Positions 1 through 64,000 of a DNA stretch of 64,000 bases are shown in pieces (within the stretch, counting starts at the first letter, position 1; each line of letters begins with the position of its first letter). A model generated the notes under the pieces. That model saw only the letters and a list, made by a program, of their open reading frames with translations, did not search any database and was not told the origin of the DNA. The DNA is from Bacteroidaceae bacterium (lineage in GTDB: Bacteria > Bacteroidota > Bacteroidia > Bacteroidales > Bacteroidaceae): assembly GCA_017965425.1 (NCBI GenBank), contig JAGCPY010000067.1, positions 186,001 through 250,000 on the forward strand. Reading direction: 5' to 3'. Position numbers and translations under genes: made by a program.

Positions 1-692
1 CCAAGAGCATATTCTCCGACAAACCTGTTGTCCATCTCTGCTTCCAAGAGCAGAGCCGCGACATCGAATGGAACGGTGTGAAACAGCGTATCCGCCGCCT
101 CACAGACCATTGGACACGCACAAAAGGCGAAACGCTGGACCTGACCATCTACACGAATGCCGATGAAGTGGAACTGGTCGTAAACGGCCACAGTCTTGGC
201 ACAAAGAAGAACGACCGCAGCAACCCCAAGGTACGCAATCAAATCCGTTGGGAAAAGCTGACCTATGAACCAGGCTACATCGAAGCCATTGCACGCAATG
301 CAGGCAAGGTCGTCGCCCGACATCGGGAAGAAACAGCGGGCAAGGCTGTCGCCTTGCGCATCGAACCAGACAACAAGCATTGGAAAGCAAATGGCATGGA
401 TTTGCAACATTTGACTGTCACAGCCGTTGACAAGAAAGGTCTTCGTGTGCCTATTGCCAACAACGAAGTCACGTTCACCATGAACGGCAAGAATGATGCT
501 GCACGATTGATTGCCGTCAGCAGCGGCGACCACTATAGCGACGAAGTCACCTGCACCAACCGCCGCCACCTCTACGACGGACAATGCCTTGCCATCCTGC
601 GTGCCGGACAAAAAGCTGGCACCGTGACACTTACCGCAAAAGCCGAAGGACTGAAGCCCGCCACTATCCGTCTGCAAACCCAAGGCAGATGA
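1..692 (+). CDS. GH2 beta-galactosidase-like protein, C-terminal part (5' truncated)
   Basis: The gene begins left of the window; the frame is open from base 3 to the TGA at 690-692, giving 229 visible codons. The visible protein has the C-terminal beta-sandwich segment seen in many Bacteroidetes family 2 glycoside hydrolases (DUF4982-like), with the hallmark VELVVNGHSLG around 25-40 codons after base 78, followed by an Ig-like domain starting near ALRIEPDN. The catalytic barrel and both glutamates would lie outside the window, so substrate cannot be judged. A GTG at 78 also begins a long frame but is internal, because the upstream codons continue the same fold. It is followed by repeat element A with no other gene. 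Family assignment is from memory of the C-terminal pattern. Confidence 0.75.
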   Translation, partial: KSIFSDKPVVHLCFQEQSRDIEWNGVKQRIRRLTDHWTRTKGETLDLTIYTNADEVELVVNGHSLGTKKNDRSNPKVRNQIRWEKLTYEPGYIEAIARNAGKVVARHREETAGKAVALRIEPDNKHWKANGMDLQHLTVTAVDKKGLRVPIANNEVTFTMNGKNDAARLIAVSSGDHYSDEVTCTNRRHLYDGQCLAILRAGQKAGTVTLTAKAEGLKPATIRLQTQGR

Positions 693-769
693 ACGCCGAT
701 CATCTTCGACAGCACGGACAATCCCCGTTGGACACACACCTATTTATACCACCCATACCCCTGTTTTTC

Positions 770-1152
770 AAAAAAAATCCTCAATCCCTCACCTTTTAAG
801 ACAATCACCTGTAAACAAACCTTTTACGGGTGAGGGATTGGTGAGGAATAGGTGAGGGATGGTGAGGAATAGTGAGGGATTGCATTTGTCATCATTCATT
901 GTGAGCAATTACCCGCTATAGGGCCATGCCCTTGTCTTTATCCGAATTGCAGTATGCGTGGACACATGCTGGGGGATGGTTCATCGTTAGATGCCATTTC
1001 AGTTCCCGTCATCGCATGATAACCGATTGTGGTTCAACGTCCGCGCTCAATCCCTCACCATCCCTCACCTATTCCTCACCAATCCCTCACCAATAAACAG
1101 CTGATTGCCAATCGAGTAACGAAAAAGGTGAGGGATTGAGGGATTTTTGACT
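770..1152. repeat. Repeat element A: ten-unit GGTGAGGGAT inverted repeat
   Basis: Two inverted arms (about 770-882 and 1046-1152) enclose a 163-base centre. Each arm has an outer unit facing outward (AATCCCTCACC), exactly 35 bases, then GGTGAGGGAT-type units spaced 11-11-10-10; the left arm has a fifth, degenerate unit. The outer ends read AAAAATCC(C)TCAATCCCTC, as in element D and unlike B and C. The centre (883-1045) has no recognisable gene or similarity to the centres of B, C or D. The element lies 77 bases after the stop of the GH2 gene. Arms are less alike than in element B, suggesting an older copy. Confidence 0.85.
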
Positions 1153-1203
1153 AAAAAGACATGTTCAAAGGGTGAGGTGAGCCGTGTGTTGACAATCCGC
1201 CAA

Positions 1204-1247
1204 GAAGGTGTACACGTTGCGGGCTTTAGGTGTACACGTTCTCGGCA
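1204..1247 (+). repeat. Two 22-bp tandem repeats flanking element A
   Basis: Two direct copies of a 22-base unit beginning AGGTGTACACGTT run from 1204 to 1247, 51 bases beyond the right arm of element A. The same unit, with the same 22-base period, accompanies elements B, C and D. A 22-base period is two helical turns, which would suit stacked protein-binding sites; this is inference. Confidence 0.8.
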
Positions 1248-1311
1248 AACCGTGCGTGCATGTCCAAACTTTTCGGCACGGACAACGTTGGCTACAGAGA
1301 ATCCTTAACAG

Positions 1312-1348
1312 AAGAATCGCCAAACCCGCAGAGGGCTTAGCGATTCTT
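1312..1348 (-). terminator. Hairpin downstream of tRNA-Leu, possible terminator
   Basis: Reading the minus strand, AAGAATCGC-TAAGCCC, loop TCTGC and GGGTTTG-GCGATTCTT form a stem of about 16 pairs with G-U pairs. It lies 14 bases after the 3' end of the minus-strand tRNA-Leu gene. The following bases are only weakly T-rich (CTGTTAAGG), so a terminator or processing role is plausible but not certain. Confidence 0.5.
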
Positions 1349-1362
1349 CACTTATTGCCTTG

Positions 1363-1444
1363 TACCCTGAGCCGGGGTCGAACCGGCACGGGTTTCCCCA
1401 CTGGTGTTTGAGACCAGCGCGTCTACCGATTCCGCCATCAGGGC
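1363..1444 (-). tRNA. tRNA-Leu (anticodon CAA)
   Basis: The minus strand folds as a class II tRNA: acceptor GCCCTGA with TCAGGGT, D-arm, anticodon loop CTCAAAC with anticodon CAA, a long variable arm, and a GGTTCGACCCC T-arm. The discriminator base is A and the following bases are CA, so the CCA end is not fully encoded. Length is 82 bases, as expected for leucine tRNA with a long variable arm. Confidence 0.95.
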
Positions 1445-1563
1445 TTTTGTAGGACGGGTGCAAAGGTACGGCTTTTTGCTGACTCTGCAAACTTTTGGAA
1501 CATTTTTCCTGCATCTTTTGTGAAAAATATTGTAAAATGTGTCCCTTATCAAAGAAATCTTTG

Positions 1564-1571
1564 TATATTTG
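1564..1571 (+). promoter_or_regulatory. Bacteroidetes -7 box before the 1656 gene
   Basis: TATATTTG fits the sigma-ABfr -7 consensus TAnnTTTG, 84 bases before the ATG at 1656. No good TTTG is present about 20 bases upstream. It supports the short start at 1656 with a leader of about 75 bases. Confidence 0.55.
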
Positions 1572-1655
1572 CCGCGCAAAATGCGACAAGAGCGCTTCAA
1601 ACAGACGAACAATTTATTCATTTCACCTAACTTTTTTTTACTAACTGCTTTATTT

Positions 1656-4600
1656 ATGAAGAAAACATTAACTCTTATGTTGCTTGCGCTGACCATAGGC
1701 ATGCCTTTGTCAGCACAAGAGGAAATCGACGTGACTGACCAGTATATCGTCAATGCTGGTTTCGACGAGGACCTTACCTTCCAAATTGACGGTGCGATGA
1801 AAGAAGCCATCAGCACCGAGACATCCCTGAGCGATCGCAGCTGGGCTTATATCGCAGCCGACAGCAGCGTTTATGCAAGGCCCAAAAGCACCAGCAGTCA
1901 AAATCGACCTGATGGCCGTAAGCTGGAGGCCGTGAACGGATTCATCGGACGCACGAAAGGCTGGACCGTTGCTTCTGGCAGCGAATTCCCCAAGTGCGAG
2001 TGGGTGTACTTCGGCTTCGTGCCCTACGACCTTCGCGAGCAATCTGTGCCCATCGCCGATGACGGCAGCACCTACATGGAGACACCCGAACGTCCCGAAG
2101 TGGCCAGCGGCGAGGACAACGTGGGCTTCATGTACACACGTGCCGGTTGGGGCGGATGGTGTACTTATTCGCAGGAAGTACGCCTGCCGACCGCCAATTA
2201 CAGATTGGAGTACTGGACCAAGAACTTCAACACGGCTTCAACGGCAACGGCCACCGACCTCTCTTATGTGGAATACCGCGGCAAGCAGTACAAGGAAGAG
2301 GGTGGCGAAGCTCTCAGCTCCACGGAATGGACCATGCACGAGATTGAGTTTGTACCCGTCGGCTCGATGAAGATGACCTTCGGCTATCAGTCTGCCAACT
2401 CCGGTTCAGGTGGAAATCCTTGGGTGGCCATTGACGGCATCAAGCTCTATTATCTCGGCGAAGCCGATGTCTTCGACATTCTCTCAGGCGATGCTTACGA
2501 CCTGAAAGATGAAATTGTCATGGAAGCCGAAGAAAAGCTGGGCTTGTATGGCGGTTTGTTGGAGGAGATTCAGGAAGAGGCAGAAAATCTGCTTGACAAG
2601 TGCGACGATGCCATTGACGCCGAGAATCAATCCGCTTTGGAAGCCATTATCGCAGAGATGCGCACCCTGCAATCCTCCATCGATGAGAGAGTTGCTTTGG
2701 GCGAACGCTTTGAACAGCTGTTGGCAAGGGCCGACAAGGCACTGGAAATCTATCCCGGCCTGCCCGGCGAGGAAGCCTTGTCTGAACTCATCAACGAGTA
2801 TTCAAGCATGTTGGACGAAAGTTATACCGCCGCCATCAAAACCGCCGAGGAGAAATTGGCGCAAGCCATCAATGATTTCTACCTCTCACAGGAAGCAACA
2901 CGTGAAAGACCCGCCAACTATACCTTCCTGATCCAGCATCCCTGGTTCTGCAAAGACGACCGTGTTCCAGCCAGCAATGCAATGGATGTAATTGCGGAAG
3001 CCTCTCTTGTTGATGAAGACCTGAACGGCGAAGGATGGGTGGATGGTTCAACCGCCAGCAGCAAGACAACAGGCACCTGGACGAAACTGAGCCGCACATG
3101 CTACCAGCTCTGGGGCACTAACTTCACAGGTTATATGGACGTACATCAGGTCCTGACAGGTCTGCCCAACGGAATCTATAGCCTTTCGGCTGACATGATA
3201 ACGAATACAGACTCACGGAGTGACCAGCATATCTACGCCACTTCCACCCTTGGTCAGGCAGAAGGATACATGACCGACGCCGGCGTCTGTGTCAACTGGC
3301 CTGGCGGCGACTACACGGGCGATTACCCCATTGACGGTGAAGATCCTTGGGAAACCGTGAAGACCACGACCACCGTGATTGTTGATAATGGCACACTGAC
3401 CATCGGAGCACGTTCCACTCACGGAGAAGGCGAAGACTATAGCCAGGGAGAGCGCCGCGGATGCTTCTGGGTTACCAACTTCATGCTCTATTACTACGGA
3501 GCCGCCACAGAAGAAGAAATTACGCAAGCTTACGCCAACCGCGTCAACTTTGCCCAGCAGTTGCAGGAGAATATGCGCTTCAAGGGAGACCGTGCTGCTA
3601 TGGCCGACTCCATCGCTGCTTACGACGCCACAAAGGATATCACCATCCTGAACAATGGTATTGCTTTTGCTGAAACCTCCGAAGCCAAATACGACGAAAT
3701 CATGGAAGAAGGCAAAACCATCCCGACGCTGAAAGCCGCCCTTGAAGTGGACGACCCCTACCTCACGCTCGGTCCTGCATTTGAAATAGTAGATTTTGCC
3801 TACAAATATATCCTAAATTGGCTTGAGAACGATTCCGCTTCTTACCGCGATGTCGATGCACAGCTGACCATCGTCAAGAACTACAGTAACACCTATGCAA
3901 CTGCCTACAATGAGGCCGACGAGACTTTGCGCTCTCTACGCAACGTCACTGCCAAAGGCATCCTCAACGAATTGATGGACAAGCAGAAGGCAATTCTCAT
4001 TGCCGATGTCATGCAGCCTGAAACAGTCATCAATGACATGGTGGCCGATCTCCGCTCTGTACAGGATGCCGCTCTGCTCCAGGAAATGTACGAACAGAAC
4101 AAGGATGCCGTGGACTATACGGCCTTTATCAAGAATCCTGATATCGCTTCTGAGGCAGGCTGGACATTCCTCCGTGGAACAGGCAACCTGAACACCAATG
4201 TCGGACAGCACTACACTGGCGACACGGAACGCCGTTATATCGACTCTTATAACAGCACAGCCGGCAAGCTGAACTTCTACGCTGAACAACGTATCAACGG
4301 CCTGCCCAATGGCACCTATCAGGTGAAAGCTGCCGTACGCACCAATGCCCCAGGAGCCTTCCTCTTCACCGCCAACGGAGGCGCAGAGAAGAATGACACG
4401 ACCTTCACTGAGATACCTCTGCAACACCATAAATATGAGACAGAGGAAGGTGTTGACACCACCGTCGTAGCCAGCGACATTTACGGAGCCATCTGGGAAG
4501 AAGCCTATGTCGAAGTGAACGAAAAAGGCAACACCGATCCCGACGTGATGGCCATCTACAACGCAAATGGTTCGCAGGGCCGTGGTTGGGAATGGCTGGC

Positions 4601-4907
4601 ACTTGACAACGTGAAAGTTGAAGACCATGTACTCGTCATTGGTGTGACCACCGATTCTCTGCGTACAGGCAAGCCCTTCGAGGGACAATGGTTCTCGGTG
4701 ACCGACTGGAGCCTGACTCTCGTTGAGAAGGGCGACAACGCAGGATGGGATGGCCCCATTACTGCTGTTGAAGCTGTCGAACAAAAGAACGTTCTGGCTG
4801 TTGACGGTATCTTCGACTTCACTGGCCGTCGTGTAAGCGGCACCCAGAAGCCTGGTCTCTACATCGTCGTGACCAACGGAAAAGCACGCAAGGTGCTGGT
4901 TCGTTAA
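1656..4907 (+). CDS. Large secreted protein with T9SS-like C-terminal tail
   Basis: 1083 aa. The start at 1656 gives a clean signal peptide (MKKTLTLMLLALTIGMPLSAQ); the reading frame is open further left but that part overlaps the promoter. After the signal come three modules that look like galactose-binding-type sandwiches: one near residue 25-275 (YIVNAGFDED...), one around 440-640 (FLIQHPWF...), and one around 820-1020 (FIKNPDIASEAGW... GLPNGTYQV). They are separated by helical, coiled-coil-like stretches rich in E, A and L (about 290-440 and 660-810). The last 50 residues (FDFTGRRVSGTQKPGLYIVV ... RKVLVR) resemble the short T9SS sorting tails of Prevotella-type proteins, so export to the surface or medium is likely. 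No catalytic domain is recognised. The gene stands alone. T9SS regulators porX and porW lie elsewhere in this window. Confidence 0.7.
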   Translation: MKKTLTLMLLALTIGMPLSAQEEIDVTDQYIVNAGFDEDLTFQIDGAMKEAISTETSLSDRSWAYIAADSSVYARPKSTSSQNRPDGRKLEAVNGFIGRTKGWTVASGSEFPKCEWVYFGFVPYDLREQSVPIADDGSTYMETPERPEVASGEDNVGFMYTRAGWGGWCTYSQEVRLPTANYRLEYWTKNFNTASTATATDLSYVEYRGKQYKEEGGEALSSTEWTMHEIEFVPVGSMKMTFGYQSANSGSGGNPWVAIDGIKLYYLGEADVFDILSGDAYDLKDEIVMEAEEKLGLYGGLLEEIQEEAENLLDKCDDAIDAENQSALEAIIAEMRTLQSSIDERVALGERFEQLLARADKALEIYPGLPGEEALSELINEYSSMLDESYTAAIKTAEEKLAQAINDFYLSQEATRERPANYTFLIQHPWFCKDDRVPASNAMDVIAEASLVDEDLNGEGWVDGSTASSKTTGTWTKLSRTCYQLWGTNFTGYMDVHQVLTGLPNGIYSLSADMITNTDSRSDQHIYATSTLGQAEGYMTDAGVCVNWPGGDYTGDYPIDGEDPWETVKTTTTVIVDNGTLTIGARSTHGEGEDYSQGERRGCFWVTNFMLYYYGAATEEEITQAYANRVNFAQQLQENMRFKGDRAAMADSIAAYDATKDITILNNGIAFAETSEAKYDEIMEEGKTIPTLKAALEVDDPYLTLGPAFEIVDFAYKYILNWLENDSASYRDVDAQLTIVKNYSNTYATAYNEADETLRSLRNVTAKGILNELMDKQKAILIADVMQPETVINDMVADLRSVQDAALLQEMYEQNKDAVDYTAFIKNPDIASEAGWTFLRGTGNLNTNVGQHYTGDTERRYIDSYNSTAGKLNFYAEQRINGLPNGTYQVKAAVRTNAPGAFLFTANGGAEKNDTTFTEIPLQHHKYETEEGVDTTVVASDIYGAIWEEAYVEVNEKGNTDPDVMAIYNANGSQGRGWEWLALDNVKVEDHVLVIGVTTDSLRTGKPFEGQWFSVTDWSLTLVEKGDNAGWDGPITAVEAVEQKNVLAVDGIFDFTGRRVSGTQKPGLYIVVTNGKARKVLVR

Positions 4908-4959
4908 GTACGCTTTTGGATGAATTTCATGATTCCGACATAAAAAAGTACGGAAATGC

Positions 4960-4990
4960 TTGCATAAATGCGAAAGTCTCAGTACTTTTG
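4960..4990 (+). promoter_or_regulatory. Promoter of the rimP-nusA-infB operon
   Basis: TTG at 4960-4962, 20 bases, then TACTTTTG at 4983-4990 match the Bacteroidetes -33/-7 promoter. It would give a leader of about 75 bases before rimP. Confidence 0.75.
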
Positions 4991-5002
4991 CACCGCAATG
5001 AT

Positions 5003-5043
5003 GAAGCGAGGGGCCGCTAAGGTTCTTCGCTTCACTTTTAGGA
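5003..5043 (+). promoter_or_regulatory. Hairpin in rimP leader
   Basis: GAAGCGA at 5003-5009 pairs with TCGCTTC at 5037-5043 around a 27-base loop, inside the predicted untranslated leader. It could stabilise or control the mRNA; no known riboswitch or ribosomal leader class was recognised. Confidence 0.4.
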
Positions 5044-5071
5044 ACAAGAAAAATGTCTTAAACGCTAAACG

Positions 5072-5539
5072 ATGATTGACTCCAACAAAGTGAAAGCGCT
5101 TGTTGAGCAATGGCTCAACGGTAAAGAGTATTTCCTGACAGACCTGACCGTGACTCCCGATGCTTGCATCACGGTGGAAATCGACCACGCCGACGGCGTG
5201 TGGATCGAGGATTGCGTCCAGTTATCACGTTACATCGAGGAGCACCTTTCCCGTGACGAGGAAGACTATGAACTGGAGGTCGGCAGTGCAGGTCTCGGAC
5301 AACCTTTCAAGGTCTTGCGCCAGTGGACAAACCACGTGGGAAAACAAGTGGAAGTCTTAACGACCGACGGTCGTAAGTTGAAAGGAGTCTTGCACGAAGC
5401 CGATGACCAGCATATCGTCATGGGGATACTCCAGAAAGTAAAGATTGATGGGAAAAAGCGTCCTGTCATGCAAGAGGTTGACATCGCACTGCCTATGGCA
5501 GAAGTCAAAAACGGACGGTACATCATAGATTTTAAATAA
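5072..5539 (+). CDS. rimP: Ribosome maturation factor RimP
   Basis: 155 aa, the usual length for RimP, which assists late maturation of the 30S subunit in the cytoplasm. The N-terminal half has the alpha/beta domain with the conserved acidic stretch around the ISRYIEE-like segment (LSRYIEEHLSRDEEDYELEVGS), and the C-terminal half is the Sm-like barrel (HVGKQVEVLTTDGRKLKGVL). It is first in rimP-nusA-infB-cvpA, the order found in many bacteria, with 15 bases to nusA. A promoter and leader hairpin precede it. Confidence 0.95.
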   Translation: MIDSNKVKALVEQWLNGKEYFLTDLTVTPDACITVEIDHADGVWIEDCVQLSRYIEEHLSRDEEDYELEVGSAGLGQPFKVLRQWTNHVGKQVEVLTTDGRKLKGVLHEADDQHIVMGILQKVKIDGKKRPVMQEVDIALPMAEVKNGRYIIDFK

Positions 5540-5554
5540 TAATTCCATACATAC

Positions 5555-6850
5555 ATGACAAAGAAAGCAAATAACACACTCATTGAAACTTTTGCAGAGT
5601 TCAAAGAGACAAAGAACATCGACCGAGCAACCCTCGTAAGCGTGCTCGAAGAGAGTTTCCGTAGCGTCATCGCCAAGATGATGGGCAGCGACGAGAACTA
5701 CGACGTGATCGTAAACCCCGACAAGGGTGACTTTGAGATTTATCGCAACCGTACGGTGGTCGAGGATGGACAAGTCACCGACCCCAATATGCAGATTTCA
5801 CTGAGCGAAGCACAGAAAATTGCAGATGACTATGAAGTAGGCGAAGACGTGTCGGAACCCGTCGATTTCCAGCAGTTCGGTCGTCGTGCCATCCTCACGC
5901 TTCGTCAGACCCTGGCCTCTAAGATTCTGGAGCTGGAACACGATGCTCTATACAATAAATATAAGGAGAAGGTGGGCGAAGTCATATCTGCTGAAGTCTA
6001 TCAGGTCTGGCACAAGGAAATCCTGTTGTTGGACGAAGACGGAAATGAACTTCTGCTTCCGAAAAGCGAACAGATTCCAGGTGATTTCTTCAGAAAGGGT
6101 GAACCTGCGCGAGCCATCGTGGCACGTGTGGACAACTCAACGGGGAATCCCAAGATTATCCTCTCCCGCACCAGTCCCGTCTTCCTGCAACGTTTGTTGG
6201 AAAGTGAAGTGCCCGAAATAGCCGAAGGTATCATTGCCGTACGCAAGATTGCCCGCATCCCAGGAGACCGAGCAAAGGTGGCCGTAGAGAGTTTCGATGA
6301 TCGCATTGACCCCGTAGGTGCATGTGTCGGCGTGCGGGGTAGCCGTGTTCATGGCATCGTGCGTGAACTACGTGGCGAAAACCTTGATGTTATCCAGTGG
6401 ACTAACAATCCGCAACTGCTCATTGCCCGTGCACTCGGCCCTGCTGAAATCAACAGCATCAATCTCGATCCAGAGACCAAACATTGTGAGGTTTATCTCA
6501 ATCCTGACCAAGTGTCGTTAGCCATTGGTAAGGGTGGAATGAACATCCGTTTAGCTTCTATGTTGACCGACACCGTCATCGATGTTTATCGCGAACTGCC
6601 AGAAGGCGAAGAAGAAGAGCTTGAGGATGATATCCACCTCGACGATTTCAAGGACGAGATTGACGAATGGGTGATTGACGAACTGAAAAAGAACGGCTGG
6701 ACGACTGCCCGCTCCGTGCTCGAGGCACCCCGCGACATGCTGGTTCAGAAAGCTGACCTTGAAGAAGAAACCGTTGACGAAGTGCTACGCATCCTACGCG
6801 AAGAGTTCCCTGAAGAAGAGGAAAATACAGAAACATCTTCTAATGAATAA
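5555..6850 (+). CDS. nusA: Transcription termination/antitermination factor NusA
   Basis: 431 aa. Order: NusA N-terminal RNA-polymerase-binding domain (about 1-130), S1 domain (about 135-200, [11 protein letters not shown]), then the paired KH domains (about 205-350) with [18 protein letters not shown] and the second KH loop [12 protein letters not shown]. An acidic linker ([13 protein letters not shown]) and a short C-terminal helical region follow. It lacks the two full C-terminal acidic repeats of the E. coli protein, as is usual outside gammaproteobacteria. Its place between rimP and infB confirms the assignment. Confidence 0.97.
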
Positions 6851-6870
6851 TCCTTGAACTTACATCGCTT

Positions 6871-9738
6871 ATGCCTATCAGAATCAACAAAGTGACAAAG
6901 GAGTTCAGCGTCGGTTTGCAAACCCTCGTGGACTTCCTGAATAAGAAAGGCTTCGCCGATGTCGAGGCCAACCCCAATGCGACCATTACAGACGAACAAT
7001 ACGCACTGGCTCAGGCAGAGTTTAGCAAAGACAAGGACAAAGGCATCCGACCCACCATCCAACAGCCGACTACCATCCGCAAGCCAAAGGAGCGTAAAGA
7101 AACCATCGTCTTGACAGAAAGTGGCGAGGCAAAACCACTGACAGAGGTTAAAATGCCAAAAGTCGTGGGGCGCATAGACTTAGATGGAAAGGGAAAAGCC
7201 ACCGCGAAGACAGAACCATCGGCTACTGGCGAAAAACCTGTTGAAAAGAAGCCTGATGTCCAGCCTGCTACTGAAGAAGAAAAAGAACCTAAGCAGCCCA
7301 ATGATGTCGTAGAACAGTCAAAGGCAACCCCATCATCCGGTTCAGAGAACGACGTTCAGAAGGAGGAGGTCAGCCCTGTTGCTCCAGAAGCACAGCCCGT
7401 CACACAACCCAACGCAGCCCAACCCAAGAAAAAGAAGTCAACCATAGAGTTGGAAGAGGTGGATGGCGTATTCCGTGTGAAGGCTCCGTCTGAGCCACCT
7501 TTGACATTAAACATCAAAGGACATATTGACCTCGATTCCATCAACCAAAGCACCCGTCCGCCACGTGGCAAGAAACGCAAGAAAGGCAGTGCGGGCACAA
7601 ACAACACCCAGAACACTGCCGCTGGTGAAAGCCGTCGAAGCAAGCGGAAAGGGGAACGCGTGGACATCAATGCTGAAGCTGCCAAACAACAACCAACAGC
7701 CATCAACAAAGACAGCAAGAAGAGCAAAGGCGGTAGCCAGCAACCACAACCCAACCAACAGCAAAAGAACGAAGGCAAGAGCCGTAAACGTAAGAACCTG
7801 CCCAAGGAGATTCTCATTACCCCTGAACAGAGTGAGGAAGAAGTAGCCAAGCAAGTACGTGAGACTTTGGCTCGTCTAACAGCCGGTAAGAACAAGACGC
7901 TCGGTAAAGGTGCCAAATACCGTCGCGAAAAACGCGAAAATATCCGCGCTGGCTTGGAGCACGAACTTGAAGAACAGGAGAAGGAGTCAAAGATCCTAAA
8001 GCTGACAGAGTTCGTGACTGCCAACGAGCTGGCATCGATGATGAATATACCTGTGACACAGGTCATTGGAACCTGCATGAGTCTTGGTGTCATGGTCAGC
8101 ATCAACCAACGAATGGACAAAGAAACCATCGACCTCGTAGCCGACGAGTTTGGTTATCAGACCGAGTTCGTTAGTGCCGATGTCAGTGAGGCCGTCACCG
8201 AAGTAGAGGACGACGAAGCCGACCTCGTGCCACGCGCTCCCATCGTCACCGTGATGGGTCATGTTGACCACGGTAAGACTTCTCTGCTCGATTATATCCG
8301 CAAGACCAACGTTATCGCCGGTGAAGCAGGCGGCATCACGCAACACATCGGTGCCTACAACGTGAAGCTCGATGACGGACGTCACATCACATTCCTTGAT
8401 ACTCCTGGTCACGAAGCCTTTACCGCCATGCGTGCGCGTGGTGCACAAGTCACCGACGTCGCCATCATCATTATTGCTGCAGACGATGACATCATGCCTC
8501 AGACCAAGGAAGCTATCAACCACGCCGTAGCCGCTGGCGTCCCCATTGTGTTTGCCATCAACAAGATCGACAAGCCCGCTGCCAACCCCGAGAAAATCAA
8601 GGAACATCTGGCACAAATGAACTTCCTCGTCGAGGATTGGGGAGGTAAATACCAAAGTCAAGACATCAGTGCCAAGAAGGGCATGGGTGTTCCTGAACTG
8701 ATGGAAAAAGTATTGCTAGAAGCTGAGATGTTAGACCTGAAAGCCAACCCTAACCGCAAGGCTACAGGCAGCATCATTGAGTCTTCTTTGGACAAGGGAC
8801 GAGGTTATGTTGCTACAGTACTCTGCTCCAATGGTACTCTACACATGGGAGACATTCTGCTGGCTGGCACCAACTACGGACGCATCAAAGCCATGTTTAA
8901 CGAACGTGGACAGCGTATCAAGGAGATTGGTCCTGCACAAGCAGCAACTGTCCTCGGCCTGAATGGTGCTCCGCAGGCTGGTGACACCTTCCATGTAATG
9001 GACAGCGACCAAGAAGCCCGCGAGATAGCGTCCAAGCGTGAACAGCTCGCCCGCGAACAAGGCATCCGTACCCAGCACCACCTGACCCTCGACGAAATTG
9101 GACGCCGCATCGAACAGGGTGGTTTCCAAGAGCTCAACGTCATCGTGAAGGGCGACGTGGATGGATCCATCGAAGCTCTTTCCGACTCGCTCATCAAGCT
9201 CTCCACCGAGAAGATTGCCGTCAACGTCATTCACAAGGCTGTGGGTCAGATTAGCGAGAACGATGTTTCTTTGGCTGCCGCTTCAGATGCCATCATCGTG
9301 GCCTTCCAGGTTCGTCCGTCGGCACAAGCCCGTAAGGCTGCCGAACAGCAGGGCGTAGAAATTCGCACCTACAGCATCATCTACGATGCCATCGAGGAAG
9401 TCAAGGAAGCAATGGAGGGAATGCTGGCACCCGAACTCAAGGAAGAAGTCACCGCTCAGCTCGAAGTCCGTCAGGTCTTCCACATCTCCAAGGTTGGTAC
9501 CGTGGCCGGTGCATACGTCATCGACGGCAAGGTCAGCCGCACCAACAAGGCTCGTGTCATTCGCGATGGTATTGTTGTCCACACAGGTGCCATCGATGCC
9601 CTCAAACGTTTCAAGGATGATGTCAAGGAAGTTTCGACTAACTTCGAATGCGGAATCTCACTTGTCAACTACAGCGACATTCGTGAAGGTGACATGATTG
9701 AGACCTTCCAGGAGATTGAAGTCAAGGCTAAATTGTGA
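6871..9738 (+). CDS. infB: Translation initiation factor IF-2
   Basis: 955 aa GTPase that places initiator tRNA on the small subunit. An IF2 N-terminal helical module (1-50) is followed by a long, low-complexity stretch rich in K, P, Q, E (about 60-370) and a second IF2_N module (about 375-435). The G domain carries GHVDHGKT (near residue 463), DTPGHEAF and NKID. Domains II-IV run to the end, with [12 protein letters not shown]-like sequence ([12 protein letters not shown]) opening the C-terminal half. The extended linker is typical of Bacteroidetes IF-2. The stop TGA overlaps the cvpA start by one base. Confidence 0.98.
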
Positions 9739-10232
9739 TGAACGGCTTTGATATATTCTTCATCCTCGTGCTCATCGCGGGCATGTGGAAAGGTTGGAGT
9801 AATGGCCTACTGAAAGAAGTTCTGGGGTTGGTGGGCGTTGTCGTAGGACTCTACGTCGCGTACCAACTCTATGAACAAGTGGGCTATCAGTTGGCTCCGC
9901 ACATCGGCACTTCACCCAGTGTAGCCAACGTCCTCGCCTTCATCCTCATCTGGATAGGCGTTCCCATTTTACTCAGTTTGTTGGGAACGCTGCTTACCAA
10001 GGTGCTGGAATGGATGAACCTTGACAGCATCAATCAACTTGGTGGGGCCATCATCGGTCTCGTTAAGTATGCCATCCTCCTTGGCGCACTCTGTAATGTT
10101 CTGTCCATTACACATCTTGTCAAGGAAGAGGCACAACAATCTTCCGTACTCTTTACGCCGCTCAGGCAGAGTACGTCCTTTGTTTTCCAGTTGGCTAAGA
10201 GCCAGTGGCAAAATCGGCCTACTGAACAGTGA
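9738..10232 (+). CDS. CvpA family membrane protein
   Basis: 164 aa from the ATG at 9738, which shares its A with the infB stop (TGATG); a GTG at 9735 is the alternative start. Four hydrophobic segments (about 5-25, 27-48, 63-85, 102-122) match the CvpA/colicin V production family of inner-membrane proteins, including the typical GLLKEVLGLVG after the first helix. The biochemical role of the family is not settled. Its 3' end overlaps the convergent GH125 gene by 14 bases, and no terminator is visible between them. Confidence 0.85.
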   Translation: MNGFDIFFILVLIAGMWKGWSNGLLKEVLGLVGVVVGLYVAYQLYEQVGYQLAPHIGTSPSVANVLAFILIWIGVPILLSLLGTLLTKVLEWMNLDSINQLGGAIIGLVKYAILLGALCNVLSITHLVKEEAQQSSVLFTPLRQSTSFVFQLAKSQWQNRPTEQ

Positions 10233-11685
10233 TGCTGTTCAGCAGGTCGAGCTTACCATCGTTTATCAGTTTGATAATGAGTTCGCCAAAGAGCGTGTTT
10301 TGCCAGGCGAACCAGTCGCGGGTGTATTTCGTAGCGTCATCCTTATGAAAGCTTTCGTGCATGAACCCCTTGCCGGCATCCGTGCGCATCAACATCTCTA
10401 TGCACGCCTTGATTTCGGCATCGTCGGTACTCGTGAACGCTTTCATCATGATGCTCATTGGCCACGGCATATCATGCCCCACATGAGGACCTCCAATTCC
10501 TTCGCCGGCCTTGCCACGGAAGAAATACGGATTATCCTCGCTCCAAACAAAACGGCGTGTATTCTGGTAGATGGGATCACTCACAGGCACGTCACCCAGA
10601 TAAGCCATCGCCAAAAGTGACGGCACATTGGCGTCGTCCATCAGCAGCTGGTTACCAAAACCGTCAACCTCAAAGGCATAGATGGGACCATACTTCGGAT
10701 GAATATGAATGGCATATTTGTTTAAGGCCTGCTGCACCTCGTCGGCCAGTGCGATGCACTGCCCGGCCAGATCACCACGCTGATTGACCTTTGTGAGGAT
10801 TTCTGCTGCATGACGCAGCTGTGTCACGGCCATGAAGTTCGATGGAATGAGGAAAAGGAATGTCGTGGCATCATCGCTCGGGCGGAATGCTGAAGCAATC
10901 AGGCCCACAGGTTTCACGGGAGCGCCCCACCCATCGTTCGACATCGTGTCCAACTGGCGTTCCGTCTTGCGTTGGAACTTATATTTTCCTTTGTTACCCT
11001 CTTTGTGCTGTTGGTCGCGGAAGGTGGCAAGAATGTTCTGCACCGCCATAATCCATTCATCGCTGAAAACTGAGGTATCTCCCGTCACCGTCCAGTATTC
11101 ATACGCTAAACGAATGACATAGCACAGTGAGTCGATTTCCCATTTACGCTCATGCAACAAGGGTTTCATATCTGTCATGTCCTTCATCCAATCTCCGTTG
11201 GGGTTCGGTTCCTTGTTGAAGGCGTTAGCATAAGGATCGATGTTGATACATTTCAACTGTCGCAGCACCACCCCCGCCAGCATCCGCTGCAAGTGTTTGT
11301 CTTTCGGAGCCAACTTTACGTAAGGGAATACCTGCGCACCAGAATCCCGCAACCACATGGCGTGGATGTCACCTGTATAAACGAAGGTGTCTGGATTACC
11401 CTTCTCGTCACGCTCCGTGTAATGGACGGTGGTGTCGATGGTGTTGGGGAAACAGTTGACAAACATCCACGCAAGGCGATGGTTGGTCAGCAGTTTCACG
11501 ATTTCCTTGATTTGCTTTTCGACAGCATCGGAGCGGAACAGGCGCTCAGCTTCTTTCGGTCGGTTGTTCACTTTCAGTACATCAGTCTTTTCGGCTGGTA
11601 CGGCAGGAGCGTCGGCAACATTCAAAGCCCATACAGAGCTGGTGAGGAAGGCCAAGAAGGCTACGCTTAAAAGTTTTTTCATCAT
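10219..11685 (-). CDS. GH125 metal-independent alpha-mannosidase, secreted
   Basis: 488 aa with a signal peptide (MMKKLLSVAFLAFLTSSVWA). The body matches glycoside hydrolase family 125 (exo-alpha-1,6-mannosidases): the conserved MWLRDSGAQVFPY at about residue 115, ANAFNKEPNPNG, and the C-terminal GEGIGGPHVG and GFMHESF segments. Such enzymes trim alpha-mannose from host or fungal glycans in the periplasm or at the surface. Two adjacent ATGs (11685, 11682) are possible starts. It is alone on this strand, 25 bases downstream of cydB, so read-through from the oxidase operon is possible. Its 3' end overlaps cvpA by 14 bases, tail to tail. Confidence 0.92.
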   Translation of the reverse strand: MMKKLLSVAFLAFLTSSVWALNVADAPAVPAEKTDVLKVNNRPKEAERLFRSDAVEKQIKEIVKLLTNHRLAWMFVNCFPNTIDTTVHYTERDEKGNPDTFVYTGDIHAMWLRDSGAQVFPYVKLAPKDKHLQRMLAGVVLRQLKCINIDPYANAFNKEPNPNGDWMKDMTDMKPLLHERKWEIDSLCYVIRLAYEYWTVTGDTSVFSDEWIMAVQNILATFRDQQHKEGNKGKYKFQRKTERQLDTMSNDGWGAPVKPVGLIASAFRPSDDATTFLFLIPSNFMAVTQLRHAAEILTKVNQRGDLAGQCIALADEVQQALNKYAIHIHPKYGPIYAFEVDGFGNQLLMDDANVPSLLAMAYLGDVPVSDPIYQNTRRFVWSEDNPYFFRGKAGEGIGGPHVGHDMPWPMSIMMKAFTSTDDAEIKACIEMLMRTDAGKGFMHESFHKDDATKYTRDWFAWQNTLFGELIIKLINDGKLDLLNSITVQ

Positions 11686-11710
11686 AATGGAATAATAACT
11701 AATGTTTTAT

Positions 11711-12883
11711 TTAATATGCGTGATGTGTTTCGTCCATTTCTCTTTTGTCAATCTTCTTTTTGTCCATCGCGTGCCAGACGTAGGCGATGTAAGCCAGGAC
11801 AAATGGTATGAGCAGGGACACGTAGGCCATCGTTCGAAGTGTGAAGAGCGAACTGCTGGCGTTCTGGATGGTGAGTGAACTTTGCAAATCCGCCGTAGAG
11901 GGATAGAAAGCCGTATTGTTCCAACCGGCGAGTAAAAGCAGAACCAGAACAGCGAGCACCGTCCCAATTCCTACTGGCCAAATGCCGCCAACGTAGGTCT
12001 TCGAGCGAATGGTCCGGAGGATGCCGTAAAGGACGAGGACAACCCCGATGACGAGGATGATGGCTAACGGCCACAAAGCAATCAGATTATGAAGATACTT
12101 CATGGGCTCCATGAAGATGGAACCTGTGGACGGGTCGTAGGCATAGCCGTCCTTCAGCAGCACATGAACCAAGTAAGCCACAAAGAGAATGAGGAAGGGA
12201 ACAGTCTGCCCTACGAGACGTACGCTGCCACGGCAACGGATGTTCTCGTCTTCCACATTGTTCATGAAATAGAGGATGCCGAGGATGCGGGTGAGGAAAA
12301 CAACTGCAAAGCCGAGGACGAGCACCCAAGGACATAGCAAGGCATCGAGGCCATGAGAAGCATTAGCCCAGGAGGAAATGACAATCGGCGAGTCAAGGGC
12401 GCATTCATCCACGCTCAACCCCGTCAAGAGATTACTTTTATTCACAAGGAAGTTAGAGCCCTCGAAGAAAGTGGCAACGGCGCCGCCGATGAGCAGCGGC
12501 CCCAGTATGCCGTTGAGTTGCAGACAGAACTGGAAGGGACGTGCGCCAAGGAGGTTGCCTTGTTTGTGCTGAAACTCATAACTCACGGCTTGCACCACGA
12601 ACGTCACGAGAATGAGCATCCAGAGCCAATAGGCACCGCCGAAGCTGGTGGAATAGAACAACGGAAAGGCAGCGAATGCGGCACCGCCGAAAGTGACAAG
12701 TGTGGTGAACGTGAGTTCCCACTTGCGGCCCGTGCTGTTGATGAGCATCCGACGCTCTGCGTCTGTGGCACCAAGGGAGAAGATAATTGAGTTGCCGCCC
12801 TGAACAAACATCATGAAAACGAGGAGGGCACCCAGCAGGCTGACCAACAGCCACCAGTATTGTTGGAGGAAAAGCAGTGTCAT
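11711..12883 (-). CDS. cydB: Cytochrome bd ubiquinol oxidase subunit II
   Basis: 390 aa, integral membrane, with about nine hydrophobic helices. It is the partner of CydA in cytochrome bd, a high-affinity quinol oxidase that lets anaerobes such as Bacteroides survive nanomolar oxygen. The N-terminus (LLQQYWWLLVSLLGALLVFMMFVQGG) is typical, with the family signature W-GNE-like position replaced by the Bacteroidetes form. The start ATG overlaps the cydA stop (ATGA-type, 12880-12883), so the two are translationally coupled. Confidence 0.95.
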   Translation of the reverse strand: MTLLFLQQYWWLLVSLLGALLVFMMFVQGGNSIIFSLGATDAERRMLINSTGRKWELTFTTLVTFGGAAFAAFPLFYSTSFGGAYWLWMLILVTFVVQAVSYEFQHKQGNLLGARPFQFCLQLNGILGPLLIGGAVATFFEGSNFLVNKSNLLTGLSVDECALDSPIVISSWANASHGLDALLCPWVLVLGFAVVFLTRILGILYFMNNVEDENIRCRGSVRLVGQTVPFLILFVAYLVHVLLKDGYAYDPSTGSIFMEPMKYLHNLIALWPLAIILVIGVVLVLYGILRTIRSKTYVGGIWPVGIGTVLAVLVLLLLAGWNNTAFYPSTADLQSSLTIQNASSSLFTLRTMAYVSLLIPFVLAYIAYVWHAMDKKKIDKREMDETHHAY

Positions 12884-14439
12884 AGGGCAGGTCCTTTCTT
12901 GATTTGTTTCAACATAATATTGATTTCCACGCAGAGCATGGCAGTGAAAAGCAGGAGGAAGAGCCAGAAGGTGGTGGCGACGGCGCTGGAACCGATGTCA
13001 GAAACAGATGCGCTCACGGGCAGCATGTCTTGAATGGTCCAGGGTTGACGTCCGAACTCCGCCACGAGCCAGCCGCTTTCGGAACAGATGTAGGCACAGG
13101 GCAACAATGCAATAGCCAACCAAAGCAACCATTTCATAGAAGAAACATCTTTCTTGTGCCACTGAAGGAAAAGGATGTAGGCAAAGAAGAGGATGAAAAG
13201 CGTACCCAATCCGACCATGATGCGGAAAGCCCAGAAGTTGACGGGAATGAAGGGAACCAGCTCTGCCTCATCCTTGATATATCCGTAGCCGAAGTAGGGG
13301 AAGTTTTCCTTGAGCGTGGAGAGCAGAGGGCTGAGTGTGGCCTCGTCTGCGCCTTCGGCTTTGGCCTTACGGTAGGCCGCCAGCGCTTCTATCGCCTTGC
13401 GGCCTCGTATCATTTTCTCCTGTGCGCTGTATTCCTGGGTGCCGTCCTCACGCGTATAACCTTTTAAAAGGTCATTCACTCCTGGCACATAGCCATGCAG
13501 TGAACGAGTGGCGAGGATCGAAAGGCCATTGGGAATTGCAAGACGCAAAGGCGCCTCCGCTTCGTTCTGATAATCGGGCTGCCGGAAGGGATTCACCCAT
13601 GCCACGGCGGTGAGACTCTGGTCAGTGCCACCATTGTAGAGGGCTTCCATAGCGGCAAGCTTCATGGGTTGCACCTCGGCCACCTTATAAGCACTCTCGT
13701 CGCCCGTGATGGCGGCACCGAGGGAGGCAATGAGTCCCACGATGGCTCCGATGCAGAGGCTCTTCAACGCCAGCTTGCGCTCGGCCTCACGACGTTTGAG
13801 GAGATACCATGAGGAGACGGCGACCACAAAGACAGCACCTACCACCCACGAGGAAATAACCGTGTGGCAGAACTTGTCGATGGCGAAAGGCGAAAGGGCT
13901 ACATCCAAGAAAGACGTCATCTCGTTGCGCATCGTATCGGGGTTGAACTCACAACCAACGGGGTATTGCATCCACGAGTTAGCGACCAGAATCCACCACG
14001 CCGATATGGTGGCGCCAATCCAGGTCAGCCACGTCGATGCCAGATGGAAGCCGCGGGAAACTTTGTCCCAACCGAAATACATCACGGCCACGAATGTGCT
14101 CTCCATGAAGAAAGCTACAATGCCTTCGATGGCCAGCGGCGCACCGAAGATGTCGCCCACCAGCCAAGAGTAATTGCTCCAATTGGTGCCAAACTCAAAT
14201 TCAAGGATAATGCCTGTGGCAACACCCATCGCGAAGTTGATGCCGAAGAGGCGTTGCCAAAACTGCGCCGTGCTGCGCCAGAACGGGTCGCCCGTACGGT
14301 AGTAGTTGCTTTCCATGATGGCCATAATCAGACCAACGCCCAACGTCAATGGGACGAAAAGCCAATGGTAGATGGCTGTCAGCGCAAACTGGGCTCTTGC
14401 CCAGTCGATGGCTGCGGGGTCAATGGATAATAGATTCAT
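12880..14439 (-). CDS. cydA: Cytochrome bd ubiquinol oxidase subunit I
   Basis: 519 aa, close to the E. coli length. Heme ligands are visible: His in ALTAIYHWLFVPLTLG near residue 25 (b595), His in FCHTVISSWVVG near residue 190 (b558) and Met in WAFRIMVGLG (b558). The quinol-binding loop lies before VNFWAFRIM, and the C-terminal GWLVAEFGRQPW signature is intact. The gene follows the DUF4492 gene with 61 bases between, a gap filled by one copy of the GC-rich palindromic repeat (14455-14484). Confidence 0.97.
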   Translation of the reverse strand: MNLLSIDPAAIDWARAQFALTAIYHWLFVPLTLGVGLIMAIMESNYYRTGDPFWRSTAQFWQRLFGINFAMGVATGIILEFEFGTNWSNYSWLVGDIFGAPLAIEGIVAFFMESTFVAVMYFGWDKVSRGFHLASTWLTWIGATISAWWILVANSWMQYPVGCEFNPDTMRNEMTSFLDVALSPFAIDKFCHTVISSWVVGAVFVVAVSSWYLLKRREAERKLALKSLCIGAIVGLIASLGAAITGDESAYKVAEVQPMKLAAMEALYNGGTDQSLTAVAWVNPFRQPDYQNEAEAPLRLAIPNGLSILATRSLHGYVPGVNDLLKGYTREDGTQEYSAQEKMIRGRKAIEALAAYRKAKAEGADEATLSPLLSTLKENFPYFGYGYIKDEAELVPFIPVNFWAFRIMVGLGTLFILFFAYILFLQWHKKDVSSMKWLLWLAIALLPCAYICSESGWLVAEFGRQPWTIQDMLPVSASVSDIGSSAVATTFWLFLLLFTAMLCVEINIMLKQIKKGPAL

Positions 14440-14454
14440 AAGGTAAGAAGTCCC

Positions 14455-14484
14455 ACCCCCTACCCTCCCTTGTAGAGAGGGAGT
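14455..14484. repeat. GC-rich palindromic repeat between DUF4492 gene and cydA
   Basis: CCCTCCCTTGTAGAGAGGGAG on the plus strand is an inverted repeat flanked by runs of C. A second copy in opposite orientation lies at 14533-14560 inside the 3' end of the DUF4492 gene. Related sequence occurs near 53700-53960 and 54825-54895. Confidence 0.6.
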
Positions 14485-14500
14485 GGTTGCTATTTGATGG

Positions 14501-14782
14501 TTAAGGGTTTATTTGTTCTTGTTGGGCGACCGTCCCCTCCTTACAAGGGAGGGTGGGGACAGGGTTTGCCCTGTCTGTAAGTTCCGTGGCTACGTAGTCG
14601 GCCTCATAACCTTTAGTGGCATGTTGCTTCAGGAAGTCAGGGAAGAAGAAAACCTTCAGGATGGCAAACATGATGAAGAGTTTCACTCCGATAATCAACC
14701 ACAACGTCCGTCCCAGCGTCATGGAACGGAAGCCGTCGTAATAGAGGTGGAAAGCCTCTTGGAAAAAACCTTTTACTGTCAT
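14501..14782 (-). CDS. DUF4492 small membrane protein of the cyd operon
   Basis: 93 aa from ATG 14782. A single membrane segment (LWLIIGVKLFIMFAILKVFFF) follows the conserved DGFRSMTLGRTLW, the signature of DUF4492, a short protein regularly found just upstream of cydAB in Bacteroidetes. Its function is unknown; a structural or assembly role in the oxidase is inferred. The frame is open to 14824, but a full promoter lies at 14791-14821, so the upstream ATG cannot be in the transcript. The last 20 residues (VPTLPCKEG ...) are encoded by the GC-rich palindromic repeat and are not part of the family core. Confidence 0.85.
   Translation of the reverse strand: MTVKGFFQEAFHLYYDGFRSMTLGRTLWLIIGVKLFIMFAILKVFFFPDFLKQHATKGYEADYVATELTDRANPVPTLPCKEGTVAQQEQINP
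14533..14560. repeat. GC-rich palindromic repeat inside the DUF4492 gene
   Basis: CCCCTCCTTACAAGGGAGGG on the plus strand is a near-perfect palindrome. It is an inverted copy of the repeat at 14455-14484 and encodes the tail of the DUF4492 protein (TLPCKEG). Confidence 0.6.
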
Positions 14783-14790
14783 AGCCGCCA

Positions 14791-14821
14791 CAAAGATACC
14801 GCTTTTTCCACTACCGCCAAA
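14791..14821 (-). promoter_or_regulatory. Promoter of DUF4492-cydA-cydB, nearly leaderless
   Basis: On the minus strand TTTG (14821-14818), 19 bases, then TATCTTTG (14798-14791) match the Bacteroidetes consensus exactly. The ATG at 14782 is only eight bases after the -7 box, so transcription would begin at or within a few bases of the start codon. Confidence 0.8.
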
Positions 14822-14898
14822 CATTTCCTCCTAAAAAATTTAGATTTACGGTCACGACACCACTGAATCACGTGTGAACGCGAACACGCAGAGGGTGG

Positions 14899-14942
14899 AA
14901 GGTGTACACCTTCCGCTGTGAAGGTGAATATATTACCTCCCG
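14899..14942 (+). repeat. Two 22-bp tandem repeats flanking element B
   Basis: AAGGTGTACACCTTCC plus six bases at 14899-14920, and a degenerate second unit (AAGGTGAATA...) at 14921-14942. The array ends 19 bases left of element B. The core AAGGTGTACACCTT is a perfect palindrome here. Confidence 0.7.
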
Positions 14943-14961
14943 CAGATATATTCTACCAAGG

Positions 14962-15296
14962 GTTTAGCCTCAAAAAGTCTCAATCCCTCACCTTTTCGGC
15001 TAATCGGCTGTCAGATAAGCTCTTACTGGTGAGGGAATGGTGAGGGAATGGTGAGGGATGGTGAGGGATGATGCAAAAATGCCGTTTAACCGCCTCTGGG
15101 TCAGGCGACTTCTATTTTCACTTTTTTCTTCACTGCCATCCTGCCCGTATTTCTGCCTTTTCAGCACTTTCTGAGTGACCTTTTTCACTATCCCTCACCA
15201 TCCCTCACCATTCCCTCACCATTCCCTCACCAGTAAGAGTCTATCTGACAGACAATTAGCCGAAAAGGTGAGGGATTGAGACTTTTTGAGGCTAAA
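14962..15296. repeat. Repeat element B: best-preserved ten-unit inverted repeat
   Basis: Arms at 14962-15069 and 15188-15296 are about 108 bases each and differ at about four positions; the outer 43 bases are perfectly complementary. Layout per arm: GTTTAGCCTCAAAAAGTCTC, outward unit AATCCCTCACC, 35 bases, then four units spaced 11-11-10-10. The 118-base centre (15070-15187) is T/C-rich with no gene. It lies between the helicase stop (15325) and the cyd promoter (14821), with no CDS in the 500-base gap. Confidence 0.92.
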
Positions 15297-15306
15297 CACT
15301 ATGTAA

Positions 15307-15322
15307 TGCGCGCGTGCGCGCG
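15307..15322. repeat. Alternating GC tract downstream of helicase gene
   Basis: TGCGCGCGTGCGCGCG is a 16-base alternating purine-pyrimidine tract, also able to form a six-pair hairpin. It lies two bases after the helicase stop on the minus strand. Hairpin or Z-DNA potential is inferred from composition; there is no following T-run on the minus strand. Confidence 0.5.
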
Positions 15323-15324
15323 AT

Positions 15325-17217
15325 TTATTTATTAGTAGTCCGATTGCCGAAGAACTGCATCCAATCGTTCTTGCGCTTATTCTTGTTGGCGGGCTGGAAG
15401 TCATTCCCTTTTTGTCGGCGGTCTTTGCCGCGTCCCTTGGTTTGAGCCTTTTCCTGTCGCCGTTGTGCACGGGACTTATGACTGGTTCCCGATGATTTTC
15501 TGTCGGCAGAAGATGCTTTTTTGGATTCACCCTCTGGAGCAAGCTCAGCTATATCTATGCCGACGCGGCGACCTTTGATGGTGAGTCCCTTCAAGGCATT
15601 GAGCACGCGCTGTGCCTCGGCTTCAGGAACCTCGAAGAACGAGAAGGTTGGCCGCAGGTCAATGCGTCCCATTTCGATTTTCGGCCCTTGGCAACGGTTG
15701 TTGATGAGTCCGATAATCTCGCGGGCATAGAATCCGTCAACCTTTCCCAACGTGATGAACAGGCGTGTGAATCCTGCTTCTGGAGCGTGGTCGCCACCTG
15801 CGCGTTTGCCACGTCCCTTTTCATTTTTCCCTTTCCCTCTTTTCTCTCCTGGCACAACCTCTTCGATTTCAGGCGCGCTGGCATAGTAGCGCAGAAAGCG
15901 GCTGAACTCGCGACTGACGATGCGCTTGAGGAGGTCGTCCTTGTCCAGCCATTCGAGTTTGCGACGCACTTCTGGCAGAAATTCCTCAATCTCGGCTTCG
16001 TCAACCTCCACTCGCTCGATGTCGTCAATGACCTTCCACAATTGTTTGGAACAAATTTCCTTGGGCGAGGGCAGCACGCCACGAACAAATTCCTTTTGGA
16101 TGGTACGTTCTACATCGCGGATGCGTCGCTGTTCGCGGCTATGGACGATGCAGATGCTGGTTCCACGTTTGCCTGCCCGACCCGTGCGTCCGCTGCGATG
16201 GGTATAAAGCTCGATGTCTTCGGGCATTCCGAAGTTGATGACATGGGTGAGGTCATCGACGTCCAACCCGCGGGCAGCCACGTCGGTGGCCACCAACAGT
16301 TGTATGCGATGTTGGCGGAAGCGTTGCATGGTCAGGTCGCGCTGCTGCTGCGAGAGATCGCCGTGAAGGGCGTCGGCATTGTAACCATCCTGGATAAGAC
16401 GGTCGGCTATCTCCTGTGTCTCCATGCGGGTGCGGCAGAAGACTATCGCATAGATTTTCGGGTAGTAATCGACCACGCGCTTCAGAGCAAGATACTTGTC
16501 GTTCGCGCGCACCATATAATAAATATGGTTGACGTTCTCGGCTCCTTCATTGCGGCTTCCGACGACCATCTGGCGGGCATCGTGGAGGTAGTTCTGGGCA
16601 ATGCGCTCTATCTCCTTGCTCATGGTGGCAGAGAAGAGCATCGTGCGATGTCCGGCAGGAACCCCTTCGAGAATGGCGTCAATGCTTTCAGAGAAACCCA
16701 TGCTGAGCATCTCGTCGGCCTCGTCAAGTATCACTGTATGAACCTCATCGAGCTTGGCTACGCCTCGGTTCATCAGGTCGATGAGACGACCCGGCGTGGC
16801 CACGATAATGTGTACTCCCTGCTTGAGCGCCCTAATCTGCGGCCCGATGTCCGCTCCGCCATACACGGGAAGGATGCGCACTGTGGGCAGGTATTTGGCA
16901 AAAGCCTCCAAGTCGTCGGCAATCTGGAGACAAAGTTCGCGGGTGGGCGAAAGGATAATGGCTTGTGGAGTTGCTCCTTCCCCCGCCCTATCCGAGAGAG
17001 TTGAATCAAGGGCTGGATCGCTGCTGATTCTCTGCAACAGCGGCAAGCCGTAGGCGGCTGTTTTGCCTGTGCCGGTTTGAGCCAAGGCAACAAGATCTTG
17101 TTCCGTTTGGAGCTGATGGGGGATGACGGCTTCCTGTACAGGCATGGGTGCTTCGAAGCCTAACTCTGTGATGGCGTGGAGCAACTGTTCGCTGACGCCA
17201 AGTTCTTGAAATGTCAT
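15325..17217 (-). CDS. deaD: DEAD-box RNA helicase, DeaD/CsdA type
   Basis: 630 aa. The helicase core (1-370) has AQTGTGKTAAYG (motif I), PTREL, DEAD at DEADEMLSMGF, SAT and HRSGRTGRAG (motif VI). A DbpA-type RNA-binding domain (about 485-565, RLFITLGKVDGFYAREIIGLI) and a basic KRQ-rich tail (565-630) follow. This is the usual architecture of ribosome-assembly and cold-shock helicases in Bacteroidetes. Between motif I and PTREL there are about 14 extra residues (SDPALDSTLSDRAGEGATPQ region, 16965-17010) whose DNA resembles the GC-rich repeat. Two tRNA-Asn genes lie upstream on the same strand. Confidence 0.93.
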   Translation of the reverse strand: MTFQELGVSEQLLHAITELGFEAPMPVQEAVIPHQLQTEQDLVALAQTGTGKTAAYGLPLLQRISSDPALDSTLSDRAGEGATPQAIILSPTRELCLQIADDLEAFAKYLPTVRILPVYGGADIGPQIRALKQGVHIIVATPGRLIDLMNRGVAKLDEVHTVILDEADEMLSMGFSESIDAILEGVPAGHRTMLFSATMSKEIERIAQNYLHDARQMVVGSRNEGAENVNHIYYMVRANDKYLALKRVVDYYPKIYAIVFCRTRMETQEIADRLIQDGYNADALHGDLSQQQRDLTMQRFRQHRIQLLVATDVAARGLDVDDLTHVINFGMPEDIELYTHRSGRTGRAGKRGTSICIVHSREQRRIRDVERTIQKEFVRGVLPSPKEICSKQLWKVIDDIERVEVDEAEIEEFLPEVRRKLEWLDKDDLLKRIVSREFSRFLRYYASAPEIEEVVPGEKRGKGKNEKGRGKRAGGDHAPEAGFTRLFITLGKVDGFYAREIIGLINNRCQGPKIEMGRIDLRPTFSFFEVPEAEAQRVLNALKGLTIKGRRVGIDIAELAPEGESKKASSADRKSSGTSHKSRAQRRQEKAQTKGRGKDRRQKGNDFQPANKNKRKNDWMQFFGNRTTNK

Positions 17218-17287
17218 TGTAAAGATGGATTATGAACGATAAAAAGAAGTCCGCAGCCTCCGTAGAGAACTGCGGACCAACGCCCTG

Positions 17288-17361
17288 CGCTCCAGGATGG
17301 GCTTGAACCAACGACCCCCTGATTAACAGTCAGGTGCTCTAACCAACTGAGCTACTGAAGC
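17288..17361 (-). tRNA. tRNA-Asn (anticodon GTT), copy 1
   Basis: Acceptor GCTTCAG pairs fully with CTGGAGC, D-arm GCTC...GAGC, anticodon loop CTGTTAA (GTT) and T-arm GGTTCAAGCC, which has one T-T mismatch. 74 bases; CCA is not encoded. It is identical to the copy at 17383-17456. Confidence 0.94.
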
Positions 17362-17382
17362 AGTGCTTTTCCGAGTCTCGTG

Positions 17383-17456
17383 CGCTCCAGGATGGGCTTG
17401 AACCAACGACCCCCTGATTAACAGTCAGGTGCTCTAACCAACTGAGCTACTGAAGC
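17383..17456 (-). tRNA. tRNA-Asn (anticodon GTT), copy 2
   Basis: Same mature sequence as the copy at 17288-17361, 21 bases away, so the pair is a tandem duplication likely read as one transcript on the minus strand. The repeated stretch extends a few bases past each gene (CACT before, GC after). Confidence 0.94.
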
Positions 17457-17573
17457 AGTGTTCTCGGCTCCCACGAGGGGAGAAAAGCGCAGAAACGAGG
17501 ACTAAATTTGCGTTTTAACGCTTTTTTCTCGGAATTGCGCGGCAAAAGTAGTGCTTTTCTCGAAAATAAGCAA

Positions 17574-17581
17574 TACTTTTG
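17574..17581 (+). promoter_or_regulatory. -7 box before PfkB kinase gene
   Basis: TACTTTTG fits TAnnTTTG, 18 bases before the ATG at 17600; the -33 element is weak. Its position favours the start at 17600 over the in-frame ATG at 17579, which overlaps the box. Confidence 0.6.
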
Positions 17582-17599
17582 CAGAAAATTTTGAGAAAG

Positions 17600-18577
17600 A
17601 TGACAAAAATCATAGGAATTGGCAATGCACTAACCGATATCCTGGTGCATTTGAAGGACGAAAGGCTCCTTCAAGAACTACATTTAGCAAAAGGCGGAAT
17701 GTTCCATATCGACGAACCGCAGATGCGCACCTTGCACGCAGCCATCGCACCCTTTTCTCCCGAACGGGCCACGGGCGGCAGCGCGGCCAACACGGTCCAC
17801 GCCCTGGCTGCCTTCGGTGATGAAGTGGGCTTCGTGGGCAGCATCGGTGACGACGAGACCGGACGCTTCTTTGCCAAGCACCAGCAGGAACGCGGCATCG
17901 ACTCGCACCTCCATCTCTGCAACCATGCCGTCAGCGGCATCGCCACCACACTCATCACCCCTGACGGCGAACGAACATTCGCCACACATCTGGGTGCCTC
18001 AACCGACATCCAAATGGAAGACTTAAGAACGTTCTTCGGTCAACCCACTTCGTCCATCCTCCATGTCGAAGGATACCTGGTTCAGAACCACGAACTCATT
18101 GAACAGATTCTGCGCGAGTCAAAGGCGGCTGGCATGACCGTAAGCTACGACCTGGCATCGTGGAACATTGTGAAAAACGACCATGCCTTTGTGGAGCATT
18201 TGGTGAAAGACTACGTTGACATCGTCTTCGCCAACGAAGAAGAGGCAGCCGCCTTCAGCTGCCAGCAAGAACCCGTCAAAGCTTTGGAGAAGCTGGCCGG
18301 ATTGACACAGACAGCCGTGGTCAAGGTGGGCAAGAAAGGTGCTTACGTCAAAACAGACGGGCAGACCTGTTTTGCACCGGGATTGAACAAGAAACCTGTG
18401 GATACAACTGCTGCCGGTGACTTCTTTGCAGCAGGCTTCCTGCACGCATTGATTCACGGAGCAGAAGCTGCCGTCTGCCTCAACTGCGGCAATCATCTGG
18501 CTTCCGAGGTCATACAAGTCATAGGTACACAGCTCTCTGACGAACAGATTCGGGCCTCACTTTTATCTATATTATAA
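17600..18577 (+). CDS. PfkB-family carbohydrate kinase, adenosine kinase-like
   Basis: 325 aa from ATG 17600. The ribokinase fold signatures are present: the N-terminal GNALTDI, the sugar-binding TGGSAANTVHALA at about residue 57-70, and the C-terminal DTTAAGDFFAAGF with the catalytic Asp and anion hole (Ala where many relatives have Gly). The N-terminus and spacing match the adenosine kinase-like branch that is ubiquitous in Bacteroidetes; true substrate (adenosine or a sugar) is not determined by sequence. It is followed at 11 bases by the S41 protease gene. Confidence 0.88.
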   Translation: MTKIIGIGNALTDILVHLKDERLLQELHLAKGGMFHIDEPQMRTLHAAIAPFSPERATGGSAANTVHALAAFGDEVGFVGSIGDDETGRFFAKHQQERGIDSHLHLCNHAVSGIATTLITPDGERTFATHLGASTDIQMEDLRTFFGQPTSSILHVEGYLVQNHELIEQILRESKAAGMTVSYDLASWNIVKNDHAFVEHLVKDYVDIVFANEEEAAAFSCQQEPVKALEKLAGLTQTAVVKVGKKGAYVKTDGQTCFAPGLNKKPVDTTAAGDFFAAGFLHALIHGAEAAVCLNCGNHLASEVIQVIGTQLSDEQIRASLLSIL

Positions 18578-18588
18578 ATAAGGTATAT

Positions 18589-20223
18589 ATGAAAACTCGC
18601 TTTTTTCCGACCTTACTGATGACCATCCTGTTCTGTGCATCTGCCACGTCACAGAAGAAGGAACAGACGGGATTTGACATTTCGCGTAATCTGGAGATAT
18701 TCACAGACATCTACCGCCAGCTCGATATGTTTTATGTCGATACACTATCCGCAGACACTGCCGTCCGCTGGGCGATTGACGGGATGCTATCCGAAATAGA
18801 CCCCTACACCGTTTTCTATCCCAACGACGATCAGGATGACCTCAAGCGCTTGGCCACGGGTCGCTATGCAGGCATCGGTGCCCTCATTCGTCCCTACAAG
18901 AAGGAGGACAGGACTGCTATCGAGGAACCTTATGAGCATTGTCCGGCACAGGAGGCTGGCGTTCGAGCGGGTGACGTCATCCTGACAATCGACGGAAAGG
19001 ATACCAAAGGATGGCCACTCGGAAAAGTAAGCGAGAACCTGCGAGGAGAAGCGGGCACGACATTTGAACTGCGTGTGCAGCGGCCTGGCATCAAGAAGCC
19101 TCTTGCCTTCAAGATTACACGTCGTCAGATTCAACAACCTTGCCTACCGTGGTACAGCATCGTGGATGAGGAAAATCATGTGGGCTATCTCTATCTCACG
19201 GAGTTCACCGACCAAAGTGCCCGTGAAGTACGCCACGCCATCCTCGACATGAAGCAACATGGGATGCAGCGACTGATCATGGACTTGCGTGATAATGGCG
19301 GCGGATCGGTGAGCGAAGCTGTGGAAATCGTTGGTTTTTTTGTCCCACGTGGCAGTTTGGTCGTTTCTACTAAGGGCAAGTTACCCACAACCTGCCATGA
19401 CTACCAAACTCCAGCAGAACCCATCGACACCCTTATGCCTATTGCCGTGCTGGTCAATGGACATACAGCTTCCGCAGCTGAAATCGTCAGCGGTGCTTTA
19501 CAGGATATGGACAGAGCTGTCATCCTTGGACAACGCACATTCGGGAAGGGACTTGTACAAGCAATCCGTGAAGTGCCATATCGTGGTCAGCTTAAAATTA
19601 CAACTGCCCGCTACCACATCCCCTCCGGTCGTTGCATCCAAGCTTACGACTACCGCCACCGTACCGCAGACGGGGCAGCTAAGTCATTGCCAGATAGCCT
19701 GACACGCGAATTCCGTACTCGGTTGGGACGAATTGTCCGCGACGGAGGAGGTATTTTGCCAGATAGCATCCTTGACGCAGACTCTGTCCCCACTATGCTC
19801 TACGACCTCTACAACTCCGATCCTTTCTTTGACTATGTGACGGATTATGCGGCACAGCATGAAAGCATCCCTGCACCAGGATTATACCGACTTTCGGATG
19901 AAGATTATGAGGAGTTCTGTGACCGAATTGCTAAAAGCGACTTCACTTATAATGGTCGAACAGCTGCAGCACTAACACAACTGCGCCAGCTGGCTCGCTT
20001 TGAGGGAAGAATGGAAGCCACACAGCAGGAATTTGACGCACTCGAAGCCAAACTGAAGAAGAACGACCTCGCCACCGACTTGAGACGATTCAGAGAACAT
20101 ATTCAACCTTATCTCGAAGCGGAAATCGTCAGCCGTTACCACTTCCAACGAGGTGCACTGCAACAGCAGATGCACAACGATAAGGGCGTGAAGCGAGCCA
20201 TCGAATGTCTAAAAAACAAATAA
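18589..20223 (+). CDS. S41 C-terminal processing peptidase
   Basis: 544 aa with a signal peptide (MKTRFFPTLLMTILFCASATS). A PDZ domain spans about residues 110-190 (AQEAGVRAGDVILTIDGKDT), followed by the protease core with YLTEF and LRDNGGG. The catalytic Ser is S295 (GHTASAAEIVSG) and Lys K320 (GQRTFGKGLVQ); the 25-residue spacing is that of Tsp/CtpA proteases. The C-terminal 150 residues are helical and of unknown role. Likely periplasmic. It lies between the PfkB kinase and a thioredoxin-like lipoprotein, with gaps of 11 and 9 bases, suggesting one operon. Confidence 0.93.
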   Translation: MKTRFFPTLLMTILFCASATSQKKEQTGFDISRNLEIFTDIYRQLDMFYVDTLSADTAVRWAIDGMLSEIDPYTVFYPNDDQDDLKRLATGRYAGIGALIRPYKKEDRTAIEEPYEHCPAQEAGVRAGDVILTIDGKDTKGWPLGKVSENLRGEAGTTFELRVQRPGIKKPLAFKITRRQIQQPCLPWYSIVDEENHVGYLYLTEFTDQSAREVRHAILDMKQHGMQRLIMDLRDNGGGSVSEAVEIVGFFVPRGSLVVSTKGKLPTTCHDYQTPAEPIDTLMPIAVLVNGHTASAAEIVSGALQDMDRAVILGQRTFGKGLVQAIREVPYRGQLKITTARYHIPSGRCIQAYDYRHRTADGAAKSLPDSLTREFRTRLGRIVRDGGGILPDSILDADSVPTMLYDLYNSDPFFDYVTDYAAQHESIPAPGLYRLSDEDYEEFCDRIAKSDFTYNGRTAAALTQLRQLARFEGRMEATQQEFDALEAKLKKNDLATDLRRFREHIQPYLEAEIVSRYHFQRGALQQQMHNDKGVKRAIECLKNK

Positions 20224-20232
20224 CGTCAAGAT

Positions 20233-21444
20233 ATGAGGAAAAGAAAAGCCCAACAAACCAACCAGAACATTCTCAAAGGAATTGTAGCGATGGCACTCAT
20301 CGTCCTGCTGGTCTGCTACCTGTTTCTTACTATGGTCAGCTGTTCACCAACTGGCCCATGCTTTCGAGTTGAAGGAAACATTTCGGATGCCGAAGATTCG
20401 ACCCTCGTACTGGAGGTCATGGCCATGGATGGCATCCACCCTTTGGATTCCATTTGTTTAGGTCCAGACGGATCTTTTGCCTTTACAGCACCCGCCGACA
20501 CCAGTACTGCACCTGAATTCTACCGACTACGCATCGGGCAGAAAATCATTAACTTCGTGGTGGATTCATTGGAAACCATCTGCGTTACCGCTCCTTTCAA
20601 CAAAATGACGACGGACTATGAAATACAAGGTAATGAGGCGTCACGCACCATGAAGACCATCTCACTCACGTGCATTCAACTTCAGCAACAAATTACACAC
20701 TTACAGCAGGAAGGAACTCTTTCCTATTTGGAAAAGACTGACCGACTCCAACAGCTGATTAACGACTATAAACAGTTGCTGAAACAAGACTTCATCCTTC
20801 GAGACCCATCGTCACCAGCTGCCTACTTCGCCCTCTTTCAAACAGTTGGAGGCATATTGCTCTTCAATCCTGAAACAGACAGAAGCGATGTTCAGTATTT
20901 TGCCGCAGTAGCCACACAATGGGATTTCCTCTACCCTGGCACACTGCGTACTGAGAACTTGAAGAACATCGCCCTCAGGGGACTGAAAAACACTAGAAAA
21001 CCACAGCCCTTGGAGATTCAGCTCAGCGGAGATAAGATTCAAGAAACTGGCATTATTGACTTTGGATTTCCAGATATTCGCGGTTGCGAACGTCGTCTCT
21101 CAGACTTTCATGAGAACGTGGTGTTGCTCGACTTCACAGCCTATAGCTTGCCACAAAGCCAGCAACGCATTCTCGAATTACGAGAACTCTATGAAAAATA
21201 TCACCACCGTGGATTAGAGATTTATCAAGTATCTCTTGACCCTGATGAGCATTATTGGAAGACCATGTGCGAGTCATTGCCGTGGGTTTGCGTCTATTGT
21301 ACTGAAGGCATCAACAATGACATGATACGGCTTTACGGCATCCAGTCATTGCCCAGTTTTTTCATCATTGCACGGGGATCCGAGATGAAAGCACGGGGCG
21401 AAAGCATCAAAGACCTGAGAAAAGCCATCGAAGAAGAATTATAA
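20233..21444 (+). CDS. DUF4369/thioredoxin-like lipoprotein without CXXC
   Basis: 403 aa. A membrane segment ends in a lipobox-like MVSC (residue about 37), so a periplasm-facing lipoprotein is likely. A DUF4369-like beta domain (about 45-140) and a helical middle are followed by a thioredoxin fold (about 275-400). In place of the usual WCxxC after VVLLDF, the sequence reads TAYSLPQSQQR, so the redox cysteines are absent. Downstream fold markers remain (LEIYQVSLDPDEHYWK, LPSFFII with the cis-Pro). The protein probably acts as a scaffold or binding protein rather than a disulfide reductase. Relatives with the same loss occur in Bacteroides, from memory. Confidence 0.8.
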   Translation: MRKRKAQQTNQNILKGIVAMALIVLLVCYLFLTMVSCSPTGPCFRVEGNISDAEDSTLVLEVMAMDGIHPLDSICLGPDGSFAFTAPADTSTAPEFYRLRIGQKIINFVVDSLETICVTAPFNKMTTDYEIQGNEASRTMKTISLTCIQLQQQITHLQQEGTLSYLEKTDRLQQLINDYKQLLKQDFILRDPSSPAAYFALFQTVGGILLFNPETDRSDVQYFAAVATQWDFLYPGTLRTENLKNIALRGLKNTRKPQPLEIQLSGDKIQETGIIDFGFPDIRGCERRLSDFHENVVLLDFTAYSLPQSQQRILELRELYEKYHHRGLEIYQVSLDPDEHYWKTMCESLPWVCVYCTEGINNDMIRLYGIQSLPSFFIIARGSEMKARGESIKDLRKAIEEEL

Positions 21445-21551
21445 GTTTTCATTGAATGAAGATTTGACCCGTTCGGCATCTTTTTAAGGAAAAAAGAGGG
21501 GTAAATAGTAAAAAAAACCTAAAAGCTTGCTCTTGGTTCAAAGTTTATTCT

Positions 21552-21559
21552 TACCTTTG
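21552..21559 (+). promoter_or_regulatory. -7 box before greA
   Basis: TACCTTTG fits TAnnTTTG, with TTG at 21527-21529 at slightly long spacing. The leader is about 95 bases. Confidence 0.6.
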
Positions 21560-21574
21560 CTCCCGCAAACAGCA

Positions 21575-21621
21575 AAAGTTGCAAAAAGGGTTCCGTGTAA
21601 AAGCGGAGTCCTTTTGCTTTT
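21575..21621 (+). promoter_or_regulatory. Hairpin in greA leader
   Basis: GCAAAAAGGGTTCCG (from 21581) can pair with CGGAGTCCTTTTGC (to 21617) around a short loop, with G-U pairs and one bulge. It lies in the predicted untranslated leader. No named RNA class recognised. Confidence 0.4.
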
Positions 21622-21662
21622 GTCTGCCCTTAGAATAACAATACTAAAAACCAAAAGAATAC

Positions 21663-22133
21663 ATGGCTTACATGACCCAGAAGGGCTACGATAAACTTGT
21701 AGCCGAGCTCCAGCAACTCGAAGCTGTTGAGCGTCCAAAAGCAGCTGCCGCCATTGCCGAAGCACGTGACAAAGGCGACCTGAGTGAAAACGCCGAATAC
21801 GATGCCGCCAAAGAGGCACAAGGCCTACTCGAAATGAAAATCACTCAGCTCAAGGCCACTATAGCTGATGCCAAGATCATTGATACCAGCAAGTTGAATG
21901 CCGATACCGTTCAAATCCTATGCCACGTTGAGCTGCGCAATGTTAAGAACAATGCCAAGATGGCTTATACAATTGTCAGTGAGACCGAGGCTAATCTTCG
22001 TGAAGGAAAGATCAGCGTCAAGACTCCCATTGCACAAGGACTGCTTGGCAAGAAGGTCGGCGAAATTGCCGAAATCAAAGTTCCACAGGGTATCATTCAT
22101 CTGGAAGTTCTCAGCATCAAGTTTGAAGAATAG
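21663..22133 (+). CDS. greA: Transcription elongation factor GreA
   Basis: 156 aa, standard for GreA, which rescues backtracked RNA polymerase by stimulating transcript cleavage. The N-terminal coiled coil carries the acidic tip (GDLSENAEYDAAKE), and the C-terminal FKBP-like domain has TPIAQGLLGKKVGE. The HIT gene begins two bases after the stop, so the pair is cotranscribed. Confidence 0.97.
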   Translation: MAYMTQKGYDKLVAELQQLEAVERPKAAAAIAEARDKGDLSENAEYDAAKEAQGLLEMKITQLKATIADAKIIDTSKLNADTVQILCHVELRNVKNNAKMAYTIVSETEANLREGKISVKTPIAQGLLGKKVGEIAEIKVPQGIIHLEVLSIKFEE

Positions 22134-22135
22134 TT

Positions 22136-22540
22136 ATGGCTTCTATTTTCTCTAAGATTGCAGCTGGCGATATTCCCAGCTATAAGTGTGCTGAGACCAG
22201 CGATTTCTATGCTTTCCTTGATATCAACCCACTTGTGAAAGGACATACGCTCGTAATACCCCGTCGGGAAGTCGATTACATTTTTGACCTTACAGATGAG
22301 GAGATTGCACGTTTACACGTTTTTGCAGCACGCGTAGCACGTGCCATCAAGGAGGTCATTCCCTGTGTGAAAGTGGGTGAGGCCGTTCTTGGGCTGGAAG
22401 TTCCCCATGCTCACATCCACCTCATTCCCATGCAGAACGAGCGTGACATGCTTTTCAGCAATCCCAAATTGCAATTGCCCGCTGAGGAAATGCAAGCTGT
22501 CGCTGATTCTATCCTTGCCGCATTCAACCGGCAATCCTGA
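22136..22540 (+). CDS. HIT family hydrolase (HINT-like)
   Basis: 134 aa. The histidine triad HAHIHLIP is intact near residue 97, with the N-terminal CAETSDFYAFLDINP typical of HINT/YcfF proteins. These hydrolyse nucleoside phosphoramidates or acyl-adenylates; the actual substrate is unknown. greA immediately upstream is a common neighbour in this phylum. Confidence 0.93.
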   Translation: MASIFSKIAAGDIPSYKCAETSDFYAFLDINPLVKGHTLVIPRREVDYIFDLTDEEIARLHVFAARVARAIKEVIPCVKVGEAVLGLEVPHAHIHLIPMQNERDMLFSNPKLQLPAEEMQAVADSILAAFNRQS

Positions 22541-22560
22541 CCTTTTGTCGGACGACACTC

Positions 22561-23781
22561 ATGCCCAATGACGCAACCCTCGACTTCATACGCTGCCACG
22601 CGGAAGATGATGTCCGCAAGTTGGCATTGACTCAAGCACCGAAGGGTGTGGACTTGCGTCTGGCACTCATACAGATAGAAGGGAGAAAGCTTACTGCTCA
22701 CAAACTGCCCACTTGGTCGCAGACCGAAGGCATCTTGTTTCCTCCACGTCTCTCGTTAGAACAATGTTCCAGCGAAGCCACTGCAGCCTATAAGCGCGCT
22801 ATTGTCAGCCGACTTATAGGCTGTAGTTGTTTGTCTTCAACCTCGTTTATCGATCTGACAGCAGGCTTTGGTGTCGATTTTGTTGCTTTAGCACCGCTAT
22901 TCTCACATGCTGTTTTTGTAGATCGGCAGGCAGAACTGTGTGAACTTGCTCACCACAACTTTCCTCTTTTTGGGCTGAACAAGGTGGATATCCGTTGCAG
23001 CTATGCTGAGGATGTTCTGAACAGCTACAGTCAACAACCGACTGCTGATGAACCGCCGTTCACAGTCCTTATGATAGACCCCGCACGCCGTGATGCCGTT
23101 GGACGTAAGGTTGCTCTCATCGAAGACTGTACACCCGATGTCTGCGCGCTGCAAGACCAATTACGTTCCTTAGCCCGCTATGTGGTTGTCAAGCTCTCGC
23201 CCATGCTGGATCTCACGTCTGCCCTACGCAGCCTGCGAGGAGCAATAGAAGCTCATGTCGTCGGTGCCGATGGCGAATGCAAAGAGCTATTAATTATTTT
23301 GGCTAAAGAACATGAAGCAATTCCTATTGACCAAATCCCCATCCACGTAGGTGACTCGCTTCTTTTCACACGTGCCGAGGAAGCTGCGGCTCAATCCGTT
23401 TTCGCATCTCGTCTGGGCACATACCTCTACGAACCGAATGCAAGCATTCTCAAGGCTGGTGCCTTCCGAACCATAGGACTGCGTTATTCATTGGAAAAGC
23501 TGGCCCCGCAGACTCATCTCTATACCAGTGACCACCTTGTCACCGATTTCCCAGGCCGTATATGGTGCATAGCCGCCTCCACCACATTTGCCAAAAGAGA
23601 ATTACGTGAATTCCTTCGTGACGTTCCAGCCGCCGATCTCACCTTGCGTGGTTTCCCCTCCAGCGTGACAGCTCTTCGCCAACAACTGCACATCCGTGAA
23701 GGCGGGAATGTCCATCTGCTCGCCACTACCCTTGCCAACAATCAGCGTTTGCTACTTCGCCTTGCCCCTCCTCATATTTAA
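22561..23781 (+). CDS. SAM-dependent methyltransferase with THUMP-like domain
   Basis: 406 aa. The central Rossmann fold has the SAM loop FIDLTAGFGVDFVALA (about residue 97) and an IDPARRD motif IV (about 179). The N-terminal helical part and the C-terminal THUMP-like region (about 300-400, ending NQRLLLRLAPP) match a Bacteroidetes family of class I methyltransferases. An RNA substrate is suggested by the THUMP-like part; not proven. WbqC starts 19 bases downstream. Confidence 0.85.
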   Translation: MPNDATLDFIRCHAEDDVRKLALTQAPKGVDLRLALIQIEGRKLTAHKLPTWSQTEGILFPPRLSLEQCSSEATAAYKRAIVSRLIGCSCLSSTSFIDLTAGFGVDFVALAPLFSHAVFVDRQAELCELAHHNFPLFGLNKVDIRCSYAEDVLNSYSQQPTADEPPFTVLMIDPARRDAVGRKVALIEDCTPDVCALQDQLRSLARYVVVKLSPMLDLTSALRSLRGAIEAHVVGADGECKELLIILAKEHEAIPIDQIPIHVGDSLLFTRAEEAAAQSVFASRLGTYLYEPNASILKAGAFRTIGLRYSLEKLAPQTHLYTSDHLVTDFPGRIWCIAASTTFAKRELREFLRDVPAADLTLRGFPSSVTALRQQLHIREGGNVHLLATTLANNQRLLLRLAPPHI

Positions 23782-23800
23782 CCTTCTTCTTTTGTCGCTC

Positions 23801-24439
23801 GTGTCAGTTCTTCTTTCTACCGCCTATCTTGCCCCCGTCCTATGGTATGCAGTCCTTGCACACCACAGACATGCCGTTATCGACATTCACGAACACTATA
23901 TCAAGCAAACATACCGCAATCGTTGCCGCATCGTGATGCCAAATGGACCTGTTGACCTTGTTATCCCTATCCAAAACCCATCCAGTCATTCCGCTGTCCG
24001 CGATTTGCGTATTAGCGACCACGGTAACTGGAGGCATCATCACTGGAACGCCCTACGTACAGCATACGGCAAAACGCCTTTCTTTGAATTCTATGCAGAC
24101 GACTTAGCTCCGTTCTATCACGAACGCCGATATGAATTTCTTCTTGATTTCAACGAGGCTTTACACCAAACCATCTGTTCACTCATAGAGCTTGATGTTT
24201 CTACAAAGCACTCAACAACTTACTACAAATCCGAGAGCTCCAATCCCTTTGACGTTGTTGGTGATGGTCTTCACGACTGCCGCGCTCTTTCAGACCCTCA
24301 TACACCTTTGTGCGATGCTCCAGCCCCAGTCTTGAAACCTTATTATCAAGTCTTCGCCCAGCGTCTCGGTTTTCAGCCTAACATGAGTATGATAGATCTC
24401 TTATTCAATATGGGGCCTGAAAGTATTCTCGTTCTTTAG
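23801..24439 (+). CDS. WbqC family protein
   Basis: 212 aa from a GTG at 23801. The family N-terminus begins right there (VLLSTAYLAPVLWY), while earlier in-frame codons overlap the methyltransferase gene; TTG at 23792 is an alternative. Conserved segments include HYIKQTYRNRC and SDHGNWRHHHWNALRTAYGKTPFFE. WbqC-like proteins are linked to polysaccharide synthesis in some clusters, but the biochemical role is unknown. The gene ends 12 bases before the convergent dgt stop. Confidence 0.85.
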   Translation: MSVLLSTAYLAPVLWYAVLAHHRHAVIDIHEHYIKQTYRNRCRIVMPNGPVDLVIPIQNPSSHSAVRDLRISDHGNWRHHHWNALRTAYGKTPFFEFYADDLAPFYHERRYEFLLDFNEALHQTICSLIELDVSTKHSTTYYKSESSNPFDVVGDGLHDCRALSDPHTPLCDAPAPVLKPYYQVFAQRLGFQPNMSMIDLLFNMGPESILVL

Positions 24440-24451
24440 AATCTGTTCATG

Positions 24452-25813
24452 TCAGATGATGGGGAAACTCATGCCGTTAATTTTTCGATAGAGGTCGAGC
24501 GCATAGACATCTGTCATTCCAGAGATATAGTCAAGGACAGCCATGAGTCGGTCATAAAGACGAGGGGCATGAATCTGATACTGTGGTGAGACACGATTGA
24601 GCAAAAGTTGTGAATAAGCTCGTTCTGGATGAGTGACGGCTTCTACCATCAAGTCTATCAGAAAAGACATGACGCGGAAACCTGCGAGTTCTATATCTAC
24701 GACATCTTTGGAATGGTAGATATGACTAAAGCTCGTTTTGACACACTGGTCATAAGCCTTTCGGGGAATTTCTGAAATATGTTGGATAAGGGTACCTGTG
24801 AACTTTCCGCTCAGGATTTCCTCTTCGTTCTCAACAAACACACGGACACATTCACTTTCCAACGCGTTAATCACTGAAGACCTAAGGTAAACAATCTGCT
24901 CGTTCACGTCGCGGACATCCAAATGCGACAGGTTGCTGGCGATTTCATCACGTCGTTCTGGCGTGAAGTATGCCATCAGCATTTCACGGGTATCTTCGGT
25001 GGATATGATTTTCAACTTGTGAGCATCTTCAAGGTCCATAATCTCGTAGCAAATGTCATCGGCAGCTTCCACCAGATAAACTAACGGGAAGCGTGTGTAG
25101 CGTACGGTATCTGGTGGACTGGGAAGTTGAAAAACGCCCAATTCATCGGCTATTTCTCGAAAGTCAGCTTCCTCAGCCTCGAAGAATCCGAATTTCTGAT
25201 GGTCGCCAGCGAGATTGCTTGAAAACGGATACTTCACGATGCTGGCGAGTGTGCTATACGTCATCACGAATCCTCCGGGACGCCTTCCCTCAAAATGATG
25301 CGTCAAGAGCCGAAAAGCGTTGGCATTTCCGTCGAAGTGTGTCAGGTCTTCCCACTGTCGCGGGGTGAGTCTGTCTCCTGTTGTCTCATCCACATAGGTA
25401 CGCAACCATCTGCCTTTTCCTTCGCTAAAATAGGTGGCAATGGCCTTCTCGCCCGAATGTCCAAAAGGCGGGTTGCCGAGGTCATGAGCCAGACAAGCTG
25501 CGCACACGATGCTGCCCATTTCAGAAAGATGTGTATCACGCAGATTCGGGTGTCGCTCCAGTAACAGGCGGGCGACATCGTTGCCAAGCGATCGTCCGAC
25601 GCTGGAAACTTCCAAACTGTGGGTAAGACGATTGTGGACAAAGATGCTTCCTGGCAGAGGAAACACCTGCGTCTTGTTCTGTAGCCGCCGGAAAGGAGCC
25701 GAGAAGATCAGACGGTCATAATCGCGCTGAAATTCCGTGCGGTCGTCACGAGCCTGTTGTTGACTCCCCAGCCCCAGTCGCTTGCTACTTAATAGTTGTG
25801 CCCAGTTCATCAT
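24452..25813 (-). CDS. dgt: Deoxyguanosinetriphosphate triphosphohydrolase
   Basis: 453 aa from ATG 25813 (a second ATG follows at 25810). It is an HD-domain enzyme that removes triphosphate from dGTP or other dNTPs. Visible are RRLQNKTQVFPL, RLTHSLEVSSVGRS and the HD motif ACLAHDLGNPPFGHSGE; the mid-region YLVEAADDICYEIMDLED completes the site. The frame extends to 25843, but a -7 box at 25823-25830 overlaps those codons, so the shorter start is preferred. It is divergent from dut, another dNTP-pool enzyme. Confidence 0.93.
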   Translation of the reverse strand: MMNWAQLLSSKRLGLGSQQQARDDRTEFQRDYDRLIFSAPFRRLQNKTQVFPLPGSIFVHNRLTHSLEVSSVGRSLGNDVARLLLERHPNLRDTHLSEMGSIVCAACLAHDLGNPPFGHSGEKAIATYFSEGKGRWLRTYVDETTGDRLTPRQWEDLTHFDGNANAFRLLTHHFEGRRPGGFVMTYSTLASIVKYPFSSNLAGDHQKFGFFEAEEADFREIADELGVFQLPSPPDTVRYTRFPLVYLVEAADDICYEIMDLEDAHKLKIISTEDTREMLMAYFTPERRDEIASNLSHLDVRDVNEQIVYLRSSVINALESECVRVFVENEEEILSGKFTGTLIQHISEIPRKAYDQCVKTSFSHIYHSKDVVDIELAGFRVMSFLIDLMVEAVTHPERAYSQLLLNRVSPQYQIHAPRLYDRLMAVLDYISGMTDVYALDLYRKINGMSFPII

Positions 25814-25822
25814 ATCTGGCCG

Positions 25823-25830
25823 CAAAGGTA
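25823..25830 (-). promoter_or_regulatory. -7 box of dgt
   Basis: TACCTTTG on the minus strand, nine bases before ATG 25813. The -33 position has no TTTG. The leader would be very short. Confidence 0.55.
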
Positions 25831-25968
25831 CGGATTTATTCACAATACATCACCTACAAATCAACATTATTTCCTCCAAGCATCCCTTCCTTAAGCAAAA
25901 AATAAGGAAATCAGCACCCACAAAAGCGAATAAATGTAAATTAAAGTGGATGAATGGTGAATTATCCG

Positions 25969-25976
25969 TACCTTTG
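25969..25976 (+). promoter_or_regulatory. -7 box of dut operon
   Basis: TACCTTTG fits TAnnTTTG, 20 bases before the dut ATG; the -33 element is not clear. Confidence 0.55.
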
Positions 25977-25996
25977 TCGGCAAATTCAATCTGCGT

Positions 25997-26434
25997 ATGA
26001 TACACATTCCGATTGTCAACCGTTCCCACCATCCCCTGCCCGCCTATGCCACAACTTGTTCGGCGGGAATGGACTTACGTGCAAACCTTACAGAGCCTAT
26101 CGTACTTGCCCCCATGCAGCGGGTGTTAGTCCCAACGGGATTATTCATTGCCCTGCCCGAAGGCACCGAAGCACAAGTACGTCCTCGCAGTGGATTGGCC
26201 ATCAAACATGGCGTCACCGTGTTGAATGCTCCAGGCACCATCGATGCCGACTATCGAGGTGAGGTCTGCGTGATTCTTGTCAACTTGTCATCCGAACCAT
26301 TTACCATCAATGATGGCGAACGCATCGCCCAAATGGTCATTGCACGCCATGAGCAGACAAGTTGGCAACCTGTGGAACAGCTGGATGAGACGGAGCGTGG
26401 TGCAGGCGGTTTCGGACATAGCGGAAAGAACTGA
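25997..26434 (+). CDS. dut: dUTP diphosphatase
   Basis: 145 aa, homotrimeric dUTPase that keeps dUTP out of DNA and supplies dUMP. The five motifs are in order: AGMDLRA (1), RSGLA (3 core, [11 protein letters not shown]), [10 protein letters not shown] (uracil-binding loop), GERIAQMVI (4) and the C-terminal [11 protein letters not shown] (5, closing over the active site). It starts the operon dut-TPR-DUF4292-EnvC, an arrangement common in Bacteroidetes. Confidence 0.97.
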
Positions 26435-26448
26435 ATCTCAAAGATATC

Positions 26449-28314
26449 ATGATGCGCAGGGCTGCAAAATCTGGAATGGACTTCTGGTCGTGGACACGAT
26501 CAGCCGTTTTCCTGTTGCTGCTGCTGCCATTCCTTTCCGGTTGCAAGACCAAGAAGGGAACCATCCGAGAGGAATCACAAGCCCTCTCTCCTTCTTTGGT
26601 GACCAACCGACCGCCTTCAAGCTTTTCTCAGCTTCCCCTGAGCGACCAACGACGGCTGGAATACCTATATTTGGAAGCCAACCGTCTGAAAATGGAAGAC
26701 AACCACGCTGCCGCGTTCGATCTCTTTGAACACTGTCTGGAAATCGACCCCGACATCCCCGAAGTCTTGTACTCTTTGGCCATTTACCGCCAGTTGATGC
26801 GACAAGACACAACTGCCGTTCGCCTGCTGCATCGTGCCGCAGAACTCGACCCCCTGAATACTTATTATTTGGAAGCGTTGGCCAGCTACTATCTTGACCA
26901 CAGACGTGTTGAAGACGCACTGCCCCACTTGGAACAGTTGGCAAAACTGCAACCCAGACGCTCCGATGTCCTCTCACAATTAGTCAATAGCTACAGCAGT
27001 CTCAGTCGTCCAACCGATGCCATCCGCGTCCTTGACCGTATCGAACTGCTCGAAGGCAAGATGGCCTCGGTCAGCTACCGCAAGTTCGGCCTTTACAAAG
27101 AACTGGGCGACGAGAAGAAGGCCTTTGCCGAACTGGAGGCATTATGCAACGAATACCCCCACGAGATGAGCTACCGTCTGGCAATCGGCAACCAATTGCT
27201 CCAAGCCAACCGCTTCGACGAGGCACAAAAGGTCTATGACCAAGTGCGGCAAATCGACCCGGATAACGATGCCTTAAAGCTTTCCATGCTGGAACTCTAC
27301 CGCCAGACGAGCGACGACGCACGCTATGAACAAATGCGTGACTCTCTGCTTTTCAGCGAACATACCGCTCCGCAGATGCGGATGGTGTTGCTGCGCAATT
27401 ACATCTCCGATGAAATGGCGAACGACATCACAGGCCGCCAACGTGTTCAATCGGCCTTCCAGCACCTGCGCCAGCAGATGCCGCGCGACCTCGACCTGTT
27501 GCAACTGCAAGCTGCTTATCTGGCCACCTACGAGCGTGCAAACGATAGCGCCTTCGTTGCCGTGATGGATCGCGTCAACGAACTCGAACCAGCCAACACG
27601 CAGGCGCTTTTCTATCTCATCCAGTACTATGGCGAACACAAGCAGTTCCAGCGTCTCGAAGACATCTGCCGACGCGGCGTACTGACTCATCCCGAGGAGC
27701 TCGTCTGTCATTTCTACCTGGGCATCGCCTGCTACCAACAAGAGAAGAAGGCCGAAGCCTTGAAAGCCTTCCAAGACGGTATCGTTCAGAAAACCGAGGA
27801 AAGCCGACCGACAATGGTCGCAGAGCTCTACAGTCTCATGGGCGAAGTGCTGCATGAGATGGGGCGTGAGGAGGAGGCTTTTGCCGCCTACGATTCCTGC
27901 CTTGTATATCAAGACGACAATGTGGGATGCCTCAACAACTATGCCTACTTCCTTTCACTGCGCAACCAGCAACTCGACAAGGCCGAGGAGATGAGCTATC
28001 GCACCATCCGCCTCGAACCAGACAACAAGACCTACCTCGACACATACGCTTGGATTCTCTTCATGAAAGAACGGTATGGCGAAGCCCAAATCTACATCGA
28101 CCGAGTCTGCCCGCCCACGGCCACGGATTCTGCCTTGCTCTCCGACCCCAGTCTCTCTGGCGTCGTGATGGAACATGCGGGCGACATCGCGGCCAAAAAC
28201 GGTAACGCCGAACAGGCTCTCCGCTTCTGGAAGCTGGCAGAACAGGCTGGCGGAACGGGCATTACCGCTTTGCTGCCAAAGAAAATCAAGCTGAAGAAAT
28301 ACGTCAACAAATAA
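26449..28314 (+). CDS. TPR-repeat lipoprotein
   Basis: 621 aa. Signal peptide with lipobox (FLLLLLPFLSGC, Cys near residue 32) places it in the periplasm, probably on the outer membrane. From about residue 65 on it is a series of tetratricopeptide repeats (e.g. NHAAAFDLFEHCLEIDPDIP, DALPHLEQLAKLQPR, AQKVYDQVRQIDPDND, EEAFAAYDSCLVYQ). Such proteins scaffold complexes; the partner is unknown. It lies between dut and a DUF4292 lipoprotein and likely shares their transcript. Alternative ATGs a few codons in do not alter the signal. Confidence 0.85.
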   Translation: MMRRAAKSGMDFWSWTRSAVFLLLLLPFLSGCKTKKGTIREESQALSPSLVTNRPPSSFSQLPLSDQRRLEYLYLEANRLKMEDNHAAAFDLFEHCLEIDPDIPEVLYSLAIYRQLMRQDTTAVRLLHRAAELDPLNTYYLEALASYYLDHRRVEDALPHLEQLAKLQPRRSDVLSQLVNSYSSLSRPTDAIRVLDRIELLEGKMASVSYRKFGLYKELGDEKKAFAELEALCNEYPHEMSYRLAIGNQLLQANRFDEAQKVYDQVRQIDPDNDALKLSMLELYRQTSDDARYEQMRDSLLFSEHTAPQMRMVLLRNYISDEMANDITGRQRVQSAFQHLRQQMPRDLDLLQLQAAYLATYERANDSAFVAVMDRVNELEPANTQALFYLIQYYGEHKQFQRLEDICRRGVLTHPEELVCHFYLGIACYQQEKKAEALKAFQDGIVQKTEESRPTMVAELYSLMGEVLHEMGREEEAFAAYDSCLVYQDDNVGCLNNYAYFLSLRNQQLDKAEEMSYRTIRLEPDNKTYLDTYAWILFMKERYGEAQIYIDRVCPPTATDSALLSDPSLSGVVMEHAGDIAAKNGNAEQALRFWKLAEQAGGTGITALLPKKIKLKKYVNK

Positions 28315-28324
28315 AAAAGGAAAC

Positions 28325-29176
28325 ATGAAGAAGTTAGAAAAATATGCCTTACGCAGTCTGCTGTTTCTCCTCTGCGTTTGTTTTGCTGCCTGCCGTTCCA
28401 GCAAGCACGCCACAAAAGAGACGGAGAAAGAGGTCATTACATCCCAGACGGCCATTGTCAGCCGTGTCAACGACAATCGACAGACGGCCAAGGGCATACG
28501 TGCCAAGCTCAGCCTGTCACTGACGGCAGCTGGCCGCTCGGCCAGCGTCGGAGGAAGCATCAAGATGAAGCGCGACGAGATTATCCAACTCTCGCTCACC
28601 GCCTTCGGGCTGCTGGAAATCGGACGGATGGAAATGACACCCCAGTATCTGCTCATTCAAGACCGGGTGAACAAGCAATACATGCGGGCATACTGGGACG
28701 ACGTGCCCACGCTGAAGCAGGCCGGCATCAGTTTCCAGACCTTTCAGGCTATCTTCTGGAACGAACTCTTTGTGCCGGGAAAGACCTACTCGCCTTCCGA
28801 CAAGGACTTCAGCACCTTGCGCCTCGATGACAGTTTCCGCCTGACACCCGCCGACGGAGAACAGCGCGACATGAACGTGCAGTTCCTCGTGCAAACAGCC
28901 AACTATCTCATCGGGCAAACAGACGTCAGCTCGCCAAAAGCACGCGATGTCGCCCTCATCTGCCGCTACGACAACTGGGCGGAACTGGAACACAAGAACT
29001 TCCCGACATCTTTGAAACTGACCATCCAAGGCGGCACGAAACAATATGTGGCCGACATGAACCTCAGCCGCTTGCAGGCCGACGAGCAGATGGGAAACAT
29101 CACCACCAACGTATCAGCCAACTACAAACAAGTGACCCTCGACGACATCATGAAGGTGCTGACGGGAAAACAATAG
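28325..29176 (+). CDS. DUF4292 lipoprotein
   Basis: 283 aa with lipobox (LLFLLCVCFAAC, Cys near residue 22). The body is a beta-rich fold of the DUF4292 family, reminiscent of LolA/LolB-type half-barrels that carry lipids or lipoproteins (GIRAKLSLSLTAAGRSASVGGSIKMKRDEII...). A role in outer-membrane lipoprotein or lipid handling is inference. It follows the TPR lipoprotein by 10 bases and precedes the EnvC-like gene by 45. Confidence 0.8.
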   Translation: MKKLEKYALRSLLFLLCVCFAACRSSKHATKETEKEVITSQTAIVSRVNDNRQTAKGIRAKLSLSLTAAGRSASVGGSIKMKRDEIIQLSLTAFGLLEIGRMEMTPQYLLIQDRVNKQYMRAYWDDVPTLKQAGISFQTFQAIFWNELFVPGKTYSPSDKDFSTLRLDDSFRLTPADGEQRDMNVQFLVQTANYLIGQTDVSSPKARDVALICRYDNWAELEHKNFPTSLKLTIQGGTKQYVADMNLSRLQADEQMGNITTNVSANYKQVTLDDIMKVLTGKQ

Positions 29177-29221
29177 GCAACAGAAAGAGTAGAAACACAT
29201 TTTTTACATGAAGGAGTAAGT

Positions 29222-30541
29222 ATGGCATTCAGGAACGGTATCTTCTATTTATTATTGCTGGTTCCCTCATTCCTTTTTTCGCTTCCGGCCAACGCGCAAA
29301 CCAAGAAGATAAAGGAACTGAAGAACCAGAAGGCACAGATTGAGCGTGGCATCCAACAGTCCAAAAACAAGCTTAACCAAACGCGCCACGAAACCACGAA
29401 AAAGGTGCAGACGGCCGACTTCATTGAACAACAACTGCAGAACCGTCTCCAATACATTCACATGCTGGAGAAGGAGATCGACACCCTTGACAGTCGGGTC
29501 GGACGACTTCAGAAAGAGCTGGCCGTGCTTGACACACAGCTCACTGACAAGAAACAGAAATATATCCAAAGCCTCCGAAACGCACGACAGTCACAGGCCG
29601 TACGCAACCCCGTCCTGTTCATTTTCTCGGCCAAATCCTTCCCACAGATCTACCGCCGGATGCGTTATGCTCGGGAATTTGCCTCCTTGCAGAAAAACCT
29701 CGGCATCCAGCTGATGGAACAGCAAATACGCGTACGAAACAAACAGAATGAACTGCTCTCCACCAAACAGCAGATGAGTGGCGTTGTGCAGGATGTCATC
29801 CGACAACGACGGACACTCACACGCGAGCATTCCGTCGTCAAGTCTAACGTGGCACAGCTGCAAAAACAGCAGAAACAGATTGAACAGCAAGTGGCCGAAC
29901 AACAAAAGCAACTGACGGCACTCAACAAGAAAATCGATGAACTCGTTGCTTACGAAATCGAACAGGCACGAAAACGGGCCGAAGCTGAGGCACGCCGCAA
30001 ACGAGAGGCTGAACTGGCGGCTCAGCGGGCACGAGAAGCACAAAAAGGAAAAAGCACCAAAACCACAACAAAGACCACCAAAACAGGAAAGGCAGCTTCG
30101 CCTTCCAAGTGGATTACCAGCGAGGACCGAAAACTCAATGGCAACCTCGAGCAGAACAAAGGACGCCTGCCCGTACCAATAACTGGCAATTACTTCGTCG
30201 CACGCCGCTTCGGGCTTCATCAGGTCACGGCCGGAGTCGTCCTCGACAACAAAGGAGTCAACTACATGGGGCAACCGGGAGCACGGGCAAGAGCCATTTT
30301 TGACGGCGAAGTGTCTGCCGTCTTCCAACTGGGCAACCTCAAGAACGTCCTCCTCCGTCACGGCTCCTACATTTCTGTCTATTGCAACCTCTCTTCCACC
30401 ATCGTCACGCGAGGACAGAAAGTGAAAGCGAGAGACATTCTCGGCACTGTCGCACCCGATGACCAGGGCAACCATGTTCTTCATTTCCAACTCCGACGCG
30501 AGACAGCCAAACTGAATCCAGAACAATGGATCGGAAGATGA
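29222..30541 (+). CDS. EnvC-like murein hydrolase activator, degenerate M23 domain
   Basis: 439 aa with a signal peptide (to about NAQ at 26). A long coiled coil (about 27-270) and a basic Ala/Lys/Thr linker lead to an M23/LytM domain (about 315-439). The metal-binding pattern is incomplete: where active enzymes have H-x-G-x-D the sequence reads DNKGVN, and only one His is in the final LHFQL. As in E. coli EnvC, it probably activates an amidase at division rather than cutting peptidoglycan itself. A GGAG lies nine bases before the ATG. The last gene of the dut operon; followed by element C. Confidence 0.88.
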   Translation: MAFRNGIFYLLLLVPSFLFSLPANAQTKKIKELKNQKAQIERGIQQSKNKLNQTRHETTKKVQTADFIEQQLQNRLQYIHMLEKEIDTLDSRVGRLQKELAVLDTQLTDKKQKYIQSLRNARQSQAVRNPVLFIFSAKSFPQIYRRMRYAREFASLQKNLGIQLMEQQIRVRNKQNELLSTKQQMSGVVQDVIRQRRTLTREHSVVKSNVAQLQKQQKQIEQQVAEQQKQLTALNKKIDELVAYEIEQARKRAEAEARRKREAELAAQRAREAQKGKSTKTTTKTTKTGKAASPSKWITSEDRKLNGNLEQNKGRLPVPITGNYFVARRFGLHQVTAGVVLDNKGVNYMGQPGARARAIFDGEVSAVFQLGNLKNVLLRHGSYISVYCNLSSTIVTRGQKVKARDILGTVAPDDQGNHVLHFQLRRETAKLNPEQWIGR

Positions 30542-30578
30542 AATGAACCGCTTTCAATCCAGCAGAGAAGAAGGCGGG

Positions 30579-30622
30579 AAGGTATGGACGTTCAAGGCAG
30601 AAGGTGTACACGTTCCAGGCTT
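30579..30622 (+). repeat. Two 22-bp tandem repeats flanking element C
   Basis: Units at 30579-30600 (AAGGTATGGACGTTCAAGGC...) and 30601-30622 (AAGGTGTACACGTTCCAGGC...), followed by a partly inverted third piece (ACCTACACCTT, 30628-30638). The array lies 64 bases left of element C. Confidence 0.8.
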
Positions 30623-30686
30623 CAGACCTACACCTTACTCCAGAGAAAAGCTATGCTTTCCTCCCTACTCAATGTCTTTTCCACGT

Positions 30687-30913
30687 AAAAAGTCTCAATC
30701 CCTCACCTTTTGAGACATCACACTATCTATCAGACACTTGCGGGTGAGGGATTGGTGAGGGATTGGTGAGGGATGGTGAGGGATACAAGTATAGCCATAG
30801 GTCCAACCCTTCCAAATCCCTCACCATCCCTCACCAATCCCTCACCAATCCCTCACCCGTAAACTACTGTCTCATAGAGTCTTGCCGCAAAAGGTGAGAG
30901 ATTGAGGCTTTTT
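30687..30913. repeat. Repeat element C: ten-unit inverted repeat, 31-base centre
   Basis: Arms 30687-30784 and 30816-30913. Outer ends AAAAAGTCTC on the left, with GAGGCTTTTT on the right. Each arm has the outward unit, 35 bases and four units at 11-11-10-10 spacing. The two 35-base spacers differ clearly from each other, while units are almost perfect. It lies between the EnvC-like stop (30541) and the epimerase; 30914-31089 holds nothing recognisable. Confidence 0.9.
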
Positions 30914-31089
30914 ATGGAAAACAGGATGGGGCGAGAATTGATTTGCCATATCGAAAGGTGGTAAGCATCGTCGGAAACCATTATTCAAGCAGCCTCCAGA
31001 AAAGACAACAGCCACCGTTCAACAAGTTCCAAACAAATCGAACACCTGTTCACGCACAGACATTTTTCTTAAAAATGCTCAATAAATAG

Positions 31090-31118
31090 TTGGCTGTGCA
31101 GGATTATTTGTACTTTTG
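31090..31118 (+). promoter_or_regulatory. Promoter of the epimerase gene
   Basis: TTGG at 31090, 18 bases, then TACTTTTG at 31111-31118; slightly short spacing for the Bacteroidetes consensus. It lies after the in-frame ATG-like codons at 31090, ruling out the longer reading frame. Confidence 0.6.
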
Positions 31119-31152
31119 TGGCGTCATCAAGATAGAGAACACAGTACAGTAT

Positions 31153-32184
31153 ATGAAAATCCTTATTACAGGAGCTTCGGGCTTCATCGGCAGCTTCATG
31201 GTCAGCGAAGGGTTGAATCGTGGCCATGAGATGTGGGCAGGTATGCGCCATTCCAGCAGTAAACAGTACTTGACGGACGAGCGCATCCGCTTCGCAGAAC
31301 TCGACCTCGGCAACCCTGACCATCTTCACCGGCAACTGACCGCCCTCAAGACCGAGATAGGCGGGGCGTGGGATTATGTCATCCACGCTGCAGGTGCCAC
31401 AAAGAGCCTGAGACGGGAAGGATTCTTCCGCACCAACACCGAAGGCACCAGAAACCTCGTCTGTGCCTTGCGCGACTGCGACATGATGCCGCGGCGCTTT
31501 GTCTTCATTAGTTCGCTGAGCATCTTCGGTGCCATCAAGGAGAAACCCACGCCCGACGGTTCATATCTGCCCATCACAGACAAGGACACGCCGATGCCCA
31601 ACACCGCTTACGGCGAAAGCAAGTTGGCTGCCGAGCGCTGGTTGCAACAACAGGCCGACGTGCCGTGGGTCATCCTGCGACCGACCGGGGTCTATGGCCC
31701 GCGCGAACGCGACTATTTCTTGATGGCTAAGAGCATCGCTCAACATGTGGATTTCGCCGTCGGCTATCAACGTCAAGAAATCACGTTTGTCTATATGATG
31801 GACGTGGTGCAGGCCGCGTTCCTCGCCTGTGAGCGTCCAGAGGCAGATGTGTTGCACCACAGCTTCTTCCTTTCCGACGGTTACAGCTATGACAGCCGTG
31901 CCTTCAGCGACCTTCTGCAACGGGAGATGGGAACGCGCTTCGTTCTTCACATCAAGGCTCCGCTGTGGTTCCTGCGTGCCGTCTGTGCCGTGAATGGCAC
32001 CGTCTGCCGATGGATGGGCAAGCTAACGACGCTGAACATGGACAAATATCATATCCTGGCACAACGCAACTGGAATTGCGACATCGAACCTGCACGCCGA
32101 GAACTCGGTTATGACCCGCAATGGAACCTCGAGGATGGTGTTCGAGAGAGTGTCAAGTGGTACAAGGAAGAGAAATGGCTGTAA
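31153..32184 (+). CDS. NAD-dependent epimerase/dehydratase
   Basis: 343 aa, extended short-chain dehydrogenase. The Rossmann loop is GASGFIGS at residue 7, and the catalytic Tyr-Lys pair is in YGESKLAAE (near 155), with the preceding Ser in FISSLSIFG. These enzymes act on nucleotide sugars or sterol-like substrates; specificity is not evident. The 3' end overlaps the PAP2 gene by 10 bases, so the two are coupled, which hints at a role in envelope lipid or glycan metabolism. Confidence 0.85.
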   Translation: MKILITGASGFIGSFMVSEGLNRGHEMWAGMRHSSSKQYLTDERIRFAELDLGNPDHLHRQLTALKTEIGGAWDYVIHAAGATKSLRREGFFRTNTEGTRNLVCALRDCDMMPRRFVFISSLSIFGAIKEKPTPDGSYLPITDKDTPMPNTAYGESKLAAERWLQQQADVPWVILRPTGVYGPRERDYFLMAKSIAQHVDFAVGYQRQEITFVYMMDVVQAAFLACERPEADVLHHSFFLSDGYSYDSRAFSDLLQREMGTRFVLHIKAPLWFLRAVCAVNGTVCRWMGKLTTLNMDKYHILAQRNWNCDIEPARRELGYDPQWNLEDGVRESVKWYKEEKWL

Positions 32185-33173
32185 AAGATATGAGGTTCAT
32201 GAAAGAGGGTGTTCGCTTACTGCCAGTTGAATGGGTGGCGGTCGTATATGGCGTGCTGACCTGTGTGCTAATGGTCATCATGTGGCCGCGTTTAGTGGAT
32301 CCAGCGGGGATGTTGATCTTGCGTGCCGAGTGGCTGGCGCTGACTGTGTCCCTCCTAGCTCTGTCCAGACTTCGGTTCTTCGCGACAAAAAAGAAGCTGA
32401 CGGACTTCCTTCGTGTATTGGCACAGATGGGATGGCTTAGCCAATGGTATCCAGACACGTATGAATTCAACCGCTCGTTCAACAATCTTGATCATGTGTT
32501 TGCCGCCGCTGAACAATCGCTCTTCAGCTGTCAACCCGCCATTGAATTCAGTCAGGCCCTGCCCGGTGCCGTGTGGAGCGAAGCCTTCAACCTCGGGTAT
32601 TGGAGCTATTTCCCAATGATTGGCGTCCTTGTTATTGCGGTTTTTTGGATGGAAAGACAGAAAAAAATACTACAGGATTTCCATTGGCTGGCAGCCACCA
32701 TCATGACGTCCTTTTTCCTCTACTATGCCATCTATATCTTCCTGCCCGTAACGGGGCCGCAGTTCTATTTCCAGGCAGTGGGCATCCAAGAAATAGCGGC
32801 AGGACATTTCCCGCCGCTTGGTACTTATTTCAGCCAACATACCGAGATGCTGCCTGCGCCTGGCTATGCCGATGGCCTCTTCTATCACTTCGTCCATGCC
32901 TCTCAGGCAGCGGGTGAGCGCCCGACTGCGGCGTTTCCCAGCAGTCACATCGGCATTTCGACCATCGTGTTGCTGCTTTCCCGCCGTCATGCGCCACGGC
33001 TGACACCCTTCCTCCTGCCTTTCTGGATATTGCTTTGCTGTGCCACGGTTTATATCCAAGCACACTACCTCATAGATGCCATCGCAGGACTTGCGTCGGT
33101 TCCTGTTATCCTATGGATGGCCACGCGACTCAATCGCGGTTGGCGCGCTTGCGCTCCAAGTGGTCAAGGATAA
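32175..33173 (+). CDS. PAP2-superfamily membrane phosphatase
   Basis: 332 aa from ATG 32175; ATG 32190 is another possible start. Six hydrophobic segments. The acid phosphatase motifs are in the C-terminal half: PSSHIGIS (motif 2) and HYLIDAIAG (motif 3); motif 1 is less clear. Such proteins dephosphorylate lipid phosphates (e.g. undecaprenyl or phosphatidyl groups) at the membrane. It overlaps the epimerase upstream and, tail to tail, the last 44 bases of typA. Confidence 0.85.
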   Translation: MAVKDMRFMKEGVRLLPVEWVAVVYGVLTCVLMVIMWPRLVDPAGMLILRAEWLALTVSLLALSRLRFFATKKKLTDFLRVLAQMGWLSQWYPDTYEFNRSFNNLDHVFAAAEQSLFSCQPAIEFSQALPGAVWSEAFNLGYWSYFPMIGVLVIAVFWMERQKKILQDFHWLAATIMTSFFLYYAIYIFLPVTGPQFYFQAVGIQEIAAGHFPPLGTYFSQHTEMLPAPGYADGLFYHFVHASQAAGERPTAAFPSSHIGISTIVLLLSRRHAPRLTPFLLPFWILLCCATVYIQAHYLIDAIAGLASVPVILWMATRLNRGWRACAPSGQG

Positions 33174-34941
33174 TCTTGCGCATACGCATTGACTTCGGTG
33201 TCACTTCTACGTATTCGTCTTCCTTGATATATTCCAACGCCTCTTCCAGACTTAGGAGGGTGGCGGGAATGATGCGAACCTTCTCGTCAGAACCGCTGGC
33301 ACGCATGTTCGTGAGTTGCTTGTTCTTGGTGACGTTGATAACAAGGTCATTCTCGTGAATGTGTTCACCGACAACTTGTCCGGCATAAACTTCGGTTTGC
33401 GGCTCGATGAAGAACTTTCCCCTGTCCTGTAGGTTGTTAATGGCGTATGCAAAAGCCGTACCACCCTCCAGAGCTATCATGGAGCCAGATGTGCGACGGA
33501 CGATTTCACCCTTGTAGGGCTGATACTCCTTGTAGCGATGAGCCATGATGGCTTCACCCTGACTGGCTGTGAGCACATTGGTTCTCAAGCCTATGATGCC
33601 ACGTGATGGGATGAGGAATTCTATGTTCACGCGGTCTCCCTGGCTCTCCATGCTGGTCATCTCGCCTTTGCGGCGCGTGACCATGTCAATCATCTTTGAC
33701 GCGAACTCTTCTGGTACGTTAATCGTCAGTTCCTCAATAGGTTCGCAGCGTTCGCCATTGATTTCCTTGTAGATGACTTGTGGCTGTCCGACCTGCAACT
33801 CATATCCCTCGCGACGCATGGTCTCAATCAGCACACTCAGATGCAACACACCGCGGCCACTGACAATCCAACGGTCGGTGGAATCAGGTGCTTGTTCCAC
33901 ACGCAAAGCAAGATTCTTTTCCAACTCTCTCTGTAAACGTTCGTGGATGTGACGACTGGTGCACCAGCGACCTTCTTTGCCAAAGAAGGGAGAGTCGTTA
34001 ATGGTGAAGAGCATTGACATGGTGGGTTCGTCGATGCTGATAGCAGGCATTGCCTCGGGGTTTTCCGCATCGCAGATAGTATCTCCGATTTCAAAACTGG
34101 GCAACCCAACGATGGCACAGATGTCACCGCTACTAACGGCATCTATCTTTTGTTGACCCATACCCGTGAAGGTGTGCAGCTCCTTGATTTTTGTCTTTTC
34201 CTTAGTACCGTTACGGTGAGCGATGGTGATGGCCATGCCTTCACGGAGCGTTCCTCTATGTACACGTCCGACAGCTATGCGACCCGTATAAGTCGAGTAA
34301 TCGAGAGAGGTGATAAGCATCTGCGGCGTCCCCTCCAACTGTTCGGGAGCAGGTATGTGTTCGATGATCTGGTCGAGTAAGTAGAAGATGTCCGAGGTGG
34401 GGGTCTTCCAATCTTCGCCCATCCAACCCTGCTTAGCAGAACCGTAGATGACGGGGAAATCCAACTGCTCCTCTGTAGCATCGAGCTCACACATCAGGTC
34501 AAACACCATCTCATAAACTTCTTCTGGACGGCAGTTAGGCTTATCGACCTTGTTGATGACCACAATAGGCTTCAGTCCTATTTGCAATGCTTTTTGCAAC
34601 ACAAAACGTGTCTGTGGCATCGGTCCCTCGAAGGCATCAACCAGCAACAGACACCCGTCGGCCATGTTCAGCACACGCTCCACCTCTCCGCCAAAGTCGG
34701 AGTGGCCCGGAGTGTCTATGATGTTGATTTTTGTGTCCCTGTAATTGATGCTTACATTCTTAGAGAGAATTGTGATGCCGCGCTCACGCTCCAACTCGTT
34801 GTTGTCCAACATGAGTTCGCCCGTTTGCTGGTTCTCACGGAAAAGATTTCCGGCAAGCAACATCTTATCCACCAACGTCGTCTTTCCATGATCAACGTGG
34901 GCGATGATGGCGATATTCCTAATATTCTGCTTCATTGTCAT
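33130..34941 (-). CDS. typA: Translational GTPase TypA/BipA
   Basis: 603 aa. GTPase domain with [12 protein letters not shown] (G1), RERGITI (switch I), [14 protein letters not shown] (G3) and NKVDKP (G4), then the EF-G-like beta-barrel and the BipA-specific C-terminal domain. It binds the ribosome and supports 50S assembly and stress growth. Start at 34941; ATG at 34935 is equally possible. Its 3' end overlaps the PAP2 gene by 44 bases. Confidence 0.97.
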
Positions 34942-34964
34942 GTGTTTATTTCATTTTCAGGCCG

Positions 34965-34972
34965 CAAAGGTA
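34965..34972 (-). promoter_or_regulatory. -7 box of typA
   Basis: TACCTTTG on the minus strand, 23 bases before the ATG at 34941. No clear -33. Confidence 0.55.
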
Positions 34973-35067
34973 CATATTATTTGCGAGAAAACGACGATTT
35001 CAAATCAGAAAAATGCACGAGACGGTTTCTTCAAGCACATTAACATGGACCTTTTATGTTCATGAAC

Positions 35068-35493
35068 TCAGAAACGAATATGTCGAGACTCATCTAAAGG
35101 ATCCTCCTCAATGCTCACTCGAACCGTCTCTTCAGGCAAAAGACTTTCTATCAACTCCGGCCATTCTATGAAGCAGAAGTCACCACTATCCAGATAGTCT
35201 TCAAAACCTATATCAAAAGCCTCTTCCAGACGGCGAATGCGATAGAAGTCAAAATGGAAGACTCTTTTGGCAGACGATTGAGGATGAATAATCTCATATT
35301 CGTTGACGATGGCGAAGGTGGGAGAGGTTACAGGTTCCTCCACACCCAACGCTTCGCACAAAGCACGAATGAAAGTAGTCTTTCCTGCCCCCATCTTTCC
35401 ATAGAACGCAAAGATGCGGGCATCCTTCATGATGCCTACAAGCTCAAGAGCTTTTTCCCCGATTTCATCGAGACTTTTAATTATTATTTCCAT
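35068..35493 (-). CDS. tsaE: tRNA threonylcarbamoyladenosine biosynthesis protein TsaE
   Basis: 141 aa P-loop ATPase with GKMGAGKTTFIRALCEALG (Walker A) and SPTFAIVNEY, FHFDFYR and EWPE motifs. It works with TsaB/TsaD to make t6A37 in tRNA. It is last in the minus-strand run aroA-(104 aa)-porW-porX-tsaE, 53 bases after porX; porX-tsaE adjacency recurs in Bacteroidetes, from memory. Confidence 0.95.
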   Translation of the reverse strand: MEIIIKSLDEIGEKALELVGIMKDARIFAFYGKMGAGKTTFIRALCEALGVEEPVTSPTFAIVNEYEIIHPQSSAKRVFHFDFYRIRRLEEAFDIGFEDYLDSGDFCFIEWPELIESLLPEETVRVSIEEDPLDESRHIRF

Positions 35494-35546
35494 CCCTTAT
35501 TTTCTTAATCATTACACTCAAAATGCTAACCCATCAACTTGTTTTC

Positions 35547-37130
35547 CTAACGTCTCTTAGGTACCAGTTCAATAAGCGGAATGAGCATTTCCTCCATGGA
35601 AATGCCACCATGCTGGAAGGTGTCTCGGTAATAGCTTACATAATAGTTATAATTGTTGGGATAAGCAAAGAAAGAATCATTTGTAGCAAAAATGTAGCGT
35701 GTACTGATGTTCGGGGCCGGAAGCTGTGCACGATGGGGGTCGGTGATATCAAAGACCTCTTTAGGATTATAGTCAAGGTTCTTGCCCAGTTTATAACGAA
35801 GGTTGGTGTTGGTATTCTTATCTCCCTTGACGCGAATAGGATTTTGGCAACGTATGCTACCATGATCGGTCGTAAGGACAATATGGTAGTCAGATGCCGC
35901 AAGCGCACGGAAAAGGTCGCCAACAGCTGAATGACGGAACCAACTGAGGGTGATGCTCCGATAAGCAGCCTCATTCGAGGCCAACTCACGAACCATACGA
36001 CTTTCAGTACGGGCATGGCTGAGCATATCTATGAAATTGAGAACACAGACATTAAGATCATATTTCGCCAAATGAGGCAGTTGCTGCACTAAATGTTCTG
36101 CGGCAGAAGAGTCATTAACCTTGTGATAGGTAAAAGTGTTCTGGCGGCGAAAGCGTTGGAACTGGGTCTGAATTAAAGGTGCTTCGTTGAGATTTTTGCC
36201 CTCCTCACTGTCTTCATCCACCCACAAATCTGGAAACATTTCGGCAATGACATTAGGCATGAGACCACTGAAGATGGCATTCCGGGCATATTGAGTAGCC
36301 GTGGGAAGGATGCTACAATAGAGATTCTCTTCAATTTGAAACAAATCGGCAATCTCACCCATAAGGACGCGCCACTGGTCGTAACGGAAATTATCGATAA
36401 CAAGCAGAAAAACCTTCTCTCCTTGGTCGAGCAAAGGGAAGACGCGTCGTTTGAAAATATCAGGACTCATTTCGGGACGTCCTGCAGTATCTTTATCCTC
36501 TACCCATCGGAGGTAATTTTTTCCGATGAAACGGGAGAAATCACGATTTGCTTCTTCCTTCTGCATGGCCAGCATCTCCTTCATGGCACTGTCGGTTTCC
36601 GAAAGTTGTAGTTCCCATGCAACCAAACGACGATAGACCTCCATCCAATCATCAATACGAGTGGCATCACCTATCAGCATCGACATCTTGCCAAAGTTCT
36701 GTTGATAGGCCGTTTGTGTCTGCTCAGTGATAATTTCCTTACGATGAATATTCTTCTTCAAAGAGAGCAGGATCTGAGTCGGATTGACAGGCTTAATCAA
36801 ATAATCAGATATCTGACTGCCAATAGCTTGATCCATAATATTCTCTTCTTCACTCTTAGTCACCATGACAACAGGCGTTGTGGGAGTAATATCCTTGATG
36901 CGTTGGAGGGTTTCAAGGCCGCTCAACCCTGGCATGTTCTCGTCGAGAAGGATGAGATCGTAGGTTCTTTCGGCACAACGATCAAGAGCGTCATAGCCAT
37001 TCGTAACTGTGTCAACCGCATAGCCTTTCTTCTCCAGGAAAAGAATGTGCGCCTTGAGGTGTTCAATTTCATCATCAACCCACAGAAGGGTGTAAATAGG
37101 AAGATTTCCCTGCGTCTTGTCGTTCAACAT
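35547..37130 (-). CDS. porX: T9SS response regulator PorX (receiver + PglZ)
   Basis: 527 aa. The CheY-like receiver (about 12-130) has the acidic pair in WVDDE, phosphoacceptor Asp in LILLDENMPG and the Lys in LIKPVNP. The rest (about 210-527) is a PglZ/alkaline-phosphatase-type domain (VFLLVIDNFRYDQW with the metal Asp, FSGLMPN, LTTDHGS, CQNPIRVKGD). This fusion defines PorX, which with PorY controls type IX secretion genes. It begins 12 bases after porW ends, so both belong to one transcript. Confidence 0.95.
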   Translation of the reverse strand: MLNDKTQGNLPIYTLLWVDDEIEHLKAHILFLEKKGYAVDTVTNGYDALDRCAERTYDLILLDENMPGLSGLETLQRIKDITPTTPVVMVTKSEEENIMDQAIGSQISDYLIKPVNPTQILLSLKKNIHRKEIITEQTQTAYQQNFGKMSMLIGDATRIDDWMEVYRRLVAWELQLSETDSAMKEMLAMQKEEANRDFSRFIGKNYLRWVEDKDTAGRPEMSPDIFKRRVFPLLDQGEKVFLLVIDNFRYDQWRVLMGEIADLFQIEENLYCSILPTATQYARNAIFSGLMPNVIAEMFPDLWVDEDSEEGKNLNEAPLIQTQFQRFRRQNTFTYHKVNDSSAAEHLVQQLPHLAKYDLNVCVLNFIDMLSHARTESRMVRELASNEAAYRSITLSWFRHSAVGDLFRALAASDYHIVLTTDHGSIRCQNPIRVKGDKNTNTNLRYKLGKNLDYNPKEVFDITDPHRAQLPAPNISTRYIFATNDSFFAYPNNYNYYVSYYRDTFQHGGISMEEMLIPLIELVPKRR

Positions 37131-37142
37131 AACATAAAAAGT

Positions 37143-40061
37143 TTATGGCATCCAATCGTCATCACTCTCTTCTTCCACAGCCTCCTCCACGCTATTATCA
37201 TCTGTATCATCGGCTTTTTCACCACCTTCTGGAACGTCGTCGATATCGGTGGGGAAGTTATCAGTCGGCTCATCGAGAATAAGTTCCTCTGGCACGTCAA
37301 GCGGAGATAGTTCTGCATCGAAGAATTCAGCGTATTCATCGTAGCTATATCGGACACCCAGCAGTTTGAGATTAGCCTCACTAATAAGAATGGAGCGAAT
37401 ACCTTTCAGGCGTTCACGCATGTGAGCGTCTGCATAAAGCTGTTGCGCGTATGCGTGAACTTCATCGTATGATTGGAATCCTGTGACACGCAATTGTGTA
37501 ATAAGGCCGGCTGGCACGATTTCTATATCAAAGTTGCGTGCCATGAAGGAAGTGAAATTGTAGCGTGCCATTTCAAAGAGCAACTGATCTTCGTCCAGTT
37601 CTCCTGTCGGGTATGCCAGCACAAAGACGTATGGCACAAGTGGGTCGGCAACCAATGTATCTGACACCTGAGTACTATCGCCCTCAGCAGCAAAAGCATG
37701 ACGACTCCAAATGTTGCTGGCATCCCATTGGTCGGAATCTAAAAGGCGGCCTTCCTGCACACCTTTTACGATGGATTGGGCCATTTCTGCAATTTCGTCT
37801 TTGCTGAATTTCTCTGCCACTAGCTTCATTTCGACGAGGAAAGAGTCACGTTCGCCTCGATAAAGTTGCGACATTGCATGAATGAAAAGAAACTTACCAC
37901 GATGAGCGCCATCTGAAAAATCTTCGGTACTCTGACGGAAGAACTCATCCACCTGCCAATAAGCCGTGTCTTTATATGCGTTGTACGCCTGAGCGTAAAG
38001 AGTATCTTCCAAATGCTTTCCAAAGGTTGCCAATTCCACAAAGCGCGGATTGGTAACGGTTTTCGTGTAATCACTTTCAGGAAAACTATCACGAAGAACT
38101 TGCATGAATTCGCCCATTTCATCGGCATTATCATCACGCATAGCCAAAAGGAAAAGATGGTAATAGACATCATCCATCTTATCAAAATCAGGGAATTGAG
38201 AGCGTAGGCGGTCAAGGGTCTTACGCGCAAGACGAAAGTTCTCAATCTTTTCCATCTCAAGAATTCCACCATTGTAGAGGCCGTCACGAATGAGCAGATT
38301 GGACGCTTCGACCTGCTCTTCCGTGAAAGGAATTTGCTTTAGGTAGAACTCCCGATGATGTGGGTCATTTTCGAGAGAGTCCTTGAGCCGCTGCTCTTCT
38401 TCACTGAGTTCTTCATTTTCGCCCATTCCATCACCTATATTGGCCAAACTATCTTCAGCGGCATAGTCACCATCTCCTCCCTCCGTGTCAGGTCGAGCCT
38501 TATTGCTGCGTCGCCAATTGTCTTCGTTGGCTCGCTGACCCCATTTCTTTTGGAAATCCTGCTTACCTTGATTGACAGTCATAGGGTTGTAGAAATAGAA
38601 CATGGTTTGCTTCTGTCCACGGTTGGCTCCTGCTCCTTGTTGAGCATTTCGGTTAGCCGTCTGTTGTTGAGCGGTTGCTCTGTTGTTGGCCAATTCTTGC
38701 GCATCTTCACGTTTGGCCTGTTCCTTTTCTTTCTTCTTAAGCTCTTCTATGACGCGGTCGATGGCAGCAAGATAATCTTTTTCTGGCAGTTTGGCCAATG
38801 CCTGCAGACTATCTTGCAGTTTCACTGCGGAAAGATGAGGCTCAAGTTCTGTCAAAGCTTTGCTTCTACGTTGTGTTTCGTCAAAACGTTCATTTTCCTT
38901 GTCCATGATGCTGACGAGCTGATTATAGCAGTCTGTAGCATCGATATAGTTCTCCATTGCCCAGTAAAGCTGACCCAAGTGTTCCAAGACAACTGCTTTA
39001 GCGAAACCGTTTTGAGTGCTTTCCTCGATGCCTTTTTTCCAGGCATAAATCGTATGCAGGGTATCTCGACTAGCAAGATGTATGTTGCCGATAGCATAGT
39101 AGATTCTGTCAAGATAGCTGGCGTTGTTGGGATTTTTGGCCATTCGATGCAACTTGCGCACCATCGCCTTACCCTGCCCTTCAGCCATGACTTCGGTTTG
39201 CATGATGCGTGCGTTGAAGGCCAGCTCGTAAGGAGGATTCAGACGAATGCATTTCTTCAAAGCCTTATAGGCAGAACGGTTATCACCTGTTTGCTGGTAA
39301 AGCTGCCCCAACAAATAATAGAGACGTGCCCGCTGTAGTTTTCCCTTTGTTTTTGGGACGATGTTTTTCAGAGGGGCAATGGCTTCTGAATATTGTTGGG
39401 TTGCCATTAGGTAGGCGGCTTGGGTCGCTTCCATTTCTCGCAAGCCTTGTGGAGGAATGCTGTCACGCCGCATCTTCGAAAGGACATCCTCAGCATCGTA
39501 TGGCCAATCAAGCAGCACATAGCACCGTGCCAACTTTGCACGTGCCACGCTGGCCACTTCCGGCTGATTGGCATAAAGTCGCAATATATAATTATAACTC
39601 GAAGCCGCTTCTATGAATTCACCTTGACGAAACTGTGCATCGGCAAACATCATCCATGCCTTTTTCAAATAAGGATTGAACTCATGACGTGCAAAGTAGG
39701 CTTTCTGCTTCGGTGTCATGCGCCCGCTTGGTTTCTTGGGTTTGCGCTTGATGCTGTGACGTTTGATAGCTTTCTCACATTTCTCAATGGCTGTTGCAAA
39801 ATTGCTCTTACCCATTGCGGCAGTTTTTTTACTGGCCACCACATACATAGGAAGCAGTTCGGTATAATTGTCAACGTGCCCCTTGTCTTGCGCCTCTACA
39901 CCTTGGTCAAATGCCTGACGTCCGTTATAAAGGGTATTGAAATGCGCTGTGGTTGCATGATAGAAGCGCGTACCCGCAGTGTTCTTGGAAGTTGAACACG
40001 AAAACAACAATCCCACTATTAGCAGGAAAAACATAAGATATATGGTACGCGCGCGAAACAT
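37143..40061 (-). CDS. porW: PorW/SprE-like T9SS lipoprotein with TPRs
   Basis: 972 aa. Lipobox LLFSC (Cys near residue 22) after a hydrophobic start. The N-terminal part carries tetratricopeptide repeats (e.g. ARLYYLLGQLYQQTGDNRSAYKALKKCIRL). A charged, coiled middle (about 430-560, KKKEKEQAKRE, Q/N-rich) and a C-terminal domain ending in an acidic tail (DDNSVEEAVEEESDDDW) follow. Length and layout match PorW/SprE, needed for type IX secretion and, in flavobacteria, gliding. It precedes porX directly. Assignment is by architecture and neighbours. Confidence 0.85.
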   Translation of the reverse strand: MFRARTIYLMFFLLIVGLLFSCSTSKNTAGTRFYHATTAHFNTLYNGRQAFDQGVEAQDKGHVDNYTELLPMYVVASKKTAAMGKSNFATAIEKCEKAIKRHSIKRKPKKPSGRMTPKQKAYFARHEFNPYLKKAWMMFADAQFRQGEFIEAASSYNYILRLYANQPEVASVARAKLARCYVLLDWPYDAEDVLSKMRRDSIPPQGLREMEATQAAYLMATQQYSEAIAPLKNIVPKTKGKLQRARLYYLLGQLYQQTGDNRSAYKALKKCIRLNPPYELAFNARIMQTEVMAEGQGKAMVRKLHRMAKNPNNASYLDRIYYAIGNIHLASRDTLHTIYAWKKGIEESTQNGFAKAVVLEHLGQLYWAMENYIDATDCYNQLVSIMDKENERFDETQRRSKALTELEPHLSAVKLQDSLQALAKLPEKDYLAAIDRVIEELKKKEKEQAKREDAQELANNRATAQQQTANRNAQQGAGANRGQKQTMFYFYNPMTVNQGKQDFQKKWGQRANEDNWRRSNKARPDTEGGDGDYAAEDSLANIGDGMGENEELSEEEQRLKDSLENDPHHREFYLKQIPFTEEQVEASNLLIRDGLYNGGILEMEKIENFRLARKTLDRLRSQFPDFDKMDDVYYHLFLLAMRDDNADEMGEFMQVLRDSFPESDYTKTVTNPRFVELATFGKHLEDTLYAQAYNAYKDTAYWQVDEFFRQSTEDFSDGAHRGKFLFIHAMSQLYRGERDSFLVEMKLVAEKFSKDEIAEMAQSIVKGVQEGRLLDSDQWDASNIWSRHAFAAEGDSTQVSDTLVADPLVPYVFVLAYPTGELDEDQLLFEMARYNFTSFMARNFDIEIVPAGLITQLRVTGFQSYDEVHAYAQQLYADAHMRERLKGIRSILISEANLKLLGVRYSYDEYAEFFDAELSPLDVPEELILDEPTDNFPTDIDDVPEGGEKADDTDDNSVEEAVEEESDDDWMP

Positions 40062-40133
40062 TCTATCCTATATAACGTATTCACAAACGATTTATTGCCG
40101 ACGAACAGGCAAAAAAGAATGTCTTTTTCTTAT

Positions 40134-40448
40134 TCAGGAAGTACCATAGCGCTGTTCACTGACAATGAGCAAGGCTTCCTCCCTTACGTTTATAGGCAGC
40201 TCCACTTCTCGCTGTTGCAAGCTACGCATCCAATCGGAAACCTCATAGGGGAACATGGTGAACAACACTTCGCGGAATTCCTCTTCCTCTTCAGGCGTAT
40301 AATCATCTGCCATTCGGCCTCTAAAACGGTCGAGCTCCTCATCATCAAAATACTCGATGAAATCGCCTTTTTTCGCCATTAGCAATTCCTTTTCGCATAC
40401 GGCATGTTGGCCGCAACAAATGAATGAATCTGATTTGTTCAAGTTCAT
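40134..40448 (-). CDS. Conserved hypothetical protein, 104 aa
   Basis: A short acidic protein beginning MNLNKSDSFICCGQHAVCEK, with three Cys in the first 20 residues (CC and C) and the segment IEYFDDEELDRFRG. The rest is helical with no recognised domain. It starts two bases after aroA stops, so it is cotranscribed and probably coupled. Similar small proteins beside aroA are familiar from Bacteroides genomes, but I know no function. The cysteine cluster could bind metal; that is inference. Confidence 0.75.
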   Translation of the reverse strand: MNLNKSDSFICCGQHAVCEKELLMAKKGDFIEYFDDEELDRFRGRMADDYTPEEEEEFREVLFTMFPYEVSDWMRSLQQREVELPINVREEALLIVSEQRYGTS

Positions 40449-40450
40449 GG

Positions 40451-41782
40451 TTAGGCTTCTGAAATTTGGCTAGTGATGTCGAACCCAGCTCGTTGCAAAT
40501 CATCCCAGTAATGAGGATATGACTTAGACACGACTTCGGGATTGTTTATGTCAATTTGCCCTATGACAAGAGCAGCGGGCGCAAAGGCCATTGCCATGCG
40601 GTGGTCATCATAAGTGTCAATCACTACGGCTTCAACCGGATGCAGATAAGGGACTTCCCCTAGTTCCTGCTCCCCAGGTCCTGCCCAAGATATAACGCTG
40701 TCGCCCTCTACTTCTATCTGCACACCCAACTTGCGCAACTCCTTTTGCAAGGCAGCAATACGATCAGTCTCTTTGATGCGCAAGCTCTGCAATCCAGAAA
40801 AATGGAAAGGTATCCCCAACAAGGAACATGTGACGACAAGTGTTTGTGCCAAATCAGGGATGTTTGTAAAGTCACATACAAGTCGTTTCGCCATGCGTCC
40901 GCGACGAAATAACAAGACGTGCGTTGAATCTTGTCCTGAATAGAAAAAAGTTTGGACAGAAAGTTGTTTGAACAATTCGGCCACCATTTTGTCGCCTTGG
41001 ATACTTTTTTTAAATAGACCTTGAAGCGAAAGGGTTTCCATCTTGTTTTGACTCAGGATTTCTATCTCATACCAATAGGAAGCCGCACTCCAATCTGATT
41101 CAATGACATAAGGCGTTGGCCGGTACGGATGACCAGGACTCACTGCAATCGTGCGTGGCCCCTTCCATTTTACTTCGGCTCCATGTTCACGCATCATGGC
41201 TATTGTCATGTTGATGTAGGGGCGACTTACAATGTCACCTTTCAAATGCAAGACAAGTCCTTCTTCCAACAAAGGAGCCACCATCAGAAGCGCTGAAATA
41301 TATTGCGAACTGACACTGCCAGACAAAGTCAAATCGCCACCGTGCAACTGAACGCCAGTAATGCGCAGTGGAGGATAACCTTCTTCACCAACATATTTAA
41401 TCTGAGCACCTAACGTGCGAAGAGCTTCCACAAGTATGCCAATAGGACGATGCTGCATTCGCTCGCTGCCTGTTAGAACGCGTGTTCCCAGATCTGGATT
41501 AGCACTCAAATAGGCTGTTAGAAATCGCATAGCCGTACCCGCAGCCTTGATATTGACGGTCGGAAGCAACTGCCCCATTTTACCTTCACGGCGTTCACAG
41601 TCCAGCAGGAAGAACGTTGCAAGCATAACAGAAGTGTCGTCACAATCCGAGATATTAGCCAGCAGACCTATCGGTGAACCGCTAAGGGCATTGAGTACTA
41701 TTGCACGATTGCTGATACTCTTGCTGGCAGGCAAAGTCACGTTAGCTGACAAATTGCGAGGCTTAATGACGCGATATTTCAT
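40451..41782 (-). CDS. aroA: 3-phosphoshikimate 1-carboxyvinyltransferase (EPSP synthase)
   Basis: 443 aa from ATG 41782; the longer frame to 41827 crosses the promoter. It catalyses the sixth shikimate step toward aromatic amino acids. Substrate motifs are visible: LPASKSISNRAIVLNALS at residue 16, GTAMRFLTAYL, the SSQYISALLM segment, the C-terminal KETDRIAALQKEL and DDHRMAMAFAPA. Internal spacing is somewhat divergent, as in other Bacteroidales. Leads the run to porW, porX and tsaE. Confidence 0.93.
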   Translation of the reverse strand: MKYRVIKPRNLSANVTLPASKSISNRAIVLNALSGSPIGLLANISDCDDTSVMLATFFLLDCERREGKMGQLLPTVNIKAAGTAMRFLTAYLSANPDLGTRVLTGSERMQHRPIGILVEALRTLGAQIKYVGEEGYPPLRITGVQLHGGDLTLSGSVSSQYISALLMVAPLLEEGLVLHLKGDIVSRPYINMTIAMMREHGAEVKWKGPRTIAVSPGHPYRPTPYVIESDWSAASYWYEIEILSQNKMETLSLQGLFKKSIQGDKMVAELFKQLSVQTFFYSGQDSTHVLLFRRGRMAKRLVCDFTNIPDLAQTLVVTCSLLGIPFHFSGLQSLRIKETDRIAALQKELRKLGVQIEVEGDSVISWAGPGEQELGEVPYLHPVEAVVIDTYDDHRMAMAFAPAALVIGQIDINNPEVVSKSYPHYWDDLQRAGFDITSQISEA

Positions 41783-41814
41783 ACGACAAACAGATTTTAA
41801 GTGGAAAATCGGCA

Positions 41815-41845
41815 CAAAAGTAGTCAAAAGTTTGCACGTATCAAA
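41815..41845 (-). promoter_or_regulatory. Promoter of aroA-porW-porX run
   Basis: On the minus strand TTTG (41845-41842), 19 bases, TACTTTTG (41822-41815): exact Bacteroidetes consensus, 33 bases before the aroA ATG. Confidence 0.8.
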
Positions 41846-41911
41846 AAAAACGCCTACCTTTGCACCCGCAAAACGAAAAAGAACTTATTCTTTCACGTTT
41901 GCGACCAAGTT

Positions 41912-41986
41912 CGGGATGTAGCTCAGTCCGGTTAGAGTACGCGTCTGGGGGGCGTGGGGTCGCTAGTTCGAATCTAGTCATCCCGA
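41912..41986 (+). tRNA. tRNA-Pro (anticodon GGG)
   Basis: Acceptor CGGGATG pairs with CATCCCG, D-arm GCTCAGTCCGGTTAGAGT, anticodon loop CTGGGGG (GGG) and T-arm AGTTCGAATCT. The C1-G72 pair and discriminator A are typical for bacterial tRNA-Pro. CCA is not encoded (ACA follows). Confidence 0.94.
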
Positions 41987-41990
41987 CATC

Positions 41991-42029
41991 AAATAGGAGG
42001 AAAACAAAATAGTTTTCTTCCTATTTTTT
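41991..42029 (+). terminator. Terminator after tRNA-Pro
   Basis: AATAGGAGGAAAAC (from 41992) pairs with GTTTTCTTCCTATT (to 42025) with one G-U, loop AAAATA, followed by TTTT. A classic intrinsic terminator five bases after the tRNA. Confidence 0.85.
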
Positions 42030-42143
42030 GTTTACAACCTCTCATACCACCATACATGGGGTCAGCGGCTCACGCCACTATTCATCGGAACGACTGAAAA
42101 TACAGAAATATTTGAACTTGAATGAAATAAATAAAGATATGTT

Positions 42144-42174
42144 TTTGCCATCTAACACTTTTATGTTACCTTTG
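42144..42174 (+). promoter_or_regulatory. Promoter of the thioesterase gene
   Basis: TTTG at 42144-42147, 19 bases, TACCTTTG at 42167-42174; exact Bacteroidetes consensus. Confidence 0.8.
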
Positions 42175-42221
42175 CGCCAGATTTAGAAGATTGCAGACAA
42201 CTTGAACGTTCTCTCTTTTTT

Positions 42222-42722
42222 ATGATTAGCAAACGGATGAAGAAGATTATCAACCCCTGGCTGAACCATCCAGAATACAACTGTTTTGGCTGTTGCCCCG
42301 AGAATCCCATTGGGTTACACTTGAAGTTTTATGAGGACGGTGATTATATCGTAAGCAAGTGGCATCCCGAAAAGAACTATCAAGGATGGGTAAACACCAT
42401 GCATGGAGGCATTCTTAGTACGCTGATTGATGAAGTATGCGGATGGGTTGTCACTCGAAAACTACAAACGAGCGGCTACACTGTTCAGCTGGATGTGAAG
42501 TTCCGCAAGGCCATTTCGACGACAGAGCCCGAACTGACCATCAAGGCAAGAGTCGAGAGACAAGTGAGGAATCTTGCTTATATTAGTGCGGAAATAACCA
42601 ACAGCAAAGGTGAAGTCTGTAACGAGGGTGAGGCCATTTACTTCCTAATGAACCAAGAAAAGGCCAAGGAAATGGGATTCCTTCATTGTGAGGTTGAGGA
42701 TGAACAGCCATCAGACATGTGA
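42222..42722 (+). CDS. PaaI-type hotdog thioesterase
   Basis: 166 aa. The fold signature is NTMHGGILSTLIDEVCGW near residue 60-78, the hotdog helix with the HGG motif, and the conserved beta strands after it (YTVQLDVKFRKAI). Two Cys pairs near the start (CFGCCPENPIGL) are typical of this branch. Such enzymes cleave acyl-CoA thioesters; substrate unknown. Alternative start ATG 42237. Single gene with its own promoter. Confidence 0.85.
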   Translation: MISKRMKKIINPWLNHPEYNCFGCCPENPIGLHLKFYEDGDYIVSKWHPEKNYQGWVNTMHGGILSTLIDEVCGWVVTRKLQTSGYTVQLDVKFRKAISTTEPELTIKARVERQVRNLAYISAEITNSKGEVCNEGEAIYFLMNQEKAKEMGFLHCEVEDEQPSDM

Positions 42723-42756
42723 CTTGAGGTCAAACTAATGCAGATGCACGGGCTTC

Positions 42757-43260
42757 TTACTTATCAAAAAAGCATCGTCTGAACTCGCTCTCGAAGTTAG
42801 GGGTCAAGATGCCCTTGCCCATCGCATCGCGAACCTCCTGCATTGTCCAGAAACGTCCACCGTCCAGCTCCTCCGCCGAGGGATGTATCTCGCCATCGTA
42901 GGTCGTCCAATGCACATACACAAATTCCCTCTCACGTTCACTTTCAAACACATACTTGTCGATGCACTCGGCCATGAAGTCCGTGATGCCCAGCTCTTCA
43001 CGCACTTCCCGCCGCAAAGCCTCTTCGGGAGTTTCGCCGTCATCGATATGTCCGCCGACGGCAGTGTCCCACTTCCCCGGCTGTATGTCTTTCCATGTCG
43101 GTCGGCGCTGTAGATATATGTCACCTTTGGCGTTGAACAAATGCAGGTGAACCACGGGGTGCAGCAGTTTTGACCCGCCGTGGCACTCTCCACGTGTGGC
43201 CGATCCGATTTTCCGCCCGACTTCATCGACAATGGGGAATCTCTCTTGCTGATTATCCAT
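42757..43260 (-). CDS. NUDIX hydrolase
   Basis: 167 aa. The Nudix box is GHIDDGETPEEALRREVREELGI (positions about 70-92), intact. Sequence around it (HPVVHLHLFNAKGDIYLQRR) resembles the isopentenyl-diphosphate isomerase-like/YfcD group, which may hydrolyse a nucleoside diphosphate linked compound. It starts six bases after the YhcH-like gene ends, so the two are cotranscribed. Confidence 0.9.
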   Translation of the reverse strand: MDNQQERFPIVDEVGRKIGSATRGECHGGSKLLHPVVHLHLFNAKGDIYLQRRPTWKDIQPGKWDTAVGGHIDDGETPEEALRREVREELGITDFMAECIDKYVFESEREREFVYVHWTTYDGEIHPSAEELDGGRFWTMQEVRDAMGKGILTPNFESEFRRCFFDK

Positions 43261-43266
43261 GCCCTC

Positions 43267-43899
43267 CTACAGCTTATAATCGACTTTGATGACCAGCACG
43301 CGCAGCCTTTGGCTTGCGGCTGTCGTCTTCACCTTTGCCACGTGCCAGTCGCATGGGAACATAATATTAAAGGTACCGGGGATGGAGGTGAATTGTTCCA
43401 GACGGTCGTACTCGAAAGCATACTCCAGGCGGTCAGGCTTGTAGTCGGCAAGAGGGGTGGAGGTCTCGTGGTCAAGGCGGCAGAATCCCTCGGTGCCGCT
43501 GACTACATACATGAAGTCAATCTTCTGGTAGTGGCTCTCGCTTCCCTTGCCCTTGCGCAGGTCATCCTGCGAACACCAGTTGTCGCCGTCCTCCACGCTG
43601 ACAGTAAGCGTAGTGCCGGGGATGGGAGTGCGCCCTGCAGGAATCGCCAGCAAGTCCGTTTGCTGTAACCACTGGAACAACGCCTGCCACTGTCCAGGAT
43701 TGCGGTGGTACTGGATATAGAACTCCGTGAGGTTCACCGTGGGTGCGGGCGAAGCTTTCGTAAAGCCGTTGCGCCAAGCCCCTTTCTTCACCCATTTCTG
43801 GGCGAGTCGGGTCAGTTCCTTGGGGTACACGTTGGTGTAAGTCTGTGCGCTGGCCACCATCGATGCGAGGATGGCAAACAAAGTTATTACTTTTTTCAT
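43267..43899 (-). CDS. YhcH/YjgK/YiaL family protein, exported
   Basis: 210 aa with a signal peptide (MKKVITLFAILASMVASAQ). The body matches the YhcH/YjgK/YiaL (DUF386) cupin-like family, known as the beta-subunit type protein of beta-galactosidase operons and of sialic acid metabolism; conserved features include HYQKIDFMYVVSGTE and FNIMFPCDWHVAK with likely metal-binding His. Export is unusual for relatives in proteobacteria but occurs in Bacteroidetes. It lies in an operon with the NUDIX gene. Confidence 0.85.
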   Translation of the reverse strand: MKKVITLFAILASMVASAQTYTNVYPKELTRLAQKWVKKGAWRNGFTKASPAPTVNLTEFYIQYHRNPGQWQALFQWLQQTDLLAIPAGRTPIPGTTLTVSVEDGDNWCSQDDLRKGKGSESHYQKIDFMYVVSGTEGFCRLDHETSTPLADYKPDRLEYAFEYDRLEQFTSIPGTFNIMFPCDWHVAKVKTTAASQRLRVLVIKVDYKL

Positions 43900-44006
43900 T
43901 GCTGAGGTTGTTGTGATTTGTAGTTTTCTTTTGCGGTGTAAAATTACAAAAAGATTCTGAGATGGATGGCATGAAAGGACAGAAATCGTGAATGATGGGG
44001 TTTAAT

Positions 44007-44155
44007 AACACGTGAGTTCGGTATAAGAATTATGCTTAAAAATTGTTAGGGATCAAGCTATTTTGCCCTTTTGTGCCTGCAAACCAATAAGTTAAATAGC
44101 ACTTGAGTTCGGCATAAGGCTTATTGTATAATCTTTACGCCGAACTCACGTTGTG
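44007..44155. repeat. MITE-like repeat with 27-bp inverted ends
   Basis: Left end AACACGTGAGTTCGGTATAA (44007 on) and right end ...TTACGCCGAACTCACGTTGTG (to 44155) are inverted copies over about 27 bases with few mismatches; a third, direct copy (TTGAGTTCGGCATAAGG) lies at 44103-44119. There is no reading frame of note. It fills the gap between the YhcH and NlpC genes. Size and ends suggest a miniature inverted-repeat element; no clear target duplication was found. Confidence 0.6.
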
Positions 44156-44195
44156 TCTTGCTAATTAGCCACCAAAAAGATAAGCAAGACTTTAA

Positions 44196-44828
44196 TTACT
44201 CAAAAAAAGGTGTGGTTTCTGTGCCGATGATGCGGCGTCCGCTGATGTATTGTTGTTCCCAGTAGTCCGTATCGGGGTATTTGTCGATGCGTACGCCTTG
44301 TGATGTGCTGGAGTGGATGAATTCAAAGGTGCCTGCTTCAGTATCGACGGACGTGACAATGCCCACATGATTGACGGTTTGTCTCTTGCGACCACCTCGC
44401 CCGAAGAAGACCAAGTCACCTGGCAGTAGTTCACGAACACAACTAATGACTTCGCCTTGTGTGCTTTGTTCGCGAGATGAACGTTTGAGCTTGATGCCCA
44501 TCTTGTCGAAGACATAGCTTGTAAAACCGGAACAGTCAAATGCCGAGGGTCCGGAGCTGCCTGGACAATAGCGAGAACCTATCAGCCGTTTAGCTGTATG
44601 AATGAGGTCGTGCGCGATGGTGGCGGCGAAGTTGGCAGTAGCCGCTGCAATCGCATTCATGCTGGATGGATTAGAAGGGGAAAGAATGGATTGCAAGCTT
44701 CTTTGGATGGTTGCCTGACAAGCTATTGGATCAGGCTCCGTCATTCGCACACGGTGGCGGTGAGTGGGTGTGTTAGCGAAGGTGACAGTGCTCAGGAAAA
44801 GCAGTATGGTAAAGAGTTTCTTGCTCAT
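44196..44828 (-). CDS. NlpC/P60 peptidase (C40)
   Basis: 210 aa with signal peptide (MSKKLFTILLFLSTVTFA). The NlpC/P60 domain covers about 85-205: catalytic Cys in SAFDCSGFTSYVF (near residue 110), His in VNHVGIVTSV (near 165), and the third residue in FIHSSTSQGVRI (His). These enzymes cut D-gamma-glutamyl-meso-diaminopimelate bonds in peptidoglycan. A -7 box (TACCTTTG, 44890-44883) precedes the gene. The IS1595-type element is inserted 104 bases upstream of the start. Confidence 0.92.
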   Translation of the reverse strand: MSKKLFTILLFLSTVTFANTPTHRHRVRMTEPDPIACQATIQRSLQSILSPSNPSSMNAIAAATANFAATIAHDLIHTAKRLIGSRYCPGSSGPSAFDCSGFTSYVFDKMGIKLKRSSREQSTQGEVISCVRELLPGDLVFFGRGGRKRQTVNHVGIVTSVDTEAGTFEFIHSSTSQGVRIDKYPDTDYWEQQYISGRRIIGTETTPFFE

Positions 44829-45007
44829 TCTTTTTGGTCAGCGAACAGGCCCTCGCGGGCAAGTTTGTTCCGAAAATCGCTGCAAAGGTACGCAAAAAGC
44901 TGGAATTGTGGATGTAGGAGGTAATATTTTTTATGATTATCCGCAATAACACCCCTAAAATTTCATAAAGATAGACCTTCTTTTGTCATTGTTCCAGAAA
45001 TAATGTG

Positions 45008-45015
45008 TACCTTTG
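45008..45015 (+). promoter_or_regulatory. -7 box of passenger gene in IS element
   Basis: TACCTTTG inside the IS element, with TTTG at 44982-44985 at a rather long 22-base spacing. The passenger gene thus has its own promoter. Confidence 0.6.
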
Positions 45016-45075
45016 CGGCGAACTCAAATAGTTCAGTATGGGCGCGTGAGCGTCGTAACATCTTATTTAATGCAA

Positions 45076-45103
45076 GAAAGCAGGTCGTTTTGCACCTGCT
45101 TTC
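45076..45103 (+). promoter_or_regulatory. Perfect hairpin in the leader of the passenger gene
   Basis: GAAAGCAGGT (45076-45085) pairs perfectly with ACCTGCTTTC (45094-45103) around an 8-base loop. It lies between promoter and start codon. No T-run follows, so it is not a simple terminator; an attenuator or mRNA-stability role is inferred. Confidence 0.6.
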
Positions 45104-45123
45104 ATTTCAAAAAGCGATGTATT

Positions 45124-45723
45124 ATGATTATAAAACGTCCATCTTATTTATCAAAGTCAGACGAAGAAATCTTTGCAGAGGCAAGGAAATGGCTGACAGA
45201 TGTGCAGTCTGAGAATTATTCTCGGATTAGCGAGGATATGCTTCGGTTTGTCATAGAGGAAATGAACCTTGCCATTGCAGAGGCGCAAACAAGGAATAAC
45301 GAGGTGCGAGATAAGGCATTACAGCTAATCGCCTTGTTGTCGGCTGTATTGGTGGCTGTTGTCGCATCCATTATAAGTGACTCCACACAACGTGAACTGT
45401 TGTGGCCATACATTTTAATTCTGGGTTATCCTGTAGTGGCTTTAACCATTACCAATGTTGTTCAAAAGAGGAATATGTCAGCAGGGAGTGTTGCCAGTTC
45501 GATGCTCTCCGAAGCTGTCAGAAAGGATTTGTTACATTGTCGGGAGAAGGACAGGAATATGGCTTTTCTTGCTCTACAGATACCTCGAAAGGAAGCAGCC
45601 CGCAACATCCTTAATAGGGAGGTCGATAAACGTCAGGCTTATTTCAAGGGGGTTATGTGGTCATTCCTTATTGCCCTCATAGTCTATTCGGCATATTTCG
45701 TCTTTGAAATCATCTCGTCTTAA
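45124..45723 (+). CDS. Unrecognised membrane protein carried by IS1595-type element
   Basis: 199 aa from ATG 45124. The first 70 residues are helical and charged (SKSDEEIFAEARKWLTDV). Two membrane helices follow as a hairpin (about 75-97, LQLIALLSAVLVAVVASII; about 102-125, LLWPYILILGYPVVALTI), then a charged helical stretch and a third membrane helix at the C-terminus (about 174-195). The layout recalls small two-helix effector proteins such as the SLATT families of phage-defence systems, but similarity is only in topology. No function can be assigned. Its 3' end overlaps the convergent HTH gene by 14 bases. Confidence 0.65.
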   Translation: MIIKRPSYLSKSDEEIFAEARKWLTDVQSENYSRISEDMLRFVIEEMNLAIAEAQTRNNEVRDKALQLIALLSAVLVAVVASIISDSTQRELLWPYILILGYPVVALTITNVVQKRNMSAGSVASSMLSEAVRKDLLHCREKDRNMAFLALQIPRKEAARNILNREVDKRQAYFKGVMWSFLIALIVYSAYFVFEIISS

Positions 45724-46009
45724 CAGGGATATGTGTCGTACCTGGTGTCCAGTCTGGTTCCGGGACGACTGTGGAAGGTGGATTTTGCGAAGGCTCGGAT
45801 TCCACTAAGGAAAACGACTGCAAAGTATCGGCAAACGATTTAATGCCAGAGTCTATTCGTTTAATCGTATATGGGCTTGGTCTCTTTACATCATACACAT
45901 AATGTCGCATCTGCCCGGGGTTGATGCCACAAATGCGGGCAAGGGAACTGGAGGATATGCCGTATCGGCCCAATTCTCGCACAAGTTCTTTCAATGTTTT
46001 CTGTTCCAT
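45710..46009 (-). CDS. Small HTH protein in IS1595-type element
   Basis: 99 aa. A helix-turn-helix segment (about 18-50, SSSLARICGINPGQMRHYVY) resembles the C-terminal HTH of Bacteroidetes HicB-like antitoxins and XRE-type regulators; the rest (SQNPPSTVVPEPD) is disordered. It starts two bases after the transposase stop, so it is cotranscribed and could repress transposition or the passenger gene. Functional role is inference. Confidence 0.7.
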   Translation of the reverse strand: MEQKTLKELVRELGRYGISSSSLARICGINPGQMRHYVYDVKRPSPYTIKRIDSGIKSFADTLQSFSLVESEPSQNPPSTVVPEPDWTPGTTHIPVKTR

Positions 46010-46011
46010 GA

Positions 46012-46962
46012 TTATGCTGCTTTGCTGTTGTATATCCTGTGCTCAAAGTCTGGCTGATAGCTTGTCCCAATCATTAGAAGGCGATGGAATAAGTCTTCAC
46101 CAAAGTACCTGCGGTTAAACTTGTAGCAGTACTCATTAAGATACTCTTGCAGAAACTCAGGCTTGACACCATGATAAGTATCTGCGAATAGAGTCTTGGC
46201 ATTCGCAATGGCTATGTGTACCCACGGCAACACCTTGCCAATGTCCTTGGGGTCTATCACCTGAGACTTGTGTTCTCCGAACAGGTTCTTGAAGTTGGTG
46301 TGTGAACTGCAAGCGTCTGTTATGATGGAACTGTCAGGATTAACGGCACTCACTGCCTTGCCATCAATAGTGGTGGCCTTCAAGTCTGGTATGACTATCA
46401 TCTTGATATGGCCGACCTTCTTAGGTTTCATTCCTGGTTTGGCATTCTCAACATCAGCACTCTCTGCAATCACCAACACCTTGCCCTTCTTCTGACTGCC
46501 CACTCCTGCCTTCAGTTTCTCTCCTTTCCGGGAATCTGGTGTTTCAGTAGAGAAGAAGCCCTCATCCAGTTCTATGTTACCTTTTAAGGTGTATCTGTCA
46601 TCACGCTTGCCCATGATAGAGCGGAGCTTGTGCAGCATCTCCCAAATGGGCTGATAGCGTTTATGGCCAAGCTGCCTCTGTAACTCTGTTGCCGAGAACG
46701 TGTGCTTTGTTGCCGTCAGCAGGTGCATGGCAATGAACCAGTAGCGGAACGGCAGTTTGGATCCGTGCATGACCGTGTTGGCGCGAAGGCTTTGACGATA
46801 GCCGCAGTTTGCACATTGGAAACACTGTTTAGAGTTTTTCCAATAATGGTGAGTATTTCCGCAGTGTGGACATACCACGCCCTCTTTGACTCGGATTTGT
46901 CTAAACTTATCCCTGCAACTTGCCTCGTCTGGAAAGTGCTGCTCAAATTCAAAAAGTTTCAT
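46012..46962 (-). CDS. IS1595 family (ISXO2-like) transposase
   Basis: 316 aa. The N-terminal zinc ribbon is CPHCGNTHHYW...CFQCANCGY (about 33-60). The DDE-type core has IELDEGFF (first Asp), IITDACSSH (second Asp), and the family's Asn-Lys region WVHIAIANAKTLFADTYHGV, with the C-terminal LNEYCYKFNRR. Complete, and bounded by intact inverted ends, so probably active. It has its own Bacteroidetes promoter and is followed by the HTH gene. Confidence 0.92.
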   Translation of the reverse strand: MKLFEFEQHFPDEASCRDKFRQIRVKEGVVCPHCGNTHHYWKNSKQCFQCANCGYRQSLRANTVMHGSKLPFRYWFIAMHLLTATKHTFSATELQRQLGHKRYQPIWEMLHKLRSIMGKRDDRYTLKGNIELDEGFFSTETPDSRKGEKLKAGVGSQKKGKVLVIAESADVENAKPGMKPKKVGHIKMIVIPDLKATTIDGKAVSAVNPDSSIITDACSSHTNFKNLFGEHKSQVIDPKDIGKVLPWVHIAIANAKTLFADTYHGVKPEFLQEYLNEYCYKFNRRYFGEDLFHRLLMIGTSYQPDFEHRIYNSKAA

Positions 46963-46985
46963 GTTGTTTCTTATTTAATGCGGCG

Positions 46986-47017
46986 CAAAGATAGCAAAAA
47001 TCGCTACTATACCCAAA
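46986..47017 (-). promoter_or_regulatory. Transposase promoter
   Basis: On the minus strand TTTG (47017-47014), 20 bases, TATCTTTG (46993-46986), inside the IS element, 24 bases before the transposase ATG. Confidence 0.75.
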
Positions 47018-47142
47018 TATTTGGAGGACTTTTTGATGCAAATATGTCGCAGAATATAAAAATCATGGAATTTCAAGGGGTGTTATTGCGGATAATCAAA
47101 ATATTTTTTTGCAAAAGTGTGTGTGGAGTTAGATTTTTTGTG

Positions 47143-47150
47143 TAGATTTG
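47143..47150 (+). promoter_or_regulatory. -7 box of GH2 beta-galactosidase gene
   Basis: TAGATTTG fits TAnnTTTG, 38 bases before the ATG. The IS element ends at 47099, 43 bases upstream, so only a short stretch of the original regulatory region is left on this side. Confidence 0.6.
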
Positions 47151-47187
47151 TGGCCAAAATGAAGTATTTTTAACGTAAAACAGATTT

Positions 47188-50100
47188 ATGAAACAGCGTT
47201 TTCTTTGTGTTTTTATTTGGCTGGTAACGTGTCTGGCCGGTGCTCATGGTGAGTTGCTCGAAGGCTATAGCTATGACAATCATCCCTCTGCCCCTTCTGG
47301 CCTTGAATGGCAACAGCCGGAGGCCTTGTCCCTGAACAAGCTGCAGCCTCGCGCATGGTGTTTCAGCTTTGGGTCTGAGCGTAGTGCTCAGGGCGTGTTG
47401 CCTGAGCGTGGTGCTTACTGGGAATCGCTGGATGGTTTGTGGCGTTTTCATTGGTGTCGTAAGCCCGAAGATCGTCCGATGCGTTTTTTTGAGCCGTCTT
47501 TTGATGCGTCGTCGTGGGATGAGATTGCGGTGCCAGGTTGCTGGAATGTGCAGGGGATACAACCAGACGGCTCTTTGAAGTGGGGCGTTCCGATTTATGT
47601 GAATCAGAAGGTGATATTCGAGCATCGTGTGGCTGTTGACGACTGGCGTGGTGGTGTGATGCGAGAACCTCGGAACGCAGATTGGACGACGCGTGAATAC
47701 CGGAATGAAGTGGGCAGCTATCGCCGAACGTTTACATTGCCAAGCGCATGGAAAACACGCCGCGTCATCATCAACTTCGACGGAGTCGATTCTTTTTTCT
47801 ATCTCTGGATCAATGGACACTATGTCGGCTTTTCCAAGAACTCACGCAACACTGCCAGTTTCGATATTACTCGGTTTGTTGACTGGAAGCGGGAGGAGCA
47901 GGTTGTCGCACTTGAGGTCTATCGCAATTCCGACGGCAGCTTCCTTGAGGCACAGGACATGTTCCGGCTGCCCGGCATCATCCGTTCCACCTATTTGACC
48001 AGCGTGCCTCAGGTGGGTCTTTCTGACTTGATTGTCCGCACGACGCGTTTAACAGGCGACGGGCGTGGAAACGGTGACGCAGAGCTAGAGTTGGAGGCCG
48101 AGATCCGTTCCTTTGACAAGAAATTGCCTCGAGGGCTGAGCGTCGAGTACAAAGCCTGGCCGCTTCGTTTATATACCGATTATATCAATGGCGATGTGGC
48201 GTTGTTTGAGAGCGTCCAGCTGGACGCACAGAAGGCAGAAGACGGTTTGACCGTGACGAAGTGCAAAGCCGCTATTCCTGAAGCTCGCACGTGGTCAGCG
48301 GAAGAACCCAACCGTTATGTCTTGACGGCGACGTTGAAAGACAAGCATGGAAAGGTGTTGGATGTGCGGAGCACGTACTTCGGTGTGCGTCTGGTTGAGA
48401 TTAAGTTCACGCTGGGTGGTGAGGACGAGTTCAGTTTAGACGGTCGCTATTTCTATGTGAACCATCAGCCCGTGAAACTAAAAGGAGTCAACCGACACGA
48501 GACGAACCCTTGGCGTGGTCACGCTATCACGCGTGAGCAGATGGAGCAGGAGGTGTTCCTGATGAAGCGTGGAAACATCAACCACGTCCGGAACTCGCAC
48601 TATTCCAACGACCCATATTGGTACTACCTCTGTGACAAATACGGCATCTATCTCGAAGATGAGGCAAATATAGAGAGCCACGAGTATTATTATGGCGATG
48701 CATCCCTGTCGCATCCTGCCGAATGGAAGGCTGCGCATGTCGCCCGCAACATGGAATTAGTACGTGCTCACGTGAACGCTCCCTCCATCGTTATCTGGAG
48801 TCTGGGCAATGAAGCGGGTCCAGGCAAGAACTTCGTGGCCGCCTACGAAGCCATCAAACAATTCGACACCTCTCGTCCAGTTCAGTATGAACGCAACAAC
48901 GATATTGTGGATATGGGCAGCAACCAATATCCGAGCGTGCCTTGGGTGGAGAACGTAGCGAAAGGAAAGGCCAGCGTGAAGTATCCATTCCACATCTCTG
49001 AGTATGCACACTCGATGGGCAATGCCGGTGGTGGTCTGGCAGACTTCTGGAAAGCGATTGAGTCGAGCAATTTCTTCTGTGGCGGTGCCATCTGGGACTG
49101 GGTGGATCAGGCCATCTGGAGTCCCAAGCCCTCTCGCGAAGGAGGAAAAGGCTCGTTCCTTTATGGCGGCGACTTTGGCGACCAACCCAATGACGGCATG
49201 TTCTGCATGAACGGCGTCATGCTGCCTGACCTCTCTCCGAAACCGCTTTATTGGGAGGTGAAGCATGTCTATCAGAATATCGGTGTTGCGTTGACGGATA
49301 CGGTAAAGGGTGAGATAGAGGTTTTCAACAAGCATTATTTCATCAGCTTGAAGAATACGTGGCCACGATACCGTCTTTTGCGTGATGGTGTCGAAGTGGG
49401 CAAGGGGAGGCTTCTGGGCTTCCGCAACAGTCACGGTCCACGTGAACGTAAGACTTACCGTCTTCCCTACGAATACAGTCAGCTCGACCCTGGCTCAACG
49501 TGGACAGCCATTGTGGAGTTCACTCAGAACGAAGATGTGCCTTGGGCAGAGAAAGGCTATGTGCAGATGTCTGAGGAAGTCATTATTCGTGAAGCCGCGC
49601 AGACGTCTGGAACCACACTGTTGCCTATCACGCAGTTACAGCCAGTGAAATCGACAAAAGCCCAACAGGCAAAAGCCGCACAAGCCTTGAAACAGATAGC
49701 TTCTGGCCCCACAGTGACAGTCGAAGGCAATGGGTTCAAGGTTGTGTTCGACAATCAAACGGGCGGCATCCAACAATTCACGGCGGGTAGCCGACAGCTG
49801 ATAGGCACGGGTGAAGGGCCTCGTCTCGATGCTTTGCGTGCGCCAGTGGATAATGACAACTGGTTCTATCAGACCTGGTACCAAAACGGCTTGCACAACC
49901 TTCGGCATGTGGCCACGCTGACGGCCTACGAGAAACTGACAGACGGTCGCACCGTCATTGGTTACAGTGTTACCTCTCAAGGTGAACGTCGTGGCCAGAT
50001 CCAGGGAGGGAGCAGCGGTCGCTATGCCATCAAGGATGGCGACCCGATGACGGAAGAAGACTTCCACTTCCAGACCAACCTTGTCTATACCGTGCATCCC

Positions 50101-51114
50101 GATGGGGTTGTCCAGTTGGAAGCCTACATTGCCCCAAGCAGCCGTTTGATAACTCTTCCTCGGCTTGGTTATCTGTTCCAATTGCCCCGCACCCTCAACC
50201 ACCTCACCTATTTTGGCCGCGGCCCACAGAACAACTACAACGACCGTTGCTCGGGAGCCTTCCTGGGTCAATATACGGGTAGTGTGATGGATCAGTTCGT
50301 AGCCTTCCCGAAACCACAGGAGATGGCCAACCGCGAGGATGTGCGGTGGCTTAGTCTTACGGACGCCTCCGGCATGGGTCTTCTGTTTGCCTCCACCCAC
50401 TCGCCGCTTTCCACGAGTGCATTGCCGTGGAGCGACCTGGAACTCACCTTTGCTCCTCATCCTGCCGAACTGCCCCGTCCATCTGCCACGTGGCTTCACT
50501 TGGACGTGAAGGATACGGGTCTTGGCGGCACGAGTTGTGGACAGGCGCCTCCATATCGTTCCCAGCGCGTCCTGACACACGACTACGATATGGGCTTCCT
50601 CATTGTTCCTCTGCGTGAGGCTGGCGATGCACAGAAGGTGAAGGCCAAACGTGCCGGTTTCCAGCCTTCGGCCGTTGAACGCAAGCCAGACGGCAGTGTG
50701 AAAGTCTCAGTCTTGGCAGCCAGCAGCGAGGAACCTGGCGAGAATGCCGACCACCTTGTTGACGGCGACCCGGGTAGTATCTGGCACACCGCCTACGGAG
50801 TGACGGTCACGAAATATCCTCACACTGTTGATTTCGACTGCGGAGAACTCAAGACCATCCAGGGATTTACCTACATGCCACGTCAGGACGGCGGTCACAA
50901 CGGCGACATCAAGGACTATCAAATACTTCTCTCTTCAGACGGAAAGACTTGGTCAGCCCCTGTGGCTGAAGGCCGTTTCGAGCCGACCTCTTCCGTCAAG
51001 CGTGTCACTTTCCAGAAACCCACCCGTGCTCGCTACCTCCGCTTCGTCGCTCTCTCCTCTCAGAATGGCCTTGACTTTGCTTCTGGAGCAGAGTTCACGG
51101 TATTGGCCGAATAA
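47188..51114 (+). CDS. GH2 beta-galactosidase with C-terminal F5/8C domain
   Basis: 1308 aa, LacZ-type with signal peptide (to about AHG at 25). The sugar-binding domain, Ig-like domain and TIM barrel follow. Acid/base is E542 in IWSLGNEAGPG; nucleophile is E605 in ISEYAHSMGN; the LacZ barrel end GGAIWDWVDQ is present. A Bgal_small_N domain (about 845-1120, GNGFKVVFDNQTGGI) is followed by a C-terminal F5/8 type C (CBM32-like) domain (about 1170-1305, HLVDGDPGSIWHT). The extra carbohydrate-binding domain and signal suggest action on galactose-containing host or plant glycans in the periplasm. parC follows at 36 bases. Confidence 0.94.
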   Translation: MKQRFLCVFIWLVTCLAGAHGELLEGYSYDNHPSAPSGLEWQQPEALSLNKLQPRAWCFSFGSERSAQGVLPERGAYWESLDGLWRFHWCRKPEDRPMRFFEPSFDASSWDEIAVPGCWNVQGIQPDGSLKWGVPIYVNQKVIFEHRVAVDDWRGGVMREPRNADWTTREYRNEVGSYRRTFTLPSAWKTRRVIINFDGVDSFFYLWINGHYVGFSKNSRNTASFDITRFVDWKREEQVVALEVYRNSDGSFLEAQDMFRLPGIIRSTYLTSVPQVGLSDLIVRTTRLTGDGRGNGDAELELEAEIRSFDKKLPRGLSVEYKAWPLRLYTDYINGDVALFESVQLDAQKAEDGLTVTKCKAAIPEARTWSAEEPNRYVLTATLKDKHGKVLDVRSTYFGVRLVEIKFTLGGEDEFSLDGRYFYVNHQPVKLKGVNRHETNPWRGHAITREQMEQEVFLMKRGNINHVRNSHYSNDPYWYYLCDKYGIYLEDEANIESHEYYYGDASLSHPAEWKAAHVARNMELVRAHVNAPSIVIWSLGNEAGPGKNFVAAYEAIKQFDTSRPVQYERNNDIVDMGSNQYPSVPWVENVAKGKASVKYPFHISEYAHSMGNAGGGLADFWKAIESSNFFCGGAIWDWVDQAIWSPKPSREGGKGSFLYGGDFGDQPNDGMFCMNGVMLPDLSPKPLYWEVKHVYQNIGVALTDTVKGEIEVFNKHYFISLKNTWPRYRLLRDGVEVGKGRLLGFRNSHGPRERKTYRLPYEYSQLDPGSTWTAIVEFTQNEDVPWAEKGYVQMSEEVIIREAAQTSGTTLLPITQLQPVKSTKAQQAKAAQALKQIASGPTVTVEGNGFKVVFDNQTGGIQQFTAGSRQLIGTGEGPRLDALRAPVDNDNWFYQTWYQNGLHNLRHVATLTAYEKLTDGRTVIGYSVTSQGERRGQIQGGSSGRYAIKDGDPMTEEDFHFQTNLVYTVHPDGVVQLEAYIAPSSRLITLPRLGYLFQLPRTLNHLTYFGRGPQNNYNDRCSGAFLGQYTGSVMDQFVAFPKPQEMANREDVRWLSLTDASGMGLLFASTHSPLSTSALPWSDLELTFAPHPAELPRPSATWLHLDVKDTGLGGTSCGQAPPYRSQRVLTHDYDMGFLIVPLREAGDAQKVKAKRAGFQPSAVERKPDGSVKVSVLAASSEEPGENADHLVDGDPGSIWHTAYGVTVTKYPHTVDFDCGELKTIQGFTYMPRQDGGHNGDIKDYQILLSSDGKTWSAPVAEGRFEPTSSVKRVTFQKPTRARYLRFVALSSQNGLDFASGAEFTVLAE

Positions 51115-51150
51115 ACCATCCTATAAGTATTCCTAACTAATCAACCACGT

Positions 51151-53847
51151 ATGGACGAGAAAGTCGTGATGCAGGACGGCATCACCCACCACTTGAACAG
51201 GATGTACCAGGATTGGTTCCTGGATTATGCCTCATACGTCATCCTGGAACGTGCCGTGCCTCATCTGGCCGATGGTTTCAAGCCCGTTCAACGGCGCATT
51301 CTTCACTCCATGAAGCGTATGGACGACGGTCGCTTCAACAAAGTGGCGAACATCGTCGGTCACACCATGCAGTTCCACCCTCATGGCGATGCGAGTATCA
51401 AGGATGCCCTCGTGCAGTTGGGGCAGAAGGAGCTTCTCATCGACTGTCAGGGAAACTGGGGAAACATCCTCACTGGTGATGATGCCGCAGCCGGTCGTTA
51501 TATTGAGGCACGCCTCTCGAAGTTCGCTCTTGATGTGGTTTTCAACCCCAAGACCACCGAGTGGAAGCTTAGCTACGACGGTCGCAACAAAGAGCCCATT
51601 ACCCTGCCAGTGAAGTTCCCGCTGTTGCTGGCTCAGGGAGCTGAGGGCATTGCCGTAGGCCTCTCTTCCAAGATTCTGCCACACAATCTCAACGAACTCT
51701 GCGAAGCCGCCATTGCTTACCTTCACGGAGAACCCTTCCAGCTTTTCCCCGACTTCCCCACTGGCGGCAGCATCGATGTTTCGAAGTACAACGACGGGCA
51801 GCGTGGAGGCGTTGTCCGAGTGAGGGCCAAGATTGAGAAACGTGACCAAAAGACTCTTGCCATCACGGAGTTGCCTTTTGGCAAGACCACCGGTTCACCT
51901 CAGAAACCAAGCCAGTTCATCGACAGCATCCTGAAAGCTGCCGAAAAAGGTAAAATCAAAGTCCGGAAGGTGGAAGACATGACGGCTGCTGGCGTGGAAA
52001 TCCTCATCCATCTGCAACCAGGCGCCAGTTCAGACAAAACCATCGATGCGCTTTATGCTTGCACCGACTGCGAGGTCAGCATCTCGCCCAACTGCTGCGT
52101 CATCGACGACAACAAGCCTTGCTTCCTCACCATCTCCGAGGTGCTTCGCCGCTCTGTCGATAACACCAAGGAACTGCTTCGTAAAGAGTTATTGATACGG
52201 CGTGGCGAACTGATGGAAGCTTTGCATTTCGCCTCCCTTGAACGCATATTCATCGAAGAACGCATCTACAAAGGCAAGCCTTTTGAGAATGCGAACAGTA
52301 CGGATGAACTTTGCGAATACATCGACGAACGCCTGACCCCCTTCTACCCGCAGTTTGTGCGTGAGGTCACGAAGGATGACATCTTGCGCCTGCTCGAAAT
52401 CAAGATGCAGCGCATCGCCAAGTTCAACAAGGACAAGGCGGACGAAGCCATCGCACGCATGAAGGAAGAGGTTGCACAGATCGATCGTGACCTCGCCAAC
52501 ATGATTGAGGTAACAGCCTACTGGTTCCGATTCATCCAGGAGAAATACGGCAAAGACCATCCACGGCTCACGGAAATCCGAAACTTCGACAGCATCCAAG
52601 CCTCCAAAGTCGTAGAAGCCAACCAGAAGCTCTACATCAACCGCGAGGAAGGCTTCATCGGCACAAGCCTTAAAAAAGACGAATTCGTGTGCAACTGTTC
52701 AGACATTGACGATGTCATCATCTTCTACAAAGACGGCACTTACAAAGTCATACGCATCGGAGAGAAAGTCTTTGTCGGCGAGACAGAACGCTCGAAGGCG
52801 GAGAAACGCAAATGCCAAATCATCCACCTTGCCATCTTCAAGAAGAGCGACACACGAACCATCTACAACGCCGTCTATCGCGACGGACGCGACGGGGCAT
52901 TCTACATCAAACGCTTCAACGTCACCAGCGTCACACGCGACCGAGAATATGACATCACGCAAGGCAAACCTGGAAGCCGCGTCGCCTACTTCACCGCCAA
53001 TCCAAACGGAGAAGCAGAAATCATCAAAGTCAGCCTCAAACCCAACCCCAAACTCAAGCGAGCTTTCTTCGACAAGGATTTAAGCGAAATCATGATCAAG
53101 GGTCGCGCTTCCATGGGCAACCTGCTCACCAAGCTTGATGTGGAACGCATACAACTCAAGAGCCACGGCAGCTCCACTCTCGGTGGACGAAAAGTCTGGT
53201 TCGACCACGACGTTCAACGACTCAACTACGACGAGCACGGACAATACCTCGGAGAATTTCACTCCGATGAACTCATCCTTGTCATCCTCTCCAACGGCGA
53301 GTTCTACACCACCAACTTCGACCTCAACAACCACTACGAACCCAACATCCTGCGCATCGAGAAGTACAACACCCAGAAAATCTGGACTGCAGCCCTCTTC
53401 GATGCCGACCAAGGCTATCCATACCTCAAGCGCTTCACACTCGAAGCTGCCACACGCCACCAAAACCTCCTTGGAGAAAACCCCGACAGCCAACTAATCC
53501 TGCTGACCGACACCCCACGTCCGCAGCTCCTCGTCACCTTTGCCGCCCCCGACGACTTCCGCGAACCCCTCGAAATCGATGCCGAACAATTCATCGGACA
53601 GAAAAGCTTCAAGGCCAAGGGGAAACGCATCACGACCCTCAACATCCAGAAGATTGAAGAAATAGCCAATCCTGACTCCGCCTCGGAGGAAGAGGAGGAA
53701 GAAACACCCCCAGCCCCTTCCTCTGAGGGAGAGGAAGAAGACACCCCCACAACTCCTCCCTTTGAAGGAGAGGAAGAGAATCTTGTTCCAGCCCCTTCAG
53801 GTTCCATTGATCCTCTCACCGGACAGTTCAATCTCTTTGACCAATGA
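51151..53847 (+). CDS. parC: DNA topoisomerase IV subunit A
   Basis: 898 aa. The breakage-reunion domain has QRRILHSM and the catalytic Tyr Y117 in AAGRYIEAR; the helix-turn-helix region HPHGDASIKDAL is nearby. C-terminal beta-pinwheel repeats follow (about 520-830). With ParE (not in this window) it decatenates daughter chromosomes. The tail after residue 850 is acidic and proline-rich, encoded by tandem degenerate units of 36-39 bases (53698-53790). Its last bases overlap the DUF3316 ATG (ATGA). Confidence 0.92.
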   Translation: MDEKVVMQDGITHHLNRMYQDWFLDYASYVILERAVPHLADGFKPVQRRILHSMKRMDDGRFNKVANIVGHTMQFHPHGDASIKDALVQLGQKELLIDCQGNWGNILTGDDAAAGRYIEARLSKFALDVVFNPKTTEWKLSYDGRNKEPITLPVKFPLLLAQGAEGIAVGLSSKILPHNLNELCEAAIAYLHGEPFQLFPDFPTGGSIDVSKYNDGQRGGVVRVRAKIEKRDQKTLAITELPFGKTTGSPQKPSQFIDSILKAAEKGKIKVRKVEDMTAAGVEILIHLQPGASSDKTIDALYACTDCEVSISPNCCVIDDNKPCFLTISEVLRRSVDNTKELLRKELLIRRGELMEALHFASLERIFIEERIYKGKPFENANSTDELCEYIDERLTPFYPQFVREVTKDDILRLLEIKMQRIAKFNKDKADEAIARMKEEVAQIDRDLANMIEVTAYWFRFIQEKYGKDHPRLTEIRNFDSIQASKVVEANQKLYINREEGFIGTSLKKDEFVCNCSDIDDVIIFYKDGTYKVIRIGEKVFVGETERSKAEKRKCQIIHLAIFKKSDTRTIYNAVYRDGRDGAFYIKRFNVTSVTRDREYDITQGKPGSRVAYFTANPNGEAEIIKVSLKPNPKLKRAFFDKDLSEIMIKGRASMGNLLTKLDVERIQLKSHGSSTLGGRKVWFDHDVQRLNYDEHGQYLGEFHSDELILVILSNGEFYTTNFDLNNHYEPNILRIEKYNTQKIWTAALFDADQGYPYLKRFTLEAATRHQNLLGENPDSQLILLTDTPRPQLLVTFAAPDDFREPLEIDAEQFIGQKSFKAKGKRITTLNIQKIEEIANPDSASEEEEEETPPAPSSEGEEEDTPTTPPFEGEEENLVPAPSGSIDPLTGQFNLFDQ
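53698..53790 (+). repeat. Tandem 36-39 bp units in parC 3' end
   Basis: Units beginning GAAGAAACACCCCCAGCCCC (53698), GAAGAAGACACCCCCACAAC (53734) and GAAGAGAATC (53773) repeat with lengths 36 and 39. Each contains an inverted pair such as CCCTTCCTCTGAGGGAGAGG, akin to the GC-rich palindromic repeat. They encode the acidic tail of ParC. Confidence 0.6.
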
Positions 53848-54752
53848 CCCATCTATCCATCCTCTCTCCTCACCCCTTCCTCTGCTCTCTCAAGCTCCAG
53901 CTTCCCCCCTCCCTCCCAGGAAGGGGCCGTGGGTGGGTCTTCTTTGGGTGGGTTTTCCTTTTTCTTCTCGTAAACTGCGACACTGTTGCAGCTCAAACCC
54001 GTCCTGTCTCACACGCCATCCTCTTTGGTCTCGGAGCCACACGACAACAAGATACCTACCTCTCACCCCTCCAATACAAGGGAACACAAATCCAATTCCT
54101 CTACGAAACGCTCCGCCCCACCCGACTTCTCAAAAAGCACGTCTCCAGCCAAGCCATCCTGCAGGCCGACTTCTCCTACACCCACAGCCCTGCCGAAAAT
54201 GCCGATTACCTCGGCGCCGCCATCCACTATGACCACGCTTGGCACTACAACTGGCAGCTGCATTCCTTCCGCGTCATGGCAGGGCCTCAAATCGGAGCTA
54301 CGCTCGGAGGACTCTACAACACCCGCAACGGCAACAACCCCGCGCAGGCAAGAGCCAGCATAAGAATCTCGGCCTCGGTCGCCGCCCTCTACAACTTCCG
54401 CCTCTGGAAACAACCATTTACCCTGCGCGAACAACTTGACATGCCACTTGTGGGAATCAGTTTCTCACCCGCCTACGGGCAATCCTATTACGAACTCTTC
54501 TCGCTCCATCACTACGACCACAACATACGACCCACAACACCTTTCAACGCGCCATCACTCCGTAGCCTGCTCACACTCGACATCCCCTTCCGACGCTCCA
54601 CACTCCGGGCTGCCTACCTCTTCCATGTCCAACAGTCTCGTCTCAACCACATTCGACAACACACCTACACCCACGCCTTCCTTATCGGATACGTCCGACA
54701 CCTCAACATTGTCCATCCACGTCGCAGCACTCCCGAAGGCTTCGTTCTTTAA
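53844..54752 (+). CDS. DUF3316 outer-membrane-like protein
   Basis: 302 aa. After a signal-like hydrophobic segment (GWVFLFLLVNCDTVAAQ) the body is beta-rich with alternating polar/nonpolar strands (AILQADFSYTH, AGPQIGATLGGLYNTRNGNNPAQ, LTLDIPFRRSTLRAAYLF), matching DUF3316, probably a small outer-membrane barrel. The start overlaps the parC stop (ATGA). Residues about 18-30 (LQLPPSLPGRGRG) come from the GC-rich repeat at 53895-53964, so the n-region of the signal peptide is unusual in length. The S41 gene follows at 37 bases. Confidence 0.75.
   Translation: MTHLSILSPHPFLCSLKLQLPPSLPGRGRGWVFFGWVFLFLLVNCDTVAAQTRPVSHAILFGLGATRQQDTYLSPLQYKGTQIQFLYETLRPTRLLKKHVSSQAILQADFSYTHSPAENADYLGAAIHYDHAWHYNWQLHSFRVMAGPQIGATLGGLYNTRNGNNPAQARASIRISASVAALYNFRLWKQPFTLREQLDMPLVGISFSPAYGQSYYELFSLHHYDHNIRPTTPFNAPSLRSLLTLDIPFRRSTLRAAYLFHVQQSRLNHIRQHTYTHAFLIGYVRHLNIVHPRRSTPEGFVL
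53895..53964 (+). repeat. GC-rich repeat encoding N-terminus of DUF3316 protein
   Basis: CTTCCCCCCTCCCTCCCAGG at 53901 and following bases match the copy at 54825-54894 with four mismatches in the first 38 bases. It is translated as LQLPPSLPGRGRG. Confidence 0.7.
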
Positions 54753-54789
54753 GCCTCGTTTCTCTTCTTCGTTATTCTCTTTTCACAGC

Positions 54790-55878
54790 ATGACACCGAA
54801 ACCCTCTACATCCTCTCCTCTCCAGCACCAGCTTCCCCCCTCCCTCACAGGACGGTGCCGTGGTGGGGGCTTCTCGGGGTGGTTCTTCTTCCTCCTTCTT
54901 CTTCTCTTCCCCTCTTGTATCAAAGAAGAAACACACCCCGACACACCACAAGGAAACCTCGACGCACTATGGACAACCATCGACCGGCACTACTGTTTCC
55001 TCACCTACAAACAACAAACACTCGGCCTCGATTGGAACGCGATTCACGCACGCTACAGCCAGCGGCTGTCCGACAAGATGAACAGCAACCAGCTCTTCGA
55101 AGTCCTTGCTGAAATGATTGCCGAACTCCAAGACGGCCACGTCAACCTCTATGCCGCCCACGACATAGGACGCAACTGGAGCTGGTACGAGGACCACCCC
55201 TCCAACTTCTCGCAACAACTCCAAGACGCCTACCTCGGAACCGACTACAAAATCGCCGCCGCACTCAAGTACCGAATCCTGCCGGACAATATCGCATACC
55301 TCGTCTGCAATAGCTTTCAAACGGGACTCGGAGATGGAAATATCAGCGAAGCCCTCCACTACCTCCGCACCTGCTCAGGACTTATCCTCGACCTGCGCGA
55401 TAACAGCGGCGGAGAACTTACCAATGCACAACGACTGGCACAGCACTTCACCAACGAGCGACGCCTCGTCGGTTACATCAGCCACAAGACAGGACCGGCA
55501 CACGATGACTTTTCACAGCCAGAACCTGAATACATCGACCCGGCACAAGGGGTTCGATGGCAGAAAAACACCGTCATACTCACTAACCGACGGTGCTACA
55601 GCGCCACCAACACCTTCATCCGCGACCTCAAGGGTGCACCACGCATCACTATCCTCGGAGACCAAACCGGAGGAGGAAGCGGATTGCCATTTTCATCTGA
55701 ACTGCCAAACGGATGGAGCGTGAGATTCTCTGCATGTCCCATGTTTGACCAAGATATGCATCAAATAGAATTTGGCATTCAGCCAGATACACTCGTCAGC
55801 CTCGCACAAGAAGACTTGTCCAAAGGCATCGACACCCTCATCGAAACTGCACGCAGCATCCTGCATCACGCACAATGA
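54790..55878 (+). CDS. S41 family protease lipoprotein
   Basis: 362 aa from ATG 54790. The lipobox is FLLLLLFPSC (Cys near 40), after an unusually long n-region encoded by the GC-rich repeat (QLPPSLTGRCRGGG). The S41 core has LEDLRDNSGGE-like LILDLRDNSGGEL and the nucleophile S271 in RRCYSATNTF with GDQTGGGSGLPF. There is no PDZ domain and no clear general-base Lys at the Ctp position, as in other Bacteroidetes relatives. It is periplasmic or surface-exposed. Linked to DUF3316 upstream; followed by element D. Confidence 0.82.
   Translation: MTPKPSTSSPLQHQLPPSLTGRCRGGGFSGWFFFLLLLLFPSCIKEETHPDTPQGNLDALWTTIDRHYCFLTYKQQTLGLDWNAIHARYSQRLSDKMNSNQLFEVLAEMIAELQDGHVNLYAAHDIGRNWSWYEDHPSNFSQQLQDAYLGTDYKIAAALKYRILPDNIAYLVCNSFQTGLGDGNISEALHYLRTCSGLILDLRDNSGGELTNAQRLAQHFTNERRLVGYISHKTGPAHDDFSQPEPEYIDPAQGVRWQKNTVILTNRRCYSATNTFIRDLKGAPRITILGDQTGGGSGLPFSSELPNGWSVRFSACPMFDQDMHQIEFGIQPDTLVSLAQEDLSKGIDTLIETARSILHHAQ
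54825..54894 (+). repeat. GC-rich repeat encoding N-terminus of S41 lipoprotein
   Basis: CACCAGCTTCCCCCCTCCCT and following bases are a close copy of 53895-53964. Translated as HQLPPSLTGRCRG. Confidence 0.7.
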
Positions 55879-55887
55879 TTTTCCAAT

Positions 55888-56091
55888 AAAATCCCTCAAT
55901 CCCTCACCTTCTTTGATAATTATCTAAAGCATAATGACTTACGGGTGAGGGATAGGTGAGGGATAGGTGAGGGAAGGTGAGGTTTTTCAGATTCCCTCAC
56001 CATCCCTCACCAATTCCTCACCAAAGTCTCACCTATAAACTACTGTGCAACAGTTTGTTACGGTAAATGGTGAGGGAGTGAGGGATTTTTC
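55888..56091. repeat. Repeat element D: ten-unit inverted repeat, 8-base centre
   Basis: Arms 55888-55982 and 55991-56091. Both arms have outward unit, 35 bases, then units at 11-11-10-10 spacing; units in the right arm are degenerate (GGTGAGACTTT, GGTGAGGAATT). Outer ends AAAATCCCTCAATCCC resemble element A. It lies ten bases after the S41 stop. The stretch 56192-56360 holds nothing recognisable. Confidence 0.88.
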
Positions 56092-56146
56092 GCCAAAAAC
56101 AACATGTATCGTGTGTGCGTCGCCTGAGGCTTCACGTTCTGCCAGG

Positions 56147-56190
56147 AAGGTAAAGACGTTCCAGCCAGAAGGTGTTCACGTTCCAGCCGA
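56147..56190 (+). repeat. Two 22-bp tandem repeats flanking element D
   Basis: AAGGTAAAGACGTTCCAGCC plus two bases (56147-56168) and AAGGTGTTCACGTTCCAGCC plus two bases (56169-56190), followed by a degenerate third. They begin 55 bases right of element D. Confidence 0.8.
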
Positions 56191-56387
56191 TGGTGTAAAA
56201 CCCATCCGCCACGAAGGCATCATAAGACGTCCTTTTGTCGCGGTTCTATCTCCATTTTAGTTGTTTTCTTTCTTTGTTGCCGGTCAGTTGAGCACCATCA
56301 GGCCGTTTTAAGAAGGCAAAGTGTTCGCAAGCATGATAAAAGTCCAAGAAAAAAAGCCTTTTTGGTGTCTATCTCACGAAAAAGATG

Positions 56388-56395
56388 TACCTTTG
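56388..56395 (+). promoter_or_regulatory. -7 box of polA
   Basis: TACCTTTG fits TAnnTTTG, 27 bases before ATG 56423, with TTTG at 56361-56364 at long spacing. The earlier in-frame ATG at 56321 lies upstream of it. Confidence 0.6.
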
Positions 56396-56422
56396 CTCTG
56401 TCAATCGTCAAAAACTCAGCTT

Positions 56423-59275
56423 ATGAAACTCTTCCTGCTTGATGCCTACGCCCTCATCTACCGTGCCTACTATGGTCTCATCAAAAACCCTCGTGTCAAC
56501 AGTCGGGGCGAGGATGTGTCAGCAATTTTCGGCTTCGTCAACACCTTGGAGGACGTGCTGGCCAAGGAAAAGCCGACACACGTAGGTGTAGCCTTTGACC
56601 CGCATGGCGGCACATTCCGCCACGAACGATACCCGCTATACAAGGCACAGCGCGAGCAGACGCCAGAGGCCATCCGCTTCGGCGTGCCCATCATCAAGGA
56701 GATTCTCGAAGCATATCGAATCCCAGTGCTTGAAGTGACGGGATTTGAAGCCGACGATGTCATTGGAACGTTGGCGGCGCAGGCAGAAAAGATGGGGATT
56801 GAGACTTACATGGTGACTCCAGACAAGGATTACGGGCAGCTGGTTTCAGAGCATGTGCGCATGTTGAAACCGAAGAACATGGGGCCGGGCTACGAGGTTC
56901 TGGGCACTGAAGAGGTATGTGCAAAATGGGGCATCGAACGGCCTGGACAGGTCGTAGATATCCTGGGGCTGATGGGCGATGCTTCGGACAACATTCCCGG
57001 ATGTCCGGGCGTGGGCGAGAAGACAGCCTCTCAGCTCATCCAGCAGTTCGGCAGCATAGAAAACTTGCTGGCGAACACCGACCAGCTGAAAGGTAAACTG
57101 AAAGAGCGTGTCACCGAGAACCGCGAACAGATTGAGCTGTCGCGCTGGCTGGCACAGATTATCACAGATGTGCCGATTACGCTGGATGTGGACGCGATGG
57201 CCTATGACGGTGGCGAGGTCGAGACGTTGGTGGCAAAGTTCGAGGCATTGGAGATGAGGAGCTTGGCGAAAAGGATCGGGGAGAGGGGGATAAGACTTGA
57301 CCCCGACGCTGTCCGTGAGAACGTCGAGAGCCCGCGGAAAGGGGAGCAACTGGATTTGTTCGCTTCGGCGGAAACGGATTCTCCCAGTCAAATGCCTATT
57401 TCTTCTGAAGATGCTGAATCCAAACCGCTTGCCAGCTACGAGCACCCACTTCCCTCGCACAAGGATGGAACCGATGCCAAGGCGCTGTATCACTTGGTTT
57501 CTTCTCCCGACGCACGTGCTGAACTTGTTCGTCTGTTGTTGTCCTCCAAAGAGGTGAGCCTTGACACGGAAACGACTTCGACGGAGGCGATGGATGCAGA
57601 GCTGGTGGGGCTGAGCTTTGCGGTGAAGGAGGGCGAGGCCTTTTATGTGCCGGTGCCAGCCAACCGCGATGAGGCTCAGGCGATTGTCGAGGAGTTCCGA
57701 GGGGTGTATGAGAACACGCGGATCCTGAAAGTGGGTCAGAACCTGAAGTATGACCTCACGGTGCTGCAGAACTACGGCATCCGCTTGGCAGCTCCTATGT
57801 TCGACACGATGATTGCACACTATGTGCTGGAGCCCGAAATGCGTCATGGCATGGATTACCTGGCGGAAGTGTATCTGCATTACAAGACAATCCATATCGA
57901 CGAACTCATCGGCAAGAAGGAACGTGGAAAGCCGCAGAAGTCGATGCGCGATGTGCCTGTTGAGGAGGTCTGCCCTTATGCGGCAGAGGATGCCGACATC
58001 ACGCTCCGGCTGAAACACGTCTTTGTGCCAATGCTTGAAGCGGCTCGAGGCACGAGCCTGTTCGAGGAGGTGGAGATGCCGCTCATGCCGGTCCTGGCCG
58101 ACATGGAACGCACGGGTGTCTGCCTTGACTCGGAAGCACTGCGTCAGGCCAGCGAGACACTGAGGTCAGAGCTGGAACAGACGGAAAAGGATATCTATGA
58201 GCTGGCAGGTGCCGAGTTCAACATCTCATCGCCGAAGCAGGTGGGTGAAGTGCTCTTTGAACGCCTCAAGCTTTTGCCCAACGCACGGAAAACAAAGACG
58301 GGCGCCTATTCCACGAATGAGGAGGTATTGCAACGCATTCGCTCAAAGCATCCTATCGTAGAAAAGATTCTTGATTATCGAGGAAAGCAGAAGCTCATCA
58401 ATACTTATCTGGAGGCCCTGCCTCGGCTGATCAATCCCCGCACAGGGCATATCCATACCAGTTTCAACCAGACGGTGGCTGCCACAGGGCGTTTGTCTTC
58501 GAGCGACCCGAACCTGCAGAACATCCCCGTGCGCACAGAGGATGGCAAGGAAATACGCAAGGCATTTGTTCCGGAACCTGGGCAGCTTTTCTTCTCTGCC
58601 GACTATTCTCAGGTGGAGTTGCGCATCATGGCTCATCTCAGTGGTGACGAAGGACTGATCGAGGACTTCCGGCTTGGCCATGACATCCACGCAGCCACAG
58701 CTGCCAAGATTTTCCATAAGCCAATGGAAGAGGTCACAAGAGAGGAACGCAGTCGTGCGAAAACGGCCAACTTCGGCATCATCTACGGCATCACTGCCTT
58801 CGGCTTGACAGAACGTCTCGGCATCAGCCGAACAGAATCCAAGGAACTCATAGACAATTATTTCAAGACCTATCCGCGTGTCCACGCATTCATGCAGGAA
58901 AGCATAGACTTTGCCCGACAGCATGGATACACCGAAACAATACTTGGACGACGTTGCTATCTGCGCGACATTAACTCAGCGAACGCCACGGTGCGCGGTT
59001 TCGCTGAGCGCAATGCCATCAATTCACCTATCCAAGGCTCTGCTGCGGACATCATCAAGCTGGCTATGGTACGCATCCACCGTCGTTTTGCCGAAGAGGG
59101 TTTGCGTTCACACATGATTCTGCAGGTGCACGACGAACTGAACTTCAGTGTCGTTCCTAAAGAACGTGACCTCGTGGAGAAAATTGTCATTAGCGAGATG
59201 GAAGGAGCCATCGACATGCGCGTGCCACTCATCGCAGATGCAGGATGGGGCCGCAATTGGCTGGAAGCTCATTGA
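56423..59275 (+). CDS. polA: DNA polymerase I
   Basis: 950 aa. Three domains in order: 5'-3' exonuclease (about 1-300, YALIYRAYYG, GFEADDVIGT, PGVGEKTA), a 3'-5' exonuclease with the acidic residues present (LDTETTS, QNLKYDLTVL, AAEDADITLRL), and the polymerase (about 560-950) with ADYSQVELRIMA (motif A), RSRAKTANFGIIYGI (motif B) and QVHDELNF (motif C). The intact exonuclease residues suggest proofreading, unlike Taq. A short linker rich in P, S, E (about 300-350) joins the halves. The next gene is convergent, six bases away. Confidence 0.97.
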   Translation: MKLFLLDAYALIYRAYYGLIKNPRVNSRGEDVSAIFGFVNTLEDVLAKEKPTHVGVAFDPHGGTFRHERYPLYKAQREQTPEAIRFGVPIIKEILEAYRIPVLEVTGFEADDVIGTLAAQAEKMGIETYMVTPDKDYGQLVSEHVRMLKPKNMGPGYEVLGTEEVCAKWGIERPGQVVDILGLMGDASDNIPGCPGVGEKTASQLIQQFGSIENLLANTDQLKGKLKERVTENREQIELSRWLAQIITDVPITLDVDAMAYDGGEVETLVAKFEALEMRSLAKRIGERGIRLDPDAVRENVESPRKGEQLDLFASAETDSPSQMPISSEDAESKPLASYEHPLPSHKDGTDAKALYHLVSSPDARAELVRLLLSSKEVSLDTETTSTEAMDAELVGLSFAVKEGEAFYVPVPANRDEAQAIVEEFRGVYENTRILKVGQNLKYDLTVLQNYGIRLAAPMFDTMIAHYVLEPEMRHGMDYLAEVYLHYKTIHIDELIGKKERGKPQKSMRDVPVEEVCPYAAEDADITLRLKHVFVPMLEAARGTSLFEEVEMPLMPVLADMERTGVCLDSEALRQASETLRSELEQTEKDIYELAGAEFNISSPKQVGEVLFERLKLLPNARKTKTGAYSTNEEVLQRIRSKHPIVEKILDYRGKQKLINTYLEALPRLINPRTGHIHTSFNQTVAATGRLSSSDPNLQNIPVRTEDGKEIRKAFVPEPGQLFFSADYSQVELRIMAHLSGDEGLIEDFRLGHDIHAATAAKIFHKPMEEVTREERSRAKTANFGIIYGITAFGLTERLGISRTESKELIDNYFKTYPRVHAFMQESIDFARQHGYTETILGRRCYLRDINSANATVRGFAERNAINSPIQGSAADIIKLAMVRIHRRFAEEGLRSHMILQVHDELNFSVVPKERDLVEKIVISEMEGAIDMRVPLIADAGWGRNWLEAH

Positions 59276-59281
59276 ACAGAT

Positions 59282-59896
59282 TCACCATGGTATGAGGATG
59301 CCGATGAAGCCACAAAGACAGCCAACCATCGTTCCCGCTATGACCTGCCAAAGCGTATGCTGACGAAGCAACATACGGCTGGTGCCGACCATGCCTGAAA
59401 CCAAGATGCTAAGGCATAGCCACCAGACGGGATTGAAAGAGAATAGAAAGCTGTAGGCCATGAGTGCACCGATGATGCCGCCAGCACCTGCGCAGTGCAT
59501 CGAAATCTTCCACCAAACGTTCACCAAGGCACAAACGCCTTGAATCATCATTGCACTGACGAGAAGACCACCTATATATGAAGGAAGGTGGAAGCGGTAG
59601 ATCAGATGAAGGGTGAAAGCGTAGTAGAGGAAGTGAACGAGATAGGGAAAGAAACGTTTCTCACGTAAACGCAGGTGATGTAGATGAAGACCATTCATGT
59701 GGCGCCAGATGCGAATCGTCGTCCGCGGCAACACGATGGTGCCCAACACAACCAGCAATAGAATCAGTGCCTTGAATGTCCACGGCAACAGACTCAGATA
59801 GGTGAACGTAAACAATACGCCAAAACCCACCAGCGGAAAATACTGTGGACGAAAGATGGCGGACAACGCCCTGGCACCGATGAGAAGGATGTGCAT
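59282..59896 (-). CDS. Membrane protein, PAP2-like C-terminal motif
   Basis: 204 aa with about six hydrophobic helices. Near the C-terminus KISMHCAGAGG (about 132), SRMLLRQHTLWQVIAG resembles motifs 1-3 of PAP2-type phosphatases, with His and Arg in the expected order, but spacing is short. A lipid phosphatase role is plausible; a plain membrane protein is the alternative. Stop is six bases from the polA stop, tail to tail. Confidence 0.5.
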   Translation of the reverse strand: MHILLIGARALSAIFRPQYFPLVGFGVLFTFTYLSLLPWTFKALILLLVVLGTIVLPRTTIRIWRHMNGLHLHHLRLREKRFFPYLVHFLYYAFTLHLIYRFHLPSYIGGLLVSAMMIQGVCALVNVWWKISMHCAGAGGIIGALMAYSFLFSFNPVWWLCLSILVSGMVGTSRMLLRQHTLWQVIAGTMVGCLCGFIGILIPW

Positions 59897-59982
59897 CAGA
59901 CGAAAAATGTAGCGTTTGCTGAAATCGGTTGCAAAGTTAAGAAGATTCTCGCGAATATGGATGAAAAATCATGGTATTTTCC

Positions 59983-60013
59983 TTTGTCGTTTGCATAAAG
60001 TAAGCTATTTTTG
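59983..60013 (+). promoter_or_regulatory. Promoter of the YpfJ-like gene
   Basis: TTTG at 59983-59986, 19 bases, TATTTTTG at 60006-60013; exact consensus. It rules out the in-frame ATG at 59916 and supports the start at 60057. Confidence 0.75.
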
Positions 60014-60056
60014 CCGACGAAAAGTAATTATTATACACAACATTTACATTTATACT

Positions 60057-60941
60057 ATGGATTTGACAGGAAGAAGAGAGAGCTCGAACGTCGATGACCG
60101 TCGTCGCATGAGTGGTTCAACGAAAGCCGGTATCGGCGGATTGGCAGGTGTCATCATTGCCTGCCTGATGGCCTGGCTGTCTGGTGGCGATGTGTTTCAG
60201 GCTTTCCAGCAAGCCGGAGGACTGGAAGCTATCACGAGCCAGAACGTCAGCACAAGTGATCAACAACAACGCGAGTTCACGGAAGAGGAACAGGCATTGG
60301 CCTTGTTCTCCAGCCAAGTGCTCGCCAGCACCGAGGATGTGTGGAGCGAGGTCTTCAAGACTCAGCTTGGCAAGACTTACATTCCGCCCCGAATGGTTCT
60401 CTACACTGGCAGCATACAGACGGGCTGCGGTGCAGGGAATGCCAGCGTGGGACCGTTCTATTGCTCGGCTGATCAAGCTTTGTACATCGACCTTTCGTTC
60501 TTCACGGACATGAAGAAGACGCTCGGCGCTGATGGTGATTTTGCCTACGCTTACGTCATTGCCCATGAAGTTGGTCACCACGTGCAGCATCTTCTTGGTA
60601 CACTCAGCAATGCTCATAGCCAGATGGCCAAAATGAATGAGACGCAGTCCAACAAGGTCAGTGTGCGTATTGAGTTGCAAGCAGACTTCTATGCTGGGGT
60701 CTGGGGCTACCACGAAGGCAAGACTTTCGGCTCACTTGACGACGGAGATCTTCAAGAAGCTATTCGCTGTGCGCAGGTAATCGGTGATAACTACCTTCAG
60801 GAGAAAGCACGTGGCTATTCTCAGCCCGAGAGCTTCACGCATGGCACAAGTGCTCAGCGCATGAAATGGCTGAAGCTTGGACTGCAGACTGGAAACATGA
60901 GCCGTGGCGACACCTTCAGCATCAGCGAGAGTCAACTATAG
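60057..60941 (+). CDS. YpfJ-type neutral zinc metallopeptidase
   Basis: 294 aa from ATG 60057. One membrane segment near residue 22-42 (TKAGIGGLAGVIIACLMAWLSGG), then a domain with the zinc motif AHEVGHHVQH near residue 170 and a downstream RIELQADFYAGVWGYH that supplies the third ligand. N-terminus MDLTGRRESSNVDDRRR is the family signature (YpfJ/KPN_02809). Function in the envelope is not established. Ends next to the convergent sufE stop without overlap. Confidence 0.9.
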   Translation: MDLTGRRESSNVDDRRRMSGSTKAGIGGLAGVIIACLMAWLSGGDVFQAFQQAGGLEAITSQNVSTSDQQQREFTEEEQALALFSSQVLASTEDVWSEVFKTQLGKTYIPPRMVLYTGSIQTGCGAGNASVGPFYCSADQALYIDLSFFTDMKKTLGADGDFAYAYVIAHEVGHHVQHLLGTLSNAHSQMAKMNETQSNKVSVRIELQADFYAGVWGYHEGKTFGSLDDGDLQEAIRCAQVIGDNYLQEKARGYSQPESFTHGTSAQRMKWLKLGLQTGNMSRGDTFSISESQL

Positions 60942-61367
60942 TCATCCTTGTTTGGCCTTGAAGGCCAGAGCGTACATCTTCATCTGCTTCAGCATGGCCA
61001 GAAGGCCGTTGCTGCGGGTGGGTGAAAGGTGTTCGCGCAGGCCAATACGCTCGATGAAATAGAGGTCGGCATCGAGAATCTCTTGTGGCGTATGGTCGCT
61101 GAGAACACGAATGAGGAGGGTGACGATGCCCTTCACGATGAGGGCGTCGCTCTCAGCCTCGAAATGCACGAAGCCTTCCGGAGTGAGGTCTGCCGTGAGC
61201 CAGACACGGCTTTGGCAACCGTCGATGAGGTTTTGCTCTGTCTTGGCACTGGCGGGCAGAGGTTGTTGCTCGTTGCCTAAGTCAATAAGCAATTGGTATT
61301 TGTCCATCCAGTCGTCGAAGTCGGAAAACTCAGCGATGATGTCGTCTTGAATATCGTTGATAGTCAT
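60942..61367 (-). CDS. sufE: SufE family sulfur acceptor
   Basis: 141 aa from ATG 61367. Sulfur-accepting Cys is in LIDGCQSRVWL (near residue 54), the SufE signature. It takes persulfide from the cysteine desulfurase SufS and stimulates Fe-S cluster assembly. The rest of suf is not in this window. A longer frame to 61517 overlaps the M28 gene and is not supported. M28 peptidase gene lies 53 bases upstream. Confidence 0.92.
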   Translation of the reverse strand: MTINDIQDDIIAEFSDFDDWMDKYQLLIDLGNEQQPLPASAKTEQNLIDGCQSRVWLTADLTPEGFVHFEAESDALIVKGIVTLLIRVLSDHTPQEILDADLYFIERIGLREHLSPTRSNGLLAMLKQMKMYALAFKAKQG

Positions 61368-61420
61368 AGTTTTTATCCTTCTAACAATCTCTCTTTCTTG
61401 ATGGAAGAGAGGTCGTCTTT

Positions 61421-62419
61421 TTAATGATCGTTGTAGAGTAGTTGGAGGAGTGTCTGTCCAACAGCCTTGAGTACGGCGGGGTCGATGTGTTCCGGAGTGT
61501 CGTTGATGGTGTGCCATGTGGGACCGAAACTGGAATCTCCATCATCCACGTGGGGTACAATGTCTATGGCTGGAATGCGTGCCAGTTGAGAAACGGGCAC
61601 ATGGTCGTCTTTCACGTAACCTCCTTTACGAAGGACAAAGATGTTGCCATAGCCCAGCTGTCCTGCCAAATGCCATACCATATTCACAAGTGGCAAGGCT
61701 GACTGACGTGAGAAGCCCTCCATCTCGAAACGTGCACCACGTCCGCCCACCATGTCGAGGTTGATGGCATAGCGTGCTGTATAACCAGAGGCAAAGGCTT
61801 GTTCGGCCCAATAGCCAGAACCAAGGCACCAGAAGTCAGCCTCTTCTTCTTCATCGGTCTCTGCCCATTGCGGTGTTCCTTGGTCCTCGAGGTCGAAGCA
61901 AATGAAGTCAACACCAAATGAGAGAGGCTGCATGGCTAACAGGCGTGCAATCTCCAGCATCACGGCCACACCTGAAGCACCGTCGTTGGCTGCGAGCACA
62001 GGGCTACGGTGGTTTGCTTTGTCGGGGTCATTGTCGGCCCAGGCACGGCTGTCCCAGTGGGCGGTCAAAAGTACACGGTCTGATTGCTCTGGATTGACAC
62101 TTGCTATCACGTTGCGACAAGGAAGTAGCTTGCCGTCATATCCTTGTAGCTGGGTGCGTTGTTCGGTTACTTCAGCTCCCAGAAGCGAGAACTGTCGGAC
62201 AATCCAATCGCCACAGGCTTCGTGAGCCGCACTGCCAGGAACACGTGGTCCAAAGTTGCATTGCGCCTGAATAAAGGCCATTGCCGAATCAGCAACGAAA
62301 ATGGGCGCAGGTGCCAATGCAATGGTGTCTGCTGTAGTGGAACTTTGCTTACTGCCACCGCCACAAGACAAAAGGATGGCGGACATCAGGCAGGAAAAGA
62401 GGAAAAGAAGGTTTTTCAT
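61421..62419 (-). CDS. M28 family peptidase / glutaminyl cyclase-like lipoprotein
   Basis: 332 aa from ATG 62419, with lipobox AILLSCGG (Cys near residue 19). The M28 core shows LLTAHWDSRAWADN (first His/Asp region), NDGASGVAVMLEIARLL, FDLEDQG (acidic ligand) and HTINDT (final His). The layout is close to bacterial glutaminyl-peptide cyclotransferases, which act on secreted proteins' N-terminal Gln; T9SS-exported proteins often carry pyroglutamate, which makes that role plausible. The start overlaps the upstream gene's stop (ATGA). Confidence 0.85.
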   Translation of the reverse strand: MKNLLFLFSCLMSAILLSCGGGSKQSSTTADTIALAPAPIFVADSAMAFIQAQCNFGPRVPGSAAHEACGDWIVRQFSLLGAEVTEQRTQLQGYDGKLLPCRNVIASVNPEQSDRVLLTAHWDSRAWADNDPDKANHRSPVLAANDGASGVAVMLEIARLLAMQPLSFGVDFICFDLEDQGTPQWAETDEEEEADFWCLGSGYWAEQAFASGYTARYAINLDMVGGRGARFEMEGFSRQSALPLVNMVWHLAGQLGYGNIFVLRKGGYVKDDHVPVSQLARIPAIDIVPHVDDGDSSFGPTWHTINDTPEHIDPAVLKAVGQTLLQLLYNDH

Positions 62420-64000
62420 AATGCACGGTCTTGTTGTACTTGTTCCATCACTCGCAAGAAGTTCCTTCCCCAAATGAGACGGAGGTCGGCTTCGGAATAC
62501 CGTTCACGAAGAAGACGGCGGGTGAAGTTGATGAGCTCTGAAGCGGATGCCAGTCCAGACACCCCACCGTCGCCATCGAAGTCTGTACCGATACCCACAT
62601 GTTCTATACCCATTACCTCGACCATGTGGTTGAGATGAGCCACGGCATCAAGGATAGTGGCCTGCCCGTCTTTGCGGAGGAAGCCGTTGTAGAAGGTGAC
62701 TTGAGCTACGCCGCCTTTGGTCGCGAGAGCACGCAACTGATCGTCAGTCAGATTGCGCGGATGATTACAGAGAGCGCGACTGGAAGAGTGGGAGCAGACG
62801 ATAGGGTGTCGGCTGATATCCAGAGCATCATAGAAACTGCGTTCGCTGGCATGGGAGAGGTCAACCATCACCCCAAGACGGTTCATCTCGCGGACAACCT
62901 GTGCTCCGAAATCCGACATACCTTCCAATGCCTCACCTTCGTGAGGACGTGCTGAACCGCAAATGTCGTTGTTCCCATTATGGCACAGCGTCATGTAAAC
63001 GACTCCTTTCTGTGCAAAGTGTTCCAGCAATGAAAGATCGTGTCCGATAGCATAACCGTTTTCTATGCCGAGCATGATGGCGTGTTTACCTTCTTTTTTC
63101 AGTTGGTAAAGGTCTGCTGGTGTTCGGGCAAGACCGACGGCGTTGGCATTTTGCTTTACCAATTGTTCTACGCGACAGAGTTGATGATTGGCATAGTCCG
63201 TGGCGGCGGAAAAGCCTTCAGGTGTGCGTTCTCCTTGTGGAATGTAAGCCACCATGATGCTGGCATCCAGTCCACCTTCTGTCATCTTGTGGAGGTCCAC
63301 GAGGATGCGCGGGTCACGCTGGTTGAAGTGGATGTCTTGATTGAAGAACATGGGTGTATCGCAATGGCTGTCCAACGTGAGGATACGATGGTGTAAACGA
63401 CGAGCCGATGCGTAATTGGCAGCTTCGTCTGTCAGCCAACGGAAAAGTGGCATCATAGACTCGTCGTTTCGTAAGCAGAAACATTCGGGATGCCACTGCA
63501 CACCGATGATGCTCTTGTGTTCTGAAGACTCCACCGCTTCAATGACACCATCCTTGGCAAATGCAGAGATGCGGAGATGTGGCCCTGCTTCCCGGACTGC
63601 TTGATGGTGAAAGCTGTTGACGGCAAGCGTATCAGTCCCAAAAATAGAGTGAAGCAACGAATCCTCTTCTATATTAACGGTGTGTGAAGCGTAAGAGCGG
63701 TCAAGGTCTTGGCTGTGTTTGATGGAAGGTGATGGGATGTCCTGCCAGATACTCCCGTCCAAAGCCGCTGCCAACATCTGAATACCCCGGCAGATGCCTA
63801 AGATGGGTATCTGCCGGTCAAAGGCCAAACGAATGAGCAGAAGTTCTGCCAAGTCACGACGGGGGTTGATGTTTCCCAACTTTGGCAAAGGTTCTTCGTT
63901 TACAAAAAGTGGATTAAGGTCAGCACCGCCAGAGAGCAACAAACCGTCAATGCGGTCAAGTACCGAAACCAATGCATCTGCATTATCTGTAGGAGGCAGA
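62416..64000 (-). CDS. C26 glutamine amidotransferase-like / M19 dipeptidase fusion (5' truncated)
   Basis: 527 codons are visible; the frame is open to the right edge, so the start is outside. The N-terminal part (about 1-180) is a class I glutamine amidotransferase-like domain of the PuuD/C26 type: LLLSGGADLNP, nucleophile Cys in GICRGIQMLAAAL and His-Glu in GVQWHPECF. The second part (about 200-527) is a membrane dipeptidase of family M19: LDSHCDTP (metal), GIENGYAIGHD, HNGNNDICG, VMVDLSHASE, CSHSSSRAL and GIGTDFDGDGG. Together they may cut gamma-glutamyl and dipeptide bonds in turn. It is coupled to the M28 gene by an ATGA overlap. Confidence 0.88.
   Translation of the reverse strand, partial: LPPTDNADALVSVLDRIDGLLLSGGADLNPLFVNEEPLPKLGNINPRRDLAELLLIRLAFDRQIPILGICRGIQMLAAALDGSIWQDIPSPSIKHSQDLDRSYASHTVNIEEDSLLHSIFGTDTLAVNSFHHQAVREAGPHLRISAFAKDGVIEAVESSEHKSIIGVQWHPECFCLRNDESMMPLFRWLTDEAANYASARRLHHRILTLDSHCDTPMFFNQDIHFNQRDPRILVDLHKMTEGGLDASIMVAYIPQGERTPEGFSAATDYANHQLCRVEQLVKQNANAVGLARTPADLYQLKKEGKHAIMLGIENGYAIGHDLSLLEHFAQKGVVYMTLCHNGNNDICGSARPHEGEALEGMSDFGAQVVREMNRLGVMVDLSHASERSFYDALDISRHPIVCSHSSSRALCNHPRNLTDDQLRALATKGGVAQVTFYNGFLRKDGQATILDAVAHLNHMVEVMGIEHVGIGTDFDGDGGVSGLASASELINFTRRLLRERYSEADLRLIWGRNFLRVMEQVQQDRAL

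Follow-up and report, generated by a model that had tools for sequence, protein, structure and literature searches.

Intergenic repeats in bacteria are mostly regarded as loose, decaying relics. The ends of transposons of the Mu, Tn7 and Tn3 types carry several in-phase protein sites, and these elements display target immunity. The matS, parS and Noc-binding sites of bacterial chromosomes are single, short and dispersed. REPs are generally described as palindromes of 20–40 bp with a GTAG or CGTC tag. BrickBuilt, a MITE of Porphyromonas gingivalis (PMC4596501), occurs in 19 copies, in which a leader and a tail enclose an array of 23-nt tandem repeats.

Here we describe a repeat found in a 64,000-nucleotide stretch of DNA (‘the window’; contig JAGCPY010000067.1, positions 186,001 to 250,000) from a rumen Bacteroidales genome of 3.73 Mb in 96 contigs (assembly GCA_017965425.1), which we call G000. 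In this repeat a dyad-like motif, about ten contact units and a palindrome array outside the arms stay in register with the helix from copy to copy, and along the chromosome the copies stand well apart. A preliminary description, made from the letters of the window alone, knew of no named element of such form, and the position is the same now: Rfam at gathering score finds four tRNAs only in the whole window and gives the repeat no family match, and the portion of the literature that our search covered holds no description. The composite repeat system is real, and striking.

Copies in the window

Four copies had been placed at 770–1152, 14962–15296, 30687–30913 and 55888–56091, and reading of the sequence bears this out. 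Each arm follows one plan: an outward GGTGAG unit, a 35-bp motif (the ‘spacer’) and, in most arms, four inward GGTGAG units at intervals of one helical turn. Matches to the unit GGTGAGGGAT with up to two mismatches number 94 in the window; shuffled versions gave 52.8 ± 7.3, and 0/100 reached 94.

Copy 1 opens with an outer unit (ATCCCTCACC; 784–793, minus strand), followed on the plus strand by the left spacer with its conserved motif positions (794–828), four inner units (829–870) and a degenerate fifth unit (871–880). Its right arm, on the minus strand (1050–1136), comprises four inner units (1050–1091), spacer (1092–1126) and outer unit (1127–1136). Beyond lies a palindrome array without strand (1204–1241), two units of 22-bp period with 2 and 3 mismatches to GAAGGTGTACACCTTC. 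In copy 2 the array is on the left (14898–14935; one perfect unit and one degenerate, with 5 mismatches). The plus-strand left arm (14983–15069) has its outer unit at 14983–14992, spacer at 14993–15027 and four inner units at 15028–15069; the minus-strand right arm (15190–15276) has four inner units at 15190–15231, a spacer at 15232–15266 that matches the left one at 31/35 positions, and the outer unit at 15267–15276. Copy 3, too, has its array on the left (30578–30615; two units, 4 and 1 mismatches). Its left arm (30698–30784, plus strand) is made up of outer unit 30698–30707, spacer 30708–30742 and four inner units 30743–30784, and its right arm (30816–30902, minus strand) of four inner units 30816–30857, spacer 30858–30892 and outer unit 30893–30902. 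Copy 4 lies beyond an ORF that ends at 55878. Its left arm (55899–55985, plus strand) consists of outer unit 55899–55908, spacer 55909–55943 and four inner units 55944–55985; its right arm (55992–56078, minus strand) of four inner units 55992–56033, spacer 56034–56068 and outer unit 56069–56078. The array (56146–56183; two units, 4 and 2 mismatches) follows, upstream of the polA ORF.

The 35-base spacer claimed for all eight arms is exact in 8/8. The inner spacing had been given as 11-11-10-10: unit starts are indeed 11, 11 and 10 apart, but the fourth ‘10’ is the length of the last unit or, in copy 1, the degenerate fifth unit. The centres differ between copies, as had been said, although the quoted range of 8 to 163 was slightly off; they measure 179, 120, 31 and 6 bases, copy 1 having 179, or 169 if the fifth unit is included. 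Elsewhere in the window, two tandem tRNA genes (17288–17361 and 17383–17456) have equal Rfam scores.

Architecture of the arms

For a wider view we surveyed 801,297 bp of G000—parts or all of contigs C21, C32, C26, C61 (the window's contig), C33 and C25, picked for having listed elements. Arms were detected by their four inner units alone, with up to 5 mismatches, and spacer length was not used. The survey yielded 71 arms, forming 38 elements, of which 33 have both arms and five a single one. By extrapolation the genome holds about 177 elements (170–180). A pattern allowing any gap from 20 to 50 has 235 matches in G000; among the matches listed, the gap is 35 to the first unit, and some skip one unit, adding 11. 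A looser pattern has 341 matches, 114 of them forward, right arms being mostly matched twice.

Further copies had been proposed as the check on spacer length, and it is 35 in all 71 arms. The outer CTCACC stands at that distance exactly in 67/71 and with one mismatch in 4/71 (ties being assigned to 35), and all four GGTGAG cores are mismatch-free in 62/71. The steps between units are 11-11-10 in 63 arms, 11-11-10-10 in 3, 11-11-11-10 in 2, 11-11 in 2 and 11-11-11 in 1. Across the surveyed part of the genome the plan is rigid in spacer length, as claimed, but not in unit number, which varies in 8/71 arms. The claim that spacer length is kept while sequence is not stands in its first half only, for about a dozen spacer positions are conserved. 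The motif reads Y A N5 Y T G N6 A R N4 T T R C. In 90 distinct arms, the conserved bases are Y at −27 (88), A at −26 (86), Y at −20 (88), T at −19 (88), G at −18 (78), A at −11 (88), R at −10 (89), T at −5 (86), T at −4 (90), R at −3 (88) and C at −2 (69). It is roughly a dyad, centred at −15, with one side imperfect (C at −12 in only 37/90). Further out, the same 90 show a weak C-rich stretch near −80 to −70, a T tract from −66 to −62 and an A tract from −57 to −53; inward of the A tract come CCTCAATCCCTCACC, the spacer and the units, in that order.

Intact arms predominate. In a weight-matrix scan, using a matrix derived largely from the same 71 arms, these score at least 90 bits, one further match 49, one 15 and the rest 10 or less. 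The 49-bit match is a two-unit partner at C21:127714 and the 15-bit match a minimal form, outer-35-outer, at C26:49624. Decayed arms are nearly absent, with none between 50 and 90 bits. Between arms, unit cores diverge by 1.7%, a figure biased low because the arms compared were selected for near-intact units, versus 71% at 13 low-information spacer positions, which are saturated between G000 copies. Between elements, spacer likeness is roughly what column frequencies lead one to expect, apart from a modest surplus of related pairs (68 pairs alike at 24/35 or more, 18.6 expected).

The two spacers of one element are likewise no more similar than chance, with 16.2 matches of 35 against 16.6 expected (n = 35, near-identical arms set aside). 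Near-identical spacers occur in 6/10 elements whose arms are more than 200 bp apart and in 0/33 shorter ones (P = 3e-5). In bacteria a long perfect palindrome is unstable when its centre is short, which may be why short elements must keep their arms different.

The palindrome array

The array unit is the 16-bp palindrome GAAGGTGTACACCTTC, repeated at a period of 22 bp and usually present at least twice. At least one unit, with up to 4 mismatches to the 16-base form, lies within 250 bp of 37/38 elements; four of these have a single unit only, and chance matches to a single palindrome also occur inside genes. An outward scan from the arms, at 5 mismatches or fewer, finds a unit in 33/38 elements (15 on the left, 14 on the right, 4 on both sides). 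The five elements lacking an outward array are the five single-arm elements, several of which carry one inward instead. Of 37 measured distances between the centre of a palindrome and the outer CTCACC, 10 are 79 bp, the most frequent value.

Another 16 arrays of at least two units stand away from elements. One adjoins the minimal form in C26 (49450–49660; L102, about 9450–9660), in which two outer units flank the 35-bp interval without inner units. Among 139 genomes of the genus this array was found only in G000 (0/138 others). In a smaller scan of palindrome arrays with periods of 17 to 30, period 22 outnumbered every other, in G000 (11 loci in 192,900 bp) as well as elsewhere in the genus (3 loci in 336,806 bp). 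Intergenic arrays of this period, each with a sequence specific to its locus, lie in other genomes of the genus at L125:11417–11536, L129:12048–12138 and L131:18455–18524, and the first two begin directly after a stop codon.

Helical phasing

The separation of the two arms clusters at a period of 10.05 bp (R = 0.59, P = 1e-4 versus jitter; n = 39 of 43 pairs, those less than 240 bp apart), and that of array and arm at a period of 10.0 (P = 0.0016, n = 34 of 37). Steps of ~10 bp are what an assembly on double-stranded DNA needs and an RNA loop does not. The spacer motif, moreover, is identical rather than complementary in the two arms, and within an arm only neighbouring positions covary, long-range covariation there being absent, which suits protein contact better than base pairing. 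Of the two possibilities raised at the outset, cooperative protein binding is supported by these steps and by the same-sense motif. The other, a long RNA hairpin, is weakened: the missing long-range covariation speaks against RNA pairing inside an arm, and between arms the spacers show no sign of pairing. One sign in its favour is the junction of units 2 and 3 (position 20), where left and right arms are the same in 94% versus 60% expected (n = 35). This agreement, within 829–870 and 1050–1091 of the window and the equivalent places elsewhere, occurs despite disagreeing spacers.

Chromosomal spacing and gene context

Neighbouring elements are separated by 32 gaps with a mean of 21.7 kb. None is shorter than 7.85 kb measured between starts (7.74 kb between centres), a minimum that random intergenic placement reached in 0/20,000 trials; such placement produced about 10 gaps below 7.8 kb. 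The coefficient of variation of the gaps is 0.50 (P = 2e-4 versus random intergenic placement), and a hard minimum with otherwise random placement explains it (P = 0.14). Target immunity would yield the same evenness.

By home-made gene calls, which missed at least one gene (the Y1 gene, below), none of the 35 placeable elements overlaps a gene; the remaining 3/38 sit at the edges of contig parts. Elements tend to lie just behind genes. Of the 35, 13 lie between convergent genes, 16 between genes on the same strand and 6 between divergent genes. In same-strand cases the element is nearer the 3' end of the upstream gene in 14/16, and among large gaps, convergent and divergent ones differ in how often they hold an element (P = 0.001).

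Relatives, copying and mobility

Arms of the G000 type occur in none of 138 other genomes of the genus, and arms of a ‘cousin’ element in two, the rumen genomes G113 (RUI084) and G010 (RUI002), in a few copies. The cousin has a 36-base spacer and steps of 12-11, and its centre contains a 22-bp-period array of GTCTCAC-type palindromes; it is the same two components in different sequence and placing. Three cousin copies from these genomes share a common centre (84–87% identity) at different loci, and the surrounding pieces are mostly unrelated, which indicates that an ancestral element moved.

Some G000 copies are related across arms, flank and array; most others are alike mainly at constrained positions. 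A sister of at least 80% identity over at least 150 bp was found for 7/52 sampled elements, a sample of about 30% of the estimated total in which some sisters may be missing. Copies arose, at least in part, by copying. In six related pairs, differences number 29/436 in units, 68/278 in spacers and 73/573 in flank plus centre. After copying, then, units are held back, changing less than flank plus centre (P = 0.0015), and spacers change at about twice the rate of their surroundings (P = 3e-5); these P values are optimistic because the pairs have members in common. As spacers change fast, their saturation is a poor clock of age, which weakens the argument that the copies are old. No target-site duplication was consistent among 30 paired elements: no repeat common to the two flanks stood clearly out from permuted partners (6 permutations per length), although old insertions may have lost one.

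The nearest relatives examined have 77–78% nucleotide identity to G000 over the matched part of polA. The gene to the left of copy 4 was absent near polA in the pieces from other genomes, and no empty site was seen there. Apparent relatives in two yak-rumen assemblies, RGIG10247 (Bacteroidales bacterium) and RGIG10252 (Prevotella sp.), were set aside, their contigs JAGCYV010000072.1 (L059) and JAGCZA010000120.1 (L057) being 100% identical to G000 contigs C63 and C93 over the 4,201 and 8,000 bases compared. These identities mark G000 as a rumen Bacteroidales and suggest binning cross-over between metagenome-assembled genomes.

A Y1 (RAYT-like) transposase gene was considered as a helper. It lies in C21 at 58693–59031, within a locus (58440–59150; L073:18440–19150) where palindromes of the GCCCTGAAAGGGC and CCCAGGGC types stand on either side of it, and a repeat element occurs some 340 bp beyond it on one side only. 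A RAYT/REP system was dropped, since the gene is flanked by palindromes of its own. A second, weaker Y1 match, in C49, has no arm within its 3.2-kb locus, and no autonomous partner was found among the Y1 transposases of G000.

Several look-alikes were rejected. Among the matches listed, Pseudonocardia, two Streptomyces, Nonomuraea, Kitasatospora, an Anaerolineales MAG and G071 carry GGTGAG repeats that are arranged differently, judged by eye, as do G453 and G543 from a phylum sample, judged from the matched stretch alone. The unrelated actinobacterial and Anaerolineales stretches L060, L062, L063, L064, L068 and L069, and the viral contig L070, have CTCACC/GGTGAG units stepping by 11 bp and, about 40 bp off, inverted copies of them; these may be sites for DNA-binding proteins arranged head to tail. 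L070 has three CTCACC units spaced by 11 bp and an inverted unit 37 bases on, but its units are different. Searches of viral contigs with the array and with the arm plus outer box, of plasmid and phage records with the cousin, and of plasmid records with window copy 2 gave no match. When the plan was sought with units of any other sequence in 336,806 bp from 12 genomes of the genus, one locus came up, without a fixed-spacer arm: in G003 (L128:9434–9559), two tandems of 11-bp units (GTAAATGCGGA), inverted relative to each other and situated downstream of a reading frame. The pattern has 7 matches in that genome.

What the repeat may be

The reading we prefer, and hold a little short of probable, is that every copy, MITE-like in origin and now maintained, is a composite site on double-stranded DNA at which a large nucleoprotein complex would assemble. 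One putative protein would bind the in-phase GGTGAG units, a putative dimer the 35-bp spacer motif and another putative dimer the palindromes. The complex might bend or loop the DNA near gene 3' ends and act as a road-block, or as a boundary between adjacent stretches of chromosome. From the sequence comparisons we infer that individual copies are kept intact by selection and may now serve the host. Since neither arms of this type nor the array were seen in the other genomes examined from the genus, no general chromosome function can rest on them. More tentatively, and on balance improbably, a once-mobile element may now form a grid of sites for protein assembly along the whole chromosome, spaced at about 22 kb on average and with a strict lower limit close to 8 kb, by which the chromosome of one bacterial lineage is divided up at gene ends; the 35-bp spacers would diversify faster than the DNA around them, with length, helical phase and contact bases held fixed.

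The repeat may instead still be a selfish, non-autonomous MITE-like element whose ends are stacked transposase-binding sites and whose exclusion zone is target immunity within about 8 kb, an account that is doubtful but to be taken seriously. Units would then be intact because only intact copies move and dead ones are quickly lost. The cousin copies with one centre at different loci speak for it, as do the G000 copies related across arms, flank and array, the solo arms and the sufficiency of a minimum distance, as immunity would give. It is harder to square with the want of a consistent target-site duplication, with the failure to find a partner among the Y1 transposases, and with the combination of few sisters (in a sample of about 30% of the total) and almost no decayed arms. 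Host-function and selfish readings leave similar spacing, so spacing does not separate them.

A device acting in RNA, namely a very long hairpin by which transcripts of the preceding genes are ended or stabilized, would account for inverted arms with outward T tracts, placement after genes and the left-right agreement where units 2 and 3 meet. Over all 40 pairs the arms match at the outermost positions, −51 and −50, too, a signal lost once near-identical arms are dropped. Spacers that neither pair nor covary, a motif repeated in the same sense, centre lengths in ~10-bp steps and an array phased to the arm all count against it, and we think it unlikely. Least probable, and very much so, is a site-specific recombination site, with the spacer motif as core, the tandem units as arm-type sites and an invertible centre. 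In-phase tandem sites at 10–11 bp beside a dyad-like motif, in inverted arms, might recall the core and arm-type layout of the lambda and CTnDOT att sites, and the near-identical spacers confined to long elements are as arm exchange or conversion would give; in most elements, however, the two putative cores differ, and many centres are very short. If the preferred reading, a maintained site with a host function, is right, the repeat is a transposon-derived, genome-wide architectural site in a bacterium, with dozens of natural replicates from which rules of cooperative assembly might be drawn. If it is selfish, we have a family of target-immune MITEs whose ends are built in an unusual way.

Comparison with described systems

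Like MITEs in general, the repeat has terminal inverted repeats without coding capacity, around centres mostly of 6–180 bases. BrickBuilt (PMC4596501) resembles it in being a dispersed, intergenic Bacteroidales element with inverted-repeat ends, a narrow host range and tandem repeats close to two turns of the helix in length (23 nt, against 22 in the present repeat). The latter differs in its two many-unit inverted arms, its fixed 35-bp motif, its array of period 22 outside the arms rather than of 23 nt between leader and tail, its minimum distance and its copy number (about 177, by extrapolation).

The REP/BIME/REPIN sequences and their RAYTs, the subject of PMC2817692 and PMC3733652, are similar in comprising more than 100 intergenic palindromic copies, in facing pairs, near gene ends. 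The arms described here have a ten-unit plan, their consensus (90 arms) shows no tagged palindrome of 20–40 bp, and at neither Y1 match is the gene flanked by the element.

Mu, Tn7 and Tn3-type ends share with the repeat several in-phase protein sites and an exclusion zone around each copy; mutual exclusion over kilobases, as in target-immune transposons, is seen here in that no gap among 32 is below 7.7 kb. The repeat differs from these in showing no target duplication, few close sisters in the sample and, in the search for Y1 genes, no transposase of its own. With matS, parS and the Noc-binding sites it has in common many maintained sites per chromosome for a sequence-specific protein, if our reading is correct. 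Those are single short sites; the present ones are composites of roughly 200–700 bp that keep an exclusion distance and are restricted, among the genomes examined, to one species.
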